Positions 1 through 64,000 of a stretch of DNA of 64,000 nucleotides are shown here, in pieces (the stretch's first letter is position 1; every line of letters starts with the position of its first letter). The notes under the pieces were generated by a model. It was not told the origin of the DNA. It worked only from the letters and a program-made list of their open reading frames with translations, and ran no database searches. Both the position numbers and the translations under genes were made by a program. Source of the stretch: Nocardia ninae NBRC 108245 (GTDB lineage: Bacteria > Actinomycetota > Actinomycetes > Mycobacteriales > Mycobacteriaceae); NCBI RefSeq assembly GCF_007990755.1, contig NZ_BJXA01000017.1, positions 62,001 through 126,000 on the forward strand, given 5' to 3'.

Positions 1-240
1 CGGACCGGGCGGCATGAGTACCGCACCGCTGGCGGGTTTCGGGGTGCCGTCCGAACCGGTCATCCAGTATTCGACAACCGAGCCATTGCTGACGTTGCGC
101 CAACCCTCGGGCTGGGGCAGCACGGAGATGACCGTTCCCGCGGTCGCCGCGTGCGCGGGTACCGAGACCACCCCGGCGGCGAAACAGACCGACACAGCGG
201 CAGCCAGGGCCCCGCGTTGCCATGAACCGAACAACCGCAT
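1..240 (-). CDS. secreted lipase-family protein, N-terminal part (runs off the window)
   Basis: Reading from an ATG at 240 towards position 1, the first 80 codons are open to the window edge. They begin with a signal peptide (Arg-rich start, hydrophobic stretch, then VPAHA|AT as likely cleavage site). The mature part has the pattern of actinobacterial secretory lipases: an LPQPEGW region, then YWMTGSDGTPKPASGAV, as in proteins with a '(T/S).G.p..aSGavl.P.g' strand. The catalytic core lies outside the window, so the assignment rests on the N-terminus only. Exported serine hydrolase acting on lipid or ester substrates is an inference. Confidence 0.55.
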   Translation of the reverse strand, partial: MRLFGSWQRGALAAAVSVCFAAGVVSVPAHAATAGTVISVLPQPEGWRNVSNGSVVEYWMTGSDGTPKPASGAVLMPPGP

Positions 241-575
241 CGGACACCACTTTCCGTTTCGGCGGAGAGAACGTACGCGATGGTGCAGATCGAGATCTTG
301 GTCCGAGTGAAACGGTAGTACGCGGCCGAAGTCGCCGGCGCTCGCCGCGCGGCGTGTCGAGCAAGGGGATCGCAACCTCGACAGGCGAGCCGTTACCCGG
401 CTGCCGATAGGTGTCCACGGCAGGCAAATTTCAGGATTGCCACTACTTCAAATTTTGCTATGACGAGCGGCCACATTAATTCCATTCGGCACCGCACAAA
501 GATGGCGCGCGAGGATGGCCGCGCGTGTGTCCGAGGACGGATCAGACCGCGCGGAAATCGTCGGACGAATTAGCC
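241..575. other. intergenic, no gene seen
   Basis: Between the lipase start and the MarR stop I find no credible reading frame or strong hairpin. The stretch around 425-490 is noticeably AT-richer than its surroundings and probably holds the lipase promoter. Confidence 0.5.
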
Positions 576-1007
576 CTACTCGGGGTTCGCGGAAACAAGT
601 TCCAATAAACGCATGAGTTCGGCGTAGCGCCGCGCACCCATTCGCGTCCGCAGTTCTTGCTCGGCCCGCGACTCCTCGGCCCGCACCGACGCGACCAGCT
701 CCGCACCGAGTCGGCTCAGCCCGATCAGGATCCGCCTGCGGTCGTCCTGGGCCGCCAGCCGGAAGATCAGACCGCGCTCGGCCAGGTAGTCCGCATGCCG
801 GGTCGCCGAGGACGGCGCCAGCTGTGACCTGGCCGCCAGCTCGCTCATAGTGATGCCGGTCTCACTGGAGAGATTCGACAACATCGACCACTGATCGGCC
901 GTGAGCTGCCTGGCACACAGTGCGGCGTCCAAGTGACGCAGCCAACCGCGTTCTGCGGCACGCAGCGCACCATGCAGCGTCGAATATCCGCTTACAATGG
1001 TCGTCAT
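576..1007 (-). CDS. MarR-family transcriptional regulator
   Basis: A 143-residue protein of normal MarR length. The winged helix-turn-helix spans about residues 30-105: a recognition helix region (SELAARSQLAPSSATRHADYL) is followed by the wing with the family-typical DDRRR motif at residues 88-92. MarR proteins bind DNA as dimers and usually repress a neighbouring gene until a small ligand binds. The gene is divergent from the AmiC-like gene at 1059, with 51 bp between starts, so control of that gene and autoregulation are likely. The ligand is unknown. Confidence 0.88.
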   Translation of the reverse strand: MTTIVSGYSTLHGALRAAERGWLRHLDAALCARQLTADQWSMLSNLSSETGITMSELAARSQLAPSSATRHADYLAERGLIFRLAAQDDRRRILIGLSRLGAELVASVRAEESRAEQELRTRMGARRYAELMRLLELVSANPE

Positions 1008-1058
1008 TGTTATTCCTGCCTGCCATGAATTTCGCTCGAACGAGAAGAAGAGTACCGA

Positions 1059-2135
1059 ATGTCAGCGTTCGGCGAGAGCCCAGAGGGCACAATCGAGATC
1101 CTGAACATAGTCCCCATGCAGGGACCGGGCGGGATCGTGGCACCCTCCTGCGATGCGGCGATTTCCCTTGCCGTCGACGAAATCAACCGGGGCACAGGAA
1201 TTCTCGGCCGAGAAATTCGTACTACGAATATCGATGGCGGGCGGGCGCCGCACGAGGTGGCCAGCGAAGTTTCCGCACTGCTGGCGACCGGCATGGTGGA
1301 CGCGATCACCGGCTGGCACACCTCCGCGGTGCGCCGGGTGGTGGCCCGCGCGACCGCCAGCCGGGTGCCCTATTTATTCGCCACCGGGCACGAGGGGCTG
1401 CCGGACGAGCTGCCCGGGGTTTTGATGCTCGGCGAGCACCCGGCGGGGCAGACGCTGCCCGCTCTGCAGTGGCTAGAGCGCGAGCACGGCGTGCGCCGCT
1501 GGGCCATCATCGGCAACGACTACATCTGGCCGCGTGAGTCCGCGAAGGCGATCCGGAACAGTCTGACCGACCCCGGTGCCATCGTGCTGGAGCGCTTCGT
1601 GCCGCTCGGTGCGCCCGACTTCGGCGACTTCCTGGGCCATCCGGCGCTGGATCGGGCCGACGGCGTGGTGATTCTGATGGTGGGCGCGGACGTGTCCCGG
1701 TTCAACCGGCAGTTCGCTTCGACCGGACGGGCGGCGACCCAGTTGCGGATCAGCCCAGCTGCGGACGAGAACGTGTTGCTGGCGGGCGGTCCCGGCGCCA
1801 ACCAGAACTTCTATGCCGCGTCCAGTTTCTTCATCGATGAGCGCACCGCGGACGGGCGGGAGCGGGTCGGCCGCTACCGCAAATTGCACGGCGAGTTCGC
1901 GCCGGCGCTCACCAGTTTCAGCAACATGACCTACGAGGCCATCCACACCCTGGCCGGGCTCGCGCACGCGGTGGGTTCGCTGCGGGTGCCCGATGTGCTC
2001 GGCGCGATCGATCACGGTGTGCTGCTGGAAACCCCCGGCGGGCTGCGCGCGTTCCAGGGCAACCAGGCCATCCAGCACGGTTATATCGCCCGTGCGAACG
2101 GCGTCGAGTTCGACATCGTCGCCAGAATCACCTGA
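1059..2135 (+). CDS. AmiC-like / branched-chain-type periplasmic-fold ligand-binding protein without signal peptide
   Basis: 358 residues with the type-I periplasmic-binding fold (Peripla_BP_5/6 family): a strand-loop opening (IEILNIVPMQGPGG), then ILGREIRTTNIDGG, and a late NMTYEAIHTLAGLAHAV segment as in urea/amide-binding proteins. There is no signal peptide or lipobox, so it should stay in the cytoplasm, as does the amide sensor AmiC of Pseudomonas. No permease or ATPase gene lies nearby, which argues for sensing rather than transport. It is divergent from a MarR regulator. Loss of a signal sequence from a former transporter protein is the alternative. Confidence 0.7.
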   Translation: MSAFGESPEGTIEILNIVPMQGPGGIVAPSCDAAISLAVDEINRGTGILGREIRTTNIDGGRAPHEVASEVSALLATGMVDAITGWHTSAVRRVVARATASRVPYLFATGHEGLPDELPGVLMLGEHPAGQTLPALQWLEREHGVRRWAIIGNDYIWPRESAKAIRNSLTDPGAIVLERFVPLGAPDFGDFLGHPALDRADGVVILMVGADVSRFNRQFASTGRAATQLRISPAADENVLLAGGPGANQNFYAASSFFIDERTADGRERVGRYRKLHGEFAPALTSFSNMTYEAIHTLAGLAHAVGSLRVPDVLGAIDHGVLLETPGGLRAFQGNQAIQHGYIARANGVEFDIVARIT

Positions 2136-2197
2136 GCCGCATAGCTTTCGAGCCCCACCCACTCGCGGAGTGCGTGGGGCTCGAAAGGTATGCGGCT
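2135..2197. terminator. long bidirectional hairpin between convergent genes
   Basis: Arms 2135-2158 and 2174-2197 pair over 24 positions with one mismatch, and the loop itself contains a 5-bp stem. It starts at the stop codon of the AmiC-like gene and ends 7 nt before the purQ stop, so it can serve both strands. No long T-run follows. Confidence 0.75.
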
Positions 2198-2204
2198 CTG
2201 GGTG

Positions 2205-2882
2205 TTACGCGGAGACCAGGGTGTCCAGCACCGAGAGGAACAGGCCGAGGCCGTCGTCGCTCGGGCCGGTCAGTGCTTCGGTCGCGTGCTCGGGGTGCGG
2301 CATCAGGCCGACGATGCGACCGTCGGCCGAGGCGATGCCCGCGATGCCGCGCTGCGAACCGTTCGGGTTGTCGCCCGCGTAGCGGAAGACCACCCGACCC
2401 TCACCCTCCAGCTCGTCGAGCACGGCGGGAGCGGCCTGGAAACGCCCCTCACCGGACTTCAGCGGGATCAGGATCTGCGCGCCGGCCTCGTAGCGCGAGG
2501 TCCACACGGTGGACGCCGATTCCACCCGCAGCCACTCGTCGCGACAGATGAAGTGCAGCCCCTCGTTGCGGGTCAGCGCGCCGGGCAGCAGGCCCGCTTC
2601 GCACAGCACCTGGAAGCCGTTGCAGATGCCGAGCACCGGCAGGCCCGCCTTGGCGGCGCGCACGACCTCGCCCATCACCGGCGCGAACCGGGCGATGGCG
2701 CCCGCGCGCAGGTAGTCGCCGTAGGAGAAACCGCCGGGCACGACCACCGCGTCGACCTGCTTCAGGTCGGCGTCGGCGTGCCACAGGCTGACCGCCTCGG
2801 CGCCCGCCAGCCGCACCGCCCTGGCCGCGTCGACATCATCGAGCGTGCCCGGAAAAGTGATGACTCCGATACGCGCCGTCAT
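2205..2882 (-). CDS. purQ: phosphoribosylformylglycinamidine synthase, glutaminase subunit PurQ
   Basis: PurQ supplies ammonia from glutamine to PurL in the fourth step of IMP synthesis. The 225-residue product is a class I glutamine amidotransferase: oxyanion region PGGFSYGD at 49-56, nucleophile Cys87 in GICNG, and the His196/Glu198 pair in MPHPEH. The ATG at 2880-2882 overlaps the purS stop by 4 nt (ATGA), which fixes the start; an in-frame upstream extension would lie inside purS. PurQ and PurS form one translationally coupled unit. purL is not in the window. Confidence 0.97.
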
Positions 2883-3115
2883 GACAGGCGGGTGACCTTC
2901 CACTCCTCGATCACGGTGTTGCACAGCAGCGACTCCGCGATCTGCTCGAGCTCGGCGTCACCGACACTGTCGTCGACATCGAGTTCGAATCGCTTGCCCT
3001 GCCGTACATCCGAGATGCCCTCGAATCCCAGGCGCGGGAGCGCACCGACGATGGCCTGTCCCTGGGGGTCCAGGATCTCGGCCTTCGGCATCACCTCGAC
3101 CACGACTCGTGCCAC
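2879..3115 (-). CDS. purS: phosphoribosylformylglycinamidine synthase subunit PurS
   Basis: A 78-residue protein beginning with GTG ([11 protein letters not shown]), with the PurS pattern ILDPQGQAI...GF.GI.DVRQGK and the C-terminal NTVIEEW segment. PurS bridges PurQ and small-type PurL in the FGAM synthase complex. A GAGGAG ribosome site sits just ahead of the GTG, and the stop overlaps the purQ start. Small size and the separate gene are normal for Gram-positive type enzymes. Confidence 0.95.
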
Positions 3116-3242
3116 GCGTTGCTCCTCATGTGGTGGTGGGGGGTTACCTGAGCAGCGTAGTTGTGCTGGTCGACCGCGGCATCCCCGGGGTCGGCCAAAT
3201 TCGCCGGGTGCCGCGGTCGCGGTCCGGCAATAGCATGGCGGG

Positions 3243-3887
3243 ATGCGCATAGCTCACTTCGGCCACTCCTGCCTGCTCGTCGAGCTACACGGCAAGAAGG
3301 TGCTGTTCGATCCCGGCACCTTCTCGCACGGTTTCGAGGGGCTCACCGGTCTGGACGCCATCGCGATCACCCACCAGCACCCCGACCACATCGACCCGAA
3401 CCGGATCGAGGCCCTGGTCGACGCCAATCCCGGCGCTCGGTTGCTGGCCGATCCGCAGACCGCGCAGCAGCGCGGCGAGCGGTGGGAGGCGGTGCACGCG
3501 GGCAACGTGCTCACCCTCGGCGACCTGCGGATCACCGGCGGTGGCGGCAGGCACGCGGTGATCCACCCGGAGATCCCGGTCGTCGACAACACCGTGTTCC
3601 AGCTGGGCACCCCGGACGATCCGGCGCAGCTGGTGCACCCCGGCGACTCGCTGTGGGTGCCGCCGGTCCCGGTCGGCGTGCTCGCGGTCCCGGCGGCCGC
3701 GCCGTGGATGAAACTCAGTGAGGCGGTGGACTATCTGCGGGCCGTCGCGCCGCGCACCGCGCTGCCCATCCACTACGGCATCATCGCGCCGGAGGCCCAG
3801 GGCATCTACTTCGGCAGGCTGTCCGAGATGGGTCCCGCCGGTACGGAATTCACCGTGGTGGAGCCGGAAGACCAGCGCGAGTTCTAG
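3243..3887 (+). CDS. UPF0173-type metallo-beta-lactamase-fold hydrolase
   Basis: 214 residues with the metal-binding motif THQHPDHID (His44, His46, Asp48, His49), the opening MRIAHFGHSC, and the late IHYG motif near residue 177, which together define the UPF0173/L-ascorbate-lactonase-like branch of the metallo-beta-lactamase fold. The protein is probably cytosolic and binds two metals. The substrate is unknown. It is divergent from purS across 127 bp. Confidence 0.85.
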   Translation: MRIAHFGHSCLLVELHGKKVLFDPGTFSHGFEGLTGLDAIAITHQHPDHIDPNRIEALVDANPGARLLADPQTAQQRGERWEAVHAGNVLTLGDLRITGGGGRHAVIHPEIPVVDNTVFQLGTPDDPAQLVHPGDSLWVPPVPVGVLAVPAAAPWMKLSEAVDYLRAVAPRTALPIHYGIIAPEAQGIYFGRLSEMGPAGTEFTVVEPEDQREF

Positions 3888-3947
3888 CAGTTCCGGTGCG
3901 CCACCTGCCCTCTCGGCCGCCGCCGGGACGACAGGTGGCCGCCATGG

Positions 3948-5312
3948 CTAGCCGGATCGGTCGGCGTAGTTCAGCAGGAACAGCGCCTCGGCTAGTGCCA
4001 TGTGCTCGATCTCGGACGGGTCCACGCTCTCGTTGGGCGCGTGGATCAGGCACTTCGGTTCCTCGACCCCGAGCAGCATGATCTCGGCCTCGGGGTAGGT
4101 GTCGGCGAAGACGTTACACAGCGGAATCGAGCCACCCTGCCCCTGCGTAGTGGCGGCGCGCCCGTACGAGGCGGCCAACGCCGCCTCCATCGCCTCGCGC
4201 GCCGGACCGCCGTTCCCGGACCGGAACGGGGCGCCGATGCCGTCCAGTTCGATGGTGAGTTCGGCGTTCCCCGGCGTGTTCGCCTCGAGGTGCGCGAACA
4301 GTGCCTTGCGCGCCTCTTCCGGGTCGGTGCCCGGTGGGATGCGCAGACTGAGCCGAGCACGCGCCGAGGGCTGGATGGCGGCGGTCGAACCGACCACCGG
4401 CGGGACATCGATCCCCAGCACCGTCAAAGCCGGTCGCGCCCACAGCATGTCGGAGACGGAGCCGTCACCGATCAGCTCCACGCCGCGCAGCACACCGGCG
4501 TCGGTGCGGAACTGGTCCTCCCCGTACTGCACGCCGGACCAGCGCTGATCGTTCTGCAGCCCGGCGACCGTGGTGTTGCCGTGCGCGTCGCGCAGCGAGG
4601 CGAGCAGGTGGATCAGCGCGGCGAGCGCGTCCGGGGCGGCACCGCCGAACATGCCGGAATGCAAAGGGCCCGCCATGGTTCGGACGGTGACGATCACGCT
4701 CACGCCGCCGCGCAAGGTTTCGGTCAGCGTCGGCACGCCTGCCGCGAAGTTGCCACAGTCGCCGATCAGAATCGTGTCGGCGCGCAACAGATCCGGGTTG
4801 GCCTCGACGAACCGCTCCAGCCCGCCGGTGCCCTGCTCCTCGGAGCCCTCGGCGACCATCATGACGCCGAGCGGCAGGTCGGGTCCCAGCGCACGCAGCG
4901 CGGTGAGGTGCATGACGATGTTGCCCTTGCAGTCGGCGGCGCCGCGGCCGTACCAGCGGCCGTTCTTCTCGGTCAGCTCCCAGACCGGCGTGCGCCAGGC
5001 GGCGGGGTCCAGCGGCGGTTGGACGTCGTAGTGGCAGTACAGCAGCACCGTCGGCGCGCCGGGCGGCCCGGGGCGGGCGGCGATGACGGCCTTGCTGCCG
5101 TCCGGTGTCTCGTGCAACCCCACCCTGGTCAGCCCCGCCGCGGCGAACGCGTCGGCCACCCACTGCGCGGCGCGCTCACACTCCTCCGGCGGGAACTGGC
5201 GCGGATCCGCCACCGACTTGAACGAAACAAGTTGCGTCAGATCGGTTTTCGCCTGCGGCATGAGCGCGGCCACCTTGCTGCGCAGCTCGGCGGTGCGGGA
5301 ATCGTCGGTCAT
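3948..5312 (-). CDS. M20-family dipeptidase / zinc peptidase
   Basis: 454 residues with all M20 metal ligands visible: His94 and Asp96 in YCHYDVQPP, Asp127 in GRGAADCKGN, the catalytic/ligand pair Glu158-Glu159 in EGSEEQG, and a C-terminal HAPNES. A dimerisation (lid) domain lies between about residues 200 and 330. The length and the HYDVQPP motif fit the carnosinase/dipeptidase-like subgroup, which hydrolyses dipeptides or N-acyl amino acids in the cytosol. The start is the ATG at 5310-5312, giving MTDDSRTAEL. Exact substrate is not readable. Confidence 0.9.
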   Translation of the reverse strand: MTDDSRTAELRSKVAALMPQAKTDLTQLVSFKSVADPRQFPPEECERAAQWVADAFAAAGLTRVGLHETPDGSKAVIAARPGPPGAPTVLLYCHYDVQPPLDPAAWRTPVWELTEKNGRWYGRGAADCKGNIVMHLTALRALGPDLPLGVMMVAEGSEEQGTGGLERFVEANPDLLRADTILIGDCGNFAAGVPTLTETLRGGVSVIVTVRTMAGPLHSGMFGGAAPDALAALIHLLASLRDAHGNTTVAGLQNDQRWSGVQYGEDQFRTDAGVLRGVELIGDGSVSDMLWARPALTVLGIDVPPVVGSTAAIQPSARARLSLRIPPGTDPEEARKALFAHLEANTPGNAELTIELDGIGAPFRSGNGGPAREAMEAALAASYGRAATTQGQGGSIPLCNVFADTYPEAEIMLLGVEEPKCLIHAPNESVDPSEIEHMALAEALFLLNYADRSG

Positions 5313-5560
5313 GGCCAGCGCCTCACTTCTTCGTGTCGTCGCGCTCTTGTCGCGCACCCGGATACGGAAACGGTCCGGCAGCAGCGCCGCTTGCGCACTG
5401 TGACACGAACCGCTCAGCTCGAAGGTTGAAGGTAGTCGACCGAGCAGTCCGTGTCGTCCGACTTACCGGCACCGACAACCGGCCGCCGGGCCGGCCATGT
5501 GTGAGGGTGGTGAGTGACTGCAGTTCGGTACCAGCCCGCCGACACTCCGGAGGCCCTCCG

Positions 5561-6958
5561 ATGCCCTACCGCGCAGACTCCGACGACCTGTTCGCCCTAC
5601 CCGGCATGAGCCGCGTCGCCCCCAAGGCCGGCTTCCCGCAGCACGAGCTGTTCGCCGAGGTCGCCTACGAAATCGTGCACGACGAACTCATGCTCGACGG
5701 CGTCTCCCGGATGAACCTGGCGACCTTCTGCAGCACCTGGGTGGACGACCAGGCGCGCAGGCTGATGGCCGAGTCGCTGGACAAGAACATCGTCGACAAG
5801 GACGAATACCCGCAGACTGCGGAGCTCGAGCGCCGCTGCGTCCGGATGATCGCCGACCTGTGGCGCTGTCCCGACCCGGCCACCACGCACGGCACCTCCA
5901 CCACGGGGTCCAGCGAGGCCGCGATGCTCGGCGGGCTGGCGGCCAAGTTCCGCTGGCGGCAGCGCGGGGGCACCGGCACACCCAATTTCGTGTGCGGGCC
6001 GGTGCAGGTCTGCTGGGAGAAGTTCGCACGCTATTTCGACGTCGAGATCCGCCGCATTCCGCTGCGCGGGGACCGCCTGACCATGCATCCGGATGACGTG
6101 GCCGCCTATTGCGACGAGCGAACCATCATGGTGGTGCCGACCTTCGGGCAAACCTTCACCGGGCTGTTCGAGGACGTCGCCGGGATCAGCCGCGCACTGG
6201 ACCAGCTGCAAGAGGTGAGCGGACTGGACATCCCGATCCACGTGGACGCGGCCAGCGGCGGCTTCCTCGCCCCGTTCACCGCACCGGACCTCGTGTGGGA
6301 CTTCCGACTGCCGCGGGTGAAATCGATCAACGCCTCCGGTCACAAGACCGGGCTCGCGCCGCTCGGAGTCGGCTGGGCCATCTGGCGTGAAGCCGCCGAT
6401 CTGCCCGCCGAACTGATCTTCGACGTGGACTATCTCGGCGGCAGTGTCGGCACGTTCAATCTCAATTTCTCCCGGCCCGGCGGGCAGGCGATCGCGCAGT
6501 ACTACGAGTTCATCCGGCTCGGCCGGACCGGATACGCCCGCGTGCAGTCCGCCATCTACCGCGCCGCCCGGCACCTGGCCGCGGGTCTGCGCGACCTCGG
6601 GGTGTTCGAGATGATCCACGACGGCGATCCACACCGGGGCATCACCGCCGTGGCGTGGCGGTCCAGCGGTGATCCCGGGTTCAACCTGTACGACCTGTCG
6701 GATCGGTTACGCAGCAGGGGCTGGCTGATCGCCGCCTATCCGCTGCCCGCGGACCGGGAGCACGAGACGATCATGCGGGCGGTGATCCGGCACGGCTTCA
6801 CCGTCGACATGGCCGATCTGCTGGTCGCCGACTTCGACCGATGCCTGAAACAGCTGGCGCGGCATCCGTTTTCGACCTCGCTCACCAGGCAGGAAGCGGG
6901 AGGCTTCACGCACAGCGCGACGGCGGTGGTGCCCGACGAGCAGATCGAGCCTGCCTGA
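5561..6958 (+). CDS. gadB: glutamate decarboxylase (PLP-dependent)
   Basis: A 465-residue group II PLP decarboxylase. It has the N-terminal GadB-type LPGMSRVAPKAGF segment, the cofactor region STTGSSEAAMLGG, IHVDAASGGF (Asp binding the pyridine N), and the Schiff-base lysine at about residue 262 in SGHKTG. It converts glutamate to 4-aminobutyrate with consumption of a proton, supporting acid tolerance or GABA metabolism. The ATG at 5561 follows a GGAGG ribosome site; the frame is open further upstream but lacks conservation there. No GABA antiporter gene is adjacent. Confidence 0.92.
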   Translation: MPYRADSDDLFALPGMSRVAPKAGFPQHELFAEVAYEIVHDELMLDGVSRMNLATFCSTWVDDQARRLMAESLDKNIVDKDEYPQTAELERRCVRMIADLWRCPDPATTHGTSTTGSSEAAMLGGLAAKFRWRQRGGTGTPNFVCGPVQVCWEKFARYFDVEIRRIPLRGDRLTMHPDDVAAYCDERTIMVVPTFGQTFTGLFEDVAGISRALDQLQEVSGLDIPIHVDAASGGFLAPFTAPDLVWDFRLPRVKSINASGHKTGLAPLGVGWAIWREAADLPAELIFDVDYLGGSVGTFNLNFSRPGGQAIAQYYEFIRLGRTGYARVQSAIYRAARHLAAGLRDLGVFEMIHDGDPHRGITAVAWRSSGDPGFNLYDLSDRLRSRGWLIAAYPLPADREHETIMRAVIRHGFTVDMADLLVADFDRCLKQLARHPFSTSLTRQEAGGFTHSATAVVPDEQIEPA

Positions 6959-7188
6959 TGGTGCCTGTGCGCGACGTTGTCGACGCGCCACCTCGCATGC
7001 CCTCGATATCGCTGTTGCCGGTGCCGTGCCCGCGACACGGGAGCGCGCGATGCGGAGCGCCGCCGCCCGCTTTACGCCATTCGCGAGCGGCGGCGCCGAT
7101 CGGCCGCGCTCATGGTGCCGATCACTACGACACCATGGCGCCCGATCGCTACGCCGCGGTGCCCGACCACACCACGCCGCAACATCTT

Positions 7189-7890
7189 TCAGGCCGCACG
7201 CGCGATGGCGGGCGGCTCCCAGCGGTAGACCGCGCCGGCGGCGCCGTGGAACAGGGCGAGGTCGACGGCGTCGAGCATGGCCTGGCGCGGCCCGGAGCGT
7301 TGCAGCTGAGCGGCCGAAACCGCAAGGCGCAGTAGGCCGCCGCGGCGCGCGATACGCGAAGCACCCATCACCATGGCCCGGCACCACCACGGTTCGGCGC
7401 GGAACCCCTCGCCGATGCCGTACACCCGAACCTTCTGCGCCACATTGTGTTCCAGGTCCAGGATCGAGGTGAGCCCGAGCGCGACCCGAAAGCCGACCTC
7501 GGGCAGTGCCTCGATGGCGCCCGCGGAGGCATCCCAGCGCGGCGCGGCGAAGAGGCGGGTGCGCAGTTCCACCCGCTCCATCACCCGATCCGCGGCCGTG
7601 AGCCGCAGCCGCGCCTCGTGCCGTGGCAGCGTGGCGAACTCGGCCCGGCGGCGCTTGGTCGCCGCCTGGTCGTAGCCGTGCAGCACGATCGCATCCCCGC
7701 GCGCCCGGCGCCCGCGCAGCCACGCCTGCGTCGCGGGATCCTCGACCAACTTGTATTTGCCCTTCAACCGGGGCGCCACCAGCAGCGAGAGTGGCACCCC
7801 GCGCTGATCCATCTCGGCGGCGAACTCGATCGCCGCATCCCGAGTGGTGTCCCTGATTCCGGAAATCGAGACGATCAGCTCAGCGTTCAT
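7189..7890 (-). CDS. DUF2334-type polysaccharide-deacetylase-like protein
   Basis: 233 residues opening with a (beta/alpha)-barrel strand LIVSISGIRD, then SLLVAPRLKGKYKL, DAIVLHGYDQ and FAAPRWDAS, which is the motif order of DUF2334 deacetylase-like proteins (the HGYD histidine corresponds to the metal site of NodB-like enzymes). There is no signal peptide. The gene stands alone between gadB and the oligopeptidase gene; the 230 bp downstream up to gadB hold nothing recognisable. Substrate unknown. Confidence 0.75.
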   Translation of the reverse strand: MNAELIVSISGIRDTTRDAAIEFAAEMDQRGVPLSLLVAPRLKGKYKLVEDPATQAWLRGRRARGDAIVLHGYDQAATKRRRAEFATLPRHEARLRLTAADRVMERVELRTRLFAAPRWDASAGAIEALPEVGFRVALGLTSILDLEHNVAQKVRVYGIGEGFRAEPWWCRAMVMGASRIARRGGLLRLAVSAAQLQRSGPRQAMLDAVDLALFHGAAGAVYRWEPPAIARAA

Positions 7891-7974
7891 GAACCTACGG
7901 TGCCAGGGGCAGATGTACTGAACGTGCAGGCCGGATGACCGTGCGACGAACTCCCTGACACACGTTCTCTTCGA

Positions 7975-10155
7975 TTAGGCCTTCGCGTCGGCCAAACCGA
8001 CCCTGTCCAGCACCCAGGCGTACTCGAACGCGACTTCCTTCCACTTCTCGTAGCGCCCGCTCACTCCGCCGTGCCCCGCACTCATCTCGGTCTTGAGCAG
8101 TAGCGGTGCGTCGCCGGTCTTGGTGGCGCGCAGCTTCGCGACCCACTTGGCCGGTTCGACGTAGAGCACGCGAGTGTCGTTGAGGCTGGTGATCGCCAGG
8201 ATGGCCGGGTAGTCCTTGGCCTCGACGTTCTCGTACGGGGCGTAGGACTTCATGTAGTCGTAGACGTCCTTGTCCGCCAACGGGTTACCCCACTCGTCCC
8301 ATTCAATGACGGTCAGCGGCAGCGACGGATCGAGGATGGAGGTGAGCGGGTCGACGAACGGGACGTTGGCCAGGATGCCGGTGAACAGCTCCGGCGCCAG
8401 GTTCGCCACCGCGCCCATCAGCAGCCCGCCCGCGCTGCCGCCGTCGGCGATCATCCGGTCGGCCGCGGTGACGCCGGTGTCGATCAAATGCCGTGCGCAC
8501 GCGACGAAGTCGGTGAAGGTGTTCTTCTTGGTGAGGGTCTTGCCGTGCTCGTACCAGAGCCGGCCCATCTCGCCGCCGCCGCGCACGTGCGCGACCGCGA
8601 ACACCATGCCGCGATCGAGCAGCGACAGGCGCGAGACGGAGAAGGACGGATCCATGCTCGCCTCGTAGGAGCCGTATCCGTAGAGCAGCAAGGGCTTCGG
8701 CGCATCCACCGGCAGGCCCTTCTTCCACACCAGCGAGATCGGCACCCGGGTGCCGTCCTCGGCGACCGCCCAATCCCGGTGCTGCTCATAGTCGTTCGCG
8801 TCGTAGCCGCCCAGCACCGGCTGCTCCTTGCGCAGCAGCAGATCGCCGGTGGCCGGAACGTAGTCGAACACCTGCACCGGCGTGATGAACGAGGTCAACC
8901 CGATGCGCAGGGTCGGCTGCGCCCACTCCGGGTTCGCGCCCGCGCCCACCGCGAACAGCTCCAGGTCGAACTCGAGCTCACGCCGCTCGCCGTACCCGCT
9001 CTCGGTCAACGGCCAGACCGCGACCCGGGTGAGCGCCTCGCGCCGGTAGCTCAGCACCAGGTGATCGGCGTAGGCGTCGATATCCTCGAGCCGCACGTCG
9101 TCGCGGTGCTCGATCAGCAGCCGCAGGTTCGCCGGCTCGGCCACCGGGGCGTCGGCGAGCACGAAGTTCTCCGCCTTCACCCCGTCGACCACGTCGTTGT
9201 GCAGGATCAGGAAGCGGTCCTCGCCGCCGACCACCGCATGCTCGGCGGAGTACTCGACACCCTCGCGGCGCGGCAGGATGACCCGGAATTCGCCCTCGGG
9301 GTCGTCGGATTCGAGCACCCAGCCCTCGGTGGTGATCTTGGAGCCGACCCAGATCATCAGGTACTTCTCCGAGCGGGTCGAGGTGATGCTCACCCAGTAG
9401 CGCTCGTCGGGCTCGTGGAACACCTTCACGTCGGCGGCGGTCGGGCTGCCGAGGCGGTGCCGCCACACGGTGTCGGGGCGCCAGGACTCGTCGACGGTTT
9501 GATAGAAGACGTGCGTGCCGTCCAGTGACCAGGTCGCGCCCGGCGCCGTCTCGGCGATCGCGTCGGGCAGCATCTCGCCGGTGCGCAGGTCCTTGAAGCG
9601 CAGCACGTAGCGCTCGTCGCCGACGGTGTCCACCGAGTAGGCCAGCAGATTGCCGTCGTGGCTGAGCGAGAACGCGCCGAGCGCGAAGAAGTCGTGGCCC
9701 TCGGCGACCACGTTGCTGTCCAGCAGCACCTCTTCGCCGGGCACCTCGGTGCCCGCCTCGAGTTGCGGCGGCGTCCAGGCATCGATGCCCTCGGCGTCGG
9801 CCGCGATCGGGCACCGGCAGTGCACGCCGTACTGCTTGCCCTCGAAGCTGCGCGAGTAGTACCAGTAGTCGCCCATCCTGGTCGGCACGGACAGGTCGGT
9901 CTCCTGGGTGCGCCCCTTGATCTCGTCGAAGATCGAGTCACGCAGCTCGGCCAGGTGCGCGGTCTGCGCCTCGGTGTAGGCGTTCTCCGCCTCGAGGTGC
10001 GCGATGACCTCCGGGTTCTCCTTGTCCCGCAGCCACTCGTACTCGTCGATGAACACATCGCCGTGATGCACGCGTTCGGTGGGCACCGTCTTGGCGATCG
10101 GCGGCGGCGCCCCGTCGAGGTCTGAGATCGTTCCGGTACCGCTGTCGAGAGCCAT
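7975..10155 (-). CDS. ptrB: S9 prolyl oligopeptidase family, oligopeptidase B-like
   Basis: A 726-residue cytosolic serine peptidase. Residues about 1-420 form the beta-propeller (HGDVFIDEYEWLRDKENPEV opening is diagnostic of S9A). The C-terminal alpha/beta-hydrolase domain has nucleophile Ser574 in GGSAGG, the acid in ITSLNDTRV, and His695 in AGHGG. Oligopeptidase B cleaves short peptides after basic residues. The ATG at 10153-10155 begins MALDSGTG; the frame stays open for another 970 bp upstream, but that part is antisense to the next gene and is not conserved in type. Confidence 0.93.
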   Translation of the reverse strand: MALDSGTGTISDLDGAPPPIAKTVPTERVHHGDVFIDEYEWLRDKENPEVIAHLEAENAYTEAQTAHLAELRDSIFDEIKGRTQETDLSVPTRMGDYWYYSRSFEGKQYGVHCRCPIAADAEGIDAWTPPQLEAGTEVPGEEVLLDSNVVAEGHDFFALGAFSLSHDGNLLAYSVDTVGDERYVLRFKDLRTGEMLPDAIAETAPGATWSLDGTHVFYQTVDESWRPDTVWRHRLGSPTAADVKVFHEPDERYWVSITSTRSEKYLMIWVGSKITTEGWVLESDDPEGEFRVILPRREGVEYSAEHAVVGGEDRFLILHNDVVDGVKAENFVLADAPVAEPANLRLLIEHRDDVRLEDIDAYADHLVLSYRREALTRVAVWPLTESGYGERRELEFDLELFAVGAGANPEWAQPTLRIGLTSFITPVQVFDYVPATGDLLLRKEQPVLGGYDANDYEQHRDWAVAEDGTRVPISLVWKKGLPVDAPKPLLLYGYGSYEASMDPSFSVSRLSLLDRGMVFAVAHVRGGGEMGRLWYEHGKTLTKKNTFTDFVACARHLIDTGVTAADRMIADGGSAGGLLMGAVANLAPELFTGILANVPFVDPLTSILDPSLPLTVIEWDEWGNPLADKDVYDYMKSYAPYENVEAKDYPAILAITSLNDTRVLYVEPAKWVAKLRATKTGDAPLLLKTEMSAGHGGVSGRYEKWKEVAFEYAWVLDRVGLADAKA

Positions 10156-10302
10156 GCGCTCCACCGTAGCGGCGCGACCCTCGCCCGTCCCGGCAGGACC
10201 CGGCAACACCGCTGCTCGAGCCGGTCGCCGCGCTGTCCTGCCGATCGATGCGCCCCGAAAAATCCGGTGCGCCCAGGTCATCGAAATGATCATGATGGGG
10301 CC

Positions 10303-11172
10303 ATGAACGTGTCCGTCGATGCCCCGACTCGGCTCGGTACGACCAGGCTGCCCGATGGGCGGTCGCTCGGATGGTCGGAGTGGGGACCGCCCGACGGTGT
10401 GCCGGTGCTGTTGTGCCCGGGTGCGGCGACGAGCCGCTGGCTCGGGTTCGGCACCGATCTGCTCGCACCACTCGGGGTTCGTCTCATCTCGGTCGACCGT
10501 CCGGGGTTCGGGGTCTCGACGGCGGCGCCGGGGCGGACATTGCACGATTTCGCCGAGGACATGCGCGATTTGACCGCGGCGCGGCAGCTGGGACGGCCGG
10601 CGGTGGTGGGGAATTCGCAGGGGGCGCCGTTCGCGCTGGCGTGCGCGGAGGCGGGCGTTGCGACCGCGTTGGCCGTGGTGTCCGGTGCGGACGACATCGC
10701 CGCGCCGGAGTTCGCGACCGCCCTGCCGGAAACGCTGCGCGGGCTCGTCGACCTGGCTGCCCGCGACGCAGACGAGGCCGAACGGTTCTTCGCCGGGTTC
10801 ACCGCAGCAGGCATGTGGGACATGGTGATCGAAACCAGCGCGCCGTCCGACGTCGCTGTGTACCGGCATCCGACGTTCGCGGCGGCCTATCGCCGAGCCC
10901 TGGCCGAGGCGTTCGCGTCGGGTGCCGACGGGTATGCCCGCGACACCGTGCTCGCCATGCGCAGGTGGCCGTTGCGGCTCGACCGAATCGCGGTGCCGGT
11001 CGACATTTGGTACGGCGCGCTGGACACCGGCCACTCCCCCGACAAGGGCGCCTTCCTGGCCACTCGAATCCCCGGGGCACGCCGCCACCTCGTACCCGAC
11101 GCGGGCGGCGCGCTGCTGTGGACGCATGCCGAAGCGGTGCTGACCACCCTGCTGGAGCGGATGCGCGCCTGA
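10303..11172 (+). CDS. alpha/beta hydrolase-fold protein
   Basis: 289 residues with the fold's strand order: LLCPGAATSRW oxyanion loop, VDRPGFG, the nucleophile elbow GNSQG (Ser105), and an acid candidate in WYGALDTGH. The usual C-terminal catalytic His motif (GGH.L) reads GGALLWTH here, so the canonical His position is Ala; the nearby Thr-His might substitute. The protein may be an unusual esterase or inactive. It is convergent with the small membrane protein, with 10 bp between them. Confidence 0.75.
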   Translation: MNVSVDAPTRLGTTRLPDGRSLGWSEWGPPDGVPVLLCPGAATSRWLGFGTDLLAPLGVRLISVDRPGFGVSTAAPGRTLHDFAEDMRDLTAARQLGRPAVVGNSQGAPFALACAEAGVATALAVVSGADDIAAPEFATALPETLRGLVDLAARDADEAERFFAGFTAAGMWDMVIETSAPSDVAVYRHPTFAAAYRRALAEAFASGADGYARDTVLAMRRWPLRLDRIAVPVDIWYGALDTGHSPDKGAFLATRIPGARRHLVPDAGGALLWTHAEAVLTTLLERMRA

Positions 11173-11182
11173 TCCTGCGGCG

Positions 11183-11419
11183 TCAGGCTTCGAGCAGCTT
11201 CACCTTGCGGTTCGCGCGGTCGGCAAGCAGCGCGCCGGCCGCGGCGAGGACGACGAGTACTGCGAGTTGACCGCCCCAGCCGCCGGGGACCCAGTCGAGC
11301 AGACCCCATACCTGGGATTTGCTGTGGTCGATCAGGAGGCGGATCACGGCTTGGGCGGACGCGACCATCACCACGATGCCGACGATCTGCAGTCCGACCC
11401 ACGCGTTCTTGCCCATCAT
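11183..11419 (-). CDS. small two-helix membrane protein, unknown function
   Basis: 78 residues with two hydrophobic segments (GLQIVGIVVMVASAQAVI at about 8-25 and AVLVVLAAAGALLA at about 55-68) separated by a Trp/Gly-rich loop (WGLLDWVPGGWGG) and a short charged tail. Start taken at the first ATG of the ATGATG pair at 11414-11419. It is divergent from the histidine kinase gene with 161 bp between, so it could be a target of that system, but nothing in the sequence proves it. Confidence 0.6.
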   Translation of the reverse strand: MMGKNAWVGLQIVGIVVMVASAQAVIRLLIDHSKSQVWGLLDWVPGGWGGQLAVLVVLAAAGALLADRANRKVKLLEA

Positions 11420-11580
11420 GTTCTCCGTTTCTCGGTTGGTGGCAGTGCGCGTCCCATGGTGGTGGTGGCGTCGGTCATCGCACATCGGTCGGCGGTCGAC
11501 GAGGGATTCATCCTTTGGTCGATCCGAATTCGCCCTGCAGGGCGATGCGCGGGTGTTCGGCCGCCGCCTACAGTCGCGGC

Positions 11581-12786
11581 ATGTCCACCACGCCTCCGTC
11601 GTCGGCGCCGCCGCTGCGGTTCTGGTCGCACGCCTGGCGGACGGCGGCGGTCGTGGCCATCGGCTTGGTGGCGTGGTCGGGGACCAGGACGGAGACGGCG
11701 CCGCTCGAGGGGGCGCTGCTCACCTGGTTCCAGATCGGCGATCCGCTGCTCGGCGCGGTGTGTCTGCTGCTCACCTTTCTGCGGCGCAGATATCCGGTGG
11801 CCATCGCGGCGGTCGTGCTGGTGCTGTCGACCGCCTCGGTGAGCGCCAATGGCGCGGCGGTGCTGGTGCTGTGCTCACTGGCCACCCGGCGGCGCTACCC
11901 CGAAACGATCGCGCTGTCCATCGTCTGCATCGGCACCGGCTTGCTCACCAACAGCCTGATCTACCCGAAAAAGCCTGAATTGCAGCCGGATTGGTATGGG
12001 CCATCGGTGATCACGGCGGGTGTCGCGGCTGTTGTCGCGGTCGGCTTCGCGGTCGGCGCACGGCGAGATTTGGTGTGGTCGTTGCGCTCTCGCGCGGAGA
12101 CCGCCGAGCGCGAACAGCACGCACGGGCCGCCGAGGCACGGCTGCTCGAGCGCCACCGCATCGCCCGCGAGATGCACGATGTGCTGGCACACCGGATTTC
12201 GGTGGTGGCGATGCACGCCGGCGCGCTCGGCTTCCGCACCGACCTGACCAAAGAGCAGACGACCGCTACCGCGAAAACCATTGCCGAGAACGCGCATCTC
12301 GCGTTGCAGGAGTTGCGTGAAGTGCTCGGCGTGCTGCGCACCAGCGACGACGCGCTCACCGGCACCCCGGAACCGCCGCAGCCGACGCTCGCCGATCTCA
12401 CCCGCCTGGTCGATGAGGCACGCTCGGCGGGCATGGACGTGTCGATCATCGACACCACCACAGCCGACCTCCCGGCGACCAGTGCGCGCACCGCGTATCG
12501 CATCGCCCAGGAGGGACTGACCAACGCGCGCAAGCACTCTCCGGGCGCCTCGGTCCGGGTGCGCATCGACGGCGGGCCCGGCCAGGACTTGACCGTCGAT
12601 GTCGGCAACTCCGCGCCGCTACATCCCGGCTTCGCGCTGCCCTCGTCCGGCTACGGTCTGCTCGGACTGGCCGAACGGGCCGAATTGGTCGGCGGCACCT
12701 TGGATTACGGCCATGACGCGACCGGCGGCTTTCACCTCCGGGCGGTACTGCCGTGGCCTGCGGCTGTCGCGACGAGCGACCGGTGA
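11581..12786 (+). CDS. NarL/DesK-type sensor histidine kinase
   Basis: 401 residues. The N-terminal half has four or more membrane segments (about residues 20-160) with no extracytoplasmic domain. The HisKA_3 dimerisation helix carries the phospho-accepting His199 in REMHDVLAHRIS. The ATP-binding domain follows with N-box YRIAQEGLTNARKHS and G-box GYGLLGLAER. The stop overlaps the regulator start by 4 nt, so the two are co-translated. Signal unknown; membrane-embedded sensing of envelope stress or lipid state is typical for such kinases. Confidence 0.92.
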   Translation: MSTTPPSSAPPLRFWSHAWRTAAVVAIGLVAWSGTRTETAPLEGALLTWFQIGDPLLGAVCLLLTFLRRRYPVAIAAVVLVLSTASVSANGAAVLVLCSLATRRRYPETIALSIVCIGTGLLTNSLIYPKKPELQPDWYGPSVITAGVAAVVAVGFAVGARRDLVWSLRSRAETAEREQHARAAEARLLERHRIAREMHDVLAHRISVVAMHAGALGFRTDLTKEQTTATAKTIAENAHLALQELREVLGVLRTSDDALTGTPEPPQPTLADLTRLVDEARSAGMDVSIIDTTTADLPATSARTAYRIAQEGLTNARKHSPGASVRVRIDGGPGQDLTVDVGNSAPLHPGFALPSSGYGLLGLAERAELVGGTLDYGHDATGGFHLRAVLPWPAAVATSDR

Positions 12787-13451
12787 GTGCACGCATCCGG
12801 GTGGTCGTCGTCGATGACGAGCCGCTGGCTCGCTCGGCGCTGACGCTGATCCTCGGCGGCGATCCGGAGTTGGAGCTGGTCGGCGAGGCCGCCGACGGTG
12901 CACAGGCGGTCGCGCTGGTCCGCGCGCAGTCACCCGACCTCGTGCTGATGGATATCCGGATGCCGGTGCGGGACGGGCTCGACGCCACCCGCGAACTGCT
13001 GCGCCTGGCCGACCCGCCGCGGGTGGTCGTGCTGACCACCTTCGACGCCGACGACATGGTGTTGCGGGCGTTGCGGATCGGGGCGCACGGGTTCCTGTTG
13101 AAGGACACACCGCCCGCTGAGATCGTCGCTGCGGTCAAACAGGTCGCGGCGGGCCAGCCGATGCTGTCGCCGAGCGTTACCGCGCAACTGATCTCGGCCG
13201 CCACCGCCGGGCCGAGCGCCGAGGAGACGGCGCGCCGACAGGCCCGCGACGCGCTCAGCTCGCTGACCGAGCGGGAACGCGACGTCGCCGAGGCGATCGG
13301 TCGTGGTCTGTCGAACTCCGATATCGCCAAGGAGTTGCGGTTGAGCGTGGCGACCGTGAAGTCGTACACCAGCAGGTTGCTCGCCAAGCTCGGTGCCGAG
13401 AACCGGGTGCAAATTGCGATTGTCGTGCTCAATGCGGGCGGGCGCGGCTAG
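12783..13451 (+). CDS. NarL/LuxR-family response regulator
   Basis: 222 residues starting with GTG at 12783, which overlaps the kinase stop (GTGA). The receiver domain has the acidic pair DDEP, phospho-acceptor Asp57 in LVLMDIRMP, and the conserved Lys in LLKDTPP. The C-terminal LuxR helix-turn-helix (LTERERDVAEAIGRGLSNSDIA, given here in part) binds DNA. It is the partner of the kinase upstream. No obvious target beyond the neighbouring genes. Confidence 0.94.
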   Translation: MSARIRVVVVDDEPLARSALTLILGGDPELELVGEAADGAQAVALVRAQSPDLVLMDIRMPVRDGLDATRELLRLADPPRVVVLTTFDADDMVLRALRIGAHGFLLKDTPPAEIVAAVKQVAAGQPMLSPSVTAQLISAATAGPSAEETARRQARDALSSLTERERDVAEAIGRGLSNSDIAKELRLSVATVKSYTSRLLAKLGAENRVQIAIVVLNAGGRG

Positions 13452-13511
13452 GTCCTGTCGCGAAGTCCGGCTGGATGCCTCCGGAGGCTGCATCATCGCC
13501 TGGCTAGGGCG

Positions 13512-14471
13512 TCATGCTCCGATCGCCGGCGCGATGGTGGGCCAGGACGCGTGCAGCGTGTCCTGCCAGTAGGACCAGGAGTGAGTTCCGGTGGCGCTGT
13601 AGTCGATTCGGGCGGGAATGCCGAGACCGCGTAGTCGCTGCTCGAACGCGACTACGCAGGTGTTGATGCCGACCTCGACCGGGCCGCCGAGGAAGATGTT
13701 CTCGGCCAGTTGGGGTTTGATCTCCAGCTCGTGCTGACCGGGGATACCGGTGCCGCTGGACAGGTAGATCGTCTTGCCGCGCAAGCGTTCTGCCAGCAGC
13801 GCCGGATCGTGTTCGGCCCAGGCCGGGCTGCCGGGGGCGCCCCACATATTGAGCGGGTTGCCGCCGCGGTTCGCGATCGAGAACATCACGCCGCCCGTGG
13901 CCAGTCCGGTGTCGGGGCAGGCGCTGTAACCCGCGACGGCGCGATACAGCCACGGCTTGCGGGCGGCCAGGATGAAGGCCGCGTTGCCGCCCATGGACAG
14001 TCCGCCGATCGCGTTCACGCCGTTGCCGTTGAACCAGCCGTCGATCAGCGGTGGCAGTTCCTCGGTCAGGAACGTTTCCCACTGGTAGCGGCCGAATTGG
14101 GGATCGTCGGCGGCCCAGTCGGTGTAGTAGCTGGCCTGGCCGCCGACCGGGAGGACCACGTTGACGTTCGAGCCTGCGAAGAATCGCTCCGCGTCGGTGG
14201 CGTTGGTCCAGGTGCTCTGGGTGAGGCCCGGATCGAGGCCGTCCAGCAGGTAGTACGCGGGGCGTGGGCCGCCGCCCGCCGGGTGCAGCACCTGCACCTG
14301 CATCGTGCGCCCCATCGCCGGTGAGTTGATGAACACCGCGGCGCGCGTCGGGCTCAGGTTGTCGACCCGCTCGATCTGTGCGGCCGAGGCCGTCGCAGGC
14401 CCGATGGCGGCTGGGCCGAGTACCGCTAGAGCCAAGGTCAGCACTGCCACAGCAACTGGTGTTCGACGCAT
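13512..14471 (-). CDS. secreted antigen-85-like esterase / mycolyltransferase
   Basis: 319 residues with a clear signal peptide (hydrophobic stretch then ATASA|AQ near residue 31). The esterase-D/Ag85 fold is shown by YYLLDGLD, the nucleophile motif GLSMGG (Ser159), and the catalytic His in GTHSW near residue 297. Family members transfer mycolic acids between trehalose mycolates and to arabinogalactan in the envelope. The fold does not separate a true mycolyltransferase from a plain esterase, so I leave the symbol empty. The ATG at 14469-14471 precedes the basic n-region MRRTP. Confidence 0.88.
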   Translation of the reverse strand: MRRTPVAVAVLTLALAVLGPAAIGPATASAAQIERVDNLSPTRAAVFINSPAMGRTMQVQVLHPAGGGPRPAYYLLDGLDPGLTQSTWTNATDAERFFAGSNVNVVLPVGGQASYYTDWAADDPQFGRYQWETFLTEELPPLIDGWFNGNGVNAIGGLSMGGNAAFILAARKPWLYRAVAGYSACPDTGLATGGVMFSIANRGGNPLNMWGAPGSPAWAEHDPALLAERLRGKTIYLSSGTGIPGQHELEIKPQLAENIFLGGPVEVGINTCVVAFEQRLRGLGIPARIDYSATGTHSWSYWQDTLHASWPTIAPAIGA

Positions 14472-14609
14472 GCTCACACCTCCATCACCGCATCCCAACG
14501 GCTTTTAAAGGTAACTCACCGCAGGTTATCGGGGAAGAGACGGCGCGGGCTGGCGTTCATACAGCAATCATCGGGTCGAATGCTTGCTCGTGCAGTCCGG
14601 GTGCACCGC

Positions 14610-15032
14610 TCAGCGGCTCAGCGCACCACGAATCGACCCAGCCAGATAATCCAGATCGGCCCGCGGCGGACTGGTCGGCCGCCCCCGCAACCCGAACCCG
14701 TCCCCCGGCGTGCGCGGGATGACATGCAGATGCACATGAAACACCTCCTGCCCCGCCGTCACCCCGTCCGCCAGAAAGAAATTCACCCCATCACACCCCA
14801 CCTCACTGGCCCGCAACGCCGCAGCGACCCGCTGCCCCACCTGAAACAACTTCCCCCCGACCACCGGATCCAGCTCCGCCAGACTCCGCGCCACCACCTT
14901 CGGCACCACCAGCACATGCCCCGGCGTCATCGGCCGAATATCCATGAACGCCAACACATCATCGTCCTCATACACCCGGCTGGCCTCCGCCCGCCCAGCA
15001 ATGATGTCCCCAAAAATCGTGTACGGATTCAC
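14610..15032 (-). CDS. HIT-family nucleotide hydrolase/transferase
   Basis: 140 residues with the histidine triad HVHLH at 99-103 and the HIT opening IFGDIIAGRAEASRVYEDDDVLAFMDIRP (shown in part). HIT proteins of this branch hydrolyse adenosine-phosphoramidate-type or dinucleoside substrates in the cytosol. The flanking intergenic stretches are short. A second HIT gene of a different subgroup lies at 22261. Confidence 0.9.
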   Translation of the reverse strand: MNPYTIFGDIIAGRAEASRVYEDDDVLAFMDIRPMTPGHVLVVPKVVARSLAELDPVVGGKLFQVGQRVAAALRASEVGCDGVNFFLADGVTAGQEVFHVHLHVIPRTPGDGFGLRGRPTSPPRADLDYLAGSIRGALSR

Positions 15033-15114
15033 CCCGAAACCCTAACGCCCCACCCCAACCCAGCCCTCGACAAATTCGCTACCCCCGACCGCTCGAGGAG
15101 GCCCATACTGGCAA

Positions 15115-15180
15115 CAGCTCCTGGCACTAGCTGGGAGAAGTGGACCCGACTCCTCTCCGAAGGGTGAGCAGTCGGATTGC
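15115..15180 (-). pseudogene. relic 3' end of a second copy of the VDES-motif gene
   Basis: On the minus strand this stretch ends in codons for RRGVGSTSPS-stop, matching the real C-terminus RPGPGSTSPS-stop of the gene at 15248. It contains a 34-bp segment (15115-15148) identical to 15236-15269, and weaker similarity continues about 30 bp upstream of it. No other part of the gene copy is visible. Confidence 0.55.
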
Positions 15181-15183
15181 GCG

Positions 15184-15209
15184 GGCGGCTACACAATTGC
15201 GTAGCCGCC
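15184..15209 (-). terminator. hairpin downstream of the VDES-motif gene
   Basis: A perfect 9-bp stem (15184-15192 with 15201-15209; GGCGGCTAC arm) and an 8-nt loop lie 39 nt after the stop of the gene at 15248 and before the relic copy of its 3' end. No T-run is present. Confidence 0.6.
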
Positions 15210-15235
15210 GAGCACCGGATGCAGTAGCATTGAGC

Positions 15236-15269
15236 CAGCTCCTGGCACTAGCTGGGAGAAGTGGACCCG
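15236..15269. repeat. 34-bp direct repeat, intact-gene copy
   Basis: Identical to 15115-15148, 121 bp away in the same orientation. This copy covers the last codons and stop of the VDES-motif gene and continues past the stop. It is too long to be chance in a short interval and marks a local duplication or the remains of a paralogue. Confidence 0.8.
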
Positions 15270-15841
15270 GGTCCTGGCCGGACGACCAGCATCCGGGTTT
15301 CGCGCTGTAATGGGGGATTGTCCACGTCGAAGACCAAACGGACGAGCGGCGTGATCGTGGTCTTCCATCGGCCGCCTGCCCCGAAGGCCCACGCCGCCGC
15401 ATCTGCCCACCACAAGCACGGTTCAGTGTGTGGCGGCATGTGCACGTACTGCAGTTCGACCGACGTTTTGCGAAGCACCGAAGCGATGGAATGTCGGTCG
15501 CGCTGGTCTTGACTCTCCCGCGACTCCACGACCAGCCGACCGGCCTTGATGTCCACCAGATCCGTCACGAGTTCGGTCATGCAGGCATGCCGAGTACTGA
15601 CCTCCGGGCCGCGACCTTTGTAGATAGCAACTCCGACGCCACGGCAGCGCGCCATTGCGTCGATGATCTGGCGCTGCCGCTGTTCCGACTCATCGTTGAA
15701 GTGCCATCGGCGCTGGCCCGGCAGACAGAATCCGCGCACCAACAATCGCGCCTGGTGTAGTTCTTCCCCAGGAATCAGGACAGCACAAAGGATGTACCTG
15801 TCCCGGCGAATCGATTCGTCCACGAACACGTGAATGGCCAC
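15248..15841 (-). CDS. VDES-motif protein resembling DUF3800 (possible RNase H-like fold), unknown function
   Basis: 197 residues opening with IHVFVDESIRRDRYIL, the pattern of the DUF3800-like proteins whose N-terminal acidic motif suggests an RNase H-type nuclease fold. Further acidic motifs are RWHFNDES, VVESRESQDQRDR and WWADAAAWAFG. Known relatives in actinomycetes are small, isolated genes of unknown role, some near mobile elements. It begins 64 bp after purB on the same strand. The 3' end is duplicated at 15115-15180. Nuclease function is an inference. Confidence 0.6.
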   Translation of the reverse strand: MAIHVFVDESIRRDRYILCAVLIPGEELHQARLLVRGFCLPGQRRWHFNDESEQRQRQIIDAMARCRGVGVAIYKGRGPEVSTRHACMTELVTDLVDIKAGRLVVESRESQDQRDRHSIASVLRKTSVELQYVHMPPHTEPCLWWADAAAWAFGAGGRWKTTITPLVRLVFDVDNPPLQRETRMLVVRPGPGSTSPS

Positions 15842-15905
15842 CGAGGGACGATACCGGTCGGCTATGACACCTGCTAGCGAATTCGCGGCGAAATCACCGC
15901 TCCCG

Positions 15906-17327
15906 CTAGAGGATTGGAGAAGGGGTGTAGTTGGCGGCTGCGGGGTGCTGGTCGACCAGCTTTTGCACGGCGGCGATGACGTCGGAGACCTGGGCTTCGG
16001 CCGCGCCGATGAACGCGGACTTGTCGGCCAGGGCGGCGTCGAGGGCGGTGCGGTCGAGAGGGAGGCGGGGGTCGGCGGCGAGGCGGTCGAGGAGGTCGGG
16101 TTCGCGGCCCTGCTCGCGCATGGCGAGCGCCACGGCCACCGCGTGTTCCTTGATGACCTCGTGGGCGGTTTCCCGGCCGACGCCGACGCGCACGGCGGCC
16201 ATCAGGATGCGGGTGGTCGCGAGGAACGGCAGGTAGCGGTCCAGTTCGCGGGCTATGACGGCGGGGTAGGCGCCGAATTCGGCGAGCACGGTGAGGAAGG
16301 TTTCCATCATGCCGTCGATGGCGAAGAAGGCGTCCGGCAGCGCGACGCGGCGCACCACCGAGCAGAAGACGTCACCCTCGTTCCACTGCGCGCCGGCCAA
16401 TTCGGCGGCCATCGACGCGTAACCGCGCAGCACGACCTGGAGTCCGTTGACGCGCTCACACGAGCGGGTGTTCATCTTGTGCGGCATCGCCGAGCTGCCC
16501 ACCTGGCCGGGCTGGAAGCCCTCGGTGACCAGCTCGTGCCCGGCCATCAGCCGGATGGTGTGCGCGAACGACGACGGACCGGCGCCGACCTGGACCAGCG
16601 CGGACAGCACGTCGTGGTCGAGCGAGCGCGGGTACACCTGGCCGACACTGGTGAGCACGGTCGCGAACCCGAGGTGCCGGGCGACCTGCTGCTCCAGCTT
16701 CGACAGCTTGGCCGGATCGCCACCGAGCAGATCGAGCATGTCCTGAGCGGTGCCCATCGGACCCTTGATGCCGCGCAGCGGATACCGGTCGATCAGCTCA
16801 CGCACCCGGCTGAGCGCGATCAGCAACTCGTCGGCGGCCGAGGCGAACCGCTTGCCGAGCGTGGTGGCCTGCGCCGCGACATTGTGCGAGCGACCCGCCA
16901 TCACCAGCGTCTGATACTCGGCGGCCCGCTCGGTGAGCCGGGCCGCGATCGCGATGCCGTGCGCGTGTACGTGCTCGAGCGAGAGCCGGATCTGCAACTG
17001 CTCCACGTTTTCGGTGAGGTCGCGGCTGGTCATGCCCTTGTGCACATGCTCGTGCCCGGCCAGCGCGTTGAACTCCTCGATGCGCGCCTTCACGTCGTGC
17101 CGGGTGACCCGCTCGCGCTCGGCGATCGAAGCCAGATCGACCTGGTCGATCACCCGCTCGTAATCGGCGAGCACACCCGGGGGCAGGTCGATGCCGAGTT
17201 CCGACTGGGCCCGCAGCACCTCCAGCCAGAGTCGCCGCTCGAGCACGATTTTGTGCTCGGGCGACCACAGCTGAACCAGTTCAGGACTGGCATAACGGGT
17301 GGCAAGGACGTTCGGGACGAGGCTCAC
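15906..17327 (-). CDS. purB: adenylosuccinate lyase
   Basis: PurB acts twice in purine synthesis, releasing fumarate from SAICAR and from adenylosuccinate. The 473-residue product has the fumarase/aspartase superfamily signature SSAMPHKMN at 278-286, the HKGMTSRD motif near 96-103 and GRSHNV near 145-150. Translation starts at GTG 17325-17327 (VSLVPNVLATRYASPE), with GAGG ahead of it; the frame is open further upstream without conservation. purD follows about 3 kb away, so purine genes are dispersed here rather than in one operon. Confidence 0.96.
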   Translation of the reverse strand: MSLVPNVLATRYASPELVQLWSPEHKIVLERRLWLEVLRAQSELGIDLPPGVLADYERVIDQVDLASIAERERVTRHDVKARIEEFNALAGHEHVHKGMTSRDLTENVEQLQIRLSLEHVHAHGIAIAARLTERAAEYQTLVMAGRSHNVAAQATTLGKRFASAADELLIALSRVRELIDRYPLRGIKGPMGTAQDMLDLLGGDPAKLSKLEQQVARHLGFATVLTSVGQVYPRSLDHDVLSALVQVGAGPSSFAHTIRLMAGHELVTEGFQPGQVGSSAMPHKMNTRSCERVNGLQVVLRGYASMAAELAGAQWNEGDVFCSVVRRVALPDAFFAIDGMMETFLTVLAEFGAYPAVIARELDRYLPFLATTRILMAAVRVGVGRETAHEVIKEHAVAVALAMREQGREPDLLDRLAADPRLPLDRTALDAALADKSAFIGAAEAQVSDVIAAVQKLVDQHPAAANYTPSPIL

Positions 17328-17410
17328 GACTGTGCCTCGCTGACGCTCGGCTCCGTCGCGTCCCTGGGCACTGTGTCTATGGTTCTCTCGCTGCGCTCGC
17401 TCACGTCTTG

Positions 17411-18055
17411 TCAGTCTAATGCGCGGAAACGGTCCGCTTGCTGGGGCGTCGGCGGCGCAACGATGTCGATCACCTCGAGCAGCGCCCCACGGGCCATTCG
17501 GCGCGGTTCGGGCTCCAATTCGGTGAGCGCCGCGACCACCGCACCGTCGACCACCGCGACAAGTCTGCGCAGTTGCTCGGGCCGCACCAACCGGTCGGAG
17601 CGGCGCAGCACATCGGCGAGCAACTCGTCGAGCTGCGCGCGGAGCCGTAGCTGCACCTCGCGTAACTCGGGGTGCCGCGCGGACGCCACCGACCGCTCGT
17701 ACCGTGCGATCAACTGCCCGCGCGCGCCCTCGTCGTGCCACTGCCCGTCGACCCCGACCAGCAGATCGAGGACCAAGTCAACGGTCGCCTCGGCGCCGCG
17801 GCGGCGGTGACTCACCTCGCCGACCCGGCGGCGCATCGCGTCGAGTTCCACATTGCCGCTGAACTCGACCGCCCGCGCGATCAAATCTTCCAGTGATTCG
17901 AAGTAGTAGGTGGTCGACGCGAGCGGAAGGTCGGCGCGGGTTGCGACCGAACGGTGTCGCACCGCCTCGAACCCACCTTCGAGCAACAACTCGGCGGCAG
18001 CAGCTACCAGAGCCTGGCGACGCCGTTCGCCTTTCGGGGTCGTCGCGGTGATCAC
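17411..18055 (-). CDS. TetR-family transcriptional regulator
   Basis: 214 residues. The N-terminal helix-turn-helix (ALVAAAAELLLEGGFEAVRH then RADLPLASTTYYFES) is typical of TetR proteins, and a variable ligand/dimerisation domain follows. A GTG at 18053-18055 is the likely start (VITATTPKGER). The gene sits between purB (84 bp downstream) and an aminotransferase gene on the same strand. It is unlikely to control purB; its target is unclear. Confidence 0.88.
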   Translation of the reverse strand: MITATTPKGERRRQALVAAAAELLLEGGFEAVRHRSVATRADLPLASTTYYFESLEDLIARAVEFSGNVELDAMRRRVGEVSHRRRGAEATVDLVLDLLVGVDGQWHDEGARGQLIARYERSVASARHPELREVQLRLRAQLDELLADVLRRSDRLVRPEQLRRLVAVVDGAVVAALTELEPEPRRMARGALLEVIDIVAPPTPQQADRFRALD

Positions 18056-18180
18056 CGTGCCATCGTGCCAGTCGTCATCAGTTCTTCCAGGGGAAATCAG
18101 CGAGGAAAAGCAACCATCGATGTTCTACCGTATCCGCGCCGCTACGGTGCCGAACTGCGGAAAGTTGTTGCGGTACACGA

Positions 18181-19347
18181 CTATCTGTTACCGAGATAGT
18201 GCCCTAGACGAACCACCGCTTCCTCGATGTCGGCGGTGGCCCCGGCGAAGGAGAAGCGAACTGTCCGATTTCCGTGCACGGTGTCGAAGTCGATACCGGG
18301 TGCGAGCGCGACACCGGTGTGGTCGAGCACGTCGGCACACCACGTGCGGGCATCGCTGGTGAGGTGGCCGATATCGGCGTAGGCGTAGAACGCGCCGTCC
18401 GCGGGAGCCAGGTCGGTGATGCCGATTTTCGGCAGACCCTCCAGCAGTATCCGCCGGTTGATCGCGTAGCGGCGCACGTGCCCGTCGAGCTCCGCCTTGG
18501 CCTCGGCACCGAACGCGTGCAGCGCCGCGTACTGCGAGATCGCGGGCGGGCACACGGTGAGGTTGGAGGCCAGCCGCTGCAAGGCCGGGCGTAAGCCGCT
18601 CGGCGCGAGCATCCAGCCGAGCCGCCAGCCCGTCATCGAGAAGTACTTGGACACCGACCCGATGACCACAGATTCCCGCGAGGTTTCCCAGGCCGACGAG
18701 GTTCCGGTGTCGCCGCTGTCGTAGGTGATGCCGTGGTAGATCTCATCGGAGATGAGCAGGGTGCCGTGCGCCTCGCACCAGCGCGCCAGCGCGGCCAGTT
18801 CGGCGGGCGCGATCATGGTGCCGGTGGGATTCGCCGGGCTGGCGACCACCAGACCCGCCGGAGGTTCTGGCAGCGCCTCCAGCATGGCGACGGTCGGCTG
18901 GAACCTGGTTTCCGCACCGCAATCCAGTTCCACCACGCGGCAGCCGAGCGCCGTGAGCGTGTTGCGGTAGGCGGGATAACCGGGGCGGGCCACCACCACG
19001 GTGTCCCCCGGGTCGAAAGCGGCCAGGAAGATCAGCGAGAACGCGCCGGACGAACCGGTCGTGATCACCACGTCGTCCGGGTCGACGGCGTAGCCGTAGG
19101 TGACGGTGTGATGCGCGGCGATCACCTCACGCAACGGCAGGATGCCGAAAGTCTCGGTGTAGCCGAGCAATTCGGCTTCGATCGCGGATTTGGTCGCGCG
19201 CAGCACCGGCGCGGGCGCGGGGGTGGACGGCTGACCCGCGGCCAGCACGAGCACATCTCCATGGGTTCGAGCCCGTTGCGCAGCAGCTTTCCAGACATCC
19301 ATCACGTAGAAAGGTGGAATGGTCGACCGGCGAGATTCTCTGCACAC
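18181..19347 (-). CDS. class I/II PLP-dependent aminotransferase
   Basis: 388 residues with all fold-type I aspartate-aminotransferase marks: Asn173 in SPANPTG, Asp201 and Tyr204 in ISDEIYHG, the Schiff-base Lys234 in SVSKYFSMTG, and substrate Arg242 in GWRLGW. The N-terminus SRRSTIPPFYVMDVW matches an actinobacterial subgroup. Start taken at GTG 19345-19347. The amino donor and acceptor are not readable from sequence. Confidence 0.9.
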   Translation of the reverse strand: MCRESRRSTIPPFYVMDVWKAAAQRARTHGDVLVLAAGQPSTPAPAPVLRATKSAIEAELLGYTETFGILPLREVIAAHHTVTYGYAVDPDDVVITTGSSGAFSLIFLAAFDPGDTVVVARPGYPAYRNTLTALGCRVVELDCGAETRFQPTVAMLEALPEPPAGLVVASPANPTGTMIAPAELAALARWCEAHGTLLISDEIYHGITYDSGDTGTSSAWETSRESVVIGSVSKYFSMTGWRLGWMLAPSGLRPALQRLASNLTVCPPAISQYAALHAFGAEAKAELDGHVRRYAINRRILLEGLPKIGITDLAPADGAFYAYADIGHLTSDARTWCADVLDHTGVALAPGIDFDTVHGNRTVRFSFAGATADIEEAVVRLGHYLGNR

Positions 19348-19404
19348 CCGTCAGACGGTAGCCGGTGCGCAGCGCCGGTCGTGCGCTCCCCTGCTACCGG
19401 GGTT

Positions 19405-20406
19405 ATGGTCGGCGTGATGCTCGAGAATGCTCGACGAGCTGGGCTCGACCGGGTGCGCGGAGTGGGTGGCATCGGGGTCATTCCGCCGGACTGGCGCGCC
19501 CGGCTCCGGGAACGACCGGTGCGCGGCCCGCGGGTCCTGCTGGATCGGCGCAACGTCCAGGAAATCCTGCGACGACGGCCCGATCCGCGGGAACTGTGGC
19601 GGCGGCGATCCGAGCTGCGTGCCAAGTGGGACGACAAGCGCCCCGACCGCGACGAACTCCTCGCGCTGCTGCGCAAGCACCGAGTGCTGCTGGCCGGGCT
19701 CGCCGCGACCGCCGTATTCGCCGCAGGCGACACCTATTACACCGGCGTGATCAGCGATCGCATCCCGGACCAGGCCCACGCGCAACGCGTCGCCGTGGCC
19801 TACCCGCTGCAGGTGCAATCCACCCCGCCGTCCGTGCGCCGATACTTGAACGCCATCGCCAACGGTGAACGCCTGCGCGAGCAGGCCGTGGTCGCGGCCG
19901 CCGCACGCGCCACCTTGGAACGCGCCAAAGCGGAGGCTGCCGCGGCGGCGGCAGGCGAATGGCAGCCGTGGATGGGCGGCGGCTCGACGACGATGCCGGG
20001 TGCGGTGCTGCCGGGCATCGGCGGTTTCGTCATGCCCGCCCGCGGCGCCTTCACCTCCGGATTCGGTTCCCGCTGGGGCACTTTCCACAACGGCATCGAC
20101 ATCGCGGGCCCGATCGGCACCCCGATCTACGCCGTAGCCAATGGCACCGTGATCGACGCGGGCCCGGCCGAGGGCTTCGGACTGTGGGTGCGCATCCGCC
20201 ACGACGACGGCAGCATCACCGTGTACGGCCACATGTACGACTTCTTCGTTTCGCGCGGCGAACGCGTCCCGGCCGGTATGCAGATCGCCCGCATGGGCAA
20301 CCGCGGCGACTCCACCGGTCCGCACCTGCACTTCGAGGTGATCGTCGGCGGCCAGCACGTAGATCCGCGCCAGTGGCTGGCCCTACACGGGCTCAACTTC
20401 AGCTAG
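19405..20406 (+). CDS. M23 (LytM) family metallopeptidase, membrane-anchored
   Basis: About 333 residues. A cytosolic Arg-rich N-terminal part is followed by one membrane segment ([20 protein letters not shown]), an alanine-rich linker predicted helical, and a C-terminal LytM domain with the zinc ligands His228 and Asp232 (HNGID) and His307/His309 (HLHFE). All ligands are present, so it should be an active peptidoglycan endopeptidase outside the membrane. ATG 19405 or ATG 19417 could be the start. Its stop overlaps the convergent purD stop by 8 bp. Confidence 0.88.
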
Positions 20407-21676
20407 GGACCGCGATCCGATCCTCGACGGCGGCGAGGCCGATGTCGGTGCGGTAGTGACTGCCCGGCAGTTTGATGGAGGCGATGCGCTCGTAAGCGTG
20501 CGTGCGGGCCTCGGCGAGATCCGCGCCGACGCCGACCACATTGAGCACTCGGCCGCCTGCGGAGACCAGCGCGCCGTCCTCGCGACACGCGGTTCCGGCG
20601 TGCAGCACCGCGGCGGACTCGTCGAGGGCGCCCTCGCCCGCCCCGGAGATGACGTCGCCGATGCGCGGTCGGCCCGGGTAGTTCTCCGCCGCGACCACCA
20701 CGGTGATCGCAGCGCCGTCGCGCCAGCGGGGCGGCTCGACCTGGGCGAGCGTGCCCGTGGCGGTGGCGTTGAGCAGCTCGGCCAGCGGGCTTTCCAGCAG
20801 GGCGAGCACGGCCTGGGTTTCGGGATCGCCGAAGCGGCAATTGAATTCGACCACCGCGGGTCCGGCGACACCCATCGCAAGACCGGCGTAGAGCAGCCCG
20901 GAGAATCCGCAGCCACGGCGAACCATCTCCGCCGCAACAGGTTTCACCACATCGTCGACGATCGCGGTGACCGCCTCCTCGGGCAGCCAGGGCAGCGGCG
21001 TGTACGCGCCCATGCCGCCGGTGTTCGGACCGGTGTCGCCGTCACCGACCCGCTTGTGATCCTGTGCGGGCAGCAGCGGAACCACCGTCTCCCCGTCGAC
21101 CAGGCAGAACAGCGAAACCTCCGGCCCGTCCAGGAACGATTCCAGCAGCACCGGGTGCCCCTGCTCGAGCAGTTCGGCGCCGTGATCGCGGGCCGCGGAC
21201 CGATCGGCGGTGACCACCACACCCTTGCCCGCGGCGAGACCGTCGTCCTTCACCACCCAGGTGGGGCCGAAGCGGCTCAGCGCGGCATCCAGGTCGGCTG
21301 GAGTGTCCACGATCTCGCTGTGCGCGGTCCGCACTCCCGCCGCCGCCATCACATCCTTGGCGAAGGCCTTCGACCCCTCGATCCGCGCGGCCGCGGCCGA
21401 CGGTCCGAAGCAGGCGATCCCGGCCGCGCGTACAGCATCGGCGACACCGAGCACCAGCGGCACCTCGGGCCCGATCACCACGAGATCGGCCGCCGACTCG
21501 GTGGCCAGCGCCACCACCGCCTCCGCCGAGCACGGATCGACCGGCCTGGTCTGCGCGTGCTGGGCGATACCCGCGTTGCCCGGAGCAGCGACGATCCCGC
21601 TCACCGCCGGGTCGCGGCGCAGCGCCAGGACGAGGGCATGTTCACGGGCTCCGGAACCGATGACGAGTACGCGCAC
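20399..21676 (-). CDS. purD: phosphoribosylamine-glycine ligase
   Basis: PurD joins 5-phosphoribosylamine to glycine in purine synthesis. The 425-residue product starts at GTG 21674-21676 with [15 protein letters not shown], the GARS N-domain signature. The ATP-grasp part shows [16 protein letters not shown] and the metal-binding [10 protein letters not shown]. It is a standard-length enzyme and stands alone, convergent with the LytM peptidase gene. Confidence 0.97.
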
Positions 21677-21837
21677 GGCAGACAGCTTAGGTGAAGGCCC
21701 CCGGCGAGCTGCGCTCACTCATGAACAGCAGTCGACCATCGAATATCGGTCTCGCGACATGGATGATGGAAAGGGGATGGTTCGGGCATACCGCGACCGG
21801 ACCACATCACCCACACCGCGCGAAGGATGTGCACACG

Positions 21838-22215
21838 ATGGGTCTGATCGACGGACTGATGGGCAATGCCGGGCGGATCGATCCCGCCAGGGCGCAACAG
21901 GAATACGCGAAACTGATGGGCGAAGGTGAACAGATCTACGCCGCATACCTATTGGTGCGCGACGCGATCCTGTTCACGAACCGGCGCCTGATCCTGGTCG
22001 ACAAGCAGGGCATGACCGGCCGCAAGGTGAGCTACCACAGCATTCCCTACCGCGCGATCACCCACTTCTCAGTGGAAACCGCAGGCACCTTCGACCTGGA
22101 TGCCGAACTCTGCATCTGGATCTCCGGCAGCAGCGAGCCGCTACAGAAGAGGTTCAATCGCCAGGTCGACATCTACGAGGTGCAGGGCATCCTGTCGCAT
22201 TTCGCGGCGGCCTAG
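21838..22215 (+). CDS. PH-domain (bPH) protein
   Basis: 125 residues matching the bacterial pleckstrin-homology family PF08000: IYAAYLLVRDAILFTNRRLILVDKQG (quoted in parts: LVRDAILFTNRRLILVD) and YRAITHFSVETAGTFDLDAEL. These proteins form ring-like oligomers of unknown role. Start at ATG 21838 (MGLIDGLMGNAGRID). The next gene, a HIT protein, begins 45 bp later on the same strand. Confidence 0.85.
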   Translation: MGLIDGLMGNAGRIDPARAQQEYAKLMGEGEQIYAAYLLVRDAILFTNRRLILVDKQGMTGRKVSYHSIPYRAITHFSVETAGTFDLDAELCIWISGSSEPLQKRFNRQVDIYEVQGILSHFAAA

Positions 22216-22260
22216 TCGCGCCGAGCGCCGCCCGAATCCGCGGCGCGTAGCCTGCGAATC

Positions 22261-22686
22261 ATGGCTTCTGTCTTCAGCGCGATCATCGCCGGTCAGCTTC
22301 CAGGTCGATTCGTCTGGGAGGACGACGAATTCGTCGGTTTCCTCACCATCGCACCGGTCACTCCGGGCCACACCCTCGTGGTGCCCCGCAAGGAAATCGA
22401 CCAGTGGCAGGACGTCGACGCCGACACCTTCGCCCGCCTGAACCTCGTCGCCCAGAAGATCGGCCAGGCCGTGCGCGCCGCCTGGGACGCCCCCCGAGCC
22501 GGCCTGCTCATCGCCGGCCTCGAAGTCCCCCACCTGCACGTCCACGTCTTCCCCGCCTTCACCATGGGCAACTTCGACATCTCCGGCGCCGACCCCAACC
22601 CCACCCCCGAATCCCTGGACGAGGCGCAAACCAAGATCAAGCAAGCACTGCGCGATCTCGGCCACGGAGCCAACGTCCCCGACTGA
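22261..22686 (+). CDS. HIT-family protein
   Basis: 141 residues with the triad HLHVH near residues 96-100 and the N-terminal [19 protein letters not shown] pattern. It is a different subgroup from the HIT protein at 14610. It lies 45 bp after the PH-domain gene and is followed by a strong terminator, so the two form a likely small operon at the border of the accessory region. Confidence 0.9.
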
Positions 22687-22706
22687 ACCCCGTTCCGCCC
22701 CAACAC

Positions 22707-22747
22707 AAAAGGGTGGTCGGACCGAGACCCGGTCCGACCACCCTTTT
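22707..22747. terminator. strong bidirectional terminator after the HIT gene
   Basis: A perfect 17-bp stem (22707-22723 with 22731-22747) with a 7-nt loop. It begins with AAAA and ends with TTTT, so it can terminate transcription from either strand. It marks the end of the conserved core before the island. Confidence 0.92.
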
Positions 22748-22770
22748 CGGATAAGCCTCTACAACGTAAC

Positions 22771-22795
22771 GAGCGCGCCCGATGTGGGCGCGCTC
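22771..22795. terminator. second GC-rich hairpin
   Basis: A perfect 10-bp stem (GAGCGCGCCC at 22771-22780 with 22786-22795) and a 5-nt loop, 24 nt after the main terminator and 6 nt before the tRNA-like fragment. No T-run. Confidence 0.5.
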
Positions 22796-22800
22796 GACCG

Positions 22801-22841
22801 GAGCCCCGGTCAGGAAGCACTGACAACCTCTCGCTTACAAG
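22801..22841 (-). other. degenerate tRNA-Thr 3' fragment, putative att site at the island's far end
   Basis: Compared with the tRNA-Thr gene at 33113-33184, this 41-bp stretch keeps in order GAGCCCC, GTCAGGA, CTGAC, ACCT and TCGCTTACAAG, with a few substitutions and two 1-nt gaps, in the same orientation. It covers the tRNA from the anticodon loop to just past its 3' end and no further. That is the piece left by integration of an element at a tRNA anticodon loop. The copy is diverged, so the event is old. Confidence 0.62.
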
Positions 22842-23248
22842 ATCAAACGCCTGAGCGCTGTGCTGACGCGATAGTTTCGCAGCACCAGCGCGTAAAGGCA
22901 AAGTTCAGTAGCAAGCAGCCTTCCCCCGCCGTCCACCGACCACGAAATCCGTGTCGCGAGACGTTGACTCAATTCGTGATAGAGCCCACCGTAGAACTCT
23001 GCGGTGGGATGGAACCGTTTCCCCCTGCTCCCCGTCCAACACTAGTGACGGACAAACACTTTCGGACTCAGTCTCGCAAGGGATCCAGATCCGACGCCGT
23101 CGCCGTCGCATCTAGCGAGACCCGCCGTCGGCAAGATAGCTGCGGAGGGCAAAAGCAAGGTAGTTCCAACCCGCGACAACATACGTTATCGGCGGTCAGC
23201 AACCCGAACGATGCGCCGCGCCCGGCCGGACCGGTCGCCGAGTTTGCC
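22842..23248. other. intergenic stretch of the island, no gene supported
   Basis: Open frames exist on both strands but none has a convincing start, ribosome site or recognisable motif. The base composition is less GC-skewed at third positions than in the flanking genes. Confidence 0.5.
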
Positions 23249-23714
23249 CTATCCGGTGCGGTTGGCGAAGGGCCGCTTGCCGTACATCGCCCCGAACTCC
23301 GCGATCATGGCCTTCTCCGTGACGCGCGGGTCGGCAGTGGGCCGCAGCCCACTAACAGCTCGGCGCTGTCGGCGAACTGCCAGATCATCCGTCCGCCCCA
23401 GTAGGCCACCCGTCGCCCGGCGCCGTGTCGGCGATACTCCTCAAGGCGTTTACGTCGCGTCTACCGGAGCGGCCGGCCGCGGCCTTGCCGATGTAGAGCA
23501 CCGGTTCACCCGGCACCCACGCCGCCTGGAGTTCGGCGACGGGCAGCGACGGGTCCTTGCCCTTGAACCACCCCGCCGGACTCGTGGGCAAGAACACCGG
23601 ATCAGCCACCGCCAGCCGGATCACCACGTACACCCCGGGCACGGACGGCACCTCGGTCACCGGTAACGCGGAGAATGCCACGAACCCGCCGAACCTCTCC
23701 AGCGCGAAGGTCAT
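23249..23714 (-). pseudogene. GIY-YIG-like protein, broken by two frameshifts
   Basis: From the ATG at 23714 the frame reads SVPGVYVVIRLAVADPVFLP ... PGEPVLYIGKAAAGRSGRR, a GIY-YIG-like fold opening. The frame is then lost. In a second frame it continues RKRLEEYRRHGAGRRVAYWG then RMIWQFADSAELLVG, and in a third PTADPRVTEKAMIAEFGAMY then GKRPFANRTG and stop at 23249. Joined, these give one continuous protein of about 155 residues with the family's late catalytic-type region. Two single-base frameshifts (near 23455 and 23345) therefore inactivate it. Confidence 0.7.
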
Positions 23715-24123
23715 ACCGGAATCATGCCCCTCGCCCGTCGGCGGGCGACTCGTGTTTCACGTCTTCGCCAGCGGGCGGAGTTCATTCGCGAGCTGATCGT
23801 CGACGCACCAACGAAGGGTCTGACCAGGCCGGGCTCAGTGCAGTTAGGAACTGCTACGGCGAGTGAGGATCGATGCGCGACGGCACACAGATCGGCCGCG
23901 AAGCGGCCGTCAGGGTCGGCGTGTCAGTTATTCGAACGATGTTGTGCGTCCGGTTTTTCCAATACCTTGGCGGTCTACCGCTCGGTCACGCAGACCAGCG
24001 GGAACTTGCCCGTAGATAGGCCGACCATGTTTCTGCGAAAAGCGCTCGGCGCGCTCCGGATGTTCTGTCAGTGTGGCTGTGCGCGGTGCGCCAGGTATGA
24101 CCACTGCTACAGCCGACGCTGTC
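23715..24123. other. intergenic stretch of the island with a small hairpin
   Basis: No supported gene. A perfect 7-bp stem with a 3-nt loop (CGGCCGC, 23893-23909) is present. Short open frames occur on both strands (for example 23928-24137 minus) without recognisable features. Confidence 0.4.
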
Positions 24124-24216
24124 TGCAGTAGCAGCACTCAGCTTGCCGCTGGCGAATGGCGACATCACCTAGCAAATCGGATGCTCGAATGGAACATCTC
24201 GGCTCAGCTTGGTTGA
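24124..24216 (+). pseudogene. relic of a paralogue of the helical protein gene at 27135
   Basis: Read in the frame of GAA at 24154, it encodes STQLAAGEWRHHLANRMLEW followed by NISAQLG and a stop. The gene at 27135 encodes DTRALASWALEWRDHLANRM followed by LEWSIRF. The DNA match is close over 24154-24195 against 27421-27462. Only the end of the first internal domain survives, so a fourth unit of this gene family once existed here. Confidence 0.65.
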
Positions 24217-24313
24217 TTCCGTCCTGTGTGGATCCCAGGATGACGCCGCTGAGGTCGATACTGGGGGATAGCCGTCTGATCTCTCTGCATTCCGTGCTCG
24301 TAGAAGCGGAGGC

Positions 24314-24370
24314 GAGCATCCGAGTCGCGGTCGGGAGGAGGTCCTCCTTCCGACCGCGACTCGGATGCTC
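24314..24370 (-). terminator. 57-nt near-perfect hairpin at the 3' end of an RHH gene
   Basis: Arms 24314-24341 and 24343-24370 pair over 28 positions with a single G-T wobble and one unpaired central base. The hairpin overlaps the stop codon of the RHH gene at 24369. It has no T-run, so it may act as terminator, mRNA 3' protection or a DNA-level palindrome. Confidence 0.7.
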
Positions 24371-24632
24371 ACGTATTCGTCCCCGCAAAGCCGTTACTCG
24401 TCAGAGGATTGACCGGGCCTCGCGCGCGCACAACCTGGGATGCCTCCATCAGGCGAGCACGTTCAATCGAGAGTCGCCTGTCGATCTCTGCGGGGTCGAG
24501 AAGTCGACGTATGCCCTCGGCGAGGATCTCGCGTGACTGCTCGGCGACGGACTGCTTCCTGCTAGCCGCGAGGGTGGACAGCAGCTGATGATCTTCTGGG
24601 CTGACGCGAACTGTGAAGGTCATTTTCGCCAT
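24369..24632 (-). CDS. ribbon-helix-helix protein, unit 1
   Basis: 87 residues. MTFTVRVSPEDHQLLSTLAA gives the beta-strand and first helix, SVAEQSREILAEGIRRLLD the second helix, as in Arc/CopG-type DNA-binding dimers. A charged helix (EIDRRLSIERARLMEASQ) and a variable tail follow. About 60 N-terminal residues are nearly identical to the proteins at 26462 and 27937; the tails differ. Divergent from the acidic protein gene at 24979 across 346 bp. Likely a local repressor or antitoxin-like partner. Confidence 0.75.
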   Translation of the reverse strand: MAKMTFTVRVSPEDHQLLSTLAASRKQSVAEQSREILAEGIRRLLDPAEIDRRLSIERARLMEASQVVRARGPVNPLTSNGFAGTNT

Positions 24633-24978
24633 CAGCTTTACCGCCTCGCTCGGGCACCGGTTGCTACGGGTGCTACGGGTGCTACCAGGGGTTCTGGTGG
24701 ATGCATCAGAGGATCGACTGCCATGCCTGCCTCCTTGGCTAAGGGGTTCACGCTCGGGTCGGTGCATACTATCGAATACGATCCGTCAGGATGACTTCAT
24801 TTGCATACGTAGGTTGATAGACGGGTACGGTGACTCACGGACGCACTCAGTGTGGGCGTAGTGTATCCGCCAGACCTGATGACAAGGAGTTCGCCACACG
24901 AGTAGCCCGGCTGCAAGCTCGAGAGCAAGCCAACCCGACAGGAGCTGCATCAGCAGAGCGAGGAGCGATGACCCCGCC
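24633..24978. promoter_or_regulatory. divergent promoter region of unit 1
   Basis: This 346-bp gap between divergent starts contains TGCTACGGG repeated twice exactly and once partly (24662-24688), and the octamer CGAATACG at 24773-24780 that recurs, exactly or with one change, upstream of the other island units. A GAGGAG ribosome site precedes the ATG at 24979. Operator function is inferred from position only. Confidence 0.4.
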
Positions 24979-25716
24979 ATGACCGAAAGCACAAGATCGG
25001 ACCCGGAAGGGCAGACCCCGGACCCGCATGACCCGCAGTACAAGGTCGAGGTCGATCAGATCGAGATCGGCGAGTCCGGCTTCTTCGAGTACAGAGTGAC
25101 GATCAAGACGGGACCAGATGCCCACGACGAGAAGCAGCCGTCAGGCGAGGATGGGCAGCCGTCGAGCGGTTCGGACTCGGACCTGCGGTTCTGGGTTGAA
25201 CTCCAGCGGATCCGGCGCGAGATTTCCAAAGTCTCGACCGAGCAGGTCACCAAGGTGTTTCTGCGGGAACTACACACAGCTTGCGCGGATGGCCGAATCG
25301 GCGAGAACGGCTTGCACGACTTGGCCGTGGAGTGGATGAACCACCTGGTCAGCAACTTCGTCCAGTATCGAATCACCCTCGTGCGCGATGTGGGCATCGG
25401 ACTCGACCAGAGGAAGAAGAAGTTGCCTGATCCGTTCGACTTCTTGATCGAGCTGCGAAAGAGCAGCGGTGACCTGTCGCTTTTCCCTCCGAAGTTTCTG
25501 GCGAAGGTCTTCTGCTGCGAGCTGTTCGAAGGATGCGATGTCGAGCAACTGCTCAACCAGCGCGAGGAACCGCTGCGTGCCCTGAACGCCGAATGGCTCG
25601 TCCACCTCGCTGATGAGCGGTTCGACGAGTTCCTGGCCGAGATCGAGGCGGCCTTCGAGATCCTGTTGTCCGACGAGGACGATCCGCAGGACGACGATCG
25701 AGCGCATGGAGCCTGA
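24979..25716 (+). CDS. acidic two-repeat helical protein of unknown function, unit 1
   Basis: 245 residues; I recognise no known family. A hydrophilic N-terminal 65 residues precede two related helical blocks of about 75 residues. Block 1 is LRFWVELQRIRREIS ... KVFLRELHTACADG ... LAVEWMNHLVSNF; block 2 is FDFLIELRKSSGDLS ... KVFCCELFEGCDVE ... LNAEWLVHLADERF. The C-terminus is very acidic (DEDDPQDDD). No membrane segment or signal peptide. It shares the two-block layout with the protein at 27135 and faces an RHH gene in the same way, so the pair is a unit. Confidence 0.7.
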   Translation: MTESTRSDPEGQTPDPHDPQYKVEVDQIEIGESGFFEYRVTIKTGPDAHDEKQPSGEDGQPSSGSDSDLRFWVELQRIRREISKVSTEQVTKVFLRELHTACADGRIGENGLHDLAVEWMNHLVSNFVQYRITLVRDVGIGLDQRKKKLPDPFDFLIELRKSSGDLSLFPPKFLAKVFCCELFEGCDVEQLLNQREEPLRALNAEWLVHLADERFDEFLAEIEAAFEILLSDEDDPQDDDRAHGA

Positions 25717-25776
25717 TCGGGAAGGTGCACGCAAGACCCGCGAGGTCGTGGGAGTTGCCCCCTGGACCGGCGCTCC

Positions 25777-25830
25777 CGCGCGATGACAAAGCGGCACAGT
25801 GGTAAAACTGTGCCGCTTTGTCGTCGCGCG
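25777..25830 (+). terminator. long hairpin after the unit 1 helical protein gene
   Basis: A 23-bp stem (25777-25799 with 25808-25830) with one G-T wobble and an 8-nt loop, 60 nt after the stop. It resembles the other long island hairpins in design. Confidence 0.75.
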
Positions 25831-25871
25831 GTCGGCCAGTCCTCAGGGCGTGCCGAAAGCTGAAATGCGGC

Positions 25872-25931
25872 GAGGCCGGCCAAGAGTTCGTTGAATGCTG
25901 GTTCGGGGAACCTGAACTTTTGGCCGGCCTC
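25872..25931 (-). terminator. long hairpin after the Pro/Trp-rich membrane gene
   Basis: An 18-bp stem (25872-25889 with 25914-25931; GAGGCCGGCC core) with one G-T wobble and a 24-nt loop lies 25 nt past the stop of the gene at 25956. Confidence 0.65.
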
Positions 25932-25955
25932 GGTCGCTTCGGCAGCAGTCGGCGG

Positions 25956-26300
25956 CTATTCGCGGTGTGCGTATCGGAGCCATGTCCACAGCGTCACCCC
26001 CACCAACTCTGGCAAGGCCAGGACGACGCCGACGGCGGCGTGGCCGAACACGATCAGAACTGCGGCCAGCAAGATCAACGCCAGGGCGACCAGACTGATC
26101 AGCAGTCTCAAAACTCCCCACCCCGGCGCTTCCGGTGATGGTGGCGGAGGAGGAGAAGGAGGCCACGAGGGCGGCCATCCACTAGGCCACGGTGGCGGCC
26201 ACGGACCCCACGGACCCCACGGTCCGGGGGTATCTGGTGCCGGCGTTGCAGCGGGATACCCCTGGTGGGGATCGCCTTGGGCTTGCGGGGGGAGTGACAT
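25956..26300 (-). CDS. Pro/Trp-rich small membrane protein
   Basis: 114 residues. The N-terminal 55 residues are an unstructured Pro/Trp/Gly-rich stretch with the repeats GPWGPWGPWPPP and WPSGWPPSWPPSPPPP. Two membrane segments follow (LLISLVALALILLAAVLIVF and GVVLALPELVGVTLW) and a short basic tail. No family recognised. The proline-rich arm could dock a partner at the membrane. It lies between RHH units 1 and 2, and the CGAATACG octamer (26381-26388) lies 81 bp upstream of its start. Confidence 0.65.
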   Translation of the reverse strand: MSLPPQAQGDPHQGYPAATPAPDTPGPWGPWGPWPPPWPSGWPPSWPPSPPPPPSPEAPGWGVLRLLISLVALALILLAAVLIVFGHAAVGVVLALPELVGVTLWTWLRYAHRE

Positions 26301-26427
26301 GCTGTCCGTCCTTCACGATCTATCCGATTGAATAAACGTGAGCCTACCTCGAGTTCGATTCGACTGCATCCGGTGTGATTCGAATACGTTGTAGTCGATC
26401 GTATGCACACGTTGTGAAGATCAAAAA

Positions 26428-26450
26428 GGGGCCGCCGGATCGGCGGCCCC
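26428..26450 (-). terminator. intrinsic terminator of RHH unit 2
   Basis: On the minus strand GGGGCCGCC pairs with GGCGGCCCC (9 bp, 5-nt loop) followed directly by TTTTT. It lies 12 nt after the stop of the RHH gene at 26462. Confidence 0.9.
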
Positions 26451-26461
26451 TCGGCGCTGAA

Positions 26462-26782
26462 TCAGGGCTTCGCGATGCGCCCATGGACTGCGCTCGAGGT
26501 GGAGTTGCCCACTTCCTCGGTCTGGTTCGCATCAGAGCTGGTGCGGCCCGGCGCGCTGGTTCCAAGTCTTTCCCCGCGGATCTGCTCGGCGGCGGCGAGG
26601 AGCCGCTCACGCTCGATGGCGAGCCGCTTGTCGATCTCGACCGGATCGAGAAGGCGGCGTATGCCGTCGGCCAAGATTTCTCTCGAGAGTTCCGCAACGC
26701 TCTGATTTCGGATCGCAGCCAAGCTCGTCAGCAGCTCATGATCTCGCGGATTGATCCGCACAGTGAACGTCATGTTGGCCAT
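26462..26782 (-). CDS. ribbon-helix-helix protein, unit 2
   Basis: 106 residues beginning MANMTFTVRINPRDHELLTS, then IRNQSVAELSREILADGIRR, the RHH fold. Residues 1-65 are almost the same as in the protein at 27937 and close to the one at 24369. The C-terminal 40 residues (Ser/Thr-rich) are unrelated to the other two tails. AGGAGA lies ahead of the ATG. Divergent from the helical protein gene at 27135. A conserved DNA-binding head with a specific tail is the layout of antitoxins and local repressors. Confidence 0.78.
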   Translation of the reverse strand: MANMTFTVRINPRDHELLTSLAAIRNQSVAELSREILADGIRRLLDPVEIDKRLAIERERLLAAAEQIRGERLGTSAPGRTSSDANQTEEVGNSTSSAVHGRIAKP

Positions 26783-27134
26783 TCAGCTCATCTCCTCTCG
26801 ACCCCCGAGTGTGGATGTACTCGAACCTCCCGCTGGTTTGCTCCGTAGACTTTCGCACATGCTTGACCACCTTTAATCCTGCCACCTTCGGTGCCGCGTG
26901 GGCGTGTCATCGAAGGCGCGCCCGCACTCACCGACGCATTTGATCGATTACGACAGAATCTAACCTAATACGAACGCGTACGAGCTGGTACCCGCATGCG
27001 TGTGATTCTTAGCGAAGGTGTCGAATACCACAGGGCACGATCGCACCGGTACGCACACATTGGTTTCACACAGGTAATGTATTCGGGACCCCTAGGGAAA
27101 CTTATGATCTTAAGCAAGAAAGAGCTCAGAGACG
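26783..27134. promoter_or_regulatory. divergent promoter region of unit 2
   Basis: A 352-bp gap between divergent starts, AT-richer than the core genome. It contains CGAATACC at 27022-27029, related to the octamer of the other units. Several ACGCGTACG/GGTAC-type short dyads occur around 26970-27055. Operator role inferred. Confidence 0.35.
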
Positions 27135-27806
27135 ATGACTCTCCCCGGAACAGGCCCCGATAGCTCGGACGAGTGTCCTGACAGCGAATCGGATCAGCCT
27201 GTCCAGTACGACGTGGAAGTCCACGTGGTCGCGGCCGATCGGGAACTGATCGAGAAGACGATACCCGATGCAGTCACGGTGGTTGCCGAGCTCCGGCGTC
27301 ACGACGCGGACCCGTTCACGCAGGAGCGACTGGCAGCGCTGGCGGCCCTGGAAGTCCTCAACTCGGATCTGAGCTGGTTCCGCGACGAAGACACTCGCGC
27401 ATTGGCATCCTGGGCTCTGGAATGGCGAGATCATCTAGCAAATCGGATGCTCGAGTGGAGCATCCGATTTGTCAGAGCGGACCCGGAGCCCAACCTGAGC
27501 GCCCCGCGAGACGCCGATACCAGCTCGCTCACTGCGGATACCGATTTGGATCTTCCTTGGCGGGGGCTGATCAACTTCTCTACACAGTTACAGCAATGGA
27601 ACGTGGGCCGCATCGGGTGGCAGAAGAAATTGACCGACCTGTTCTTGTGCGAACTCTTTGCGACCGCACGTCTGGATCAGTCCTCCTCGGAACGTGATGC
27701 CGCCATGCTGGAGTATCTGGCTGGCGAGGGCTTCGAACAGTTCAAAGCCGAGGTAGAGGCGGTATTCCGAGATTTACTGGCCGAGCCCGATGGCATGACC
27801 GCCTGA
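27135..27806 (+). CDS. acidic two-repeat helical protein of unknown function, unit 2
   Basis: 223 residues, no known family recognised. A hydrophilic N-terminus is followed by two helical blocks: AVTVVAELRRHDADPF ... LASWALEWRDHLANRMLEW and GLINFSTQLQQWN ... LTDLFLCELFATARLD ... LEYLAGEGFEQFKAEVEAVF. The second block aligns with the second block of the unit 1 protein (CELF, LA.E.F..F.AE.EA.F). No signal or membrane segment. The ribosome site is weak. It contains the inverted repeat CGGATGCTC...GAGCATCCG at about 27443-27466. Confidence 0.7.
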   Translation: MTLPGTGPDSSDECPDSESDQPVQYDVEVHVVAADRELIEKTIPDAVTVVAELRRHDADPFTQERLAALAALEVLNSDLSWFRDEDTRALASWALEWRDHLANRMLEWSIRFVRADPEPNLSAPRDADTSSLTADTDLDLPWRGLINFSTQLQQWNVGRIGWQKKLTDLFLCELFATARLDQSSSERDAAMLEYLAGEGFEQFKAEVEAVFRDLLAEPDGMTA

Positions 27807-27832
27807 CCCCCTCCTCCCAAGCCCGCCGATGC

Positions 27833-27858
27833 AGCCCTTGGCCGGAAGGCCGAGGGCT
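27833..27858 (+). terminator. hairpin after the unit 2 helical protein gene
   Basis: An 11-bp stem (27833-27843 with 27848-27858; AGCCCTTGGCC arm, one G-T wobble) with a GGAA tetraloop, 26 nt after the stop. Confidence 0.7.
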
Positions 27859-27936
27859 CTCATTACCGGGGAATATCGTAGATAAGAAGGCCAGGCGGCT
27901 GGCTCTTACGGTCGTACTACCAAAATAGGTTGATGC

Positions 27937-28290
27937 TCATTCGACTACCCGAGTGTGAAGCGGTGCCGGTTTGGGCGCCGCGTGGGCCGCGCGCGCAGGT
28001 GAAGCTTTCACGCTCTTCGGCGCGGGTGTGGCTTCCAGATCTGGAGCCTGGACAGGCCCAGCAGGCAGATCGGCTACCTCGGCCCTAATGCGCGCAGCCG
28101 CTTCCAGCAGTCGAGTTCGCTCCGCGTTGAGCCGCTTGTCGATCTCAACAGGGTCCAGAAGTTGCCGGATGCCGTGGGCCAGGATCTCTCGAGATAGCTC
28201 GGCGACACTCTGGTTCCGGATCGCGGCAAGGCTGGTCAGAAGTTCGTGGTCTTGGGGGCTGATGCGCACAGTGAAAGTCATGTTTGCCAT
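27937..28290 (-). CDS. ribbon-helix-helix protein, unit 3
   Basis: 117 residues beginning MANMTFTVRISPQDHELLTS, then AAIRNQSVAELSREILAHGI, the same RHH head as the proteins at 24369 and 26462. The tail is Ala/Pro/Lys-rich (KSVKASPARAAHAAPKPAP), basic and probably disordered. AAGGAG lies well placed before the ATG at 28288-28290. It is divergent from the gene at 28599. Confidence 0.78.
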   Translation of the reverse strand: MANMTFTVRISPQDHELLTSLAAIRNQSVAELSREILAHGIRQLLDPVEIDKRLNAERTRLLEAAARIRAEVADLPAGPVQAPDLEATPAPKSVKASPARAAHAAPKPAPLHTRVVE

Positions 28291-28598
28291 CTAGATCATC
28301 TCCTTGGTTCAGCGCCAGCGACGAGCTGGGAAGGTATCCAGGGCGATCCGGGCGGTTGTCTCAGTTGATGGGAAGTAACCACTTGCAGCCTGCCTTACGA
28401 ATTGTCGCACTCATCGGATTTCCAGGCGCCTGCCAGGCGCCGCGAACCTCAGCGATAGATTACGTTTGACTCCAGCGTACTACGCACGGCCGCACACGAC
28501 TAGAGTGTGTTCATGTGCGGCCATGCGAGTGCATGTGAATACGGGCGGCGTACCGTAATCAGTGCATCGCATCGCTTCGTAGTCAAGGAGGTCCGGCG
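28291..28598. promoter_or_regulatory. divergent promoter region of unit 3 with a 9-bp inverted repeat
   Basis: The 308-bp gap contains a perfect inverted repeat, GGCCGCACA at 28488-28496 with TGTGCGGCC at 28514-28522, a plausible operator. GATTACG (28458) and CGTAATC (28554) form a wider pair. GAATACGG at 28538-28545 is a variant of the island octamer. An AAGGAGG ribosome site precedes the plus-strand ATG. Confidence 0.5.
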
Positions 28599-29147
28599 AT
28601 GGCCGATACCCCGCACAGCCACAGCGGAGATACCTGTGTCTGCAGCCAGCCCGCGGAACGGAGACCCACCCGGCAAGAAGTCCTGGCCCTACTACACAAG
28701 GCGCTCGAATCGCCCATCGATGATCTGCACGCCAACCAGCTGCGTGTCGCCATAGGCAGACTGATGCTGGACTCTTACCGCCTTCTGCACACGTGCGAGC
28801 TCAGTGTTGAGCCAGCTCAGGCCGGTGAGACAGAGGTCGACGACCGTAAATCGAAAATCCTGTTCGGCAGTGACCATGAGAGCGTGCGAGAGTTCTACCT
28901 CAGATTGCGGTCGCTCTTTCGCTGCGTCGGCGGACTGGCTTCTCCACAGTGGGCCGACTTGTACCTGACGTCGATGATCGTGCGGTTCGACGTCAGTAGC
29001 TCCGCCGCCGAAGCGGACACTTCGATGGCGCTGCATCGCGCCGAGGTGCTGCACAGTATGGGCACCACCGAATTCCGCTACGTCCGCCAGGCGCTGGTAA
29101 ATATGTTCGAGGCGCTGGTGTCTGCCGAGCAATCAGACGACGACTGA
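28599..29147 (+). CDS. acidic helical protein of unknown function, unit 3
   Basis: 182 residues, no family recognised. Like the partner proteins of units 1 and 2 it is acidic, soluble and apparently all-helical. It has an HSHSGDTCVCSQP N-terminus with two cysteines, a block around LALLHKALESPIDDLHANQL and a second block FYLRLRSLFRCVGGL ... FRYVRQALVNMFEALV. Sequence similarity to the other two is weak; the shared feature is mainly position opposite a near-identical RHH gene. It is convergent with the AbiEii gene. Confidence 0.65.
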   Translation: MADTPHSHSGDTCVCSQPAERRPTRQEVLALLHKALESPIDDLHANQLRVAIGRLMLDSYRLLHTCELSVEPAQAGETEVDDRKSKILFGSDHESVREFYLRLRSLFRCVGGLASPQWADLYLTSMIVRFDVSSSAAEADTSMALHRAEVLHSMGTTEFRYVRQALVNMFEALVSAEQSDDD

Positions 29148-29230
29148 TCAGGAACGCGATATCCGACCGGGCCGGACCTTCTCGGTGTGGGGAAACCTCG
29201 CATCCGCCACCACCGCTCGGACCCGGGGGC

Positions 29231-30148
29231 TCAATCAACGGCAGATCGCTCCCACCGACGCGTCGAGGGATTCCACCGGCCTTCGGTGACAGTGCCATCG
29301 AGCAGCGGGTTCAGGCACTCACCCACCGATTCCAGCGCGGCCGCGAGTTGGTGGAGCCCTCGAGGAAGAACAGTCTTCTGCGCGAGTCGGCGATAACCTT
29401 CCTCCCATCCGAGCCCCGGGGATTGGATCGTTGTCGGCAGCGTGATCCCCCTGCGCCGCCGTTGTCCTTCGATTGCTGCGCGCGTCTTGGCGGCATCGAG
29501 GGGAAAACGATGCGTGATCAACAGAAGGTCTACCAGGTCACGCCAGCGTGTGGACGCGGTGGCGCCGGTGGTGCCGTGCATTTCGTACATCGCCGCGACC
29601 TTGTCGGCGATCTGATCCGCGAGTGGGTAGACCGCGAACGCGGGAAGCTTAGCGACACCAGGGATCTCTACAATCGGCGGCGGTGCGATGTAGTCGACCT
29701 CGCCGACCAATTCGCGGTGGACGGCCAAGTCGATCGGGAACGGTCTGGCCAGCAACGTCGTCCCAAAGAAGGCGGTGGCGCTCAGCTCGACGCCACTGGT
29801 CATACCCCGAAGACGCTTGCGCACCTCGAGCTGAAACAGGAACGGGTCCAGCCGACTGTGAGCACAGAGCTGCTGCAACTCGGCGAGAGCCTGATCGAGG
29901 TCGGCCTCACGATGGACGAGATCGATGTCTTTACTATGACGCGCACCGGGGATACGAACCAGCAGTCCACCCCCACCTTTCACCATCCACGGCGCATCCG
30001 GTTCGGCGAACACCCGAGCGAGGAAGCGCTGCATGAAAAACTCTCGTTGCAGCTCTGACGGTAAGCGGTTGGTAGCGTCTGCTTGGTTCCTAATCCTTTG
30101 GCTGAGAGCGGTTTTGAACGCCACGCCCGTCTTGTAGGTGAATGTCAC
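29231..30148 (-). CDS. AbiEii-type nucleotidyltransferase (type IV toxin)
   Basis: 305 residues. The nucleotidyltransferase motif is visible as MVKGGGGLLVRIPGARHSKD followed by IDL, giving the G-G...D-x-D catalytic pattern. IADKVAAMYEMHG carries the conserved Lys, and RWRDLVDLLLI the late R.RD.vDl motif of AbiEii/AbiGii proteins. In characterised AbiE/MenT systems such enzymes add nucleotides to tRNA and stop growth. The start is GTG 30146-30148 (VTFTYKTG). It follows the AbiEi-like gene on the same strand with a 167-nt gap, wider than the usual overlap. The Ser/Thr that normally follows the GG is Gly here. Confidence 0.83.
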   Translation of the reverse strand: MTFTYKTGVAFKTALSQRIRNQADATNRLPSELQREFFMQRFLARVFAEPDAPWMVKGGGGLLVRIPGARHSKDIDLVHREADLDQALAELQQLCAHSRLDPFLFQLEVRKRLRGMTSGVELSATAFFGTTLLARPFPIDLAVHRELVGEVDYIAPPPIVEIPGVAKLPAFAVYPLADQIADKVAAMYEMHGTTGATASTRWRDLVDLLLITHRFPLDAAKTRAAIEGQRRRRGITLPTTIQSPGLGWEEGYRRLAQKTVLPRGLHQLAAALESVGECLNPLLDGTVTEGRWNPSTRRWERSAVD

Positions 30149-30315
30149 TGACCCTCGCCACGTCGTCCTCACCGAATACTCATCGGCTGCTCGACAGTGT
30201 GCTCCGCCGCTGCCGGGTCTTGTCACGAAATGCCCGGACTCCATCGACATTCGGACGGTTACTCCGGGCTCGTTGCCCAAAGAGAGACGAGTGGGGTCTT
30301 CGCCAGCCCGCTTCC

Positions 30316-32127
30316 CTAGTCCTCTCCGGCGGGCAGCGCCGGGGTGCGCCGAGATCGGCTCGCTATTGCAGCACTCCGGAACCAGTATTCGGCTTCGTCC
30401 TGGTTGCCGTGCTGTTGGAGAAGCATCGCCAATTCGACCATCGCGCTGGTATAGCCGGCATCGGCGGCACGCTGGTACCACTGTTTGGCCCCGCTGAGGT
30501 CGCCACGCCGCGCGAACAGTTTCGCGAGGTCGATCATCGCCCCGGCATATCCGGTGTCGGCGGCACGCCGATACCACGCTTCGGCCTCCAGAAAGTCACG
30601 CTTCTCGACCAGAAGGGCGGCGAGATCGATCATCGCGCGCGTGTGGCCGGCGTCGGCGGCACGGCGATACCACTTCTCGGCTTCGGCCACCTCGCCGCGC
30701 TCGATCAGAAGGGCGGCGAGGTCGATCATCGCACTCGTATGGCCGACTTCGGCGGCACGCCGATACCAATGCAGTGCCTCTTCCACGCCGCGACCTCCTG
30801 CGAGGAGAGCGGCGAGATCGATCATCGCACTCGTGTAGCCGAGGTCAGCGGCGCGCCGATACCACAGTTCGGCTTCTTCGATTACGCCTTGTAACACGAG
30901 ACGATGCGCGAGCTTGTACATCGCAACGGGATAGCCCGTACCACCGGCGCGCCGGTACCACAGTTCGGCTTCCTCGTACCAGCCGCGTTGTGTGAGCAGA
31001 TCCGCCAGACTGCTCATCGCGATGGGATAGCCCGTACTGGCGGCACGGCGATACAGTCTCTCGGCCTCCACAAGATCGTCGCGTTCGGTGAGCAGATCCG
31101 CCAGGTTGCTCATCGCCTTGAGATCCCCCTCATCCGCGGCGCGCCGGTACCACTTCTCGGCCTCCAGAAGATCGCCGCGTTCGGTGAGCAGATTCGCCAG
31201 ATTGTTCATCGCGCTACTGGAACCAGCTTTGGCGGCGTGGCGGTACCACGCTTCGGCGTCGGCAAGTTCACCGTTCTCTTTGAGAAGCGCCGCGAGTTTG
31301 CTCATCGCCTGAAGATCGCCCCCAGCCGCAGCCCTGCGATACGACTCCTCGGCCTGGTCAAGCGATGGATACGCGAGGACGTCGCGGAGGTCGGTATCGA
31401 CCGGAAATTTGGTGTCAGACGAGGACACTCTCGAAACCATGTGACGAGTTTTTCGGGGTTCCCCGAAGGTGAGCTCGATGACGCCGCCCTGCTCGATCAA
31501 GCTGCTGACAAGCTCGCTTCCCGCACCGAGAGGGAGACCGTAGAAATGCGCATACGGGCGCAGGGCAGCGCCGATCTCATCGGCCGTGGTGTCTCCGCTG
31601 TGGATGACATCACGGACCACCCCCGCCAGGTGCCCGCCATCGGTACGAGCCGCGGCAAGGTCTACTACCGTTCGCAACGGCCGAGTGACCGGGAGGCCAG
31701 ACACCAGCCGCCAATCACTGCGCGCAAGAGTAGCAACATGAAACACCACCTCCGAGCTGCGGGAGCTGCGCCGTTCCTTAACGGTGAACTCGTAAACGTC
31801 CGCATCGAGGTCACCGAAATTCTGAAGACTGGCAGCACAGCGATGCGAGACGACACCGGCGGGTGGATCATCGGCCAGACGGTCACTGGCCAGACGAGCC
31901 GGTTCCAGTGCGAGCCATTCCGCCTGCAACGCCTCCTCAGGGCTACCCGGAAGACCAGCCAAACGGTAGACCCCGTGCCGGACCCGCACGATCAACGCCC
32001 GATCCGCCAGACGCTTCACCTGCTGGGGAGAGATCTCGGCCATCTCCTTGGCCTGGGCAGTGGTGAAAAGACCCCACTGCGACTCCGCCACATCGGCCAG
32101 CTCTAACAGTCGATCATCACTTGCCAT
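30316..32127 (-). CDS. AbiEi-like antitoxin domain fused to ten Sel1/TPR-like repeats
   Basis: 603 residues. Residues 1-58 form the AbiEi winged helix (GLFTTAQAKEMAEISPQQVK ... VRHGVYRL). Residues 60-225 match the antitoxin body (VVSHRCAASL, LPVTRPLRTVVDLA). From about 259 to 578 there are ten 32-residue repeats of the form AE.WYRRAAD.GYTSAMIDLA ALL.ERG, plus a half repeat, i.e. a Sel1/TPR-like solenoid. Ordinary AbiEi antitoxins end after about 200-290 residues. AbiEi proteins repress their own promoter; two nested inverted repeats upstream fit this. The solenoid may add a protein- or phage-sensing surface. This is inference. Confidence 0.82.
   Translation of the reverse strand: MASDDRLLELADVAESQWGLFTTAQAKEMAEISPQQVKRLADRALIVRVRHGVYRLAGLPGSPEEALQAEWLALEPARLASDRLADDPPAGVVSHRCAASLQNFGDLDADVYEFTVKERRSSRSSEVVFHVATLARSDWRLVSGLPVTRPLRTVVDLAAARTDGGHLAGVVRDVIHSGDTTADEIGAALRPYAHFYGLPLGAGSELVSSLIEQGGVIELTFGEPRKTRHMVSRVSSSDTKFPVDTDLRDVLAYPSLDQAEESYRRAAAGGDLQAMSKLAALLKENGELADAEAWYRHAAKAGSSSAMNNLANLLTERGDLLEAEKWYRRAADEGDLKAMSNLADLLTERDDLVEAERLYRRAASTGYPIAMSSLADLLTQRGWYEEAELWYRRAGGTGYPVAMYKLAHRLVLQGVIEEAELWYRRAADLGYTSAMIDLAALLAGGRGVEEALHWYRRAAEVGHTSAMIDLAALLIERGEVAEAEKWYRRAADAGHTRAMIDLAALLVEKRDFLEAEAWYRRAADTGYAGAMIDLAKLFARRGDLSGAKQWYQRAADAGYTSAMVELAMLLQQHGNQDEAEYWFRSAAIASRSRRTPALPAGED
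30394..31353 (-). repeat. ten tandem 96-bp coding repeats
   Basis: The Sel1/TPR-like part of the AbiEi fusion is encoded by ten in-frame units of 96 bp without spacers. Units 6-10 are the most alike (core GY/HTSAMIDLAALL), suggesting recent expansion at the 3' side. The uniform 32-residue period, rather than 36, is notable. Confidence 0.85.
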
Positions 32128-32133
32128 GCAACG

Positions 32134-32199
32134 AAAATATCACCCGCGCAGTAAAATTACCCCCCTAGCGGGTAATTTTCAGATACTGGCTGATATTTT
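32134..32199. promoter_or_regulatory. nested inverted repeats, probable AbiEi operator
   Basis: Inner repeat: AAAATTACCC (32153-32162) with GGGTAATTTT (32170-32179). Outer repeat: AAAATATCA (32134-32142) with TGATATTTT (32191-32199). Both are perfect and centred on nearly the same point, just upstream of the AbiEi start at 32127. Characterised AbiEi antitoxins bind paired inverted repeats in this position. The AT-rich arms stand out from the genome background. Confidence 0.7.
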
Positions 32200-32866
32200 T
32201 GAAATACGATGTGAACTTTCGCCGATTGAGTGGGAGGAATCGCATCTCTACCTACGCGGATGCGTCCTGCAGCGACGCATGCCTGTCATCAGTGATGCAG
32301 GCTGGCGGACGGGAGCGTGCAGCGTGCGGGCTTTGACCAGAGTGCGTCCGGAACCGCAGCGGTGTCCAGGCCCGAGTCAGCGATTTCGGTGGCGATCCGC
32401 CGCTTCTACGCATCCAGACCACCCCGGAGGCGTTAGCGTTCCTGACCAGGACATCCACTAGGTACCTCGCCTTCTGCCGTACCGCCTCCTGCGACACGCT
32501 GCCGTTGGGTGACACGATCGCGAACTTCCTGCCCAACGATGAGTGACCAGTTCACGCGACCTGGTTCACCAACCGCGCTGGTCCGTTACAGACCCTCGAT
32601 CGTGATCTCCAAAGTCCGCAACGCTACCGGTAGGTGGAGCTGGACTTGGGCGGTGCCCGGTTGCCGCTGCCGGCTCGTCGGTCAGCACCGAGTATCCGGT
32701 ATCTGAGCTTCCCACACACGACATGCACAACGTCGCGCATGTCGCCCTTACTGGGAGAGACAAACTGTTCTAGCGGAGAAGTCAAGTGCCTCTGCGATTG
32801 ATCTACGTTGCGCACGGCCGCCGCTTGCGCTGCTGCGGTTCGAAACTCCGGAGAGAGCCACCTGTT
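32200..32866. other. decayed region between AbiEi and the integrase relic
   Basis: No intact gene. On the minus strand around 32640-32680 the frame reads GNRAPPKSSSTYR, similar to the region before the catalytic domain core in actinobacterial tyrosine integrases, followed by a stop. Other frames are broken. It may be the remains of the integrase C-terminal half. Confidence 0.35.
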
Positions 32867-32996
32867 TCACAAACCCGGCGGCCCGCTCCGGGCGTTGAAG
32901 GTGTTGTTGACGGTCTTCGGGGATATACCTTCGGCGTTGAGGTCGAGCTTGAACGACCGAATTTCGGGCTCTAACGGGTCCGCGTCGAAGTGGCGG
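32867..32996 (-). pseudogene. tyrosine integrase relic (N-terminal core-binding domain)
   Basis: The minus-strand frame reads DADPLEPEIRSFKLDLNAEG then ISPKTVNNTFNA before an early stop at 32867. This is the pattern of the SAM-like core-binding domain of phage-type tyrosine recombinases (E..SF...L...G.SPKTV..Y). Upstream, in another frame, ARPRKPPL resembles integrase N-termini, implying a frameshift. It lies 117 bp from the tRNA-Thr gene, where the integrase gene of a tRNA-integrated element normally sits. Confidence 0.5.
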
Positions 32997-33112
32997 TTTT
33001 CGTGGCCGGGCGACGGTCATACCCACCACGGCAACAGGTTTAGTGCTGTTCGAGCAGTGCGCTCCGCCCAAAAACAACCGTGACCTGCCGCATCGGCAGG
33101 TCACGGACTATG

Positions 33113-33184
33113 AGCCCCCTGTCAGGATTGAACTGACGACCTTTCGCTTACAAGGCGAGTGCTCTACCACTGAGCTAAGGAGGC
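33113..33184 (-). tRNA. tRNA-Thr (anticodon TGT)
   Basis: The minus strand folds as a tRNA: acceptor GCCTCCT pairs with AGGGGGC, D arm AGCTCAGTGGTAGAGC, anticodon loop CTTGTAA (TGT, reading ACA Thr), T arm GTCAG-TTCAATC-CTGAC, discriminator T; CCA is not encoded. The 27-43 pair at the top of the anticodon stem is C-A. The gene is intact and is the likely integration target of the island lying downstream of its 3' end. Confidence 0.93.
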
Positions 33185-33228
33185 GGGTGCCTTCTGGAAA
33201 AGCGGTTGCCATCATAGCCGGGCAGGCC

Positions 33229-33263
33229 GACTGCGTGACACCGGCTTACGGTGTCACGCAGTC
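33229..33263. terminator. strong hairpin after mbtH
   Basis: A perfect 14-bp stem (33229-33242 with 33250-33263; GACTGCGTGACACC arm) with a 7-nt loop lies 35 nt past the mbtH stop on the minus strand. Confidence 0.8.
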
Positions 33264-33297
33264 GGGTTGTCCCGGCGCGGTATTCAGCTACCGAGGG

Positions 33298-33546
33298 TCA
33301 GGACTGGGCGCCCTGACGGGCCGCGTCGTCGGCGGCCATCGCGTCGCGCAGGCTCTTCGGACGCATGTCGGTCCAGTTCTTCTCGACGTACTCGACGCAG
33401 GCAGCGCGGCTGTCCTCGCCGAACACGACGCGCCATCCGGCCGGGACCTCTGCGAAAGCGGGCCACAGGGAATGCTGCTCTTCGTCGTTGACCAGGACGA
33501 AGAAGCGGCCGTCCTCGTCATCGAAGGGGTTGGTGCTCAATTTCAC
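33298..33546 (-). CDS. mbtH: MbtH-like protein (orphan)
   Basis: 82 residues with the full MbtH signature: [33 protein letters not shown] and the C-terminal [14 protein letters not shown]. MbtH proteins bind and activate adenylation domains of non-ribosomal peptide synthetases. No synthetase gene is in the window, so this copy must serve one encoded elsewhere. It lies between the tRNA-Thr gene and an alpha/beta hydrolase gene on the same strand. Confidence 0.93.
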
Positions 33547-33711
33547 CTCACTGGATACTCGCGCTATGTACGGGATCGCTCTTGGATCGCCCGGCGCCGG
33601 GTCCGACGAACCGAGGGGTCCACGGACTTGCGCGCCGTTGGAGTCCCGAGCGTTGTTTCGACCCTAGCAAGGGAGACGTTACGCCCGGGCGGTTACCTCG
33701 GGCCGGGAAAC

Positions 33712-34545
33712 TCAGCTCGCGAAAAAATCGAGCAGGATCTTGTTCACCGTCTCCGGGCGTTCCAGGTAACCGAAGTGCCCGGCGTCGGGCACTTCCTGGT
33801 AGCGCGCGCCGGGGATGACCTCGGCGATCTCCCTGGTCAGGTAGGGCGGGATCATGCGATCGTCGGCGAAACCGACGGCCAGGCACGGCACGGTGATCGC
33901 GCGGTAGGCCTGCACCCGCTCGAAATCGTGATCCATCCGACGCTGCGCACGAATGCCCGGCGTCACCGGCCCGCCGGTGAACTCGAACAGGTCGAGCCAG
34001 TCGCGGGCCGCGTTGGCATCGGCCATCGTCGCGGGCGAGAGGTTCATCACGGCGGTGATCGCGGCCTCGTACTTCTCCGGCAGCCGCACCCCGCTCGCGT
34101 CGAGCTGGTGTTCGCCGAGCGAGAGCGTCTTCTGGAACTGGTCGAGGCGCCCGTGCCCGGCCATGAAGACGGCTTTGCGCACCAGTTCGGGCCGGGCGAG
34201 CGCCAATTCCTGCGCAACCCGTGCGCCCATCGAGGTGCCGACCACGAGCGCGGGGCCCTCGTCGAGAAGCTCGATCAGTCCGGCGGTGTCGGCGACCAAC
34301 TGGTCGATGGTCATGCCCGAGGCAGCCTCGAAGGAGGGCGCGATCCCGCGGTTGTCGAAGGTGCACACCCGGTAGCCCGCGGCGACCAGCGCGGGGACCT
34401 GGTGCAACTCCCACACCCGGCCCGGACTACCGGTGCCCATGATCATGACCACAAGCGGCCCCGACCCCTTGACATCGGTACCCCGCGCGCGGTCACCTTT
34501 GACCTGGTAGTTGAGGGAAATTCCGTTCACCGTGGCCAGCGGCAT
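33712..34545 (-). CDS. alpha/beta hydrolase
   Basis: 277 residues starting at ATG 34543-34545 (MPLATVNGISLNYQ). The triad is complete: nucleophile in GTSMG, acid in VGFADDRMIPP, and His in DAGHFGYLERPE. MGTGSPGRVWE is the oxyanion loop. The profile resembles proline-iminopeptidase/haloperoxidase-type hydrolases; the substrate is unknown. The ORF's extension beyond the ATG overlaps the divergent promoter region and is not used. Confidence 0.88.
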   Translation of the reverse strand: MPLATVNGISLNYQVKGDRARGTDVKGSGPLVVMIMGTGSPGRVWELHQVPALVAAGYRVCTFDNRGIAPSFEAASGMTIDQLVADTAGLIELLDEGPALVVGTSMGARVAQELALARPELVRKAVFMAGHGRLDQFQKTLSLGEHQLDASGVRLPEKYEAAITAVMNLSPATMADANAARDWLDLFEFTGGPVTPGIRAQRRMDHDFERVQAYRAITVPCLAVGFADDRMIPPYLTREIAEVIPGARYQEVPDAGHFGYLERPETVNKILLDFFAS

Positions 34546-34710
34546 ATCGACCCTTTCGTGGAGTTGATGCTCAGTCCCACGGTATAGGGGCGGACGGGGT
34601 CGGCACACCGGCCGGGGGCTGGTGTGACGCGGGTGCCACCCGCGCCTGGCGGCGCCAGATACCATTGACTATTCGCACGTACGAGCGTAGTGAACCGGGA
34701 GGACTTGAAG

Positions 34711-34881
34711 ATGGCCGCGAAGGGCAGCGCGAACGACATCGCGGACGACGATCTGGAACCACTTGCCGATGAAACCGCACGTCAGGCCCAGCGCGTCGTC
34801 GCGGCCTACGCGGAAGACGCCGACGAGTGCCGGATGCTGTTGTCGATGCTCGGCATCGGCCCGAGCACCCGAGTCGACTAG
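34711..34881 (+). CDS. small conserved-type hypothetical protein
   Basis: 56 residues starting at ATG 34711 with GGGAGG 9 nt ahead. It is acidic and helical (NDIADDDLEPLADETARQAQ, RVVAAYAEDADECRMLLSML). No family recognised. It precedes otsA by 82 bp on the same strand and may be co-transcribed. Confidence 0.55.
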   Translation: MAAKGSANDIADDDLEPLADETARQAQRVVAAYAEDADECRMLLSMLGIGPSTRVD

Positions 34882-34963
34882 AGCCCAACCCCTTTCGACG
34901 CCAACGGCGACGTCGACCTACCCGATTCCCCGGGGGACCCAGCGACGCGCAAAGGATGCGTGA

Positions 34964-36529
<1,566 letters not shown>

Positions 36530-36595
36530 ATCGTTCACAGGAATCACCCAGATAAGGTCCAGCAAGTTCGCAGGTGGATAGCGGACCATGAAGCC

Positions 36596-37330
36596 ATGAG
36601 TGGTGCGCCTGCGGAGCAGGCACCCGAGGCGCGGGTGCTGGTGGTCGACGATGAGCCGATGATCGTGGAGTTGCTCGCGGTCAGCCTGCGGTACCAGGGC
36701 TTCGCCGTCGACACGGCCGCGGACGGGGCGCAGGCGCTGGACAAGGCGCGCAGCTTCCGGCCGCAGGCGCTGATCGTCGACGTGATGATGCCGGGCATGG
36801 ACGGCTTCGGCCTGCTGCGCAGGTTGCGCGCCGACGGCATCGATGCCCCGGTGTTGTTCCTGACCGCGCGAGACGAGGTGCAGGACAAGATCACCGGGCT
36901 CACCCTCGGCGCGGACGACTACGTCACCAAGCCGTTCAGCCTGGAGGAGGTGGTGGCCCGGCTGCGGGTGATCCTGCGCCGCGCGGGGCACGCCGCACCG
37001 CAGCGGGAGAGTTCCCGGCTCCGCTTCGAGGACATCGAGCTCGACGACGACACCCATGAGGTGTGGAAGGCGGGCGAGCCAATCGCACTGTCGCCCACCG
37101 AGTTCACCCTGCTGCGCTATTTCATGGTCAACGCGGGCACCGTGCTGAGCAAGCCGCGCATCCTGGATCACGTGTGGCGCTACGACTTCGGCGGCGAGGT
37201 CGGGGTGGTCGAGACCTACGTGTCGTATCTGCGCAAGAAGGTCGACACCGGCGAGGAGCGCCTCATCCACACCCTGCGCGGGGTCGGCTATGTCATGCGC
37301 GCGCCGAGCCGCAGCCGGTCGGCCAAATGA
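36596..37330 (+). CDS. OmpR-family response regulator
   Basis: 244 residues. Receiver: acidic pair VVDDEP, phospho-acceptor Asp62 in LIVDVMMPGMDG, Lys in YVTKPFS. C-terminal winged helix: LSPTEFTLLRYFMVNAG and GYVMRAP end. It pairs with the kinase that starts within its 3' end. It resembles the mycobacterial TcrX/TrcR/PrrA group; I cannot separate these by eye. Confidence 0.94.
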   Translation: MSGAPAEQAPEARVLVVDDEPMIVELLAVSLRYQGFAVDTAADGAQALDKARSFRPQALIVDVMMPGMDGFGLLRRLRADGIDAPVLFLTARDEVQDKITGLTLGADDYVTKPFSLEEVVARLRVILRRAGHAAPQRESSRLRFEDIELDDDTHEVWKAGEPIALSPTEFTLLRYFMVNAGTVLSKPRILDHVWRYDFGGEVGVVETYVSYLRKKVDTGEERLIHTLRGVGYVMRAPSRSRSAK

Positions 37331-38870
37331 TCGGCACACTGCCACGCGGCTGCGAGGTGGGGTCATAAACGAGGGAAGGATCGCGGCGGTCCGCGCCAAG
37401 GCCGCCGGCGCGCTCTCCGCGATCCCGCTGCGCGTGACGCTGATGCTGATTCTCGTCGCCACCGCGGGACTCGGCCTGCTGATCTCCGGCATGGTCGTCA
37501 CCTCGGGCCTGGAACGCTCACTGACCGACCGCACCGACCAGCAGCTGCGCAACGGCGCGATCGAATGGTCGCGCCGCCGGGTGCCGCCGCCGCCCAGCCT
37601 GCCCGGCGATCCGCGCCACACCAGCCAGTTCTACGTCCGCTCGATGCAGGACGACGGACGGATCTATTTCATCAAAGCGTTCGGCGTCGACGCCGAACCC
37701 GCGCTGCCCGAGTCCCCGCCGATCGGGCCGATGACGGTGGGTTCGTTCGGCGGCGGGCCGACCGAGTGGCGGATCTTGACGGTGCGCGTGCCGGACGGCA
37801 CCACCACGGTGGCGCTGCCGCTCAACCAGAACTACGACATCGTGCAACGCCTGGTCATGCTGGAGCTGGTCGTCGGGCTGATCGTGCTGAGCGCGCTGGC
37901 CGTCGCCGCGTATTTCGTGATCCGGCGCAGCCTGCGGCCGCTGCTCAGGGTGGAGAACACCGCCGCCGCCATCGCCCGCGGCGACCTGTACCGCCGAGTT
38001 CCGGTGCGCGGCAACAACACCGAGGTCGACCGGCTGTCCAGGTCGCTCAACGGCATGCTCGCCCAGATCCAGCAGGCGTTCGCGAAGACCGAGGCGTCGG
38101 AGGCCGCGGCCAAGCACTCGGAGGCGAAGATGCGCCAGTTCGTCGCCGACGCCAGCCACGAACTGCGCACCCCGCTCACCACCATCCGCGGCTTCGCCGA
38201 GCTCTACCGGCAGGGCGCGACCACCGATCCCGACCTGTTCATGGACCGCATCGAACGCGAATCCCAGCGGATGGGCATCCTCGTCGAGGACCTGCTGATG
38301 CTGGCTCGGCTCGACGCGCAGCGTCCACTGGAGCGGGGTCAGGTCGACCTGCTCGCCGTGGCCAGCGATGCCGTGCACAATGCCCGCGCCATGGCCGCCG
38401 CCGCGGACCCGGACACGCCACGGCGCCGAATCGACGACTCACCCCGGCACCCGATCGACGACGCACCGCGGCGCCGGATCGAACTCGACATCCGGCCCGG
38501 CGAAGGCACTTTGGAAGTCATCGGCGACGAGACCCGGCTTCGGCAGGTGCTGGCAAACCTGCTCAACAACGCGCTCACGCACACCCCACCGGACGCCGCG
38601 GTGACCGTGCGCCTCACCCCCACCGCCGACGAGGTCTTGCTGGAGGTCGCCGACACCGGCCCCGGCTTACCCGCCGACGAGGCCGATCGCATCTTCGAAC
38701 GCTTCTACCGCACCGACGGCTCGCGCACCCGCACCAGCGGCGGCACGGGCCTCGGGCTGTCCATCGTGCAGGCGCTGGTCACCGCGCACGGCGGCACCGT
38801 CGACGTGCGCAGCGTCGAGGGCGAAGGCAGCACCTTCACCGTGCGGTTGCCGCGCGAATCCGCTGCGTGA
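37290..38870 (+). CDS. HAMP-containing sensor histidine kinase
   Basis: 526 residues from ATG 37290. Membrane segments (VTLMLILVATAGLGLLISG; LELVVGLIVLSALAVAAYF) flank an extracytoplasmic domain rich in Pro (VPPPPSLPGDP). HAMP follows, then His290 in DASHELRTPLTT, and an ATPase domain with NLLNNALTHT, DTGPGLP and GTGLGLSIV. A short proline/arginine repeat insert (PRRRIDDSPRHPIDDAPRRR) interrupts the domain before the N-box. Start is uncertain: no ATG/GTG/TTG lies in frame between 37290 and GTG 37434. The 37290 start overlaps the regulator gene by 41 nt. Confidence 0.9.
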   Translation: MSCARRAAAGRPNDRHTATRLRGGVINEGRIAAVRAKAAGALSAIPLRVTLMLILVATAGLGLLISGMVVTSGLERSLTDRTDQQLRNGAIEWSRRRVPPPPSLPGDPRHTSQFYVRSMQDDGRIYFIKAFGVDAEPALPESPPIGPMTVGSFGGGPTEWRILTVRVPDGTTTVALPLNQNYDIVQRLVMLELVVGLIVLSALAVAAYFVIRRSLRPLLRVENTAAAIARGDLYRRVPVRGNNTEVDRLSRSLNGMLAQIQQAFAKTEASEAAAKHSEAKMRQFVADASHELRTPLTTIRGFAELYRQGATTDPDLFMDRIERESQRMGILVEDLLMLARLDAQRPLERGQVDLLAVASDAVHNARAMAAAADPDTPRRRIDDSPRHPIDDAPRRRIELDIRPGEGTLEVIGDETRLRQVLANLLNNALTHTPPDAAVTVRLTPTADEVLLEVADTGPGLPADEADRIFERFYRTDGSRTRTSGGTGLGLSIVQALVTAHGGTVDVRSVEGEGSTFTVRLPRESAA

Positions 38871-38883
38871 CAGCCGGTTCGGC

Positions 38884-39369
38884 TCAGACCGGAGTGACTT
38901 GATCGACCAGCCAGCGGTCGCCGTCCTTGTTCACCGTGGCCCGGACCCGGCTGCCGCTGGTGGTGCCCTGCGGCGAATCCTTGCTGGTGGTCACCTGATT
39001 CAGGAACAGCAGGACCTCGACGCGGGACTTGTCGGCCGACACCACGCCTGCCGCCTGAGTGGTCGCCTTCACCGAGAGCTGCTTGTCCTTGGCGCCGGGG
39101 GCGATGGCCTGCGTGATCAGCTTCAGATAGTCCTCGCGGAACTTCGGCGAGAGGTTGTCGGCCGCCTTGGGCAGTTCCCGGTCCACCGTCTGATAGTCGT
39201 AGGTGAACATGGCGGTGACCGTCCGGTCGGCAGCGGTCACCGCATCCTTGCGCGCCTGCTCGGCCTGCTGGTCGTTCCAGATCCGTAAACCGTTGACGCT
39301 CAACACGATCAGCGCCGCGACCGCGACAACGCTCGCTGCGGCCAGGAAGATTTTGCTCCGCGTTGTCAT
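38884..39369 (-). CDS. Mce-associated membrane protein (Mas4B-like)
   Basis: 161 residues: one N-terminal membrane segment (IFLAAASVVAVAALIVLSV) and an extracytoplasmic domain with VTAMFTYDYQTVDRELPKAA, typical of proteins encoded after mce operons (Rv3492c-like). They are thought to stabilise the Mce complex. The start overlaps the preceding stop by 4 nt, so it is the last gene of the mce4 operon. It is convergent with the histidine kinase gene. Confidence 0.88.
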   Translation of the reverse strand: MTTRSKIFLAAASVVAVAALIVLSVNGLRIWNDQQAEQARKDAVTAADRTVTAMFTYDYQTVDRELPKAADNLSPKFREDYLKLITQAIAPGAKDKQLSVKATTQAAGVVSADKSRVEVLLFLNQVTTSKDSPQGTTSGSRVRATVNKDGDRWLVDQVTPV

Positions 39370-40262
39370 GCCACGAACTCCACTTTGGATACGGTCAGAC
39401 CGGAGTCGCCGTCGCTCACGGTGACCCGGAAGCGGTAGAACCGCGTCTGCGGCCCCTCCTGCCCCGCGTTGGTCAACGTCTGTTTGGCCGCGACCAAGAT
39501 CTTCGCGGAGTCCTCCTCGTCGCTCTCGATCGCCGCCTCCACGATCTCGCCGTTGGAGACGACCTTGGCCTGCTGCACGATGTTCATGAACGGATCGACG
39601 CGACCATCGAATTCGTTCTTGAACTGGCCGGAGGCCAGCGACAGGATGCGGTCGATGTCTTCCTTCGCCGAATCGGCGCGGATAGTCGTGAGGTTCAGGA
39701 CGGCCTGCCGGGCGGTCTGCACATACTCGGCGCGGCGCGCGTCGCGGGTGTCGAGCGAGTGGGCCTGCACCACCGCGGACAGCGCTGCGGCGATCAGCAG
39801 TGCGAGCACCAGGGCGGCGGCTGCGGCCAGGGTGGTCAGGCGGCGGGTGGGTTTCTTCGGCTTCTCGTCGTGCTGGGCATCGGCGGGAGCCTTGTCGAGA
39901 TCGACGGGCTGACTGTTCGCCGGAGCGGCGGCTACGACAGCGGCAGTGTCCGCGGTGTCCGTGTCAGCGGCGGCAGTGTCCGCATCGTTCCGAGAGTCGG
40001 CCACAGCGGCATCTGCCTCGACCGCAACGGTGTCTGCGGGCGCATCCGCCTTGGAATCCGCAGCAGCGGACACACTTCCAGCGCTCGACGGCGCGGCACT
40101 GCCCGCTTGCTTACCCGGCGCCCCGGCGGTCGCCACCGCGCTACTCGCACGCTCGACCGGAACCGACGTCACGCCGGAATCAGCCGTCTCCTCGGCGGGT
40201 GGGCCCACCGAGCGCACCGCGCGTCGCCGCGTACGGTGCCGATCTCCGTTGTTCTCAGTCAT
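39366..40262 (-). CDS. Mce-associated membrane protein (Mas4A-like)
   Basis: 298 residues. A long low-complexity Ala/Asp/Thr-rich cytosolic N-terminus (about 140 residues, e.g. NDADTAAADTDTADTAAVVA) precedes one membrane segment (LTTLAAAAALVLALLIAAAL) and a Mas-type domain (LNLTTIRADSAKEDIDRILS). Rv3493c-like position directly after mce4F, with 4-nt overlaps on both sides. The acidic N-tail is longer than in mycobacterial homologues as far as I recall. Confidence 0.85.
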   Translation of the reverse strand: MTENNGDRHRTRRRAVRSVGPPAEETADSGVTSVPVERASSAVATAGAPGKQAGSAAPSSAGSVSAAADSKADAPADTVAVEADAAVADSRNDADTAAADTDTADTAAVVAAAPANSQPVDLDKAPADAQHDEKPKKPTRRLTTLAAAAALVLALLIAAALSAVVQAHSLDTRDARRAEYVQTARQAVLNLTTIRADSAKEDIDRILSLASGQFKNEFDGRVDPFMNIVQQAKVVSNGEIVEAAIESDEEDSAKILVAAKQTLTNAGQEGPQTRFYRFRVTVSDGDSGLTVSKVEFVA

Positions 40263-41686
40263 CGTTGCTGCTCCTCGAGCATCGCCTGCCAGCTCGACGG
40301 TACCGTGCCCGAACCGCCCGGTCCGATATCGCCCTGTCGGTAGGTGCGGCCGTCCGGGCCGATGTACTGGCCGGTGGACGGGTCATAGGATCTCGCGGCA
40401 GCCGGCGTTCCGGTGCCGTACGCGGCGGGTGCCGCCGGTGCCGTCCCCGGGTCCACCGGCGCGGACGCCGACGGTACCGGTTGCGACGGGCCGAACGGGG
40501 GATTGTTGCCTTGCGGGATAAAGCCGGTCCGGCAGAGCTCGGGTGTCGGCGCTCGCACGCCGGGGAACTCCGCGCACGGCGTGTTGCGGATGCCGCGTAC
40601 CGCGATCGGTGAATCCTGCGGCACCTTGCAGTACAGGCCGGGCGGCGAGGGGATCGAGTCCAGCTCGCTGGGTGAGCGCCGCTCGTTGGCGGGCAGGAAG
40701 CCGGTCGTGCAGGCGGGCGGGTCGTTGACCACCACCATGAAGTCGACCATCGCGCCGTACTCCGCCGGACCACGGATGATCGTCTTCAGCGCCGCGATCA
40801 GCGGCGGGAAAACCACCAGGAGTTGTTCCAGCCCAGCGTGATAGGTGACGCCGACCTGGCCGACGCTGACCAGGTTGGTCAGCAGCAGCGGCAGTGTCGG
40901 TCGCAGCGATTCGAACTGCGTGGTGACCCGCTGCATCGCGGCGGGCCCGTCGCGCAGCACGTTGCGCAGCGACGGGTCGTGCTCGCGCAGCTGGTCGGTC
41001 ACCGTGGCCAGGTCGCTGGTCCACGACCGGATCGCCGCGTCGGACTCGAGCTGCGTGTCGAGCAACGGCCCGATCTGGTCGATCAGCTTCTTCGTCGGTT
41101 CCGCGCTGTTCTGCGCCTCCTGCACCAGCAGCGAGGCCGAGTCGATGAACCGCTGCAGATCCGGTCCGGCACCGTTGAAGGCCTGGAACGCCTCGTCGAT
41201 CACCTGGCGCAGCCGGGTGTCGGCGACGCTGGACAGCAGCCGGTCGGACTGATCGAGCAGCGAGCCGACGTCCTGCGGAAGTTTGGTGCGCCCCACCGGA
41301 ATCACCGCACCGTCGGCCAGGTTTCCGCCGGCCGGGCGCTCGGCCGGGATCAGGTCGACGTACTGCTCGCCCACCGCGGAGACGCTGCGCACCCACGCGG
41401 TGACATCGGCGGGGATCTTGTAGTCGCTGTCGATCGACAGCTCCGCCTCGACGCCGCCGGAGGTGAGCCGGACATCCTGCACCACACCGATATTCGTGCC
41501 CCGGTAGGCGACGTTGGCGGTCGGGTAGAGCCCGCCGGTCGCCTCGAGCTGCACCGTGACGTCGTAGCGGCCGATGCCGAGCATCGCGGGCACCTTCACA
41601 TACACCCCGCCCATCACCACCAGGCCGATCACCGTCAGCACGGCGAAGATCGACAGCTGGACGCGGACGAATCGGGTGAGCGTCAT
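40259..41686 (-). CDS. mce4F: Mce4F substrate-binding subunit
   Basis: 475 residues. N-terminal membrane anchor (LSIFAVLTVIGLVVMGGVYV), MlaD/Mce domain (YDVTVQLEATGGLYPTANVA YRG split here), helical barrel region, and a Pro/Gly-rich C-terminal tail (PSASAPVDPGTAPAAPAAYG). It is the last of six Mce proteins that form the periplasm-spanning channel of the Mce4 sterol importer. Coupled by 4-nt overlaps to mce4E and to the Mas gene. Confidence 0.93.
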   Translation of the reverse strand: MTLTRFVRVQLSIFAVLTVIGLVVMGGVYVKVPAMLGIGRYDVTVQLEATGGLYPTANVAYRGTNIGVVQDVRLTSGGVEAELSIDSDYKIPADVTAWVRSVSAVGEQYVDLIPAERPAGGNLADGAVIPVGRTKLPQDVGSLLDQSDRLLSSVADTRLRQVIDEAFQAFNGAGPDLQRFIDSASLLVQEAQNSAEPTKKLIDQIGPLLDTQLESDAAIRSWTSDLATVTDQLREHDPSLRNVLRDGPAAMQRVTTQFESLRPTLPLLLTNLVSVGQVGVTYHAGLEQLLVVFPPLIAALKTIIRGPAEYGAMVDFMVVVNDPPACTTGFLPANERRSPSELDSIPSPPGLYCKVPQDSPIAVRGIRNTPCAEFPGVRAPTPELCRTGFIPQGNNPPFGPSQPVPSASAPVDPGTAPAAPAAYGTGTPAAARSYDPSTGQYIGPDGRTYRQGDIGPGGSGTVPSSWQAMLEEQQR

Positions 41687-42975
41687 CGGCCCGGACCCCC
41701 TTGTGGCGCAGTGGCTCCGGGCAACGGCACGGTCAGCCCGGGGATGGCGGGCAGGCCGGGAATCGGCGGCAGGCCGGGCAGGGTCGGCGTCGGCTGTGCG
41801 CCTGCGTCCGGCCCTGGCTGCAGCGGTCCGGTGGCCGGGTTGCCGCTCTGCGTCGCGGTATCGGGCGCGAAGCTGCCGATCACGCCCTCCACGCCACCGA
41901 ATCGACCGCCGAGCGGCGTGCCGGTCAGCCAGTTGCTGTCCAACCGCTTGCCGGTCAGGTCGACCGTGATGAACAGGTTCAAGTAGTCGCCCATGATCGC
42001 TTTGTCGAGGTTCTTCATCGGGAACGGGAAGGTCGGAATGATCTTCATCGCCTCGACGAGGTTCACCCCGGTGTCGGCCAGCGTCTCCAGCACCGGCGCG
42101 AGGCTGCGCAGGTTGGCCTTCAGGTTGTCACCACTGCTGGCGATGAGCCGGTCGGTGACGTCGCTGAGGTCGCCGAGGGCGCTGATCGTCGCGGTGATGT
42201 TCGCGGTGCGGTCGGCGAGCACGGTGAGCGCGGGATGGATCCGCTCGATCGCGGCCGCGACCACGTCGCGCTGCTGGGCCAGTTGGCCGCCGAGCCGGTC
42301 CAGTCCGCTCATCGCCGCGATGATGTCGTTGCGCTGCTTGTCCAGGTTGGTGGTGAGCTCGTTGAGCTGCGGCAGCAGGTCGCGGATGTCGTTCTCCCGC
42401 CCGCTCAGCGCCGAATTCAGTTCGCGGGTAATGGTTTCCAGCTGCGAGATGCCACCACCGTTGAGCACCACCGACAGCGACGACAGCACCTGCTCCGTCG
42501 TCGGGAAGGCGCCGGCCCGCTCCAGGGGAATGATGTCGTCGCCCTTCAGCTGCCCTTGCGGCGCAGTGTCTTTCGGCGCGGCCAGTTCGACGTGGTTGCT
42601 GCCGAGCAGACTGGTCTGCCCGATCTTGGCGACGGCATTGGCGGGCAGCCGCACGCTCGGATTCAGGGTGACGGTGACCAGCGCGTGCCAGCCCTCCACC
42701 TCGATGTTCGACACCGTCCCGACGGTGACGTCGTCGACCCGGACCGGCGAATTCCTGGTCAGCGTGGTCACATTCGGCATCTGGATGCGCACCTGATACG
42801 CGCCGTCCATGGTGCCCTCGGTGCCCGGCATCGGCAGCGAGTTCAAACCGTCCCACTCGCAGCCGGATACGCCGAGCGCCAGTGCGAGACCGACCACCGC
42901 CGTTGCCATCCGGCGCGGTCGCACAGCACTCTCCCGAGGCTGCTCGCGAGCCATGAATGCGCGAGGCCGCTTCAT
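41683..42975 (-). CDS. mce4E: Mce4E lipoprotein (LprN-type)
   Basis: 430 residues. Start ATG 42973-42975 overlaps the mce4D stop. The signal ends in a lipobox (LALGVSGC), so it is the lipid-anchored Mce subunit, as MceE always is. The Mce domain follows (YQVRIQMPNVTTLTRNSPVR), then a helical region, and a Pro-rich tail (PTLPGLPPIPGLPAIPGL). Part of the Mce4 complex. Confidence 0.94.
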   Translation of the reverse strand: MKRPRAFMAREQPRESAVRPRRMATAVVGLALALGVSGCEWDGLNSLPMPGTEGTMDGAYQVRIQMPNVTTLTRNSPVRVDDVTVGTVSNIEVEGWHALVTVTLNPSVRLPANAVAKIGQTSLLGSNHVELAAPKDTAPQGQLKGDDIIPLERAGAFPTTEQVLSSLSVVLNGGGISQLETITRELNSALSGRENDIRDLLPQLNELTTNLDKQRNDIIAAMSGLDRLGGQLAQQRDVVAAAIERIHPALTVLADRTANITATISALGDLSDVTDRLIASSGDNLKANLRSLAPVLETLADTGVNLVEAMKIIPTFPFPMKNLDKAIMGDYLNLFITVDLTGKRLDSNWLTGTPLGGRFGGVEGVIGSFAPDTATQSGNPATGPLQPGPDAGAQPTPTLPGLPPIPGLPAIPGLTVPLPGATAPQGGPGR

Positions 42976-44228
42976 CGCCCTCCTCCTGGGATAGCAAGTC
43001 CGGCAATGCCGTCCGGCACGGTGACCGGCGGCGGTCCCGGCGGCGCCACCTGCCCGGCCAGGCTCGGCGGGCTGTACTTCAGCTGATCCGGGAACGCGTG
43101 CACCCCGGTGGCCGGATTGAGCATGATCGGCGCGTAATTCATGGCGAGCGAGCTGATCACCGGCGCCAGGTACTGCGCGCACAGATCGGCGGAGCGATCG
43201 GAATCATTGGCCTCCAGCGCCCGCACCGAACCACACAGGAAGCTGAGCGGATCGGCGGTGTTGTTGAGCGCCACCGCACCGGCCAGGGTGCCCTGGGCGG
43301 GCTTGTAGATCTGATAGAAGTTCACCAGCGCCGTCGGCCCCGAGTGCAGCACCCGCTCCAGCTCGGGGCGCTTGTCCACCAGCTGCTGAGTGACGTCGGC
43401 CAGTCGCTGCACGCCCTCGGTGAGTTCGGCGCCGCTGCCCTCCAGGAAACGCTTCACATCACCGAGCGCGGTATCCAGATTGTCCAGTCCCGCACCGAGT
43501 TCCGCGGAGGTACCGGCCAGCACCGAGGACACCGACGCGAGCCTGCCGCCGAACTGCACGATCTGCTCGTTGCTCGCCGACAGCACGTCGACGAACTTCT
43601 GCAGATTGCGGATGGTGCCGAACAGATCGGTGCGCCCGTCCGACAGCGTGTTCAGCGTGGCGGACAGTTCCCGCAGCGTATCGCGCAGTTTCTGGCCGTT
43701 GCCGTCCATGTTGTCGGCGGCGGTATTGACGAAGCGGCCGAAGGAGCCCTGTGTGTCGTCGCCGACCGGACCGAGAGTCGTTGCCAGCTTGGACAGTTCG
43801 GTCTTGATGTCGTCCCACTCCACCGGCACGGCCGTGTGCTCGAGCGGGATCTCCGCGCCGTCGGCCATTTTCGGGCCGCCGACGTAGGCGGGCGCCACCT
43901 GGATGAACCGCGCCGAGACCAGCGAGGGCGAAATGATCACCGCGCGCGCATCGACCGGGATGTCGACCCCACGATCCACGGTCATTTTCACCGTGACGCG
44001 GTCCTTGCCCGGCTCGATCGAGTCGATGCGGCCGACATTGACGCCGAGCACCCGGACCTCGTCGCCCTCGTACAGGCCGGAGGTCGACGGGAAATACGCG
44101 GTGATCGTGGTCTTTCCGATCCGGGTGACGCCGGTGTACGCACCGGCCAGCACCAGCGCGGCGACCAGCACGCCTGCGGCGACCAGCACCCATCGCGGCA
44201 GCTTGCGGGCTCTGTCCAGCATGTTCAT
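42972..44228 (-). CDS. mce4D: Mce4D substrate-binding subunit
   Basis: 418 residues from ATG 44226-44228, overlapping the mce4C stop by 4 nt. Membrane anchor (WVLVAAGVLVAALVLAGAY), Mce domain (TTITAYFPSTSGLYEGDEVR), helical region and a Pro-rich end. Fourth subunit of the Mce4 channel. Confidence 0.94.
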   Translation of the reverse strand: MNMLDRARKLPRWVLVAAGVLVAALVLAGAYTGVTRIGKTTITAYFPSTSGLYEGDEVRVLGVNVGRIDSIEPGKDRVTVKMTVDRGVDIPVDARAVIISPSLVSARFIQVAPAYVGGPKMADGAEIPLEHTAVPVEWDDIKTELSKLATTLGPVGDDTQGSFGRFVNTAADNMDGNGQKLRDTLRELSATLNTLSDGRTDLFGTIRNLQKFVDVLSASNEQIVQFGGRLASVSSVLAGTSAELGAGLDNLDTALGDVKRFLEGSGAELTEGVQRLADVTQQLVDKRPELERVLHSGPTALVNFYQIYKPAQGTLAGAVALNNTADPLSFLCGSVRALEANDSDRSADLCAQYLAPVISSLAMNYAPIMLNPATGVHAFPDQLKYSPPSLAGQVAPPGPPPVTVPDGIAGLAIPGGGR

Positions 44229-45289
44229 CGCGGTGGCTCCTGGAGGGCGGGCCCGATCGACGGCGGTGCCGGGTTGGTGAAGATATTGCGGAGGTCTTCG
44301 GGCAGATGCTCCGGCCACACCAGCGCGTCGACGAGCGGCTGCAACTCCGTGCTGGAGGCATTGACGACGTAGGCGTTGAACCACGGGCCGTTGCCGACCT
44401 GCTCGCCGAGCGCCGCGGCGTACGGGCCGAGGCCGTCGAGCGCGTCGTTCAGGTTCTGCCGGTTGCGCTGCAGCAGGCCGAGCACCGAATTCAATTTGTC
44501 CAGCGCGGGTTTCAGCAGTGGCTCGTTGTCGGAGACCAGGCCGGACAGCTGCTTGGCCACCTCGTTCACGTAGACGATCAGCTGACCGATCGCGGCACGG
44601 CGCCGATCCAGCTCGCCGAGCAGGTCGTTGCCGTCCAGCAGCAGCGCGTTGATCTGGTTGCTCCGGTCGGCCAGGATCTTGGTGACGTTCTGGGCCCGGC
44701 CCAGCAGCTCGGTCAGGGCTTGGTCGCGGGCATTGATGCTGCGCGACAGCGCGGTAACGCCGTCCAGCGCCGCCCGCAGCGGGGCCGGGGTGTCGGCGAA
44801 GGTCGCCGAGAGGGTGTCCAGCGTCTTGTCCACCTGCGCCAGGTCCAGGTCCTGCACCGTGCGGCCGAGATCGCCGAGCGCGTCGTTGAGCGAGTACGGC
44901 GACGTGGTGCGGTCCAGCGGGATCGTGTCGCTGCGCCGCAGCGCGCCCGATCCGATCGGGGTCACCTCGAGCGACTTACGGCCGAGCACGGTATTGGTCT
45001 TGATCGCGGCGGAAGACTTCTGGCCCAGCACGATCGACTCGTCGAGGGTGAACCGGACCAGCACCTTGGCGCCGTCCAACTGCACGTCGTCCACCCGGCC
45101 CGTGCGGACGCCGGCCACCTGGACCGGGTCGCCGGGCACCAGCCCGCCCGCGTCGGCGAAGTACGCGGTGTAGGTCGCGCCACCGCGCACGAACGGCAGC
45201 CGGTCGAACTGCAAGGCCGACAAGGCGACACACGCCGCGACGACCAGGCCGACGATGCCGATGGTGACGACACGTGATCGCTCGTTCAT
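44225..45289 (-). CDS. mce4C: Mce4C substrate-binding subunit
   Basis: 354 residues from ATG 45287-45289, sharing one base with the mce4B stop (TGATG). Membrane anchor (VVTIGIVGLVVAACVALSAL), Mce domain (YTAYFADAGGLVPGDPVQVA), helical region. It lacks the long C-terminal tail often present in MceC. Confidence 0.94.
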   Translation of the reverse strand: MNERSRVVTIGIVGLVVAACVALSALQFDRLPFVRGGATYTAYFADAGGLVPGDPVQVAGVRTGRVDDVQLDGAKVLVRFTLDESIVLGQKSSAAIKTNTVLGRKSLEVTPIGSGALRRSDTIPLDRTTSPYSLNDALGDLGRTVQDLDLAQVDKTLDTLSATFADTPAPLRAALDGVTALSRSINARDQALTELLGRAQNVTKILADRSNQINALLLDGNDLLGELDRRRAAIGQLIVYVNEVAKQLSGLVSDNEPLLKPALDKLNSVLGLLQRNRQNLNDALDGLGPYAAALGEQVGNGPWFNAYVVNASSTELQPLVDALVWPEHLPEDLRNIFTNPAPPSIGPALQEPPR

Positions 45290-46311
45290 CAGGGCGTGCA
45301 CCTTCCGGTCGTCTGCTTACCCGGCAGGTTCACTTGCATCGGCTGCCCATCCGGACCGTCCACGACCAGGTTGGTCCCGCAGATGTAGAGCTGCAGGAAC
45401 GAACCGTAGGCGCCGATGCGGATCAGCTTCTTGTAGGTCTCGGGCAGCTTGTCGAACACCCACTGCAGCGTGTCCGAGCCCTCGTCGAGGTTGGTGGCCA
45501 GCCGCCCGGTGTGCTCGATGGTGGAGCGCAGGTCCGGCCGCGCCTGCTGGAGCAGGCCGGTCAGGTCGCGGGTTGCGCCCGCGATACGCGGCAGCGCGTC
45601 GCCGATCGGATCGCGCTCGGCGGCCAAACCACTGATCAGGCGCTGCAATTCGTCGAGCGTGGTGGCGAACTGCTCGCCACGCTGATCGATGGTCTGCAGC
45701 ACCGTGTTCAGGTTGTTGATCACGTTGCCGATCAACTCGTCGCGGTCGGCCAGCGTCTTCGCGAACGAGCCGCCGCTGTTGAGCAACGAGACCAGCGTGC
45801 CGCCCTGGCCCTGGAAAATCTGTAGCAGCGCGCTGGTCAGATCGTTCACCTGCGCCGGATCCAGCCCGCGCAGCAGCGGCCGGAACCCGCCGAGCAGCAT
45901 GTCCAGGTCGAGCGCGGGCGCCGTCTTGTCCGGGCCGATGGTGCCGCCGTCGCGCAGCACCTCGGTCGAGCCGGGGCCCTCCAGCAGCTCCAGATACCGG
46001 TCACCGACCAGGTTTTCGTATCTGATCGTGGCACGGGTGCTGGTGAGCAGCCGGTACTTGCGGTCGACATCGAACTCGACGTGCGCGAGGTGGTCCTTGC
46101 CCACCTTCACCGAGGAGACCGAACCGACCGGCACACCGGCGATGCGCACCTTCGAGCCGGGCAGCATGCCCGACGAACTGGTGAACACGGCGTGGTAGCC
46201 GTACTCCCTGGCGAAGCGCATCTGGCTGAAAACCACCACCAGTCCGGCGAAGACGAGTGCCATCACCAGCGTGAAGATGAGCAGTTTGACGGTCGTCGCG
46301 GTGTTCTTCAC
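45289..46311 (-). CDS. mce4B: Mce4B substrate-binding subunit
   Basis: 340 residues starting with GTG 46309-46311 (VKNTATTVKLLIF), overlapping the mce4A stop by 4 nt. Membrane anchor (LLIFTLVMALVFAGLVVVFS), Mce domain (YHAVFTSSSGMLPGSKVRIA), helical region and a conserved C-terminal disulfide-type pattern (YICGTNL ... GRCTP). Confidence 0.94.
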   Translation of the reverse strand: MKNTATTVKLLIFTLVMALVFAGLVVVFSQMRFAREYGYHAVFTSSSGMLPGSKVRIAGVPVGSVSSVKVGKDHLAHVEFDVDRKYRLLTSTRATIRYENLVGDRYLELLEGPGSTEVLRDGGTIGPDKTAPALDLDMLLGGFRPLLRGLDPAQVNDLTSALLQIFQGQGGTLVSLLNSGGSFAKTLADRDELIGNVINNLNTVLQTIDQRGEQFATTLDELQRLISGLAAERDPIGDALPRIAGATRDLTGLLQQARPDLRSTIEHTGRLATNLDEGSDTLQWVFDKLPETYKKLIRIGAYGSFLQLYICGTNLVVDGPDGQPMQVNLPGKQTTGRCTP

Positions 46312-47504
46312 AGCCTGCCCACCCCCGGCAGCCCGGCGAACAACAGCTGGAATACCTTCGGCGCCTCGTTGGGCTTCGTGAAACCCGTGTTCGGCACGTA
46401 CGGAGCTCCCTGGTTCGTGTCGGTGACGACATAGTCGGCATGGCTGCCCGGCACCCGATCCAGCACGCCCGCGCACTGCGGACCGCCGGTCGCGTTCACC
46501 TTCGGCAGGTCGTCCGGGTACTTGTAGGGCTGCGCGCCGAACATGAAGTTGGTGTTCATCCCGATGCCGGGCAGCTTGCCGCCGAACACATCCTCGGCGA
46601 GCGGCATCATCGGGCCGAGGCCGTTGATGATGCAGCCGAGCGCCGGGGCGTACTCGAAAAGCAGGGCCGTCGTGGGGCGCAGCAGATCCAGCGCGGTGCT
46701 GAAATCGCCTTCGTTCTCCCGCAATACCGATCCGGTGGTGTCGGCGAGGCCGGTCAGGTTGGCGAGCATGTTGTCCAGGCTCTGCTGCTCGTCGACCAGC
46801 GTCTGGCTGGTGCCGGTGGCGTTGTCTACGGTGCGCAGCAGGTCGGGGACGGTGTCGGCGTACAGGTCGGTGACCGCGCCGGTGCGCACCAGATCCTCTT
46901 GCAGCGTAGGCAGATACGGGTTGATGTCGCGCAGGTAGGCGTCGCTGCGGGCGAGCAGGTCGCCCAGCTTCTCGCCGCGACCCTGCAGCGCCGTGCCGAG
47001 CGCGGACAGAGTCGCGTTCAGCTTCTCCGGCTCCACCTTGGCCAGCACATCGGACAGATGCTGGAACAGCGTGTTGAACTCGACGGTCACGTGCTGCACC
47101 GCCACCCGCGCGCCGGGCTGCAGCGACGCCGCCGAAGGCTGTTCGGGCACAGTGAAGTTCACGTACTTCGCGCCGAACACGGTGGTGGAACGGATATCCA
47201 CGCCCGCGTTGGCCGGAACCAGCTTCAGCTGATCAGGATTGAGCGCGAGCTTCAAGCTGGCGCCGTCGGCGGTCTGATCGATCGCGACCACCCGGCCGAT
47301 CTCCACTCCGCGCACCTTCACCTTGGCATCGGGATCGAGCACCAGCCCGCTGCGCGGTGCGTCGACCGTGACGGTGGCCGTCGGGGTGAACCCGCCTACG
47401 AACATCACCAGTGCGACGGCCACGATCGCGGCCAGCGCGAGCACCATCGCGGCACCGGCCACCTTGTAACCCGCTGCAGCGCGCAATTGCTTCGAATCCG
47501 CCAT
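46308..47504 (-). CDS. mce4A: Mce4A substrate-binding subunit
   Basis: 398 residues. Membrane anchor (GAAMVLALAAIVAVALVMFV), Mce domain (VTVDAPRSGLVLDPDAKVKV then RGVEIGRV), helical region, C-terminal CxxV pattern (GPQCAGVLDR). First of the six Mce proteins, 6 nt after yrbE4B. In M. tuberculosis Mce4 imports cholesterol; the KstR sites and steroid genes beside it support the same role here. Confidence 0.95.
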   Translation of the reverse strand: MADSKQLRAAAGYKVAGAAMVLALAAIVAVALVMFVGGFTPTATVTVDAPRSGLVLDPDAKVKVRGVEIGRVVAIDQTADGASLKLALNPDQLKLVPANAGVDIRSTTVFGAKYVNFTVPEQPSAASLQPGARVAVQHVTVEFNTLFQHLSDVLAKVEPEKLNATLSALGTALQGRGEKLGDLLARSDAYLRDINPYLPTLQEDLVRTGAVTDLYADTVPDLLRTVDNATGTSQTLVDEQQSLDNMLANLTGLADTTGSVLRENEGDFSTALDLLRPTTALLFEYAPALGCIINGLGPMMPLAEDVFGGKLPGIGMNTNFMFGAQPYKYPDDLPKVNATGGPQCAGVLDRVPGSHADYVVTDTNQGAPYVPNTGFTKPNEAPKVFQLLFAGLPGVGRL

Positions 47505-47510
47505 ATCGCT

Positions 47511-48362
47511 TTACCCGGAGAGATGAAAGTTGCCGGAGGTGCCGTAGATGGCCAGCGAGATCAGCAGGGTCACCGTGACCACCGCGACCAGCGAGGCCCG
47601 CACCGCATTGCCGACCGCGATGCCGACGCCGACCGGTCCGCCCGCGGCATTGAAGCCGTAATAGGTGTGGATCAGCATGACCGCCAGCGCCATGAAGATC
47701 GCCTGGGCGAACGACCAGAGAATGTCGCTCGGGATCAGGAAGGTGGAGAAGTAGTGGTCGTACACGCCGGCCGACTGCCCGTAGATGACCACCGTCGCGA
47801 ACCGGCTGGCCAGGAACGACGCGATCACCGCCAGCGCGTAGAGCGGCACGATCGCGATCATCCCGGCGAGCACCCTGGTGCCGACCAGATACGGCACCGG
47901 CCGGATCGCCATCGACTCCAGCGCGTCGATCTCCTCGGCCACCCGCATCGCGCCCAGCTGCGCGGTCGAGCCTGCGCCGATGGTGGCGGCCAGGCCGATG
48001 CCGGAGATCACCGGCGCCGCGATGCGGACATTGATGAAGGCCGCGAAGAAGCCGGTGAGCGCCTCGACGCCGATATTGCCGAGCGAGCTGTAACCCTGCA
48101 CGGCGATGGTGCCGCCGGCGAACAGCGTGAGGAAGCCGACGATCACCACGGTGCCGCCGATCACCGCCAAAGCGCCGCTGCCCATACTGATTTCGGCGAT
48201 GAGCCGAATGGTTTCGGTGCGATAGTGCGTCATGGCACGCGGAATAGCGCCCAGGGCCTGTGCGAAGAACACAGCCTGTTTACCGACTGAATCGAGCGAG
48301 TCCGACATCCGACGCACCCGTCGCACGGTACGCGGGAAGCGGGATTCGATCACGAAGGCCAT
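47511..48362 (-). CDS. yrbE4B: Mce4 permease subunit YrbE4B
   Basis: 283 residues starting at ATG 48360-48362 (MAFVIESRFPRTVRR). MlaE-type permease with five to six membrane segments and the conserved cytosolic coupling region EEIDALESMAIRPVPYLVGT. It pairs with YrbE4A in the inner membrane and is powered by an MlaF-type ATPase (Mkl/MceG) encoded elsewhere. Confidence 0.95.
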   Translation of the reverse strand: MAFVIESRFPRTVRRVRRMSDSLDSVGKQAVFFAQALGAIPRAMTHYRTETIRLIAEISMGSGALAVIGGTVVIVGFLTLFAGGTIAVQGYSSLGNIGVEALTGFFAAFINVRIAAPVISGIGLAATIGAGSTAQLGAMRVAEEIDALESMAIRPVPYLVGTRVLAGMIAIVPLYALAVIASFLASRFATVVIYGQSAGVYDHYFSTFLIPSDILWSFAQAIFMALAVMLIHTYYGFNAAGGPVGVGIAVGNAVRASLVAVVTVTLLISLAIYGTSGNFHLSG

Positions 48363-48366
48363 GCGG

Positions 48367-49131
48367 TCACCGCGCCGTGAACTTGATACCAACGGCGGTG
48401 ACCACCACGTTCACTACGAACAAGGCCATAAAGGCGAAGACGACGGTCTGATTCACCGCATCACCGACACTCTTGGGACCACCTTTGACATTCAGACCCA
48501 GATAACAGGCCACCAGCCCGGCGATCAGCCCGAACAATCCGGCCTTCACCTCGGAGATGACCAATTCGGGCAAATGGGTCAGCAGCGTGATGCCGTTGAC
48601 GAACGCGCCCGGGTTCACGTCCTGCAGAAAGACCGAGAACAGAAATCCGCCGACGATACCGATGGTGCACACCAAACTGTTGAGCATCAGCGCGACGAAC
48701 ATCGACGCGAGCACCCTGGGCACCACCAGTCGTTGCACCGGATTGATGCCGAGCACCCGCATCGCGTCGATTTCCTCGCGAATAGTGCGGGCGCCCAGGT
48801 CAGCACAGATGGCGGTGGCGCCGGCTCCCGCGACGATCAGCACGGTGACGATCGGCCCGACCTGGGTGACCGCGCCGAAAGCCGCGCCCGCGCCGCTGAG
48901 ATCGGCCGCGCCGATCTCGCGCAACAAGATGTTCAGCGTGAAGCTGACCAATACGGTGAATGGAATCGCGACCAACAGCGTGGGCACGATCGAGACGCGG
49001 GCGATGAACCAGGACTGGTCGATGAACTCGCGCCATTGAAATGGCCTGCGCACACTGGCTCGCGCTACTTCGGCCGTCAGTTCGAAGAACCCGCCGACTG
49101 CCCGCAATGGCACAGCAAGGACCTCGTTCAT
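48367..49131 (-). CDS. yrbE4A: Mce4 permease subunit YrbE4A
   Basis: 254 residues, MlaE-type permease with the coupling region IREEIDAMRVLGINPVQRLV. First gene of the minus-strand mce4 operon, 4 nt ahead of yrbE4B. A TCCT/AGGAGG-type ribosome site lies immediately upstream and a KstR-type operator 78 bp upstream. Confidence 0.95.
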   Translation of the reverse strand: MNEVLAVPLRAVGGFFELTAEVARASVRRPFQWREFIDQSWFIARVSIVPTLLVAIPFTVLVSFTLNILLREIGAADLSGAGAAFGAVTQVGPIVTVLIVAGAGATAICADLGARTIREEIDAMRVLGINPVQRLVVPRVLASMFVALMLNSLVCTIGIVGGFLFSVFLQDVNPGAFVNGITLLTHLPELVISEVKAGLFGLIAGLVACYLGLNVKGGPKSVGDAVNQTVVFAFMALFVVNVVVTAVGIKFTAR

Positions 49132-49208
49132 CTATGAACCTCCTTGCTCAGAACCTGCGTACGCCCTCACGGCACGATTCTTCACCGAGGCCGCACCGCC
49201 TCCACGAT

Positions 49209-49222
49209 TAGAACACGTTCAC
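49209..49222 (-). promoter_or_regulatory. KstR-type operator of the mce4 operon
   Basis: TAGAACACGTTCAC matches the KstR consensus TnnAACnnGTTnnA except for the last base. It lies 78 bp before the yrbE4A start. KstR is the TetR repressor of steroid uptake and degradation in mycobacteria and rhodococci. Confidence 0.7.
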
Positions 49223-49366
49223 TACGCTGCCGGTAGATGTTTGCCACTTTTGAACTGCACTTTTTCTTTGCATCGGCATATGAATTTGGAACGAGTGTCA
49301 GAGATTGATCCCACCTTTGTGCGGTGGCACACGTCTCGACCCCCAATATCTACCAACTGCCCGACC

Positions 49367-49399
49367 GCTGATCAACAGTTGGACAGCTGATCAGCAGTT
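49367..49399. repeat. 14-bp direct repeat, 19-bp period, in the mce4/hsd4A gap
   Basis: GCTGATCAACAGTT (49367-49380) and GCTGATCAGCAGTT (49386-49399) differ at one base. The rest of the 341-bp gap holds the KstR-type site and no gene. A second regulator's binding site is possible but unproved. Confidence 0.4.
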
Positions 49400-49472
49400 T
49401 ATTGTCAGCGGGGCTTGCAGAAGCCGATCCTCGCTGCGCTTGTTTCACCGTGTCGGATGCACCGCACGGAAC

Positions 49473-50375
49473 TCAGTCGAGATCCAACAGGGTCGAGGCC
49501 GAGAAAGTCTGCCCCACAGGGCGTTCGGTGAAATAGCCGCCGAGCGCGCCGGCCAGGTCGCCGACCGACCACGCGCCACCGGCCGCGTCGAACCGCTGCT
49601 CGACGACGGGGGCCGCCATGAGCGCCACCATGGCGCCGTAGACCACGAACAGTTGCCCGTTCACCGGGTCGGCGGCGGGCGAGGCGAGGTAGGCGACCAG
49701 CCTGGCCACATGATCGGGCGAGAGCGGATCCACCTCGCCTTCCGGTGCCGCGCTGAACACGGCCTCGGTCATCGCGGTCCGCGCGCGCGGCGCGATCGCG
49801 TTGGCGCGCACGCCGTATCGGGACAGCGCCCGCGCGGCCGAGAGGGTCAGCGCGGTGATGCCCGCCTTGGCGGCTCCGTAGTTGGCCTGGCCCTCGGGGC
49901 CGAGCAAGCCCGCCTCGGAGGAGGTGTTGATCAGCCGGCCGTAGACCGGCGCGCCCGCCGCCTTGGACTTGCCGCGCCAGTACGTTGCGGCGTTGCGGGA
50001 CAAGAGGAAATGACCGCGCAGGTGGACCGCGACGACGGCGTCGAAGTCCTCGTCGGTCATGTTGAACAGCATCCGGTCCCTGGTGATGCCCGCGTTGTTC
50101 ACCACGATGTCGACGCTGCCGAAGGCCTCGTCCGCGGTACGGATCAAGGCGTCGGCGGTCGCGCGTTCGGCGATGCTGCCCGCGACGAACTCGGCCTTGG
50201 CGCCGAGCGCGCGGATCTCGGCGAGGGTGTCGGACACCGCATCCGATTCCGACAGATCGTTGACCACTACCGAGGCACCTGCCCCGGCCAGCGCGAGCGC
50301 TTCGGCCCGCCCCAACCCCGCACCCGCACCGGTGACAATCGCCACCCGGCCCGCAAGACTCACATCATCAACCAC
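49473..50375 (-). CDS. hsd4A: short-chain dehydrogenase Hsd4A (steroid side-chain beta-oxidation)
   Basis: 300 residues starting at GTG 50373-50375. NAD-binding TGAGAGLG at 15-22, NNAG at 93-96, active site Ser152/153, Tyr166 and Lys170 (YGAAK). The C-terminal extension and position match Rv3502c, assigned to the 3-hydroxyacyl-CoA step of sterol side-chain degradation. It follows fdxD on the same strand and has its own exact KstR site upstream. Confidence 0.88.
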   Translation of the reverse strand: MVDDVSLAGRVAIVTGAGAGLGRAEALALAGAGASVVVNDLSESDAVSDTLAEIRALGAKAEFVAGSIAERATADALIRTADEAFGSVDIVVNNAGITRDRMLFNMTDEDFDAVVAVHLRGHFLLSRNAATYWRGKSKAAGAPVYGRLINTSSEAGLLGPEGQANYGAAKAGITALTLSAARALSRYGVRANAIAPRARTAMTEAVFSAAPEGEVDPLSPDHVARLVAYLASPAADPVNGQLFVVYGAMVALMAAPVVEQRFDAAGGAWSVGDLAGALGGYFTERPVGQTFSASTLLDLD

Positions 50376-50386
50376 GAGCCCGACCC

Positions 50387-50400
50387 TAGAACGTGTTCCA
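50387..50400 (-). promoter_or_regulatory. KstR operator of hsd4A
   Basis: TAGAACGTGTTCCA matches TnnAACnnGTTnnA at every defined position. It lies 11 bp upstream of the hsd4A start and between it and fdxD. Confidence 0.82.
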
Positions 50401-50420
50401 TTCTATGGCAAGGGTCGGTC

Positions 50421-50609
50421 TCACTGGAGCCGCAAGGCCGCTTTCGGGCATTGCGCCACCGCATCCTCGACGTCGGCCAGCCGGTCCGCCGGAACGTCGG
50501 CTTGCAGGATGTGCAACTGGTCCTCGTCATCGAGTTCGAACACGTCGGGGGCGATTCCGACACAGATTCCGTTCGCCTCACACTGATCCAGATCGACGCT
50601 GACCTTCAT
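50421..50609 (-). CDS. fdxD: 3Fe-4S ferredoxin FdxD
   Basis: 62 residues from ATG 50607-50609 with AAGGAG ahead. Cys10, Cys16 and Cys54 (CEANGIC ... CPKAA) form the three-cysteine cluster site of P450-type [3Fe-4S] ferredoxins. It corresponds to Rv3503c next to fadE26, and probably passes electrons to a steroid oxidising enzyme such as a P450 not in the window. Confidence 0.93.
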   Translation of the reverse strand: MKVSVDLDQCEANGICVGIAPDVFELDDEDQLHILQADVPADRLADVEDAVAQCPKAALRLQ

Positions 50610-50696
50610 GGGAACTCCTTTACCGCGATCCTTGCCGAAGCCTAACAAGCCGACGCCGCCGCAGGTGGCGCCATCGACCCGATTCACCCCCAATAC

Positions 50697-50710
50697 TGGA
50701 ACATGTTTCA
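50697..50710. promoter_or_regulatory. KstR operator between fdxD and fadE26
   Basis: TGGAACATGTTTCA matches TnnAACnnGTTnnA exactly. It lies in the divergent gap, 87 bp from the fdxD start and 55 bp from the fadE26 start, so it can govern both. Confidence 0.82.
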
Positions 50711-50765
50711 GTGCATATGCAATGATCGGTGCAACCCACATCGACGAAGGCCTGAGGTATTTGCC

Positions 50766-51959
<1,194 letters not shown>

Positions 51960-52057
51960 GCTGTGTTCGATGGGTGGCGCTCCCGGGGCCCTGCGTGGTT
52001 ACGCAGGCTACCTCCTCCGGGCCCGTCGCTCGCACCACCAGAAAGCAGGTAGCAGAC

Positions 52058-53155
52058 ATGGATTTCACTCCCACCGAAGCCCAGCTCGACCTGGCCCGGT
52101 TGACCGGCGAGGTGTGCGGCAAGCTCGTCACCGCCGACCGGCTGCGCGAACTCGACACCGCGGCCGAACGATTCGACGAGGCGCTCTGGGGCTCGCTGGC
52201 CGAGACCGGCGTGCTCGCCGCGGCACTGCCCGAGGCTGTCGGCGGCAACGACTTCGGCGTGCTCGAGCAGACCGCAGTGCTGCGTGAGCTCGGCAAGCAC
52301 GTCGCGGCGGTGCCGTATCTGTGGTCGATCGTGGTCGGCGCGGGTGCGCTGGCTCGATTCGGTGATGCGGCGCAGCAAGATCGGGCGACCCAGGCGGGTG
52401 CCGGTCGGGTCATCCTGACGGCCGCGCTCGCGGAGGAACACAACTGGGAGCCGAGCAAGCCCACCACCACCGCCGTCGAGGCGGACGGCGGCTGGCGGCT
52501 CACCGGGGCCAAGACCACCGTGCCGTTCGCCGACCGGGCCGACCGAATCCTGGTTCCCGCCACCGTGTCCGGTGCGCCCGCGGTGTTCCTGGTCGATCCG
52601 TCGGCGGCGACGGTCACCGCACAGCAGGTGGTCGACCGATCCCCCGAGTACGCGATCGAATTGACCGACACCCCAGCCGAATTGGTCGGCACCGTCGAGA
52701 ACGGCGCGGAAATCCTGGACTGGATGCTCATCCGCGCCTGGCTCGGCCTCAGCGCCCTGCAACTCGGCACCCTGGAACGCGCACTCGACCTGGTTGCCGA
52801 ATACGCCCGCGAGCGGGAACAATTCGGCAAGGCCGTCGGCAGCTTCCAAGCCGTGGCCCAGCGCCTCGCCGACGCCTACATCGACGTCCAGGGGCTGCGC
52901 CTCGCCGTCACCCAGGCCGCCTGGCAGCTCTCCGAGGAGCTGCCCAGCGCCGAAGCCGTGCACACCGCCAAATTCTGGGCCGCCGACGCGGGGCACCGGG
53001 TGGCGCACACCGTCGTGCACGTGCACGGTGGCGTCGGTATCGACCGCGACCACATCGTGCACAACTACTTCACCGCTGCCAAGCACAATGAGTTCGCACT
53101 GGGCGGCGGCACCGATCACCTGCGCGCCCTCGGTGCGCACCTGGCCGCTTCCTGA
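52058..53155 (+). CDS. fadE27: acyl-CoA dehydrogenase FadE27 (ChsE5-like partner subunit)
   Basis: 365 residues from ATG 52058. Acyl-CoA dehydrogenase fold (LPEAVGGNDFGVLEQTAVLR; REREQFGKAVGSFQAVAQRL; VHVHGGVGIDRDHIVHNYF), but without the FadE26-type catalytic Glu motif, as expected for the ChsE5 partner of the heterotetramer. Co-directional with fadE26 and under the same KstR operator. Confidence 0.92.
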   Translation: MDFTPTEAQLDLARLTGEVCGKLVTADRLRELDTAAERFDEALWGSLAETGVLAAALPEAVGGNDFGVLEQTAVLRELGKHVAAVPYLWSIVVGAGALARFGDAAQQDRATQAGAGRVILTAALAEEHNWEPSKPTTTAVEADGGWRLTGAKTTVPFADRADRILVPATVSGAPAVFLVDPSAATVTAQQVVDRSPEYAIELTDTPAELVGTVENGAEILDWMLIRAWLGLSALQLGTLERALDLVAEYAREREQFGKAVGSFQAVAQRLADAYIDVQGLRLAVTQAAWQLSEELPSAEAVHTAKFWAADAGHRVAHTVVHVHGGVGIDRDHIVHNYFTAAKHNEFALGGGTDHLRALGAHLAAS

Positions 53156-53325
53156 TCGAACGCAGTACCCATTCGGCCCGCCGGTTCGACCGGCGGGCCG
53201 AATTCTGTACCCATCCAAATCAGGTGTTGCGCCGAATGCCGGTGAGGTGTCGACGTTCGGAGCGGGTCTCCGCCGCGAACAGGGCACCGCTACCCACATC
53301 GGTACCTGAAGTCCTGGAGGGCTAC

Positions 53326-53853
53326 TTGGCGGCACGACGATCGACACTCGCGGTTTCGGCCGCGGCCCTATTTCTGAGCTGCATGGGTGGGATAGGCGAT
53401 GCCCATGGCCAACCGGTGAGTAGAACGGCCGCCGCGCTCATCACCCAGGCCGAGGCACGCACTGCCAGCGCCAATGCTCGCGGCGCCTCCGCATTCGAAG
53501 CGGTAGCCGGCATCACCACCAACGAGCCGGTGACGTACACGCAGGAGGTTCGGCCGGTAGCCGTCGAAGAAATCCAGTTCCGGCCCTCGTTGCCCGCCGC
53601 GGGCAAGGCCACTGCGATTGCCGCCCAGGCCGCCACCGCAGCCCTCGCGACCATCGACGAGCTCCCGAATCCGCCGAAGAACGTCCGGCTCACCGCGGCA
53701 GCGGCACAACAAGCCGCGGTGAAAGCCGCGGCGGCACCGGCCGATGTCAAACTCGCGAACCTCGCCGCGGCGGCGGAGAACGCAGCCCTCGAAGCCAGTT
53801 CCGCCGCCTTCGGCACCACCGCGACCAAGGTCGAGTGGATCCGGACCGGCTAG
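53326..53853 (+). CDS. secreted Ala-rich hypothetical protein
   Basis: 175 residues if started at TTG 53326, which has GGAGG 5 nt ahead; longer in-frame starts (53224) exist but would bury the signal peptide. Signal peptide ARRSTLAVSAAALFLSCMGG with cleavage near DAHG|QP. The mature part is extremely Ala-rich with repeated AAA.A.A segments and is predicted helical. No family recognised. Confidence 0.6.
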   Translation: MAARRSTLAVSAAALFLSCMGGIGDAHGQPVSRTAAALITQAEARTASANARGASAFEAVAGITTNEPVTYTQEVRPVAVEEIQFRPSLPAAGKATAIAAQAATAALATIDELPNPPKNVRLTAAAAQQAAVKAAAAPADVKLANLAAAAENAALEASSAAFGTTATKVEWIRTG

Positions 53854-53890
53854 CCCTGCGCCTGCCGGAGTCGAAACCGGCCCGAACGAA

Positions 53891-53921
53891 TCGGCCCCGT
53901 CGGTCTCACCGGCGGGGCCGA
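53891..53921. terminator. terminator between convergent genes
   Basis: TCGGCCCCGTCGG pairs with CCGGCGGGGCCGA (13 positions, one G-T pair) with a 5-nt loop, between the secreted-protein gene and the convergent TetR gene. Confidence 0.75.
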
Positions 53922-53932
53922 CTTTCGTCCGC

Positions 53933-54520
53933 CTATTCGTCCTTCGCCGACGTGAGGTATCGCTGGAGCGTGGGGGCGATTTCGGCGATCAGTTCGTCTC
54001 GGGTGAAGGCGACGACCGGCGGGATGCGCAGGACGTAGCGACAGAGGGCCAAGCCGAGGAGTTGGGTGACCACGAGGCCGCTGCGGTGGGGGGCGTCGGC
54101 GGGGTCGCCGAAGCGCAGGACGGCGGGCAGGACCTGCTGGGCGAAGACCGCGCGGAAGCGTTCGGTGACGGCGTCGTCGGTGACAGCCGATCGCAGCAGG
54201 GTCAGCATGACCTCGTTGCCGGGAGGTTCTTCCCAGAGGGCGAGGAAGCGGCGCACCAGTAGTTCACCGAGCGAGTCCCGGTCGGCGGCGGCCAGGTCGG
54301 GCAGGGCCAGATCGATGTCGACGGCGGCGGCGAACAGGCCGTCCTTGCTGCCGAAGTAGCGCATGACCATGGACGGGTCGATGGCCGCGTCCGCCGCGAT
54401 GGCACGGATGGTCGCCTTGCCGTAGCCCTCCGCGGCGAATCGGGCGCGGGCGGCGTCGAGAATCGCCGCGCGGGTCGCGTCGGAGCGGCGTGCAGGCGGT
54501 TGATCAGGCACGGTCGTCAT
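53933..54520 (-). CDS. TetR-family regulator of the adjacent monooxygenase
   Basis: 195 residues: helix-turn-helix ATRAAILDAARARFAAEGYG and IDPSMVMRYFGSKDGLF, then a TetR_C domain resembling the AcrR/TetR_C_17 type. Divergent from the FAD-monooxygenase gene, with two near-identical 34-bp operator-like repeats between them, the first overlapping its own start codon. Autoregulation and control of the monooxygenase are likely. Confidence 0.9.
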   Translation of the reverse strand: MTTVPDQPPARRSDATRAAILDAARARFAAEGYGKATIRAIAADAAIDPSMVMRYFGSKDGLFAAAVDIDLALPDLAAADRDSLGELLVRRFLALWEEPPGNEVMLTLLRSAVTDDAVTERFRAVFAQQVLPAVLRFGDPADAPHRSGLVVTQLLGLALCRYVLRIPPVVAFTRDELIAEIAPTLQRYLTSAKDE

Positions 54521-54609
54521 GCCAACAAGTGTAGGCCAACAACTGTTGACTTACGAAACGCGGCGACTTACGGTTATGCCAACAAGCGTTGGCCCACAGA
54601 TGTTGACTT
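54519..54609. promoter_or_regulatory. duplicated TetR operator
   Basis: Two direct copies of a 34-bp element, 54519-54552 and 54576-54609, agree at 29 positions and are 57 bp apart. Each carries internal dyads (CCAAC...GTTGG type and CAACA..TGTTG type). One copy covers the TetR start, the other ends 11 nt before the monooxygenase start. Confidence 0.72.
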
Positions 54610-54620
54610 CAGGAGTTCCC

Positions 54621-55802
54621 ATGAACACCACCCCGCTGCCGGACACCACCTCCGTCCTGATCGTCGGTGCGGGCCCCGCCGGGCTCACCGCGGCGATCAC
54701 GCTGGCCGACGCGGGCGTCGATTTCGTCCTGCTCGATCGGCTTGCCGAGGGCGCCAACACTTCTCGCGCCGCCGTCGTGCACGCCAGGACCCTCGAGGTG
54801 CTGCACGAGCTCGGCATCGCCGAGGAGCTCATCGCGAAAGGCATTGTGGTGCCGCGGTTCACCGTGCACGACGGCCCCCGCACGCTGGCGACCATCCGGT
54901 TCGACGGGCTCCCCACGCCGTACCCCTACACCCTGATGACGCCGCAGGACACCACCGAGGCGGTGCTGCTCGCCCGACTGCACAAGGCGGGCGGCGAGGT
55001 GCGGCGGCCGTATCAGGTCACCAGCCTGGTCAACGAAAATGACGGCGTGACTGTCGAATACACCGATGGCAACGGCGCTGCCGGCACACTGCGCGCCGGC
55101 TATGTCATCGGCGCCGACGGCATGCACAGTGTCGTCCGCGAGCAGGCGGGCATCGAATTCGCCGGCGACACCTACCCGGCATCTTTCGTCCTGGCCGACG
55201 TCCGGATGGACTGGCCGATCGCCCGAAACGAAGTGGCGCTTCACCTTTCGCCCGAGGGTGTCACGGTCGTCGCACCGTTGCCGGACTCAGCCGAACAAAA
55301 CCGCTACCGCGTAGTCGCCACCCTCGATGATGCACCCGAGCACCCGACCCGCGACGACATCCAAACCGTGCTCGACACCCGCGGCCCCGGCGGCGACGTC
55401 AAAGTCAGCGAGGTGCTGTGGAGCTCACGCTTCCGCGTGCACCACCGCGTCGCCGCCCACTACCGCGCCGGCCGAATCCTGGTCGCAGGCGACGCCGCCC
55501 ACGTGCACAGCCCCGCAGGCGGCCAGGGCATGAACACCGGCATCCAAGACGCCGCCACCCTCGGCCCCCTCCTCGCCCGAGTCCTCGCCGGCGAACCCGA
55601 CACCCTCCTCGACACCTACGAAACCACCCGCCGCCCAATAGCCCTCGGCGTCGTGGCCTTCACCGACCGAATGACCCGCATGGCCACCCTCCGCCCCCGC
55701 CCCGCCCGCACCCTCCGCAACCTCGCCATCGCCACCCTCACCCGCATCCCCACCTTCCGCACCGCCCTAGCCCACCGCCTCGCCGAACTCCCCAACCGCT
55801 GA
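54621..55802 (+). CDS. FAD-dependent aromatic-type monooxygenase
   Basis: 393 residues from ATG 54621 with AGGAG ahead. FAD-binding GAGPAGLTAAI at the N-terminus, the NAD(P)H/FAD motif VIGADGMHSVVRE and the late GDAAHVHSPAGGQGMNTGIQ, which define PHBH-type class A flavoprotein hydroxylases. It would hydroxylate a phenolic or tetracycline-like substrate; inactivation of an antibiotic is one possibility given TetR control. It lacks the extra C-terminal thioredoxin-like domain of the phenol hydroxylase branch. Confidence 0.9.
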   Translation: MNTTPLPDTTSVLIVGAGPAGLTAAITLADAGVDFVLLDRLAEGANTSRAAVVHARTLEVLHELGIAEELIAKGIVVPRFTVHDGPRTLATIRFDGLPTPYPYTLMTPQDTTEAVLLARLHKAGGEVRRPYQVTSLVNENDGVTVEYTDGNGAAGTLRAGYVIGADGMHSVVREQAGIEFAGDTYPASFVLADVRMDWPIARNEVALHLSPEGVTVVAPLPDSAEQNRYRVVATLDDAPEHPTRDDIQTVLDTRGPGGDVKVSEVLWSSRFRVHHRVAAHYRAGRILVAGDAAHVHSPAGGQGMNTGIQDAATLGPLLARVLAGEPDTLLDTYETTRRPIALGVVAFTDRMTRMATLRPRPARTLRNLAIATLTRIPTFRTALAHRLAELPNR

Positions 55803-55864
55803 ACATCAGCGGTCTCGCCGGGCGGCTAACTGAACTACTTCAGAACTTCCCGTAGGATGGGTGT

Positions 55865-56329
55865 ATGAGCTCCAAGACGTTCCCGTTCAGCGACCTGATT
55901 CGTAAACAGACCTCGGTCTTTCCTGCGCTCGATGACGCCGACGTGATCCTGGAGCGCCGCGACGCCGAGAATCTGGTGCTGTCGCGGTCCGAGCGGTTCG
56001 AGGCGAAAGAGACCGCGATCCGGCTGCTCGCCAGGACCATCGCGATCATCGCGAAGACGAATCGCAGCCTGGCTGAGGAAGTGTTCTCCGAAGAGCTGCC
56101 CTGGTTGAAGTGGCTACCCAACACCGGGCGCACCGAGGCCATCAAGGAACTCCTCGATCACCTGATCGCCGGGGCCGACACCGGCCTGTTCACCCCGTTC
56201 GCCCGCGACCTGGTCGCCTGGCAGCACACCGCCGAGATCTACGCCCAGCCAGAATTGGCGCGCCGCCTCGCCGGCCCCTTCGAGCCCAGCGAGTTCACCG
56301 AGGTGGCCCGCCCCGGCGGTGCCGAATGA
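55865..56329 (+). CDS. antitoxin-like protein of a RelE-type toxin-antitoxin pair
   Basis: 154 residues. The opening SSKTFPFSDLIRKQ...VILERRDAENLVLSRSERF resembles the Phd/YefM-type beta-strand-plus-helix DNA-binding part (D..D..L.RRD...L.L...), and the C-terminal half would wrap the toxin. The stop overlaps the toxin start by 4 nt, the usual coupling of such modules. Assignment rests on the pair, not on a full motif. Confidence 0.62.
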   Translation: MSSKTFPFSDLIRKQTSVFPALDDADVILERRDAENLVLSRSERFEAKETAIRLLARTIAIIAKTNRSLAEEVFSEELPWLKWLPNTGRTEAIKELLDHLIAGADTGLFTPFARDLVAWQHTAEIYAQPELARRLAGPFEPSEFTEVARPGGAE

Positions 56330-56679
56330 AGCTTCGCAAGGGCGACGAGGTTCCCCGCCCGCGCCCATGGCGGGTAGTAGTGCACAACCTCGATGCAGCG
56401 AAGGGCTGGGCCGAACTGCTGGCGCAGGCTCCCGGCAATCTCGATCGTGCCTGGGTCGACATCACCAGCGACCCACGCAGCGTCGCGAACCCGTCCCGGC
56501 AGCATCGACTCAAATTCGAGTTGAAGTCGATCAAAATGGGCGGTGCCGAACTGGAGCAATGGCAGTACGAGATCACCGGCGGTGGCCGGATCTGGTACGC
56601 GATCGCCGACGAGGAACGAACCCTGTACCTGACACTCGCAGGCACCGGACACCCTCGCCAGACCGACCGTCGACGCTAG
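56326..56679 (+). CDS. RelE/ParE-like toxin
   Basis: 117 residues starting at ATG 56326 (MKLRKGDEVPRPRPW). The strand pattern RQHRLKFELKSIKMGG ... QWQYEITGGGRIWYAIADEE ... LYLTLAGTGHPRQTD is that of RelE/ParE-superfamily toxins, ending with the typical HP...T segment. RelE-type toxins cut mRNA at the ribosome; ParE-type ones target gyrase. Which applies cannot be read here. Confidence 0.68.
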   Translation: MKLRKGDEVPRPRPWRVVVHNLDAAKGWAELLAQAPGNLDRAWVDITSDPRSVANPSRQHRLKFELKSIKMGGAELEQWQYEITGGGRIWYAIADEERTLYLTLAGTGHPRQTDRRR

Positions 56680-56750
56680 CCCCAGCGACCGGGGCGCGAC
56701 TTCCGAAGGGCCGCTACATGATTCGCAGCGGTTTTTAGTGTAGCCAGACT

Positions 56751-56795
56751 TACTTGCTGCTCGACTCGGCATGCTCGTCGGCGGCGCGGGGTTCG
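56751..56795 (-). pseudogene. duplicated 3' end of fadD19
   Basis: This 45-bp stretch is 41/45 identical to 57689-57733, the last codons of fadD19. On the minus strand it reads EPRAADEHAESSSK-stop against ESRPADEHAEASSK-stop in fadD19. Nothing else of a fadD copy is visible. The two copies flank the thioesterase gene. Confidence 0.75.
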
Positions 56796-56832
56796 ACCCT
56801 CGTCGCTCGACATCCGGGCGGACCGAAGGTCG

Positions 56833-57663
56833 TTATTGGATACCGGCTTTCGCCTGGATGATGTCGCCGTTGGTGAAGTCGACCTGGCGTTGGGCGTTGG
56901 ACAGGGCGGTCACTACACAGGTGCCGAAGGGGCCGGTTCTGTCGAACAAGGTTGCGCTGCCGACTGCTACACCGTCGGTGCTGAGGTGGCTGTCGGCCTC
57001 TACGCCGACCTCGGAACCCACGGGCAGACGGGCCAGCGCCAGTGTCATGTCGGTGTTGATGAAGCCGACGCCGGCGCTGCCCCAGTTGGTCATCAGACTG
57101 GTGGCCTCGCCGATGACCACGGCACCGACGAAGGGTGAGGGTGGTTCGCCCTCGAGCACCCGCATCGGTGCCTGCCACATGCGCTTTCGACTGTTGTTCT
57201 GGTGCTCGCCGATCTCGGGCGACCAGCCCTCGGCGTGCGCGTCACTGCCCCACAGCGGACGCGTGGGTTCGGTGGCGACCGGCACCGACGGGGGCCGGGG
57301 CACCTCCGCCCGCGTCCACAACTGCCCCGGCGGCTGGGCCGACCGCTCGAGGAAGACGACCGTCGCCCGCGCCACGTCCACACCGTCCTGCATCAACGCG
57401 GCATCGGCGACGCGGATCCGCCGCCCGTCCCGAACCAGCTCCGTGACCACGGTCAGCGGTTTGGCGAGCGTGGGCCGGAACAGATCCACGGTCAACCTGG
57501 CGGGCAGGAAGCCCGCCGAACCATGGTGCTGCTCCAGTGTTCTGGCCAGCAGCCCACAGACGGCGGGTCCATTGACCATCGTCGGCGACCAGGCGCTCGC
57601 GGCGAACGGCAGCGGCTCGAAGCCGCGCGCCGTCTCCTCGAAGAACCCGTAACGGACCGCCAC
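56833..57663 (-). CDS. acyl-CoA thioesterase-like (double hotdog) protein
   Basis: 276 residues with two hotdog halves, as in TesB-type thioesterases: SAWSPTMVNGPAVCGLLART ... FLPARLTVDLFRPTLAKPLT in the first and a second half around SLMTNWGSAGVGFINTDMTL. It lies 24 nt downstream of fadD19 on the same strand, so it may release free acids from steroid or fatty acyl-CoA. The flanking fadD19 3'-end duplicate suggests the gene was inserted here or the neighbourhood was duplicated. Confidence 0.8.
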   Translation of the reverse strand: MAVRYGFFEETARGFEPLPFAASAWSPTMVNGPAVCGLLARTLEQHHGSAGFLPARLTVDLFRPTLAKPLTVVTELVRDGRRIRVADAALMQDGVDVARATVVFLERSAQPPGQLWTRAEVPRPPSVPVATEPTRPLWGSDAHAEGWSPEIGEHQNNSRKRMWQAPMRVLEGEPPSPFVGAVVIGEATSLMTNWGSAGVGFINTDMTLALARLPVGSEVGVEADSHLSTDGVAVGSATLFDRTGPFGTCVVTALSNAQRQVDFTNGDIIQAKAGIQ

Positions 57664-57687
57664 GTCGATCCCCTGTTCCCCGGCGTC

Positions 57688-59340
57688 CTACTTGCTGCTC
57701 GCCTCGGCGTGCTCGTCGGCGGGGCGGGATTCGGTTTGGGACTTGGCCCAGCGGTAGTCGGGCTTGCCTGCGGGGGAACGCTTGATCTCGTCTACGAACC
57801 AGAGGCTGCGGGGGAGTTTGTAGGGGGCTATTTCTTTGGTCAGGAAGGGGCGGAGTTCTTCGATGGTGGGGTGGTTTTCGCCGCGGCATTGCACGACGGC
57901 GACTACACGTTGGCCCCAACGCTGGTCTTCTACGCCGACGACGAGGGCGTCGAAGATTTCCGGGTGGGTTTTGAGGGCGCCTTCGACTTCTTCGGGGTAG
58001 ATCTTCTCGCCACCGCTGTTGATGCTGACCGAGCCGCGGCCCAGCATGGTGACCGTGCCGTCTTCCTCGACCCTGGCGTAGTCGCCGGGAATGGCGTAAC
58101 GAATCCCGTTGAACACCTTGAAGGTTGCCGCGCTCTTGGCTTCGTCCTTGTAGTAACCGAGCGGGATGTGCCCGCTGCGGGCGAGGAGGCCGACCTGGCC
58201 GGAGCCGGGTTCCACCGGGTTGCCTTGCTCGTCGAGCACCTGGGTGGAGGCATCGATCTTCACCCGCGGTCCGCCGGTGTGGTTCACACCCTTGGCGACG
58301 ATCGACAGCCCGCCGAAACCGGTCTCCGAGGAGCCGATGGAGTCCGAGATCAGCCGGTTCGGCAGCAGCTCTACGAACTGGTCCTTGAGCGCGGGCGAGA
58401 AGAGTGCGGCACTGCTCGCCATCACGTAGAGGCTCGAAAGGTCGTACGGCTGACCGGTTTCCGGGTTGCCCTCGATGAGCGCGTCCAGCATCGGCCGCGC
58501 CATGGCATCGCCGGTGATGAAGATGAGGTTGATCTTGTGGCGGTCGATCGCCTGCCACACGCCGTGCCCGCTGAACTCGGGCAGCATCACGGCTTTACCG
58601 CCGTCGAACAGGCTGTGGAACGTGGCGGTCTGCGAGCCGCCGTGGATCATCGGCGGAATCGGGAACCGCACCATCTGCGGGTTGTTGGCGGCACCGGTCT
58701 TGGACTGCTGCCATTCGTCCTCGATGGGTTCGCCGGTGATGAAGTTGATGCCGCCGCCGAGCACCCGCCACCAGTCCTCGTGCCGCCACATCACGCCCTT
58801 GGGCAGCCCGGTGGTGCCGCCGGTGTAGAGCATGAAGATGTCGTCGGGCGAGCGGGGACCGAAGTCCCGTTCCCCGGACGAGGCGGCCAGCGCGGTCTCG
58901 TATTCGACCGAATCCGCTGCGGTCGCAATGCTGCCGGTCGTATCGTCGTCGACGACGAGAACCGTCTTCAGCTGCGGGGTGTTCGGCCGGACCCCGGCCA
59001 CCCGATCGCTGTAGCGGCGCTCGTGGATCAGCGCGACCATGTCCGAATTGTCGAAGATGTATTGCAACTCGTTCTCGACGTACCGGAAGTTCACATTGAT
59101 CATCACCGCCCGCGCCTTGAACACCGCGACCATCGCCTCGACGGCCTCGATCGTGTTGCGCGAGTAGATGCCGACCTTGTCCCCCGGCTGCACACCGTGT
59201 TCGAGCAGGTAGTGAGCCAACTTGTTGGCGCGCTCCTCCAGCTGTGCGTAGGTCACCTCGCGGCCGTCGTCAGCGAGCGCGACGCGGTCGGGCATCAGGT
59301 CGATGGCGTGTTCGACAAGGTCCGCTATGTTGTAGCTCAC
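57688..59340 (-). CDS. fadD19: steroid side-chain acyl-CoA ligase FadD19
   Basis: 550 residues starting at GTG 59338-59340 (MSYNIADLVEHAIDLMPDRV). AMP-binding core LYTGGTTGLPKGVMWRHED, SIGSSETGFGG, SINSGGEKIYPEEVE and the catalytic Lys region KRSPAGKPDYRW. It closely follows the mycobacterial FadD19 sequence as I recall it (for example NVNFRYVE.EL.Y.FDNSDM). FadD19 activates the C-26 (C8) cholesterol side-chain acid. Divergent from echA19 with a KstR-type site between, the Rv3515c-Rv3516 arrangement. Confidence 0.93.
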   Translation of the reverse strand: MSYNIADLVEHAIDLMPDRVALADDGREVTYAQLEERANKLAHYLLEHGVQPGDKVGIYSRNTIEAVEAMVAVFKARAVMINVNFRYVENELQYIFDNSDMVALIHERRYSDRVAGVRPNTPQLKTVLVVDDDTTGSIATAADSVEYETALAASSGERDFGPRSPDDIFMLYTGGTTGLPKGVMWRHEDWWRVLGGGINFITGEPIEDEWQQSKTGAANNPQMVRFPIPPMIHGGSQTATFHSLFDGGKAVMLPEFSGHGVWQAIDRHKINLIFITGDAMARPMLDALIEGNPETGQPYDLSSLYVMASSAALFSPALKDQFVELLPNRLISDSIGSSETGFGGLSIVAKGVNHTGGPRVKIDASTQVLDEQGNPVEPGSGQVGLLARSGHIPLGYYKDEAKSAATFKVFNGIRYAIPGDYARVEEDGTVTMLGRGSVSINSGGEKIYPEEVEGALKTHPEIFDALVVGVEDQRWGQRVVAVVQCRGENHPTIEELRPFLTKEIAPYKLPRSLWFVDEIKRSPAGKPDYRWAKSQTESRPADEHAEASSK

Positions 59341-59350
59341 AGGCTAAAAA

Positions 59351-59364
59351 TAGAACGTGTTACT
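59351..59364. promoter_or_regulatory. KstR-type operator between fadD19 and echA19
   Basis: TAGAACGTGTTACT matches TnnAACnnGTTnnA except the last base. It lies 10 bp from the fadD19 start and 36 bp from the echA19 start. Confidence 0.7.
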
Positions 59365-59400
59365 GTTCCTGGCAAGGCTTGAAAGTCAGGAGATCTGCTA

Positions 59401-60183
59401 ATGCCGCACTGCCTCGTTGAGAAACGCGACCATGTCCTCATCGTCACGATGAATCGCCCCGAGGCGCGCAACGCGCTCTCGGCGGAGATGATGGCGATCA
59501 TGCGCGACGCCTGGGATCAGGTGGACAGCGATCCGGACATCAGGGTGGCCATTCTGACCGGCGCGGGCGGCGCGTTCTGTGCGGGCGCGGACCTCAAGGC
59601 GATGACCGCGCAGCACCCCGGCGATTCGTTCGCCGGCGGCGGCTGGGACCTGTCGAAGATCGAGGCGCTGCTCAAGGGCCGCAGGCTCACCAAGCCGCTG
59701 ATCGCCGCGGTCGAGGGCCCGGCCATCGCGGGCGGCACCGAGATCCTGCAGGGCACCGATATCCGGGTGGCCGGCGAGAGCGCGAAATTCGGTGTGTCCG
59801 AGGCACGCTGGGGCCTGTTCCCGCTCGGCGGCTCCGCGGTGCGCCTGGTCCGCCAGATTCCGTACACCGTCGCCGCGGACATCCTGCTGACCGGCAGGCA
59901 CGTCACCGCCGCCGAGGCCAAGGAGATTGGGCTGATCGGGCACGTCGTCCCGGATGGCAGCGCGCTGGACAAGGCCCTCGAACTCGCCGCGCAGATCGCC
60001 GCCAACGGCCCGCTGGCCGTGCAGGCCATCCTGCGGACCATCCGGGAGACCGAGGGCATGCACGAGGAAGAGGCGTTCCAGATCGACGCGAAGCTCGGCA
60101 TGGCCGTGTTCCGCTCGACCGATGCCAAGGAGGGCCCGAAGGCCTTCGCGGAGAAGCGCAAACCGACCTTCACCGGCAGCTGA
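59401..60183 (+). CDS. echA19: steroid enoyl-CoA hydratase EchA19
   Basis: 260 residues of the crotonase superfamily: oxyanion-hole segments [15 protein letters not shown] and [20 protein letters not shown], with the catalytic Glu pair region [17 protein letters not shown]. In M. tuberculosis EchA19 hydrates the steroid side-chain enoyl-CoA made by FadE25-27-type enzymes. The divergent position from fadD19 is conserved. Confidence 0.92.
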
Positions 60184-60189
60184 GACCAC

Positions 60190-60223
60190 GCCGCCCCCGG
60201 CACCTTCGGGTACCGGGGGCGGC
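60190..60223. terminator. terminator between echA19 and the VOC gene
   Basis: A perfect 11-bp stem (GCCGCCCCCGG at 60190-60200 with 60213-60223) and a 12-nt loop between convergent genes. Confidence 0.8.
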
Positions 60224-60234
60224 TCATGCCGGGC

Positions 60235-60651
60235 TCAATTACCCGGGTAGTCCATCCAGAACGGCTCCCACTGGTGGCCGTCCGGATCGAGGAAGGTGCG
60301 GCTGTACATGCCGACCTGCGCCTCCTGCGCGCGCTTGTCCTCGCTGATCTCCTCGGTGCCACCCGCGCTGAGCGCCGCGGCTGCGAGCGCGTCCACCTCG
60401 GCGCTGCTGGTGAGCGCCAATCCGTAAGTGGCGCCGATCTTCTCGGTGGTGTCCGCGACCTGGCGCTTGCTGAAGTTGGTGAAGAACTGTCTGGTCAGCA
60501 GCATGAGGCAGATATTGTCGTCGATCACGATGCAGGCCGCGTTGTCGTCGCTGAACTCCTGGTTGACCTTCCAGCCGAGCGCCTCGTAGAAGTTCTTCGA
60601 CCGGTTCAGCTCGGCGACGGGTAGGTTGAGAAAAATCATCCGGCTGGTCAT
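60235..60651 (-). CDS. VOC (glyoxalase/bleomycin-resistance fold) protein
   Basis: 138 residues: MIFLNLPVAELNRSKNFYEA is the standard VOC opening and TFLDPDGHQWEPFWMD the end, with metal-ligand type residues in the last strand. The subgroup with MTSRMIFLNLPV is common in actinomycetes and often lies beside ECF sigma genes, as here. Catalytic role unknown. Confidence 0.85.
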   Translation of the reverse strand: MTSRMIFLNLPVAELNRSKNFYEALGWKVNQEFSDDNAACIVIDDNICLMLLTRQFFTNFSKRQVADTTEKIGATYGLALTSSAEVDALAAAALSAGGTEEISEDKRAQEAQVGMYSRTFLDPDGHQWEPFWMDYPGN

Positions 60652-60842
60652 GTCACGACACCTTTTCGTAGTCCGCCTGTTTAGTTGCGCAGAAATAAGG
60701 ACGAGGCCCGGCCGCCGAACTCATCGCTCGCCCCCACAGCTGTGACCACCCGCACCCGGCACCGCGCGCGTTGATCTTGCTTGTGCTGGTAGCAAGCTTT
60801 CGGGTCTGGGATGTGTCGGTGGGCTGTGGCATGGTGACATCC

Positions 60843-61841
60843 ATGAACGACCCGTCCGGCCACTCCGCCGGCCTTGCTCCCGACGTGCTCGAGTCTTTCG
60901 AGAAGCACCGCCGGGAATTGTGCGCCTACGCCTACCGCATGCTCGGTTCGTCTTTCGAAGCCGAGGACGCCGTCCAGGAAACCTTCACCCGCGCGTGGAA
61001 GTCCTACGACTCGTTCGAGGGACGCGCGAGCCTGCGCTCCTGGCTGTATCGAATCGCCACCAATGTCTGCCTGGACATGCTCGACGGCCCGCAGCGGCGA
61101 GCCAGGCCGATGGACCTGAACGGTCCGTCGCGGCCGGATTCACCACTGCCCGCGCCGCAGCCGGACTACGTCTGGATCGAGCCGATCCCGAACGCCCTGG
61201 CCTTCGGCGCCGACCCGGCCGAGCACGCCTCGGCCAAGGACACGCTGCGCCTGGCGTTCGTCGCGGCCTGCCAGCACCTACCCGCCACCCAGCGCGCGAT
61301 CCTGATCATGCGCGAGGTGCTGCGGTTCTCCGCCAACGAGACCGCCGAAGCCCTGACCATGTCCCCCGCGTCGGTGAACAGCGCGCTGCAACGCGCCAGG
61401 GCCACCATGTCGAAGGTGCAGCCGAGCACCGCGGACAACTACGACGAGTCGAACGAGGACCAGCGCAAGCTGGTCGACAACTTCGTCAAGGCGTTCGAGG
61501 CCTACGACATGGACACCCTCACCACGCTGCTCAAAACCGATGTGGCGCTGTCCATGCCGCCGATCGAGTTCTGGGTGTCCGGTCCGGCGAACGTGGCCGC
61601 GTTCATGCTCGGCCACGGCGCAGGCTGCCGCGACTCCCGCCTGGTCCGCCTGGACGGCGCCAACGGCAACCCCGCCTTCGGTCACTACAAGCCCAGCGGC
61701 GAGCCGGGCGTGTGGCTCCCGTGGTCGATCACCGTGCTGGAGCTCGACGGCAACGAGGTTGCGGGCATGAGCTTCTTCCTCGACACGGAGAAGCTGTTCC
61801 CGTTGTTCGGGCTGGCACCGGAGTTGCGCGAAGCGGTCTGA
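60843..61841 (+). CDS. ECF sigma factor with SnoaL-like C-terminal domain (SigG/SigJ type)
   Basis: 332 residues from ATG 60843 (ATG 60831 is also possible). Sigma-2: AEDAVQETFTRAWKSYDSFE and SLRSWLYRIATNVCLD. Sigma-4: LPATQRAILIMREVLRFSAN and MSPASVNSALQRARA. A SnoaL-like domain follows from about residue 205 (FVKAFEAYDMDTLTTLLKTD). In this ECF group the C-terminal domain replaces an anti-sigma factor as regulator. Divergent from the VOC gene; no anti-sigma gene nearby. Confidence 0.93.
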   Translation: MNDPSGHSAGLAPDVLESFEKHRRELCAYAYRMLGSSFEAEDAVQETFTRAWKSYDSFEGRASLRSWLYRIATNVCLDMLDGPQRRARPMDLNGPSRPDSPLPAPQPDYVWIEPIPNALAFGADPAEHASAKDTLRLAFVAACQHLPATQRAILIMREVLRFSANETAEALTMSPASVNSALQRARATMSKVQPSTADNYDESNEDQRKLVDNFVKAFEAYDMDTLTTLLKTDVALSMPPIEFWVSGPANVAAFMLGHGAGCRDSRLVRLDGANGNPAFGHYKPSGEPGVWLPWSITVLELDGNEVAGMSFFLDTEKLFPLFGLAPELREAV

Positions 61842-61968
61842 CCGCCCCCGCCCGCCCCGGAAGGTTTGCTAGGCAAAGAAGGCGCTATGCGCCCGGAGCT
61901 GGGCGGCGTGGAAGGGTGTGCACACCTTTTGTGTCAGGGTGTGCGGCAAGCAGATACGAATCGAGCAG

Positions 61969-62012
61969 AGTCATATGGTCGCTACCTGATCTTGGGTAGC
62001 GACCATATGACT
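61969..62012. terminator. strong hairpin between convergent sigma and ligase genes
   Basis: A perfect 18-bp stem (61969-61986 with 61995-62012; AGTCATATGGTCGCTACC arm) with an 8-nt loop, 11 nt past the ligase stop. A separate palindrome GGTGTGCACACC lies at 61915-61926. Confidence 0.88.
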
Positions 62013-62023
62013 GTGTCTGCCTC

Positions 62024-63580
62024 CTAGGAGGCGGGGACGTACCGCTCGCGGAGCTTGCGCTTGTACAACTTCCCGTTGGGGTCGCGGGGCAGCTCGGGCA
62101 GGTAGTCGACCGACTTGGGCATCTTGTACTTCGCCAATTGGGTTGCGGCGAAGGCGAGCAGCTCGGCGGTGAGCTCGTCGGTGCCCTCGATGCCTTCGGC
62201 GGGCTGGACGACGGCCTTGACCTCGGCGCCCCAATCCGGGTGCGGGATACCGAAGACCGCGACGTCGGCGACCTTGGGGTGGGTGATCAGGACGTTCTCG
62301 ATCTCGGCGGGGTAGATGTTCACCCCGCCGGACAGGATCAGGTCGGAGCGGCGGTCGTGCAGGTAGAGGTAGCCGTCCTCGTCGAGGTGGCCGATGTCGC
62401 CGACGGTGAACAGGTCGCCGACGCGCGAATCCTCGGTCTTGGCCTTGTCGTGGTGGTACTCGAAACTCGAAGCGCCCATCCGCATATAGACCAGGCCGGG
62501 CTCACCGGCGGGTACCTCCGAGCCGTCCTCCTCGCTGAGCACCTTGATCACCGACCACGGCCACGCCTTGCCTACCGAGCCCGGCTTCTGCAGCCACTCG
62601 GTCCCGTTGATCACCGTGCCGCCGCCCTCGGTGGCCGCGTAGTACTCGGTGACCGTCGGGCCCCACCACTCGAGCATCTTCCGCTTGGTCTCCTGCGGGC
62701 AGGGCGCGGCACCGTGCACCATGCTGCGCAGCGAGGACACGTCGTACTTGGCGCGCACCTCCTCGGGCAGCGCCAGCAGCCGATGGAACTGGGTGGGCAC
62801 CATGTGGCTGTGCGTCACCCGGTACTTGTCGATCAGCCGCAGCATTTCCTCGGCGTCCCAGCGATCCATCAGAACGAGCTTGTGCCCCAACTGAATCGAG
62901 ATGGTCGCGAAGTTCAGCACCGCGGTGTGATAGAGCGGCGACCCGCAGATGTGCACATGATCGTCGTACGGCGCGAGCCCGAACAGGCCGAAGAACGCAT
63001 TGGTGTGCGGCGGAACGACATCCGGGTCGGCGCCGGTGAGCGGGCGGCGAACGCCCTTGGGGCGCCCGGTGGTTCCGGAGGTGTAGAGCATCGGCGCGCC
63101 GGTGCTGCGGTCGGCCGGTCGCCCGGTGTCCGCGGCGCCCAGCCAGGCCACCGATTTGAAGCCGTCGATCTCACCCACCGAAAAGCGCGCCGCAGCAGGC
63201 AATCCCGCCTCATCGGCGGCGGCCTTGGCGGTGGCGGCGAAGCGATCGCTGGCCAGGAACGCCTTGGCCTCACTGTCCTGCAGGATGTAGGCGACCTCCG
63301 GGCCGGTGAGGTGCCAGTTCACCGCGACGATGTACAGCCCGGCCTGGTACGCCGCGAAGTAGGCGGCGATCGCCTCGACGCAGTTGTGCACCATGCTCAC
63401 CAGCACGTCGCCGGTTTCCAGACCGAGGCCGCGCAGGCCGGTGGCGTAGCGGTTGGCGAGGGTGGCCAATTCGCGATACGTCACCTCCCGGCCCGCCGGA
63501 TCGACCATGGCGATCCGATCGGGTTCGGCTTCGGCAATGTTCCACAGACCGAGAATTTTCACTGACTCCTGCGTCGTCAT
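62024..63580 (-). CDS. acyl-CoA ligase (FadD), KstR-controlled
   Basis: 518 residues from ATG 63578-63580 (MTTQESVKILGLWNIAEAEP). AMP-binding core MLYTSGTTGRPKGVRRPL, YYAATEGGGT, the hinge-region DLILSGGVNIYPAEIENVL and the catalytic Lys in PRDPNGKLYKRKLRERY. An exact KstR palindrome 12 bp upstream argues for a steroid or side-chain acid as substrate, like FadD17 near mycobacterial fadE26/27, but the family member cannot be fixed by eye. Confidence 0.88.
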   Translation of the reverse strand: MTTQESVKILGLWNIAEAEPDRIAMVDPAGREVTYRELATLANRYATGLRGLGLETGDVLVSMVHNCVEAIAAYFAAYQAGLYIVAVNWHLTGPEVAYILQDSEAKAFLASDRFAATAKAAADEAGLPAAARFSVGEIDGFKSVAWLGAADTGRPADRSTGAPMLYTSGTTGRPKGVRRPLTGADPDVVPPHTNAFFGLFGLAPYDDHVHICGSPLYHTAVLNFATISIQLGHKLVLMDRWDAEEMLRLIDKYRVTHSHMVPTQFHRLLALPEEVRAKYDVSSLRSMVHGAAPCPQETKRKMLEWWGPTVTEYYAATEGGGTVINGTEWLQKPGSVGKAWPWSVIKVLSEEDGSEVPAGEPGLVYMRMGASSFEYHHDKAKTEDSRVGDLFTVGDIGHLDEDGYLYLHDRRSDLILSGGVNIYPAEIENVLITHPKVADVAVFGIPHPDWGAEVKAVVQPAEGIEGTDELTAELLAFAATQLAKYKMPKSVDYLPELPRDPNGKLYKRKLRERYVPAS

Positions 63581-63591
63581 CTTACTGAATC

Positions 63592-63605
63592 TAGAACGTG
63601 TTCTA
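63592..63605. promoter_or_regulatory. KstR operator, perfect palindrome
   Basis: TAGAACGTGTTCTA is the KstR consensus with almost complete dyad symmetry. It lies 12 bp before the ligase start and overlaps the last codons of the upstream LLM oxidoreductase gene, so it would also sit in the path of read-through from that gene. Confidence 0.88.
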
Positions 63606-64000
63606 CATATCGACAAGGGGTGCGAGACGACGTAATTGCGCGACATCCGAAACCGACACCAACATCATGGTGACTCCGGCCGCCGACCAGACCCCGAGTT
63701 GCTTACGGACATGCTCTTCGTCGCCGATGATCGCGGTGTCCAGAATCAGCTCGTCCGGCACCGCGGCCGCCGCCTCGGCCTTCTTGCCCGCCTGGAACAG
63801 GCTGCCGATCTCGTCGACCTCCCGCTCGTAGCCCATCCGCCGATAGACCTGGGCGTGAAAATTCTGCTCCGGCGCGCCCATGCCGCCGATGTAGAGCGCC
63901 ATGATCCAGCGCATCCGCTCGAGCTCGCTCGCGGCGTCGTCGGTGATCACCACCTGACAGCTCGCGGCGATCTCGAAGTCCGCGCGCGACCGGCGCGCAC
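63603..64000 (-). CDS. LLM-class F420-dependent oxidoreductase, C-terminal part
   Basis: The frame is open from the window edge to the stop at 63603, giving about the last 132 residues. Typical luciferase-like end: WIMALYIGGMGAPEQNFHAQ, YRRMGYEREVDEIGSLFQAG, and a final GVTMMLVSVSDVAQLRRLA. It resembles the Rv3520c-type protein of the mycobacterial sterol locus. The active-site half lies outside the window. Confidence 0.82.
   Translation of the reverse strand, partial: ARRSRADFEIAASCQVVITDDAASELERMRWIMALYIGGMGAPEQNFHAQVYRRMGYEREVDEIGSLFQAGKKAEAAAAVPDELILDTAIIGDEEHVRKQLGVWSAAGVTMMLVSVSDVAQLRRLAPLVDM

What the first reader, a model, noticed from the sequence alone, without database searches (positions are those of the whole stretch)
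30148..32199. AbiE-type toxin-antitoxin pair with the antitoxin fused to a ten-repeat Sel1/TPR-like solenoid
Seen: winged helix plus AbiEi body in residues 1-225, then ten exact-length 32-residue repeats, followed by an AbiEii nucleotidyltransferase gene, and two perfect nested inverted repeats just before the antitoxin start. Known: AbiEi proteins are usually short and repress their own promoter through paired inverted repeats; AbiEii enzymes block growth by modifying tRNA. Inferred: the solenoid is an added sensor or scaffold, for example one that binds a phage protein or releases the toxin. The 167-nt gap between the genes, instead of an overlap, also suggests separate control of the toxin.
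Basis: partly seen in the sequence, partly recalled or inferred. Interest (0 to 1): 0.85.

Follow-up and report, generated by a model that had tools for sequence, protein, structure and literature searches.

The report
Toxin-control protein with built-in repeat arm
A Nocardia bacterium carries a known kind of growth-stopping toxin and antitoxin gene pair, but here the antitoxin ends in a long repeat-built binding arm of a kind also seen on other suspected bacterial immune proteins, and the ends of related antitoxins turn out to be fast-changing and often repeat-rich, which suggests that this end may be where such systems sense something.

Summary
On the minus strand, window 30316-32127 encodes one 603-aa AbiEi-family antitoxin: a conserved core (residues 1-218), then ten units of exactly 32 residues (Sel1/TPR-like). 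A complete AbiEii nucleotidyltransferase toxin follows at 29231-30148, 167 nt away. The promoter inverted repeats are real; the outer pair has the same sequence and position in two Nocardia relatives. The pair lies in a 10.4-kb lower-GC island beside tRNA-Thr, empty in five of nine relatives compared. No other AbiEi frame examined has this solenoid; related arrays sit on caspase-domain, P-loop-like and Ser/Thr-kinase proteins. New here: in actinobacterial AbiEi the C-terminal tail is the fastest-varying part and is prone to tandem repeats (17 of 53 tails, 0 of 53 cores, 0 of 46 toxins). The solenoid looks like the extreme case of that rule. The best reading is a variable sensor that controls when the antitoxin lets the presumably tRNA-modifying toxin act. 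AbiE membership by sequence is solid; the sensor role is inferred and untested. The gap argument for separate toxin control is weak. All rests on one draft assembly, and structure prediction could not be run.

The parts
30316..32127 (-). abiEi-solenoid antitoxin gene, 603 aa: wHTH (10-57), AbiEi body to about residue 218, linker 219-258, ten 32-aa Sel1/TPR-like units 259-578, start of an eleventh unit, short end
30394..31353 (-). DNA of the ten 96-nt repeat units (residues 259-578)
   Evidence: repeat register; coordinates worked out from residues 259-578 of the ORF
29231..30148 (-). abiEii nucleotidyltransferase toxin, 305 aa, GTG start, GAGGG ribosome-binding-like motif at 30152-30156 (read by eye); R70, D74, D76, D140, K183, R201, D204, D207 as in homologues
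30149..30315 (-). 167-nt spacer between antitoxin stop and toxin start; no recognisable remnant of an AbiEi tail
32134..32199 (.). Outer operator inverted repeat: arms 32134-32145 and 32188-32199; TGATATTTT (coding strand) ends 6 nt before the ATG; same sequence and spacing in L108 and L109
32153..32179 (.). Inner operator inverted repeat AAAATTACCC-7 nt-GGGTAATTTT; not seen at this place in L108 or L109
22690..33111 (.). Genomic island (GC about 0.61-0.63 from 24 to 34 kb, against 0.64-0.70 elsewhere in the window) between a HIT-family gene (ends 22686) and tRNA-Thr; carries the AbiE-solenoid pair
33112..33184 (-). tRNA-Thr(TGT) at the island's right edge; degenerate copy of part of it at about 22804-22841 near the left edge

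Best explanation
It is an AbiE-family (type IV) toxin-antitoxin operon whose antitoxin carries a ten-repeat Sel1/TPR-like solenoid in the place of its normally variable C-terminal tail. Inferred mechanism: the AbiEi core represses the operon through the promoter repeats and counteracts the AbiEii nucleotidyltransferase. The solenoid is the specificity part: it binds a protein of an invading phage or mobile element, or a cell component that changes on infection, and binding disables the antitoxic or repressor function, so that AbiEii modifies tRNA and halts growth. Shown by sequence: the pair, the intact conserved toxin residues, the operator shared with relatives, the solenoid in one frame, the island, and fast-varying, repeat-prone tails in relatives. 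Inferred: operator binding, tRNA as target, ligand binding, release of the toxin, and defence as purpose.
For: Domains and conserved toxin residues; a profile of 36 toxins matches solved MenT3/Rv1045 at E about 1e-15. Operator arms identical in sequence and position in the window, L108 and L109; L110 has one mismatch and a 1-nt shift. Tails vary most: over 60 AbiEi pairs with core identity of at least 0.60, mean identity is core 0.69, toxin 0.58, tail 0.37; tail below core in 59 of 60 and below toxin in 57 of 60, pairs not independent. Internal repeats in 17 of 53 tails (0 of 200 shuffles reach them), 0 of 53 cores, 0 of 46 toxins by the same rule; DNA tandem arrays in 8 of 78 tails, none in cores or toxins, all periods multiples of 3. 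Related solenoids in Nocardia and Streptomyces follow caspase, P-loop-like and Ser/Thr-kinase domains. Precedents in print: TPR as C-terminal sensors of antiviral STAND proteins (PMC10907252, passages), and CapRel, whose variable antitoxin domain senses phage proteins and whose toxin modifies tRNA 3' ends (PMC11578894, passages).
Against: No ligand, phage or phenotype data. The fusion was seen in one draft genome only, so conservation of the full architecture cannot be shown. TPR/Sel1 arrays bind many things, so the scaffold reading is also compatible. In Streptococcus the AbiEi C-terminal domain suffices for neutralisation and the system is described as non-interacting (PMC3985639, passages), so how a tail would gate antitoxicity is unclear. 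36 of 53 tails show no significant repeats, some AbiEi have no tail beyond the core (L138, L148), and related tails are counted apart in the 17 (L136 and L144 are 97% identical in the core).
Confidence: 0.5

Rival explanations
1. The solenoid is a scaffold or neutralisation aid: it makes the antitoxin oligomerise on the operator, or holds AbiEii directly, so that a non-contact type IV antitoxin becomes a contact one.
For: TPR/Sel1 arrays are general protein-binding solenoids (established knowledge); C-terminal contacts of AbiEi have been proposed to help cooperative operator binding (PMC7319586, passages); in an Actinophytocola MAG antitoxin and toxin are one open frame (L133), so close physical linkage may be tolerated.
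Against: The toxin has the consensus residue in all 31 highly conserved columns, as in relatives without a solenoid. Tails vary more than toxins between relatives, which argues against the tail being mainly a toxin-fitting surface.
Confidence: 0.25
2. The solenoid is a passenger: tail length and sequence in AbiEi are little constrained, repeats come and go by slippage and recombination, and the array was captured without a selected role.
For: AbiEi lengths run from about 215 to 461 aa among 78 relatives, two fusions left out, and some repeats are 85-98% alike at the DNA level. The fusion is a singleton in all searches.
Against: All ten units keep exact 32-residue register and eight invariant residues without stop or frameshift; repeat periods in relatives keep the frame; an extra 345 codons would be costly.
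Confidence: 0.2
3. Assembly chimera: the antitoxin core and the repeat array belong to two genes joined wrongly in a 204-contig draft.
For: Only one assembly carries it, and repeat arrays are prone to misassembly; no second strain was found.
Against: Continuous frame through a unique linker; operator upstream and toxin downstream in the expected order; similar GC3 in core (0.68), array (0.72) and toxin (0.70) against mostly above 0.8 (range 0.69-0.93) in gene-like frames outside the island (crude gene picking).
Confidence: 0.05

Closest known systems
AbiE type IV toxin-antitoxin (S. agalactiae AbiEi/AbiEii)
   Same: wHTH AbiEi followed by a nucleotidyltransferase AbiEii; inverted repeats before the antitoxin start
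   Different: 603 aa with a ten-repeat solenoid; 167-nt gap instead of the 4-nt overlap described for S. agalactiae (PMC3985639, passage)
Mycobacterial MenAT3/MenAT4 (Rv1044-Rv1045, Rv2827c-Rv2826c)
   Same: Toxin profile matches MenT3 structures; promoter with more than one inverted-repeat pair, as for Rv2827c (PMC7319586, passages)
   Different: No solenoid is mentioned in the passages read; no Rv2827c structure came up in the PDB searches with the window core
CapRel (fused toxin-antitoxin with a variable sensing antitoxin domain)
   Same: Logic: a fast-varying C-terminal antitoxin part coupled to a toxin that acts on tRNA (PMC11578894, passages)
   Different: Here the toxin is a separate gene of another family, tRNA as target is inferred, and no sensing is shown
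STAND and other conflict proteins with C-terminal TPR parts (PMC7159879; PMC10907252)
   Same: C-terminal TPR-type solenoid after an N-terminal functional domain (passages)
   Different: No NTPase domain here; the N-terminal part is an antitoxin/repressor

Membership tests
AbiE type IV toxin-antitoxin | AbiEi antitoxin with wHTH and AbiEi body | tested here: met
   Pfam AbiEi_4 46.7 bits (cut-off 25); PADLOC AbiEi E 2.8e-82
AbiE type IV toxin-antitoxin | AbiEii/DUF1814 nucleotidyltransferase with conserved residues, encoded directly downstream | tested here: met
   Pfam AbiEii 69.7 bits (cut-off 22.5); 31 of 31 conserved columns intact
AbiE type IV toxin-antitoxin | Inverted-repeat operator before the antitoxin gene | tested here: met
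   By sequence only: repeats present, outer pair at the same spacing in 2 relatives, weaker or differently placed in most of 15 Nocardia loci
AbiE type IV toxin-antitoxin | AbiEi binds that operator and represses the operon | not testable with these tools
   Needs EMSA and reporter assays
AbiE type IV toxin-antitoxin | Toxin is bacteriostatic, antitoxin neutralises without contact, phage protection | not testable with these tools
   Needs bench assays
Sel1/TPR solenoid proteins | Tandem helical repeats above curated cut-offs | tested here: met
   TPR_10 97.6 bits (cut-off 27.5), Sel1 49.4 (cut-off 30.7); solved Sel1/TPR structures match by sequence
NTP-dependent (STAND-type) conflict systems | NTPase switch domain coupled to effector and repeat sensor | tested here: not met
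   No NTPase match in antitoxin or toxin
CapRel-type fused toxin-antitoxin | Toxin and sensing antitoxin in one polypeptide | tested here: not met
   Separate genes, 167 nt apart

The most novel reading that the evidence does not exclude
The C-terminal tail of actinobacterial AbiEi antitoxins is a general, rapidly diversifying sensor region, so that AbiE systems are pattern-recognition immune systems in which tandem-repeat growth and capture of ready-made solenoids (as in this window) change what triggers the tRNA-modifying toxin.
Probability: 0.3. Interest if true: 0.82.

Novelty: new variant of a known kind. Interest (0 to 1): 0.6.

Why it matters
AbiE is very common (called the fourth most abundant phage-defence system in PMC11375011, passage), yet what triggers it is open as far as I know, and for the AbiEi homologue MenA4 the mode of neutralisation is stated there as not identified. 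A variant with a recognisable solenoid as its tail, and the finding that tails are the fast-varying, repeat-prone part, give a concrete place to look for the trigger and a direct test: swap or delete tails and ask whether phage specificity changes.

Tried and rejected
Other AbiEi-solenoid fusions: searched in genus, order, class, family and phylum samples, 80 GTDB loci (the best 80 of 251 relatives found), plasmids, phages and viral contigs. The listed frames of 500 aa or more were fetched and read, except the two hits of G1100, which has the same arrangement as G1034: 24 loci (8, 16), none with a TPR hit at E 1e-3. By eye they were upstream extensions of ordinary AbiEi frames, nuclease-like tails, tandem AbiEi copies, or (L194) an enzyme-like continuation after a withheld stretch. 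Searches list only their best places, so weaker AbiEi-like proteins were not read.

Remnant of an AbiEi tail in the 167-nt gap or the linker: scores no better than shuffles. Promoter or terminator in the gap: none found. A first genome-contig scan with the single protein confirmed nothing. Single-protein PDB searches of core and toxin had no hit; profiles gave the toxin match and only weak hits for the core, S. agalactiae AbiEi (6y8q) at E 0.053 among them. Of paper searches I saw listings (passages only for PMC10584680, PMC7159879 and PMC11578894); no listing describes such a fusion or repeat-rich AbiEi tails. The library holds open-licence PMC papers only.
Full report
What is there. On the minus strand the window holds an antitoxin gene at 30316-32127 (603 aa) and a toxin gene at 29231-30148 (305 aa from a GTG with GAGGG just upstream). 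Pfam gives AbiEi_4 at residues 10-57 and many TPR/Sel1 matches for the first, and AbiEii for the second. PADLOC gives AbiEi over residues 1-267 (E 2.8e-82) and AbiEii over nearly the whole toxin (E 2.1e-94). The array is ten units of exactly 32 residues (259-578), 96 nt apart, with eight residues invariant in all ten (A1, Y5, A8, G12, A16, M17, L20, A21) and 41-69% identity between units.

Toxin. In 55 aligned homologues, 31 columns are at least 90% conserved and the window toxin has the consensus residue in all 31, among them R70, D74, D76, D140, K183, R201, D204 and D207. A profile of 36 toxins matches solved MenT3 (Rv1045) structures at E about 1e-15 and AbiGII at 1.5e-8. Activity on tRNA is inferred from MenT relatives (PMC11375011, passages).

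Operator. The inner repeat is a perfect 10-bp inverted repeat with a 7-nt loop; 8 of 2000 dinucleotide shuffles have one as long. The outer arms AAAAATATCA and TGATATTTT lie 48 nt apart and end 6 nt before the ATG. They have the same sequence and spacing upstream of AbiEi in L108 (N. lijiangensis) and L109 (N. xishanensis); L110 has one mismatch and a 1-nt shift; L114 has both arms (one mismatch) but closer together. Of 15 Nocardia loci tested, 5 (L108, L109, L110, L114, L115) had no mononucleotide shuffle of 300 as good, 9 had 2 to 14 of 300, and L111 had 76 of 300, that is, no better than chance. The fusion has therefore kept the promoter repeats of its nearest relatives. Autoregulation through such repeats is known for AbiEi and Rv2827c (PMC3985639, PMC7319586, passages).

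Setting. GC is 0.61-0.63 from 24 to 34 kb against 0.64-0.70 in the other 2-kb steps of the window. OtsA and PurD, which flank the region, were found in 12 of 12 Nocardia genomes searched; the interval was fetched from 9 of the 12. In these, window 22690-33111 appears as an insertion between a HIT-family gene and the 3' end of tRNA-Thr. In five of the nine (L209, L210, L211, L212, L214) that interval is under 1 kb; in L213, L215 and L216 it is about 2.5, 7.7 and 4.4 kb without a match to the window's island; in L217 the tRNA edge was not matched. A degenerate copy of part of the tRNA (21 of 23 bases in its best stretch, E 2e-4 in a small search) lies near the other edge. No integrase was recognised in the seven island proteins scanned with Pfam. 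The genus is Nocardia: contigs of genus-mates have the same lengths as named Nocardia records.

How rare is the fusion. Genus: 150 genomes, 38 with an AbiEi match, 45 places. Apart from the window's, listed frames reach at most 463 aa, save one listed at 601 with a stop inside that reads as 287 aa. Of 33 AbiEi loci kept, only the window's has a TPR hit. Order sample: 44 of 397 genomes with a match; class sample: 34 of 394. With a 21-sequence profile: 281 of 401 family genomes and 100 of 396 phylum genomes match, listings capped. Samples overlap and include the window's genome. 24 loci with listed frames of 500 aa or more were read: no TPR hit. 80 named GTDB loci, the best 80 of 251: 0 of 80 have a TPR hit by tblastn. 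Plasmids: 94 records match the AbiEi part; with the full protein, 0 of 394 matching records cover 80% of it. No confirmed AbiEi-part match in phages or viral contigs.

Where else the solenoid occurs. Arrays about 31-57% identical to this one over the matched stretches are common in Nocardia and its order, and plasmid hits to the array part listed are 38-48% identical. N-terminal partners found: a caspase domain (Pfam Peptidase_C14) in L003 (own genome), L063, L080 and L081; a P-loop-like region in L077 (AAA_16 match below the curated cut-off), with similar N-termini read by eye in L068, L069 and L072; a Ser/Thr kinase in the Streptomyces plasmid protein L208; others have repeats only. Consensus-like repeats score high with each other, so no specific donor can be named.

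A general rule for AbiEi tails. Aligning relatives showed that homology stops at about residue 218 and that tails differ in length and sequence. Over 60 pairs with core identity of at least 0.60 and all three parts measurable, mean identity is core 0.69, toxin 0.58, tail 0.37; the tail is below the core in 59 and below the toxin in 57 of 60 (pairs share members, so these are not independent). An internal-repeat test with 200 shuffles each found repeats that no shuffle reached in 17 of 53 tails, 0 of 53 cores and 0 of 46 toxins; by z above 4 the counts are 17, 1 and 1 (a first run with 40 shuffles gave 18 of 53 tails). Some of the 17 are close relatives of each other (L136/L144, L147/L149). Tandem Repeats Finder found 9 arrays in 8 of 78 tails (19.9 kb), none in cores (50.3 kb) or toxins (56.7 kb), all with periods that are multiples of three and 85-98% matches; the rest of the fetched DNA had 0.08 arrays per kb against 0.45 in tails. 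In Rhodococcus the 15-residue tail repeat of L124 (six copies of its core) recurs nearly identical with three copies in L221, whose antitoxin gene is incomplete, and diverged in L218-L220. So the window's solenoid stands in a place that, across actinobacterial AbiE systems, is the fast-varying and often repeat-building part. I saw no account of this in the listings of the open-licence paper searches.

Reading. The core and operator look like an ordinary AbiE; the tail varies like a recognition surface. CapRel is a precedent for a variable antitoxin part that senses phage proteins and frees a tRNA-modifying toxin (PMC11578894, passages); TPR repeats are named as C-terminal sensors of antiviral STAND proteins (PMC10907252, passages) and as superstructure-forming parts of conflict systems (PMC7159879, passages; 'AbiE' does not occur in its main text). 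I therefore prefer a sensor role at about 0.5, a scaffold at 0.25, a passenger at 0.2 and an assembly chimera at 0.05. Results against: a single draft genome, no structure model, no ligand, and many AbiEi with short or repeat-free tails that presumably work without such a sensor.

The gap. 167 nt is unusual but not unique: of 69 measurable relatives (one of them the L133 fusion), 28 overlap by exactly 4 nt, 47 lie within 20 nt either way and 5 are at least 100 nt apart; values depend on the start codon chosen. It does not by itself show separate control.

Noticed in passing
L133 (Actinophytocola MAG) 5001-6400: AbiEi and AbiEii appear as one open frame: a fused antitoxin-toxin polypeptide (Pfam AbiEi_4 and AbiEii both above cut-off).
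   Followed up: partly
L181 (Streptomyces tailanensis) from 5001: AbiEi core continues in frame into a LacI-family DNA-binding domain, with no toxin hit in the locus.
   Followed up: partly
window 24369-28290 (-) and 24979-25716, 27135-27806, 28599-29147 (+): Three related small genes (about 24369-24767, 26462-26782, 27937-28290; two of them scanned, ribbon-helix-helix-like matches below cut-off) alternate with proteins of unknown family; 24979-25716 and 27135-27806 are 26% identical, and 27135-27806 has no match in the other 98 genomes.
   Followed up: partly
L003 676-2001 (own genome, G000:C28): Caspase-domain protein with the same type of repeat array in the window's own genome; other Nocardia have such proteins too.
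   Followed up: partly
L188 (G1034:C8): Two AbiEi-like domains in tandem in one 787-aa frame followed by a Cys/His-rich region (by eye); G1100 listed the same arrangement.
   Followed up: no
L104 and L106 (Nocardia): Toxin matches beside open AbiEi frames are split over two frames: decayed toxins with retained antitoxins, or sequencing errors.
   Followed up: no
L213, L215, L216 between HIT gene and tRNA-Thr: The same site is about 2.5-7.7 kb long in these Nocardia, without a match to the window's island: perhaps an integration hot spot.
   Followed up: no
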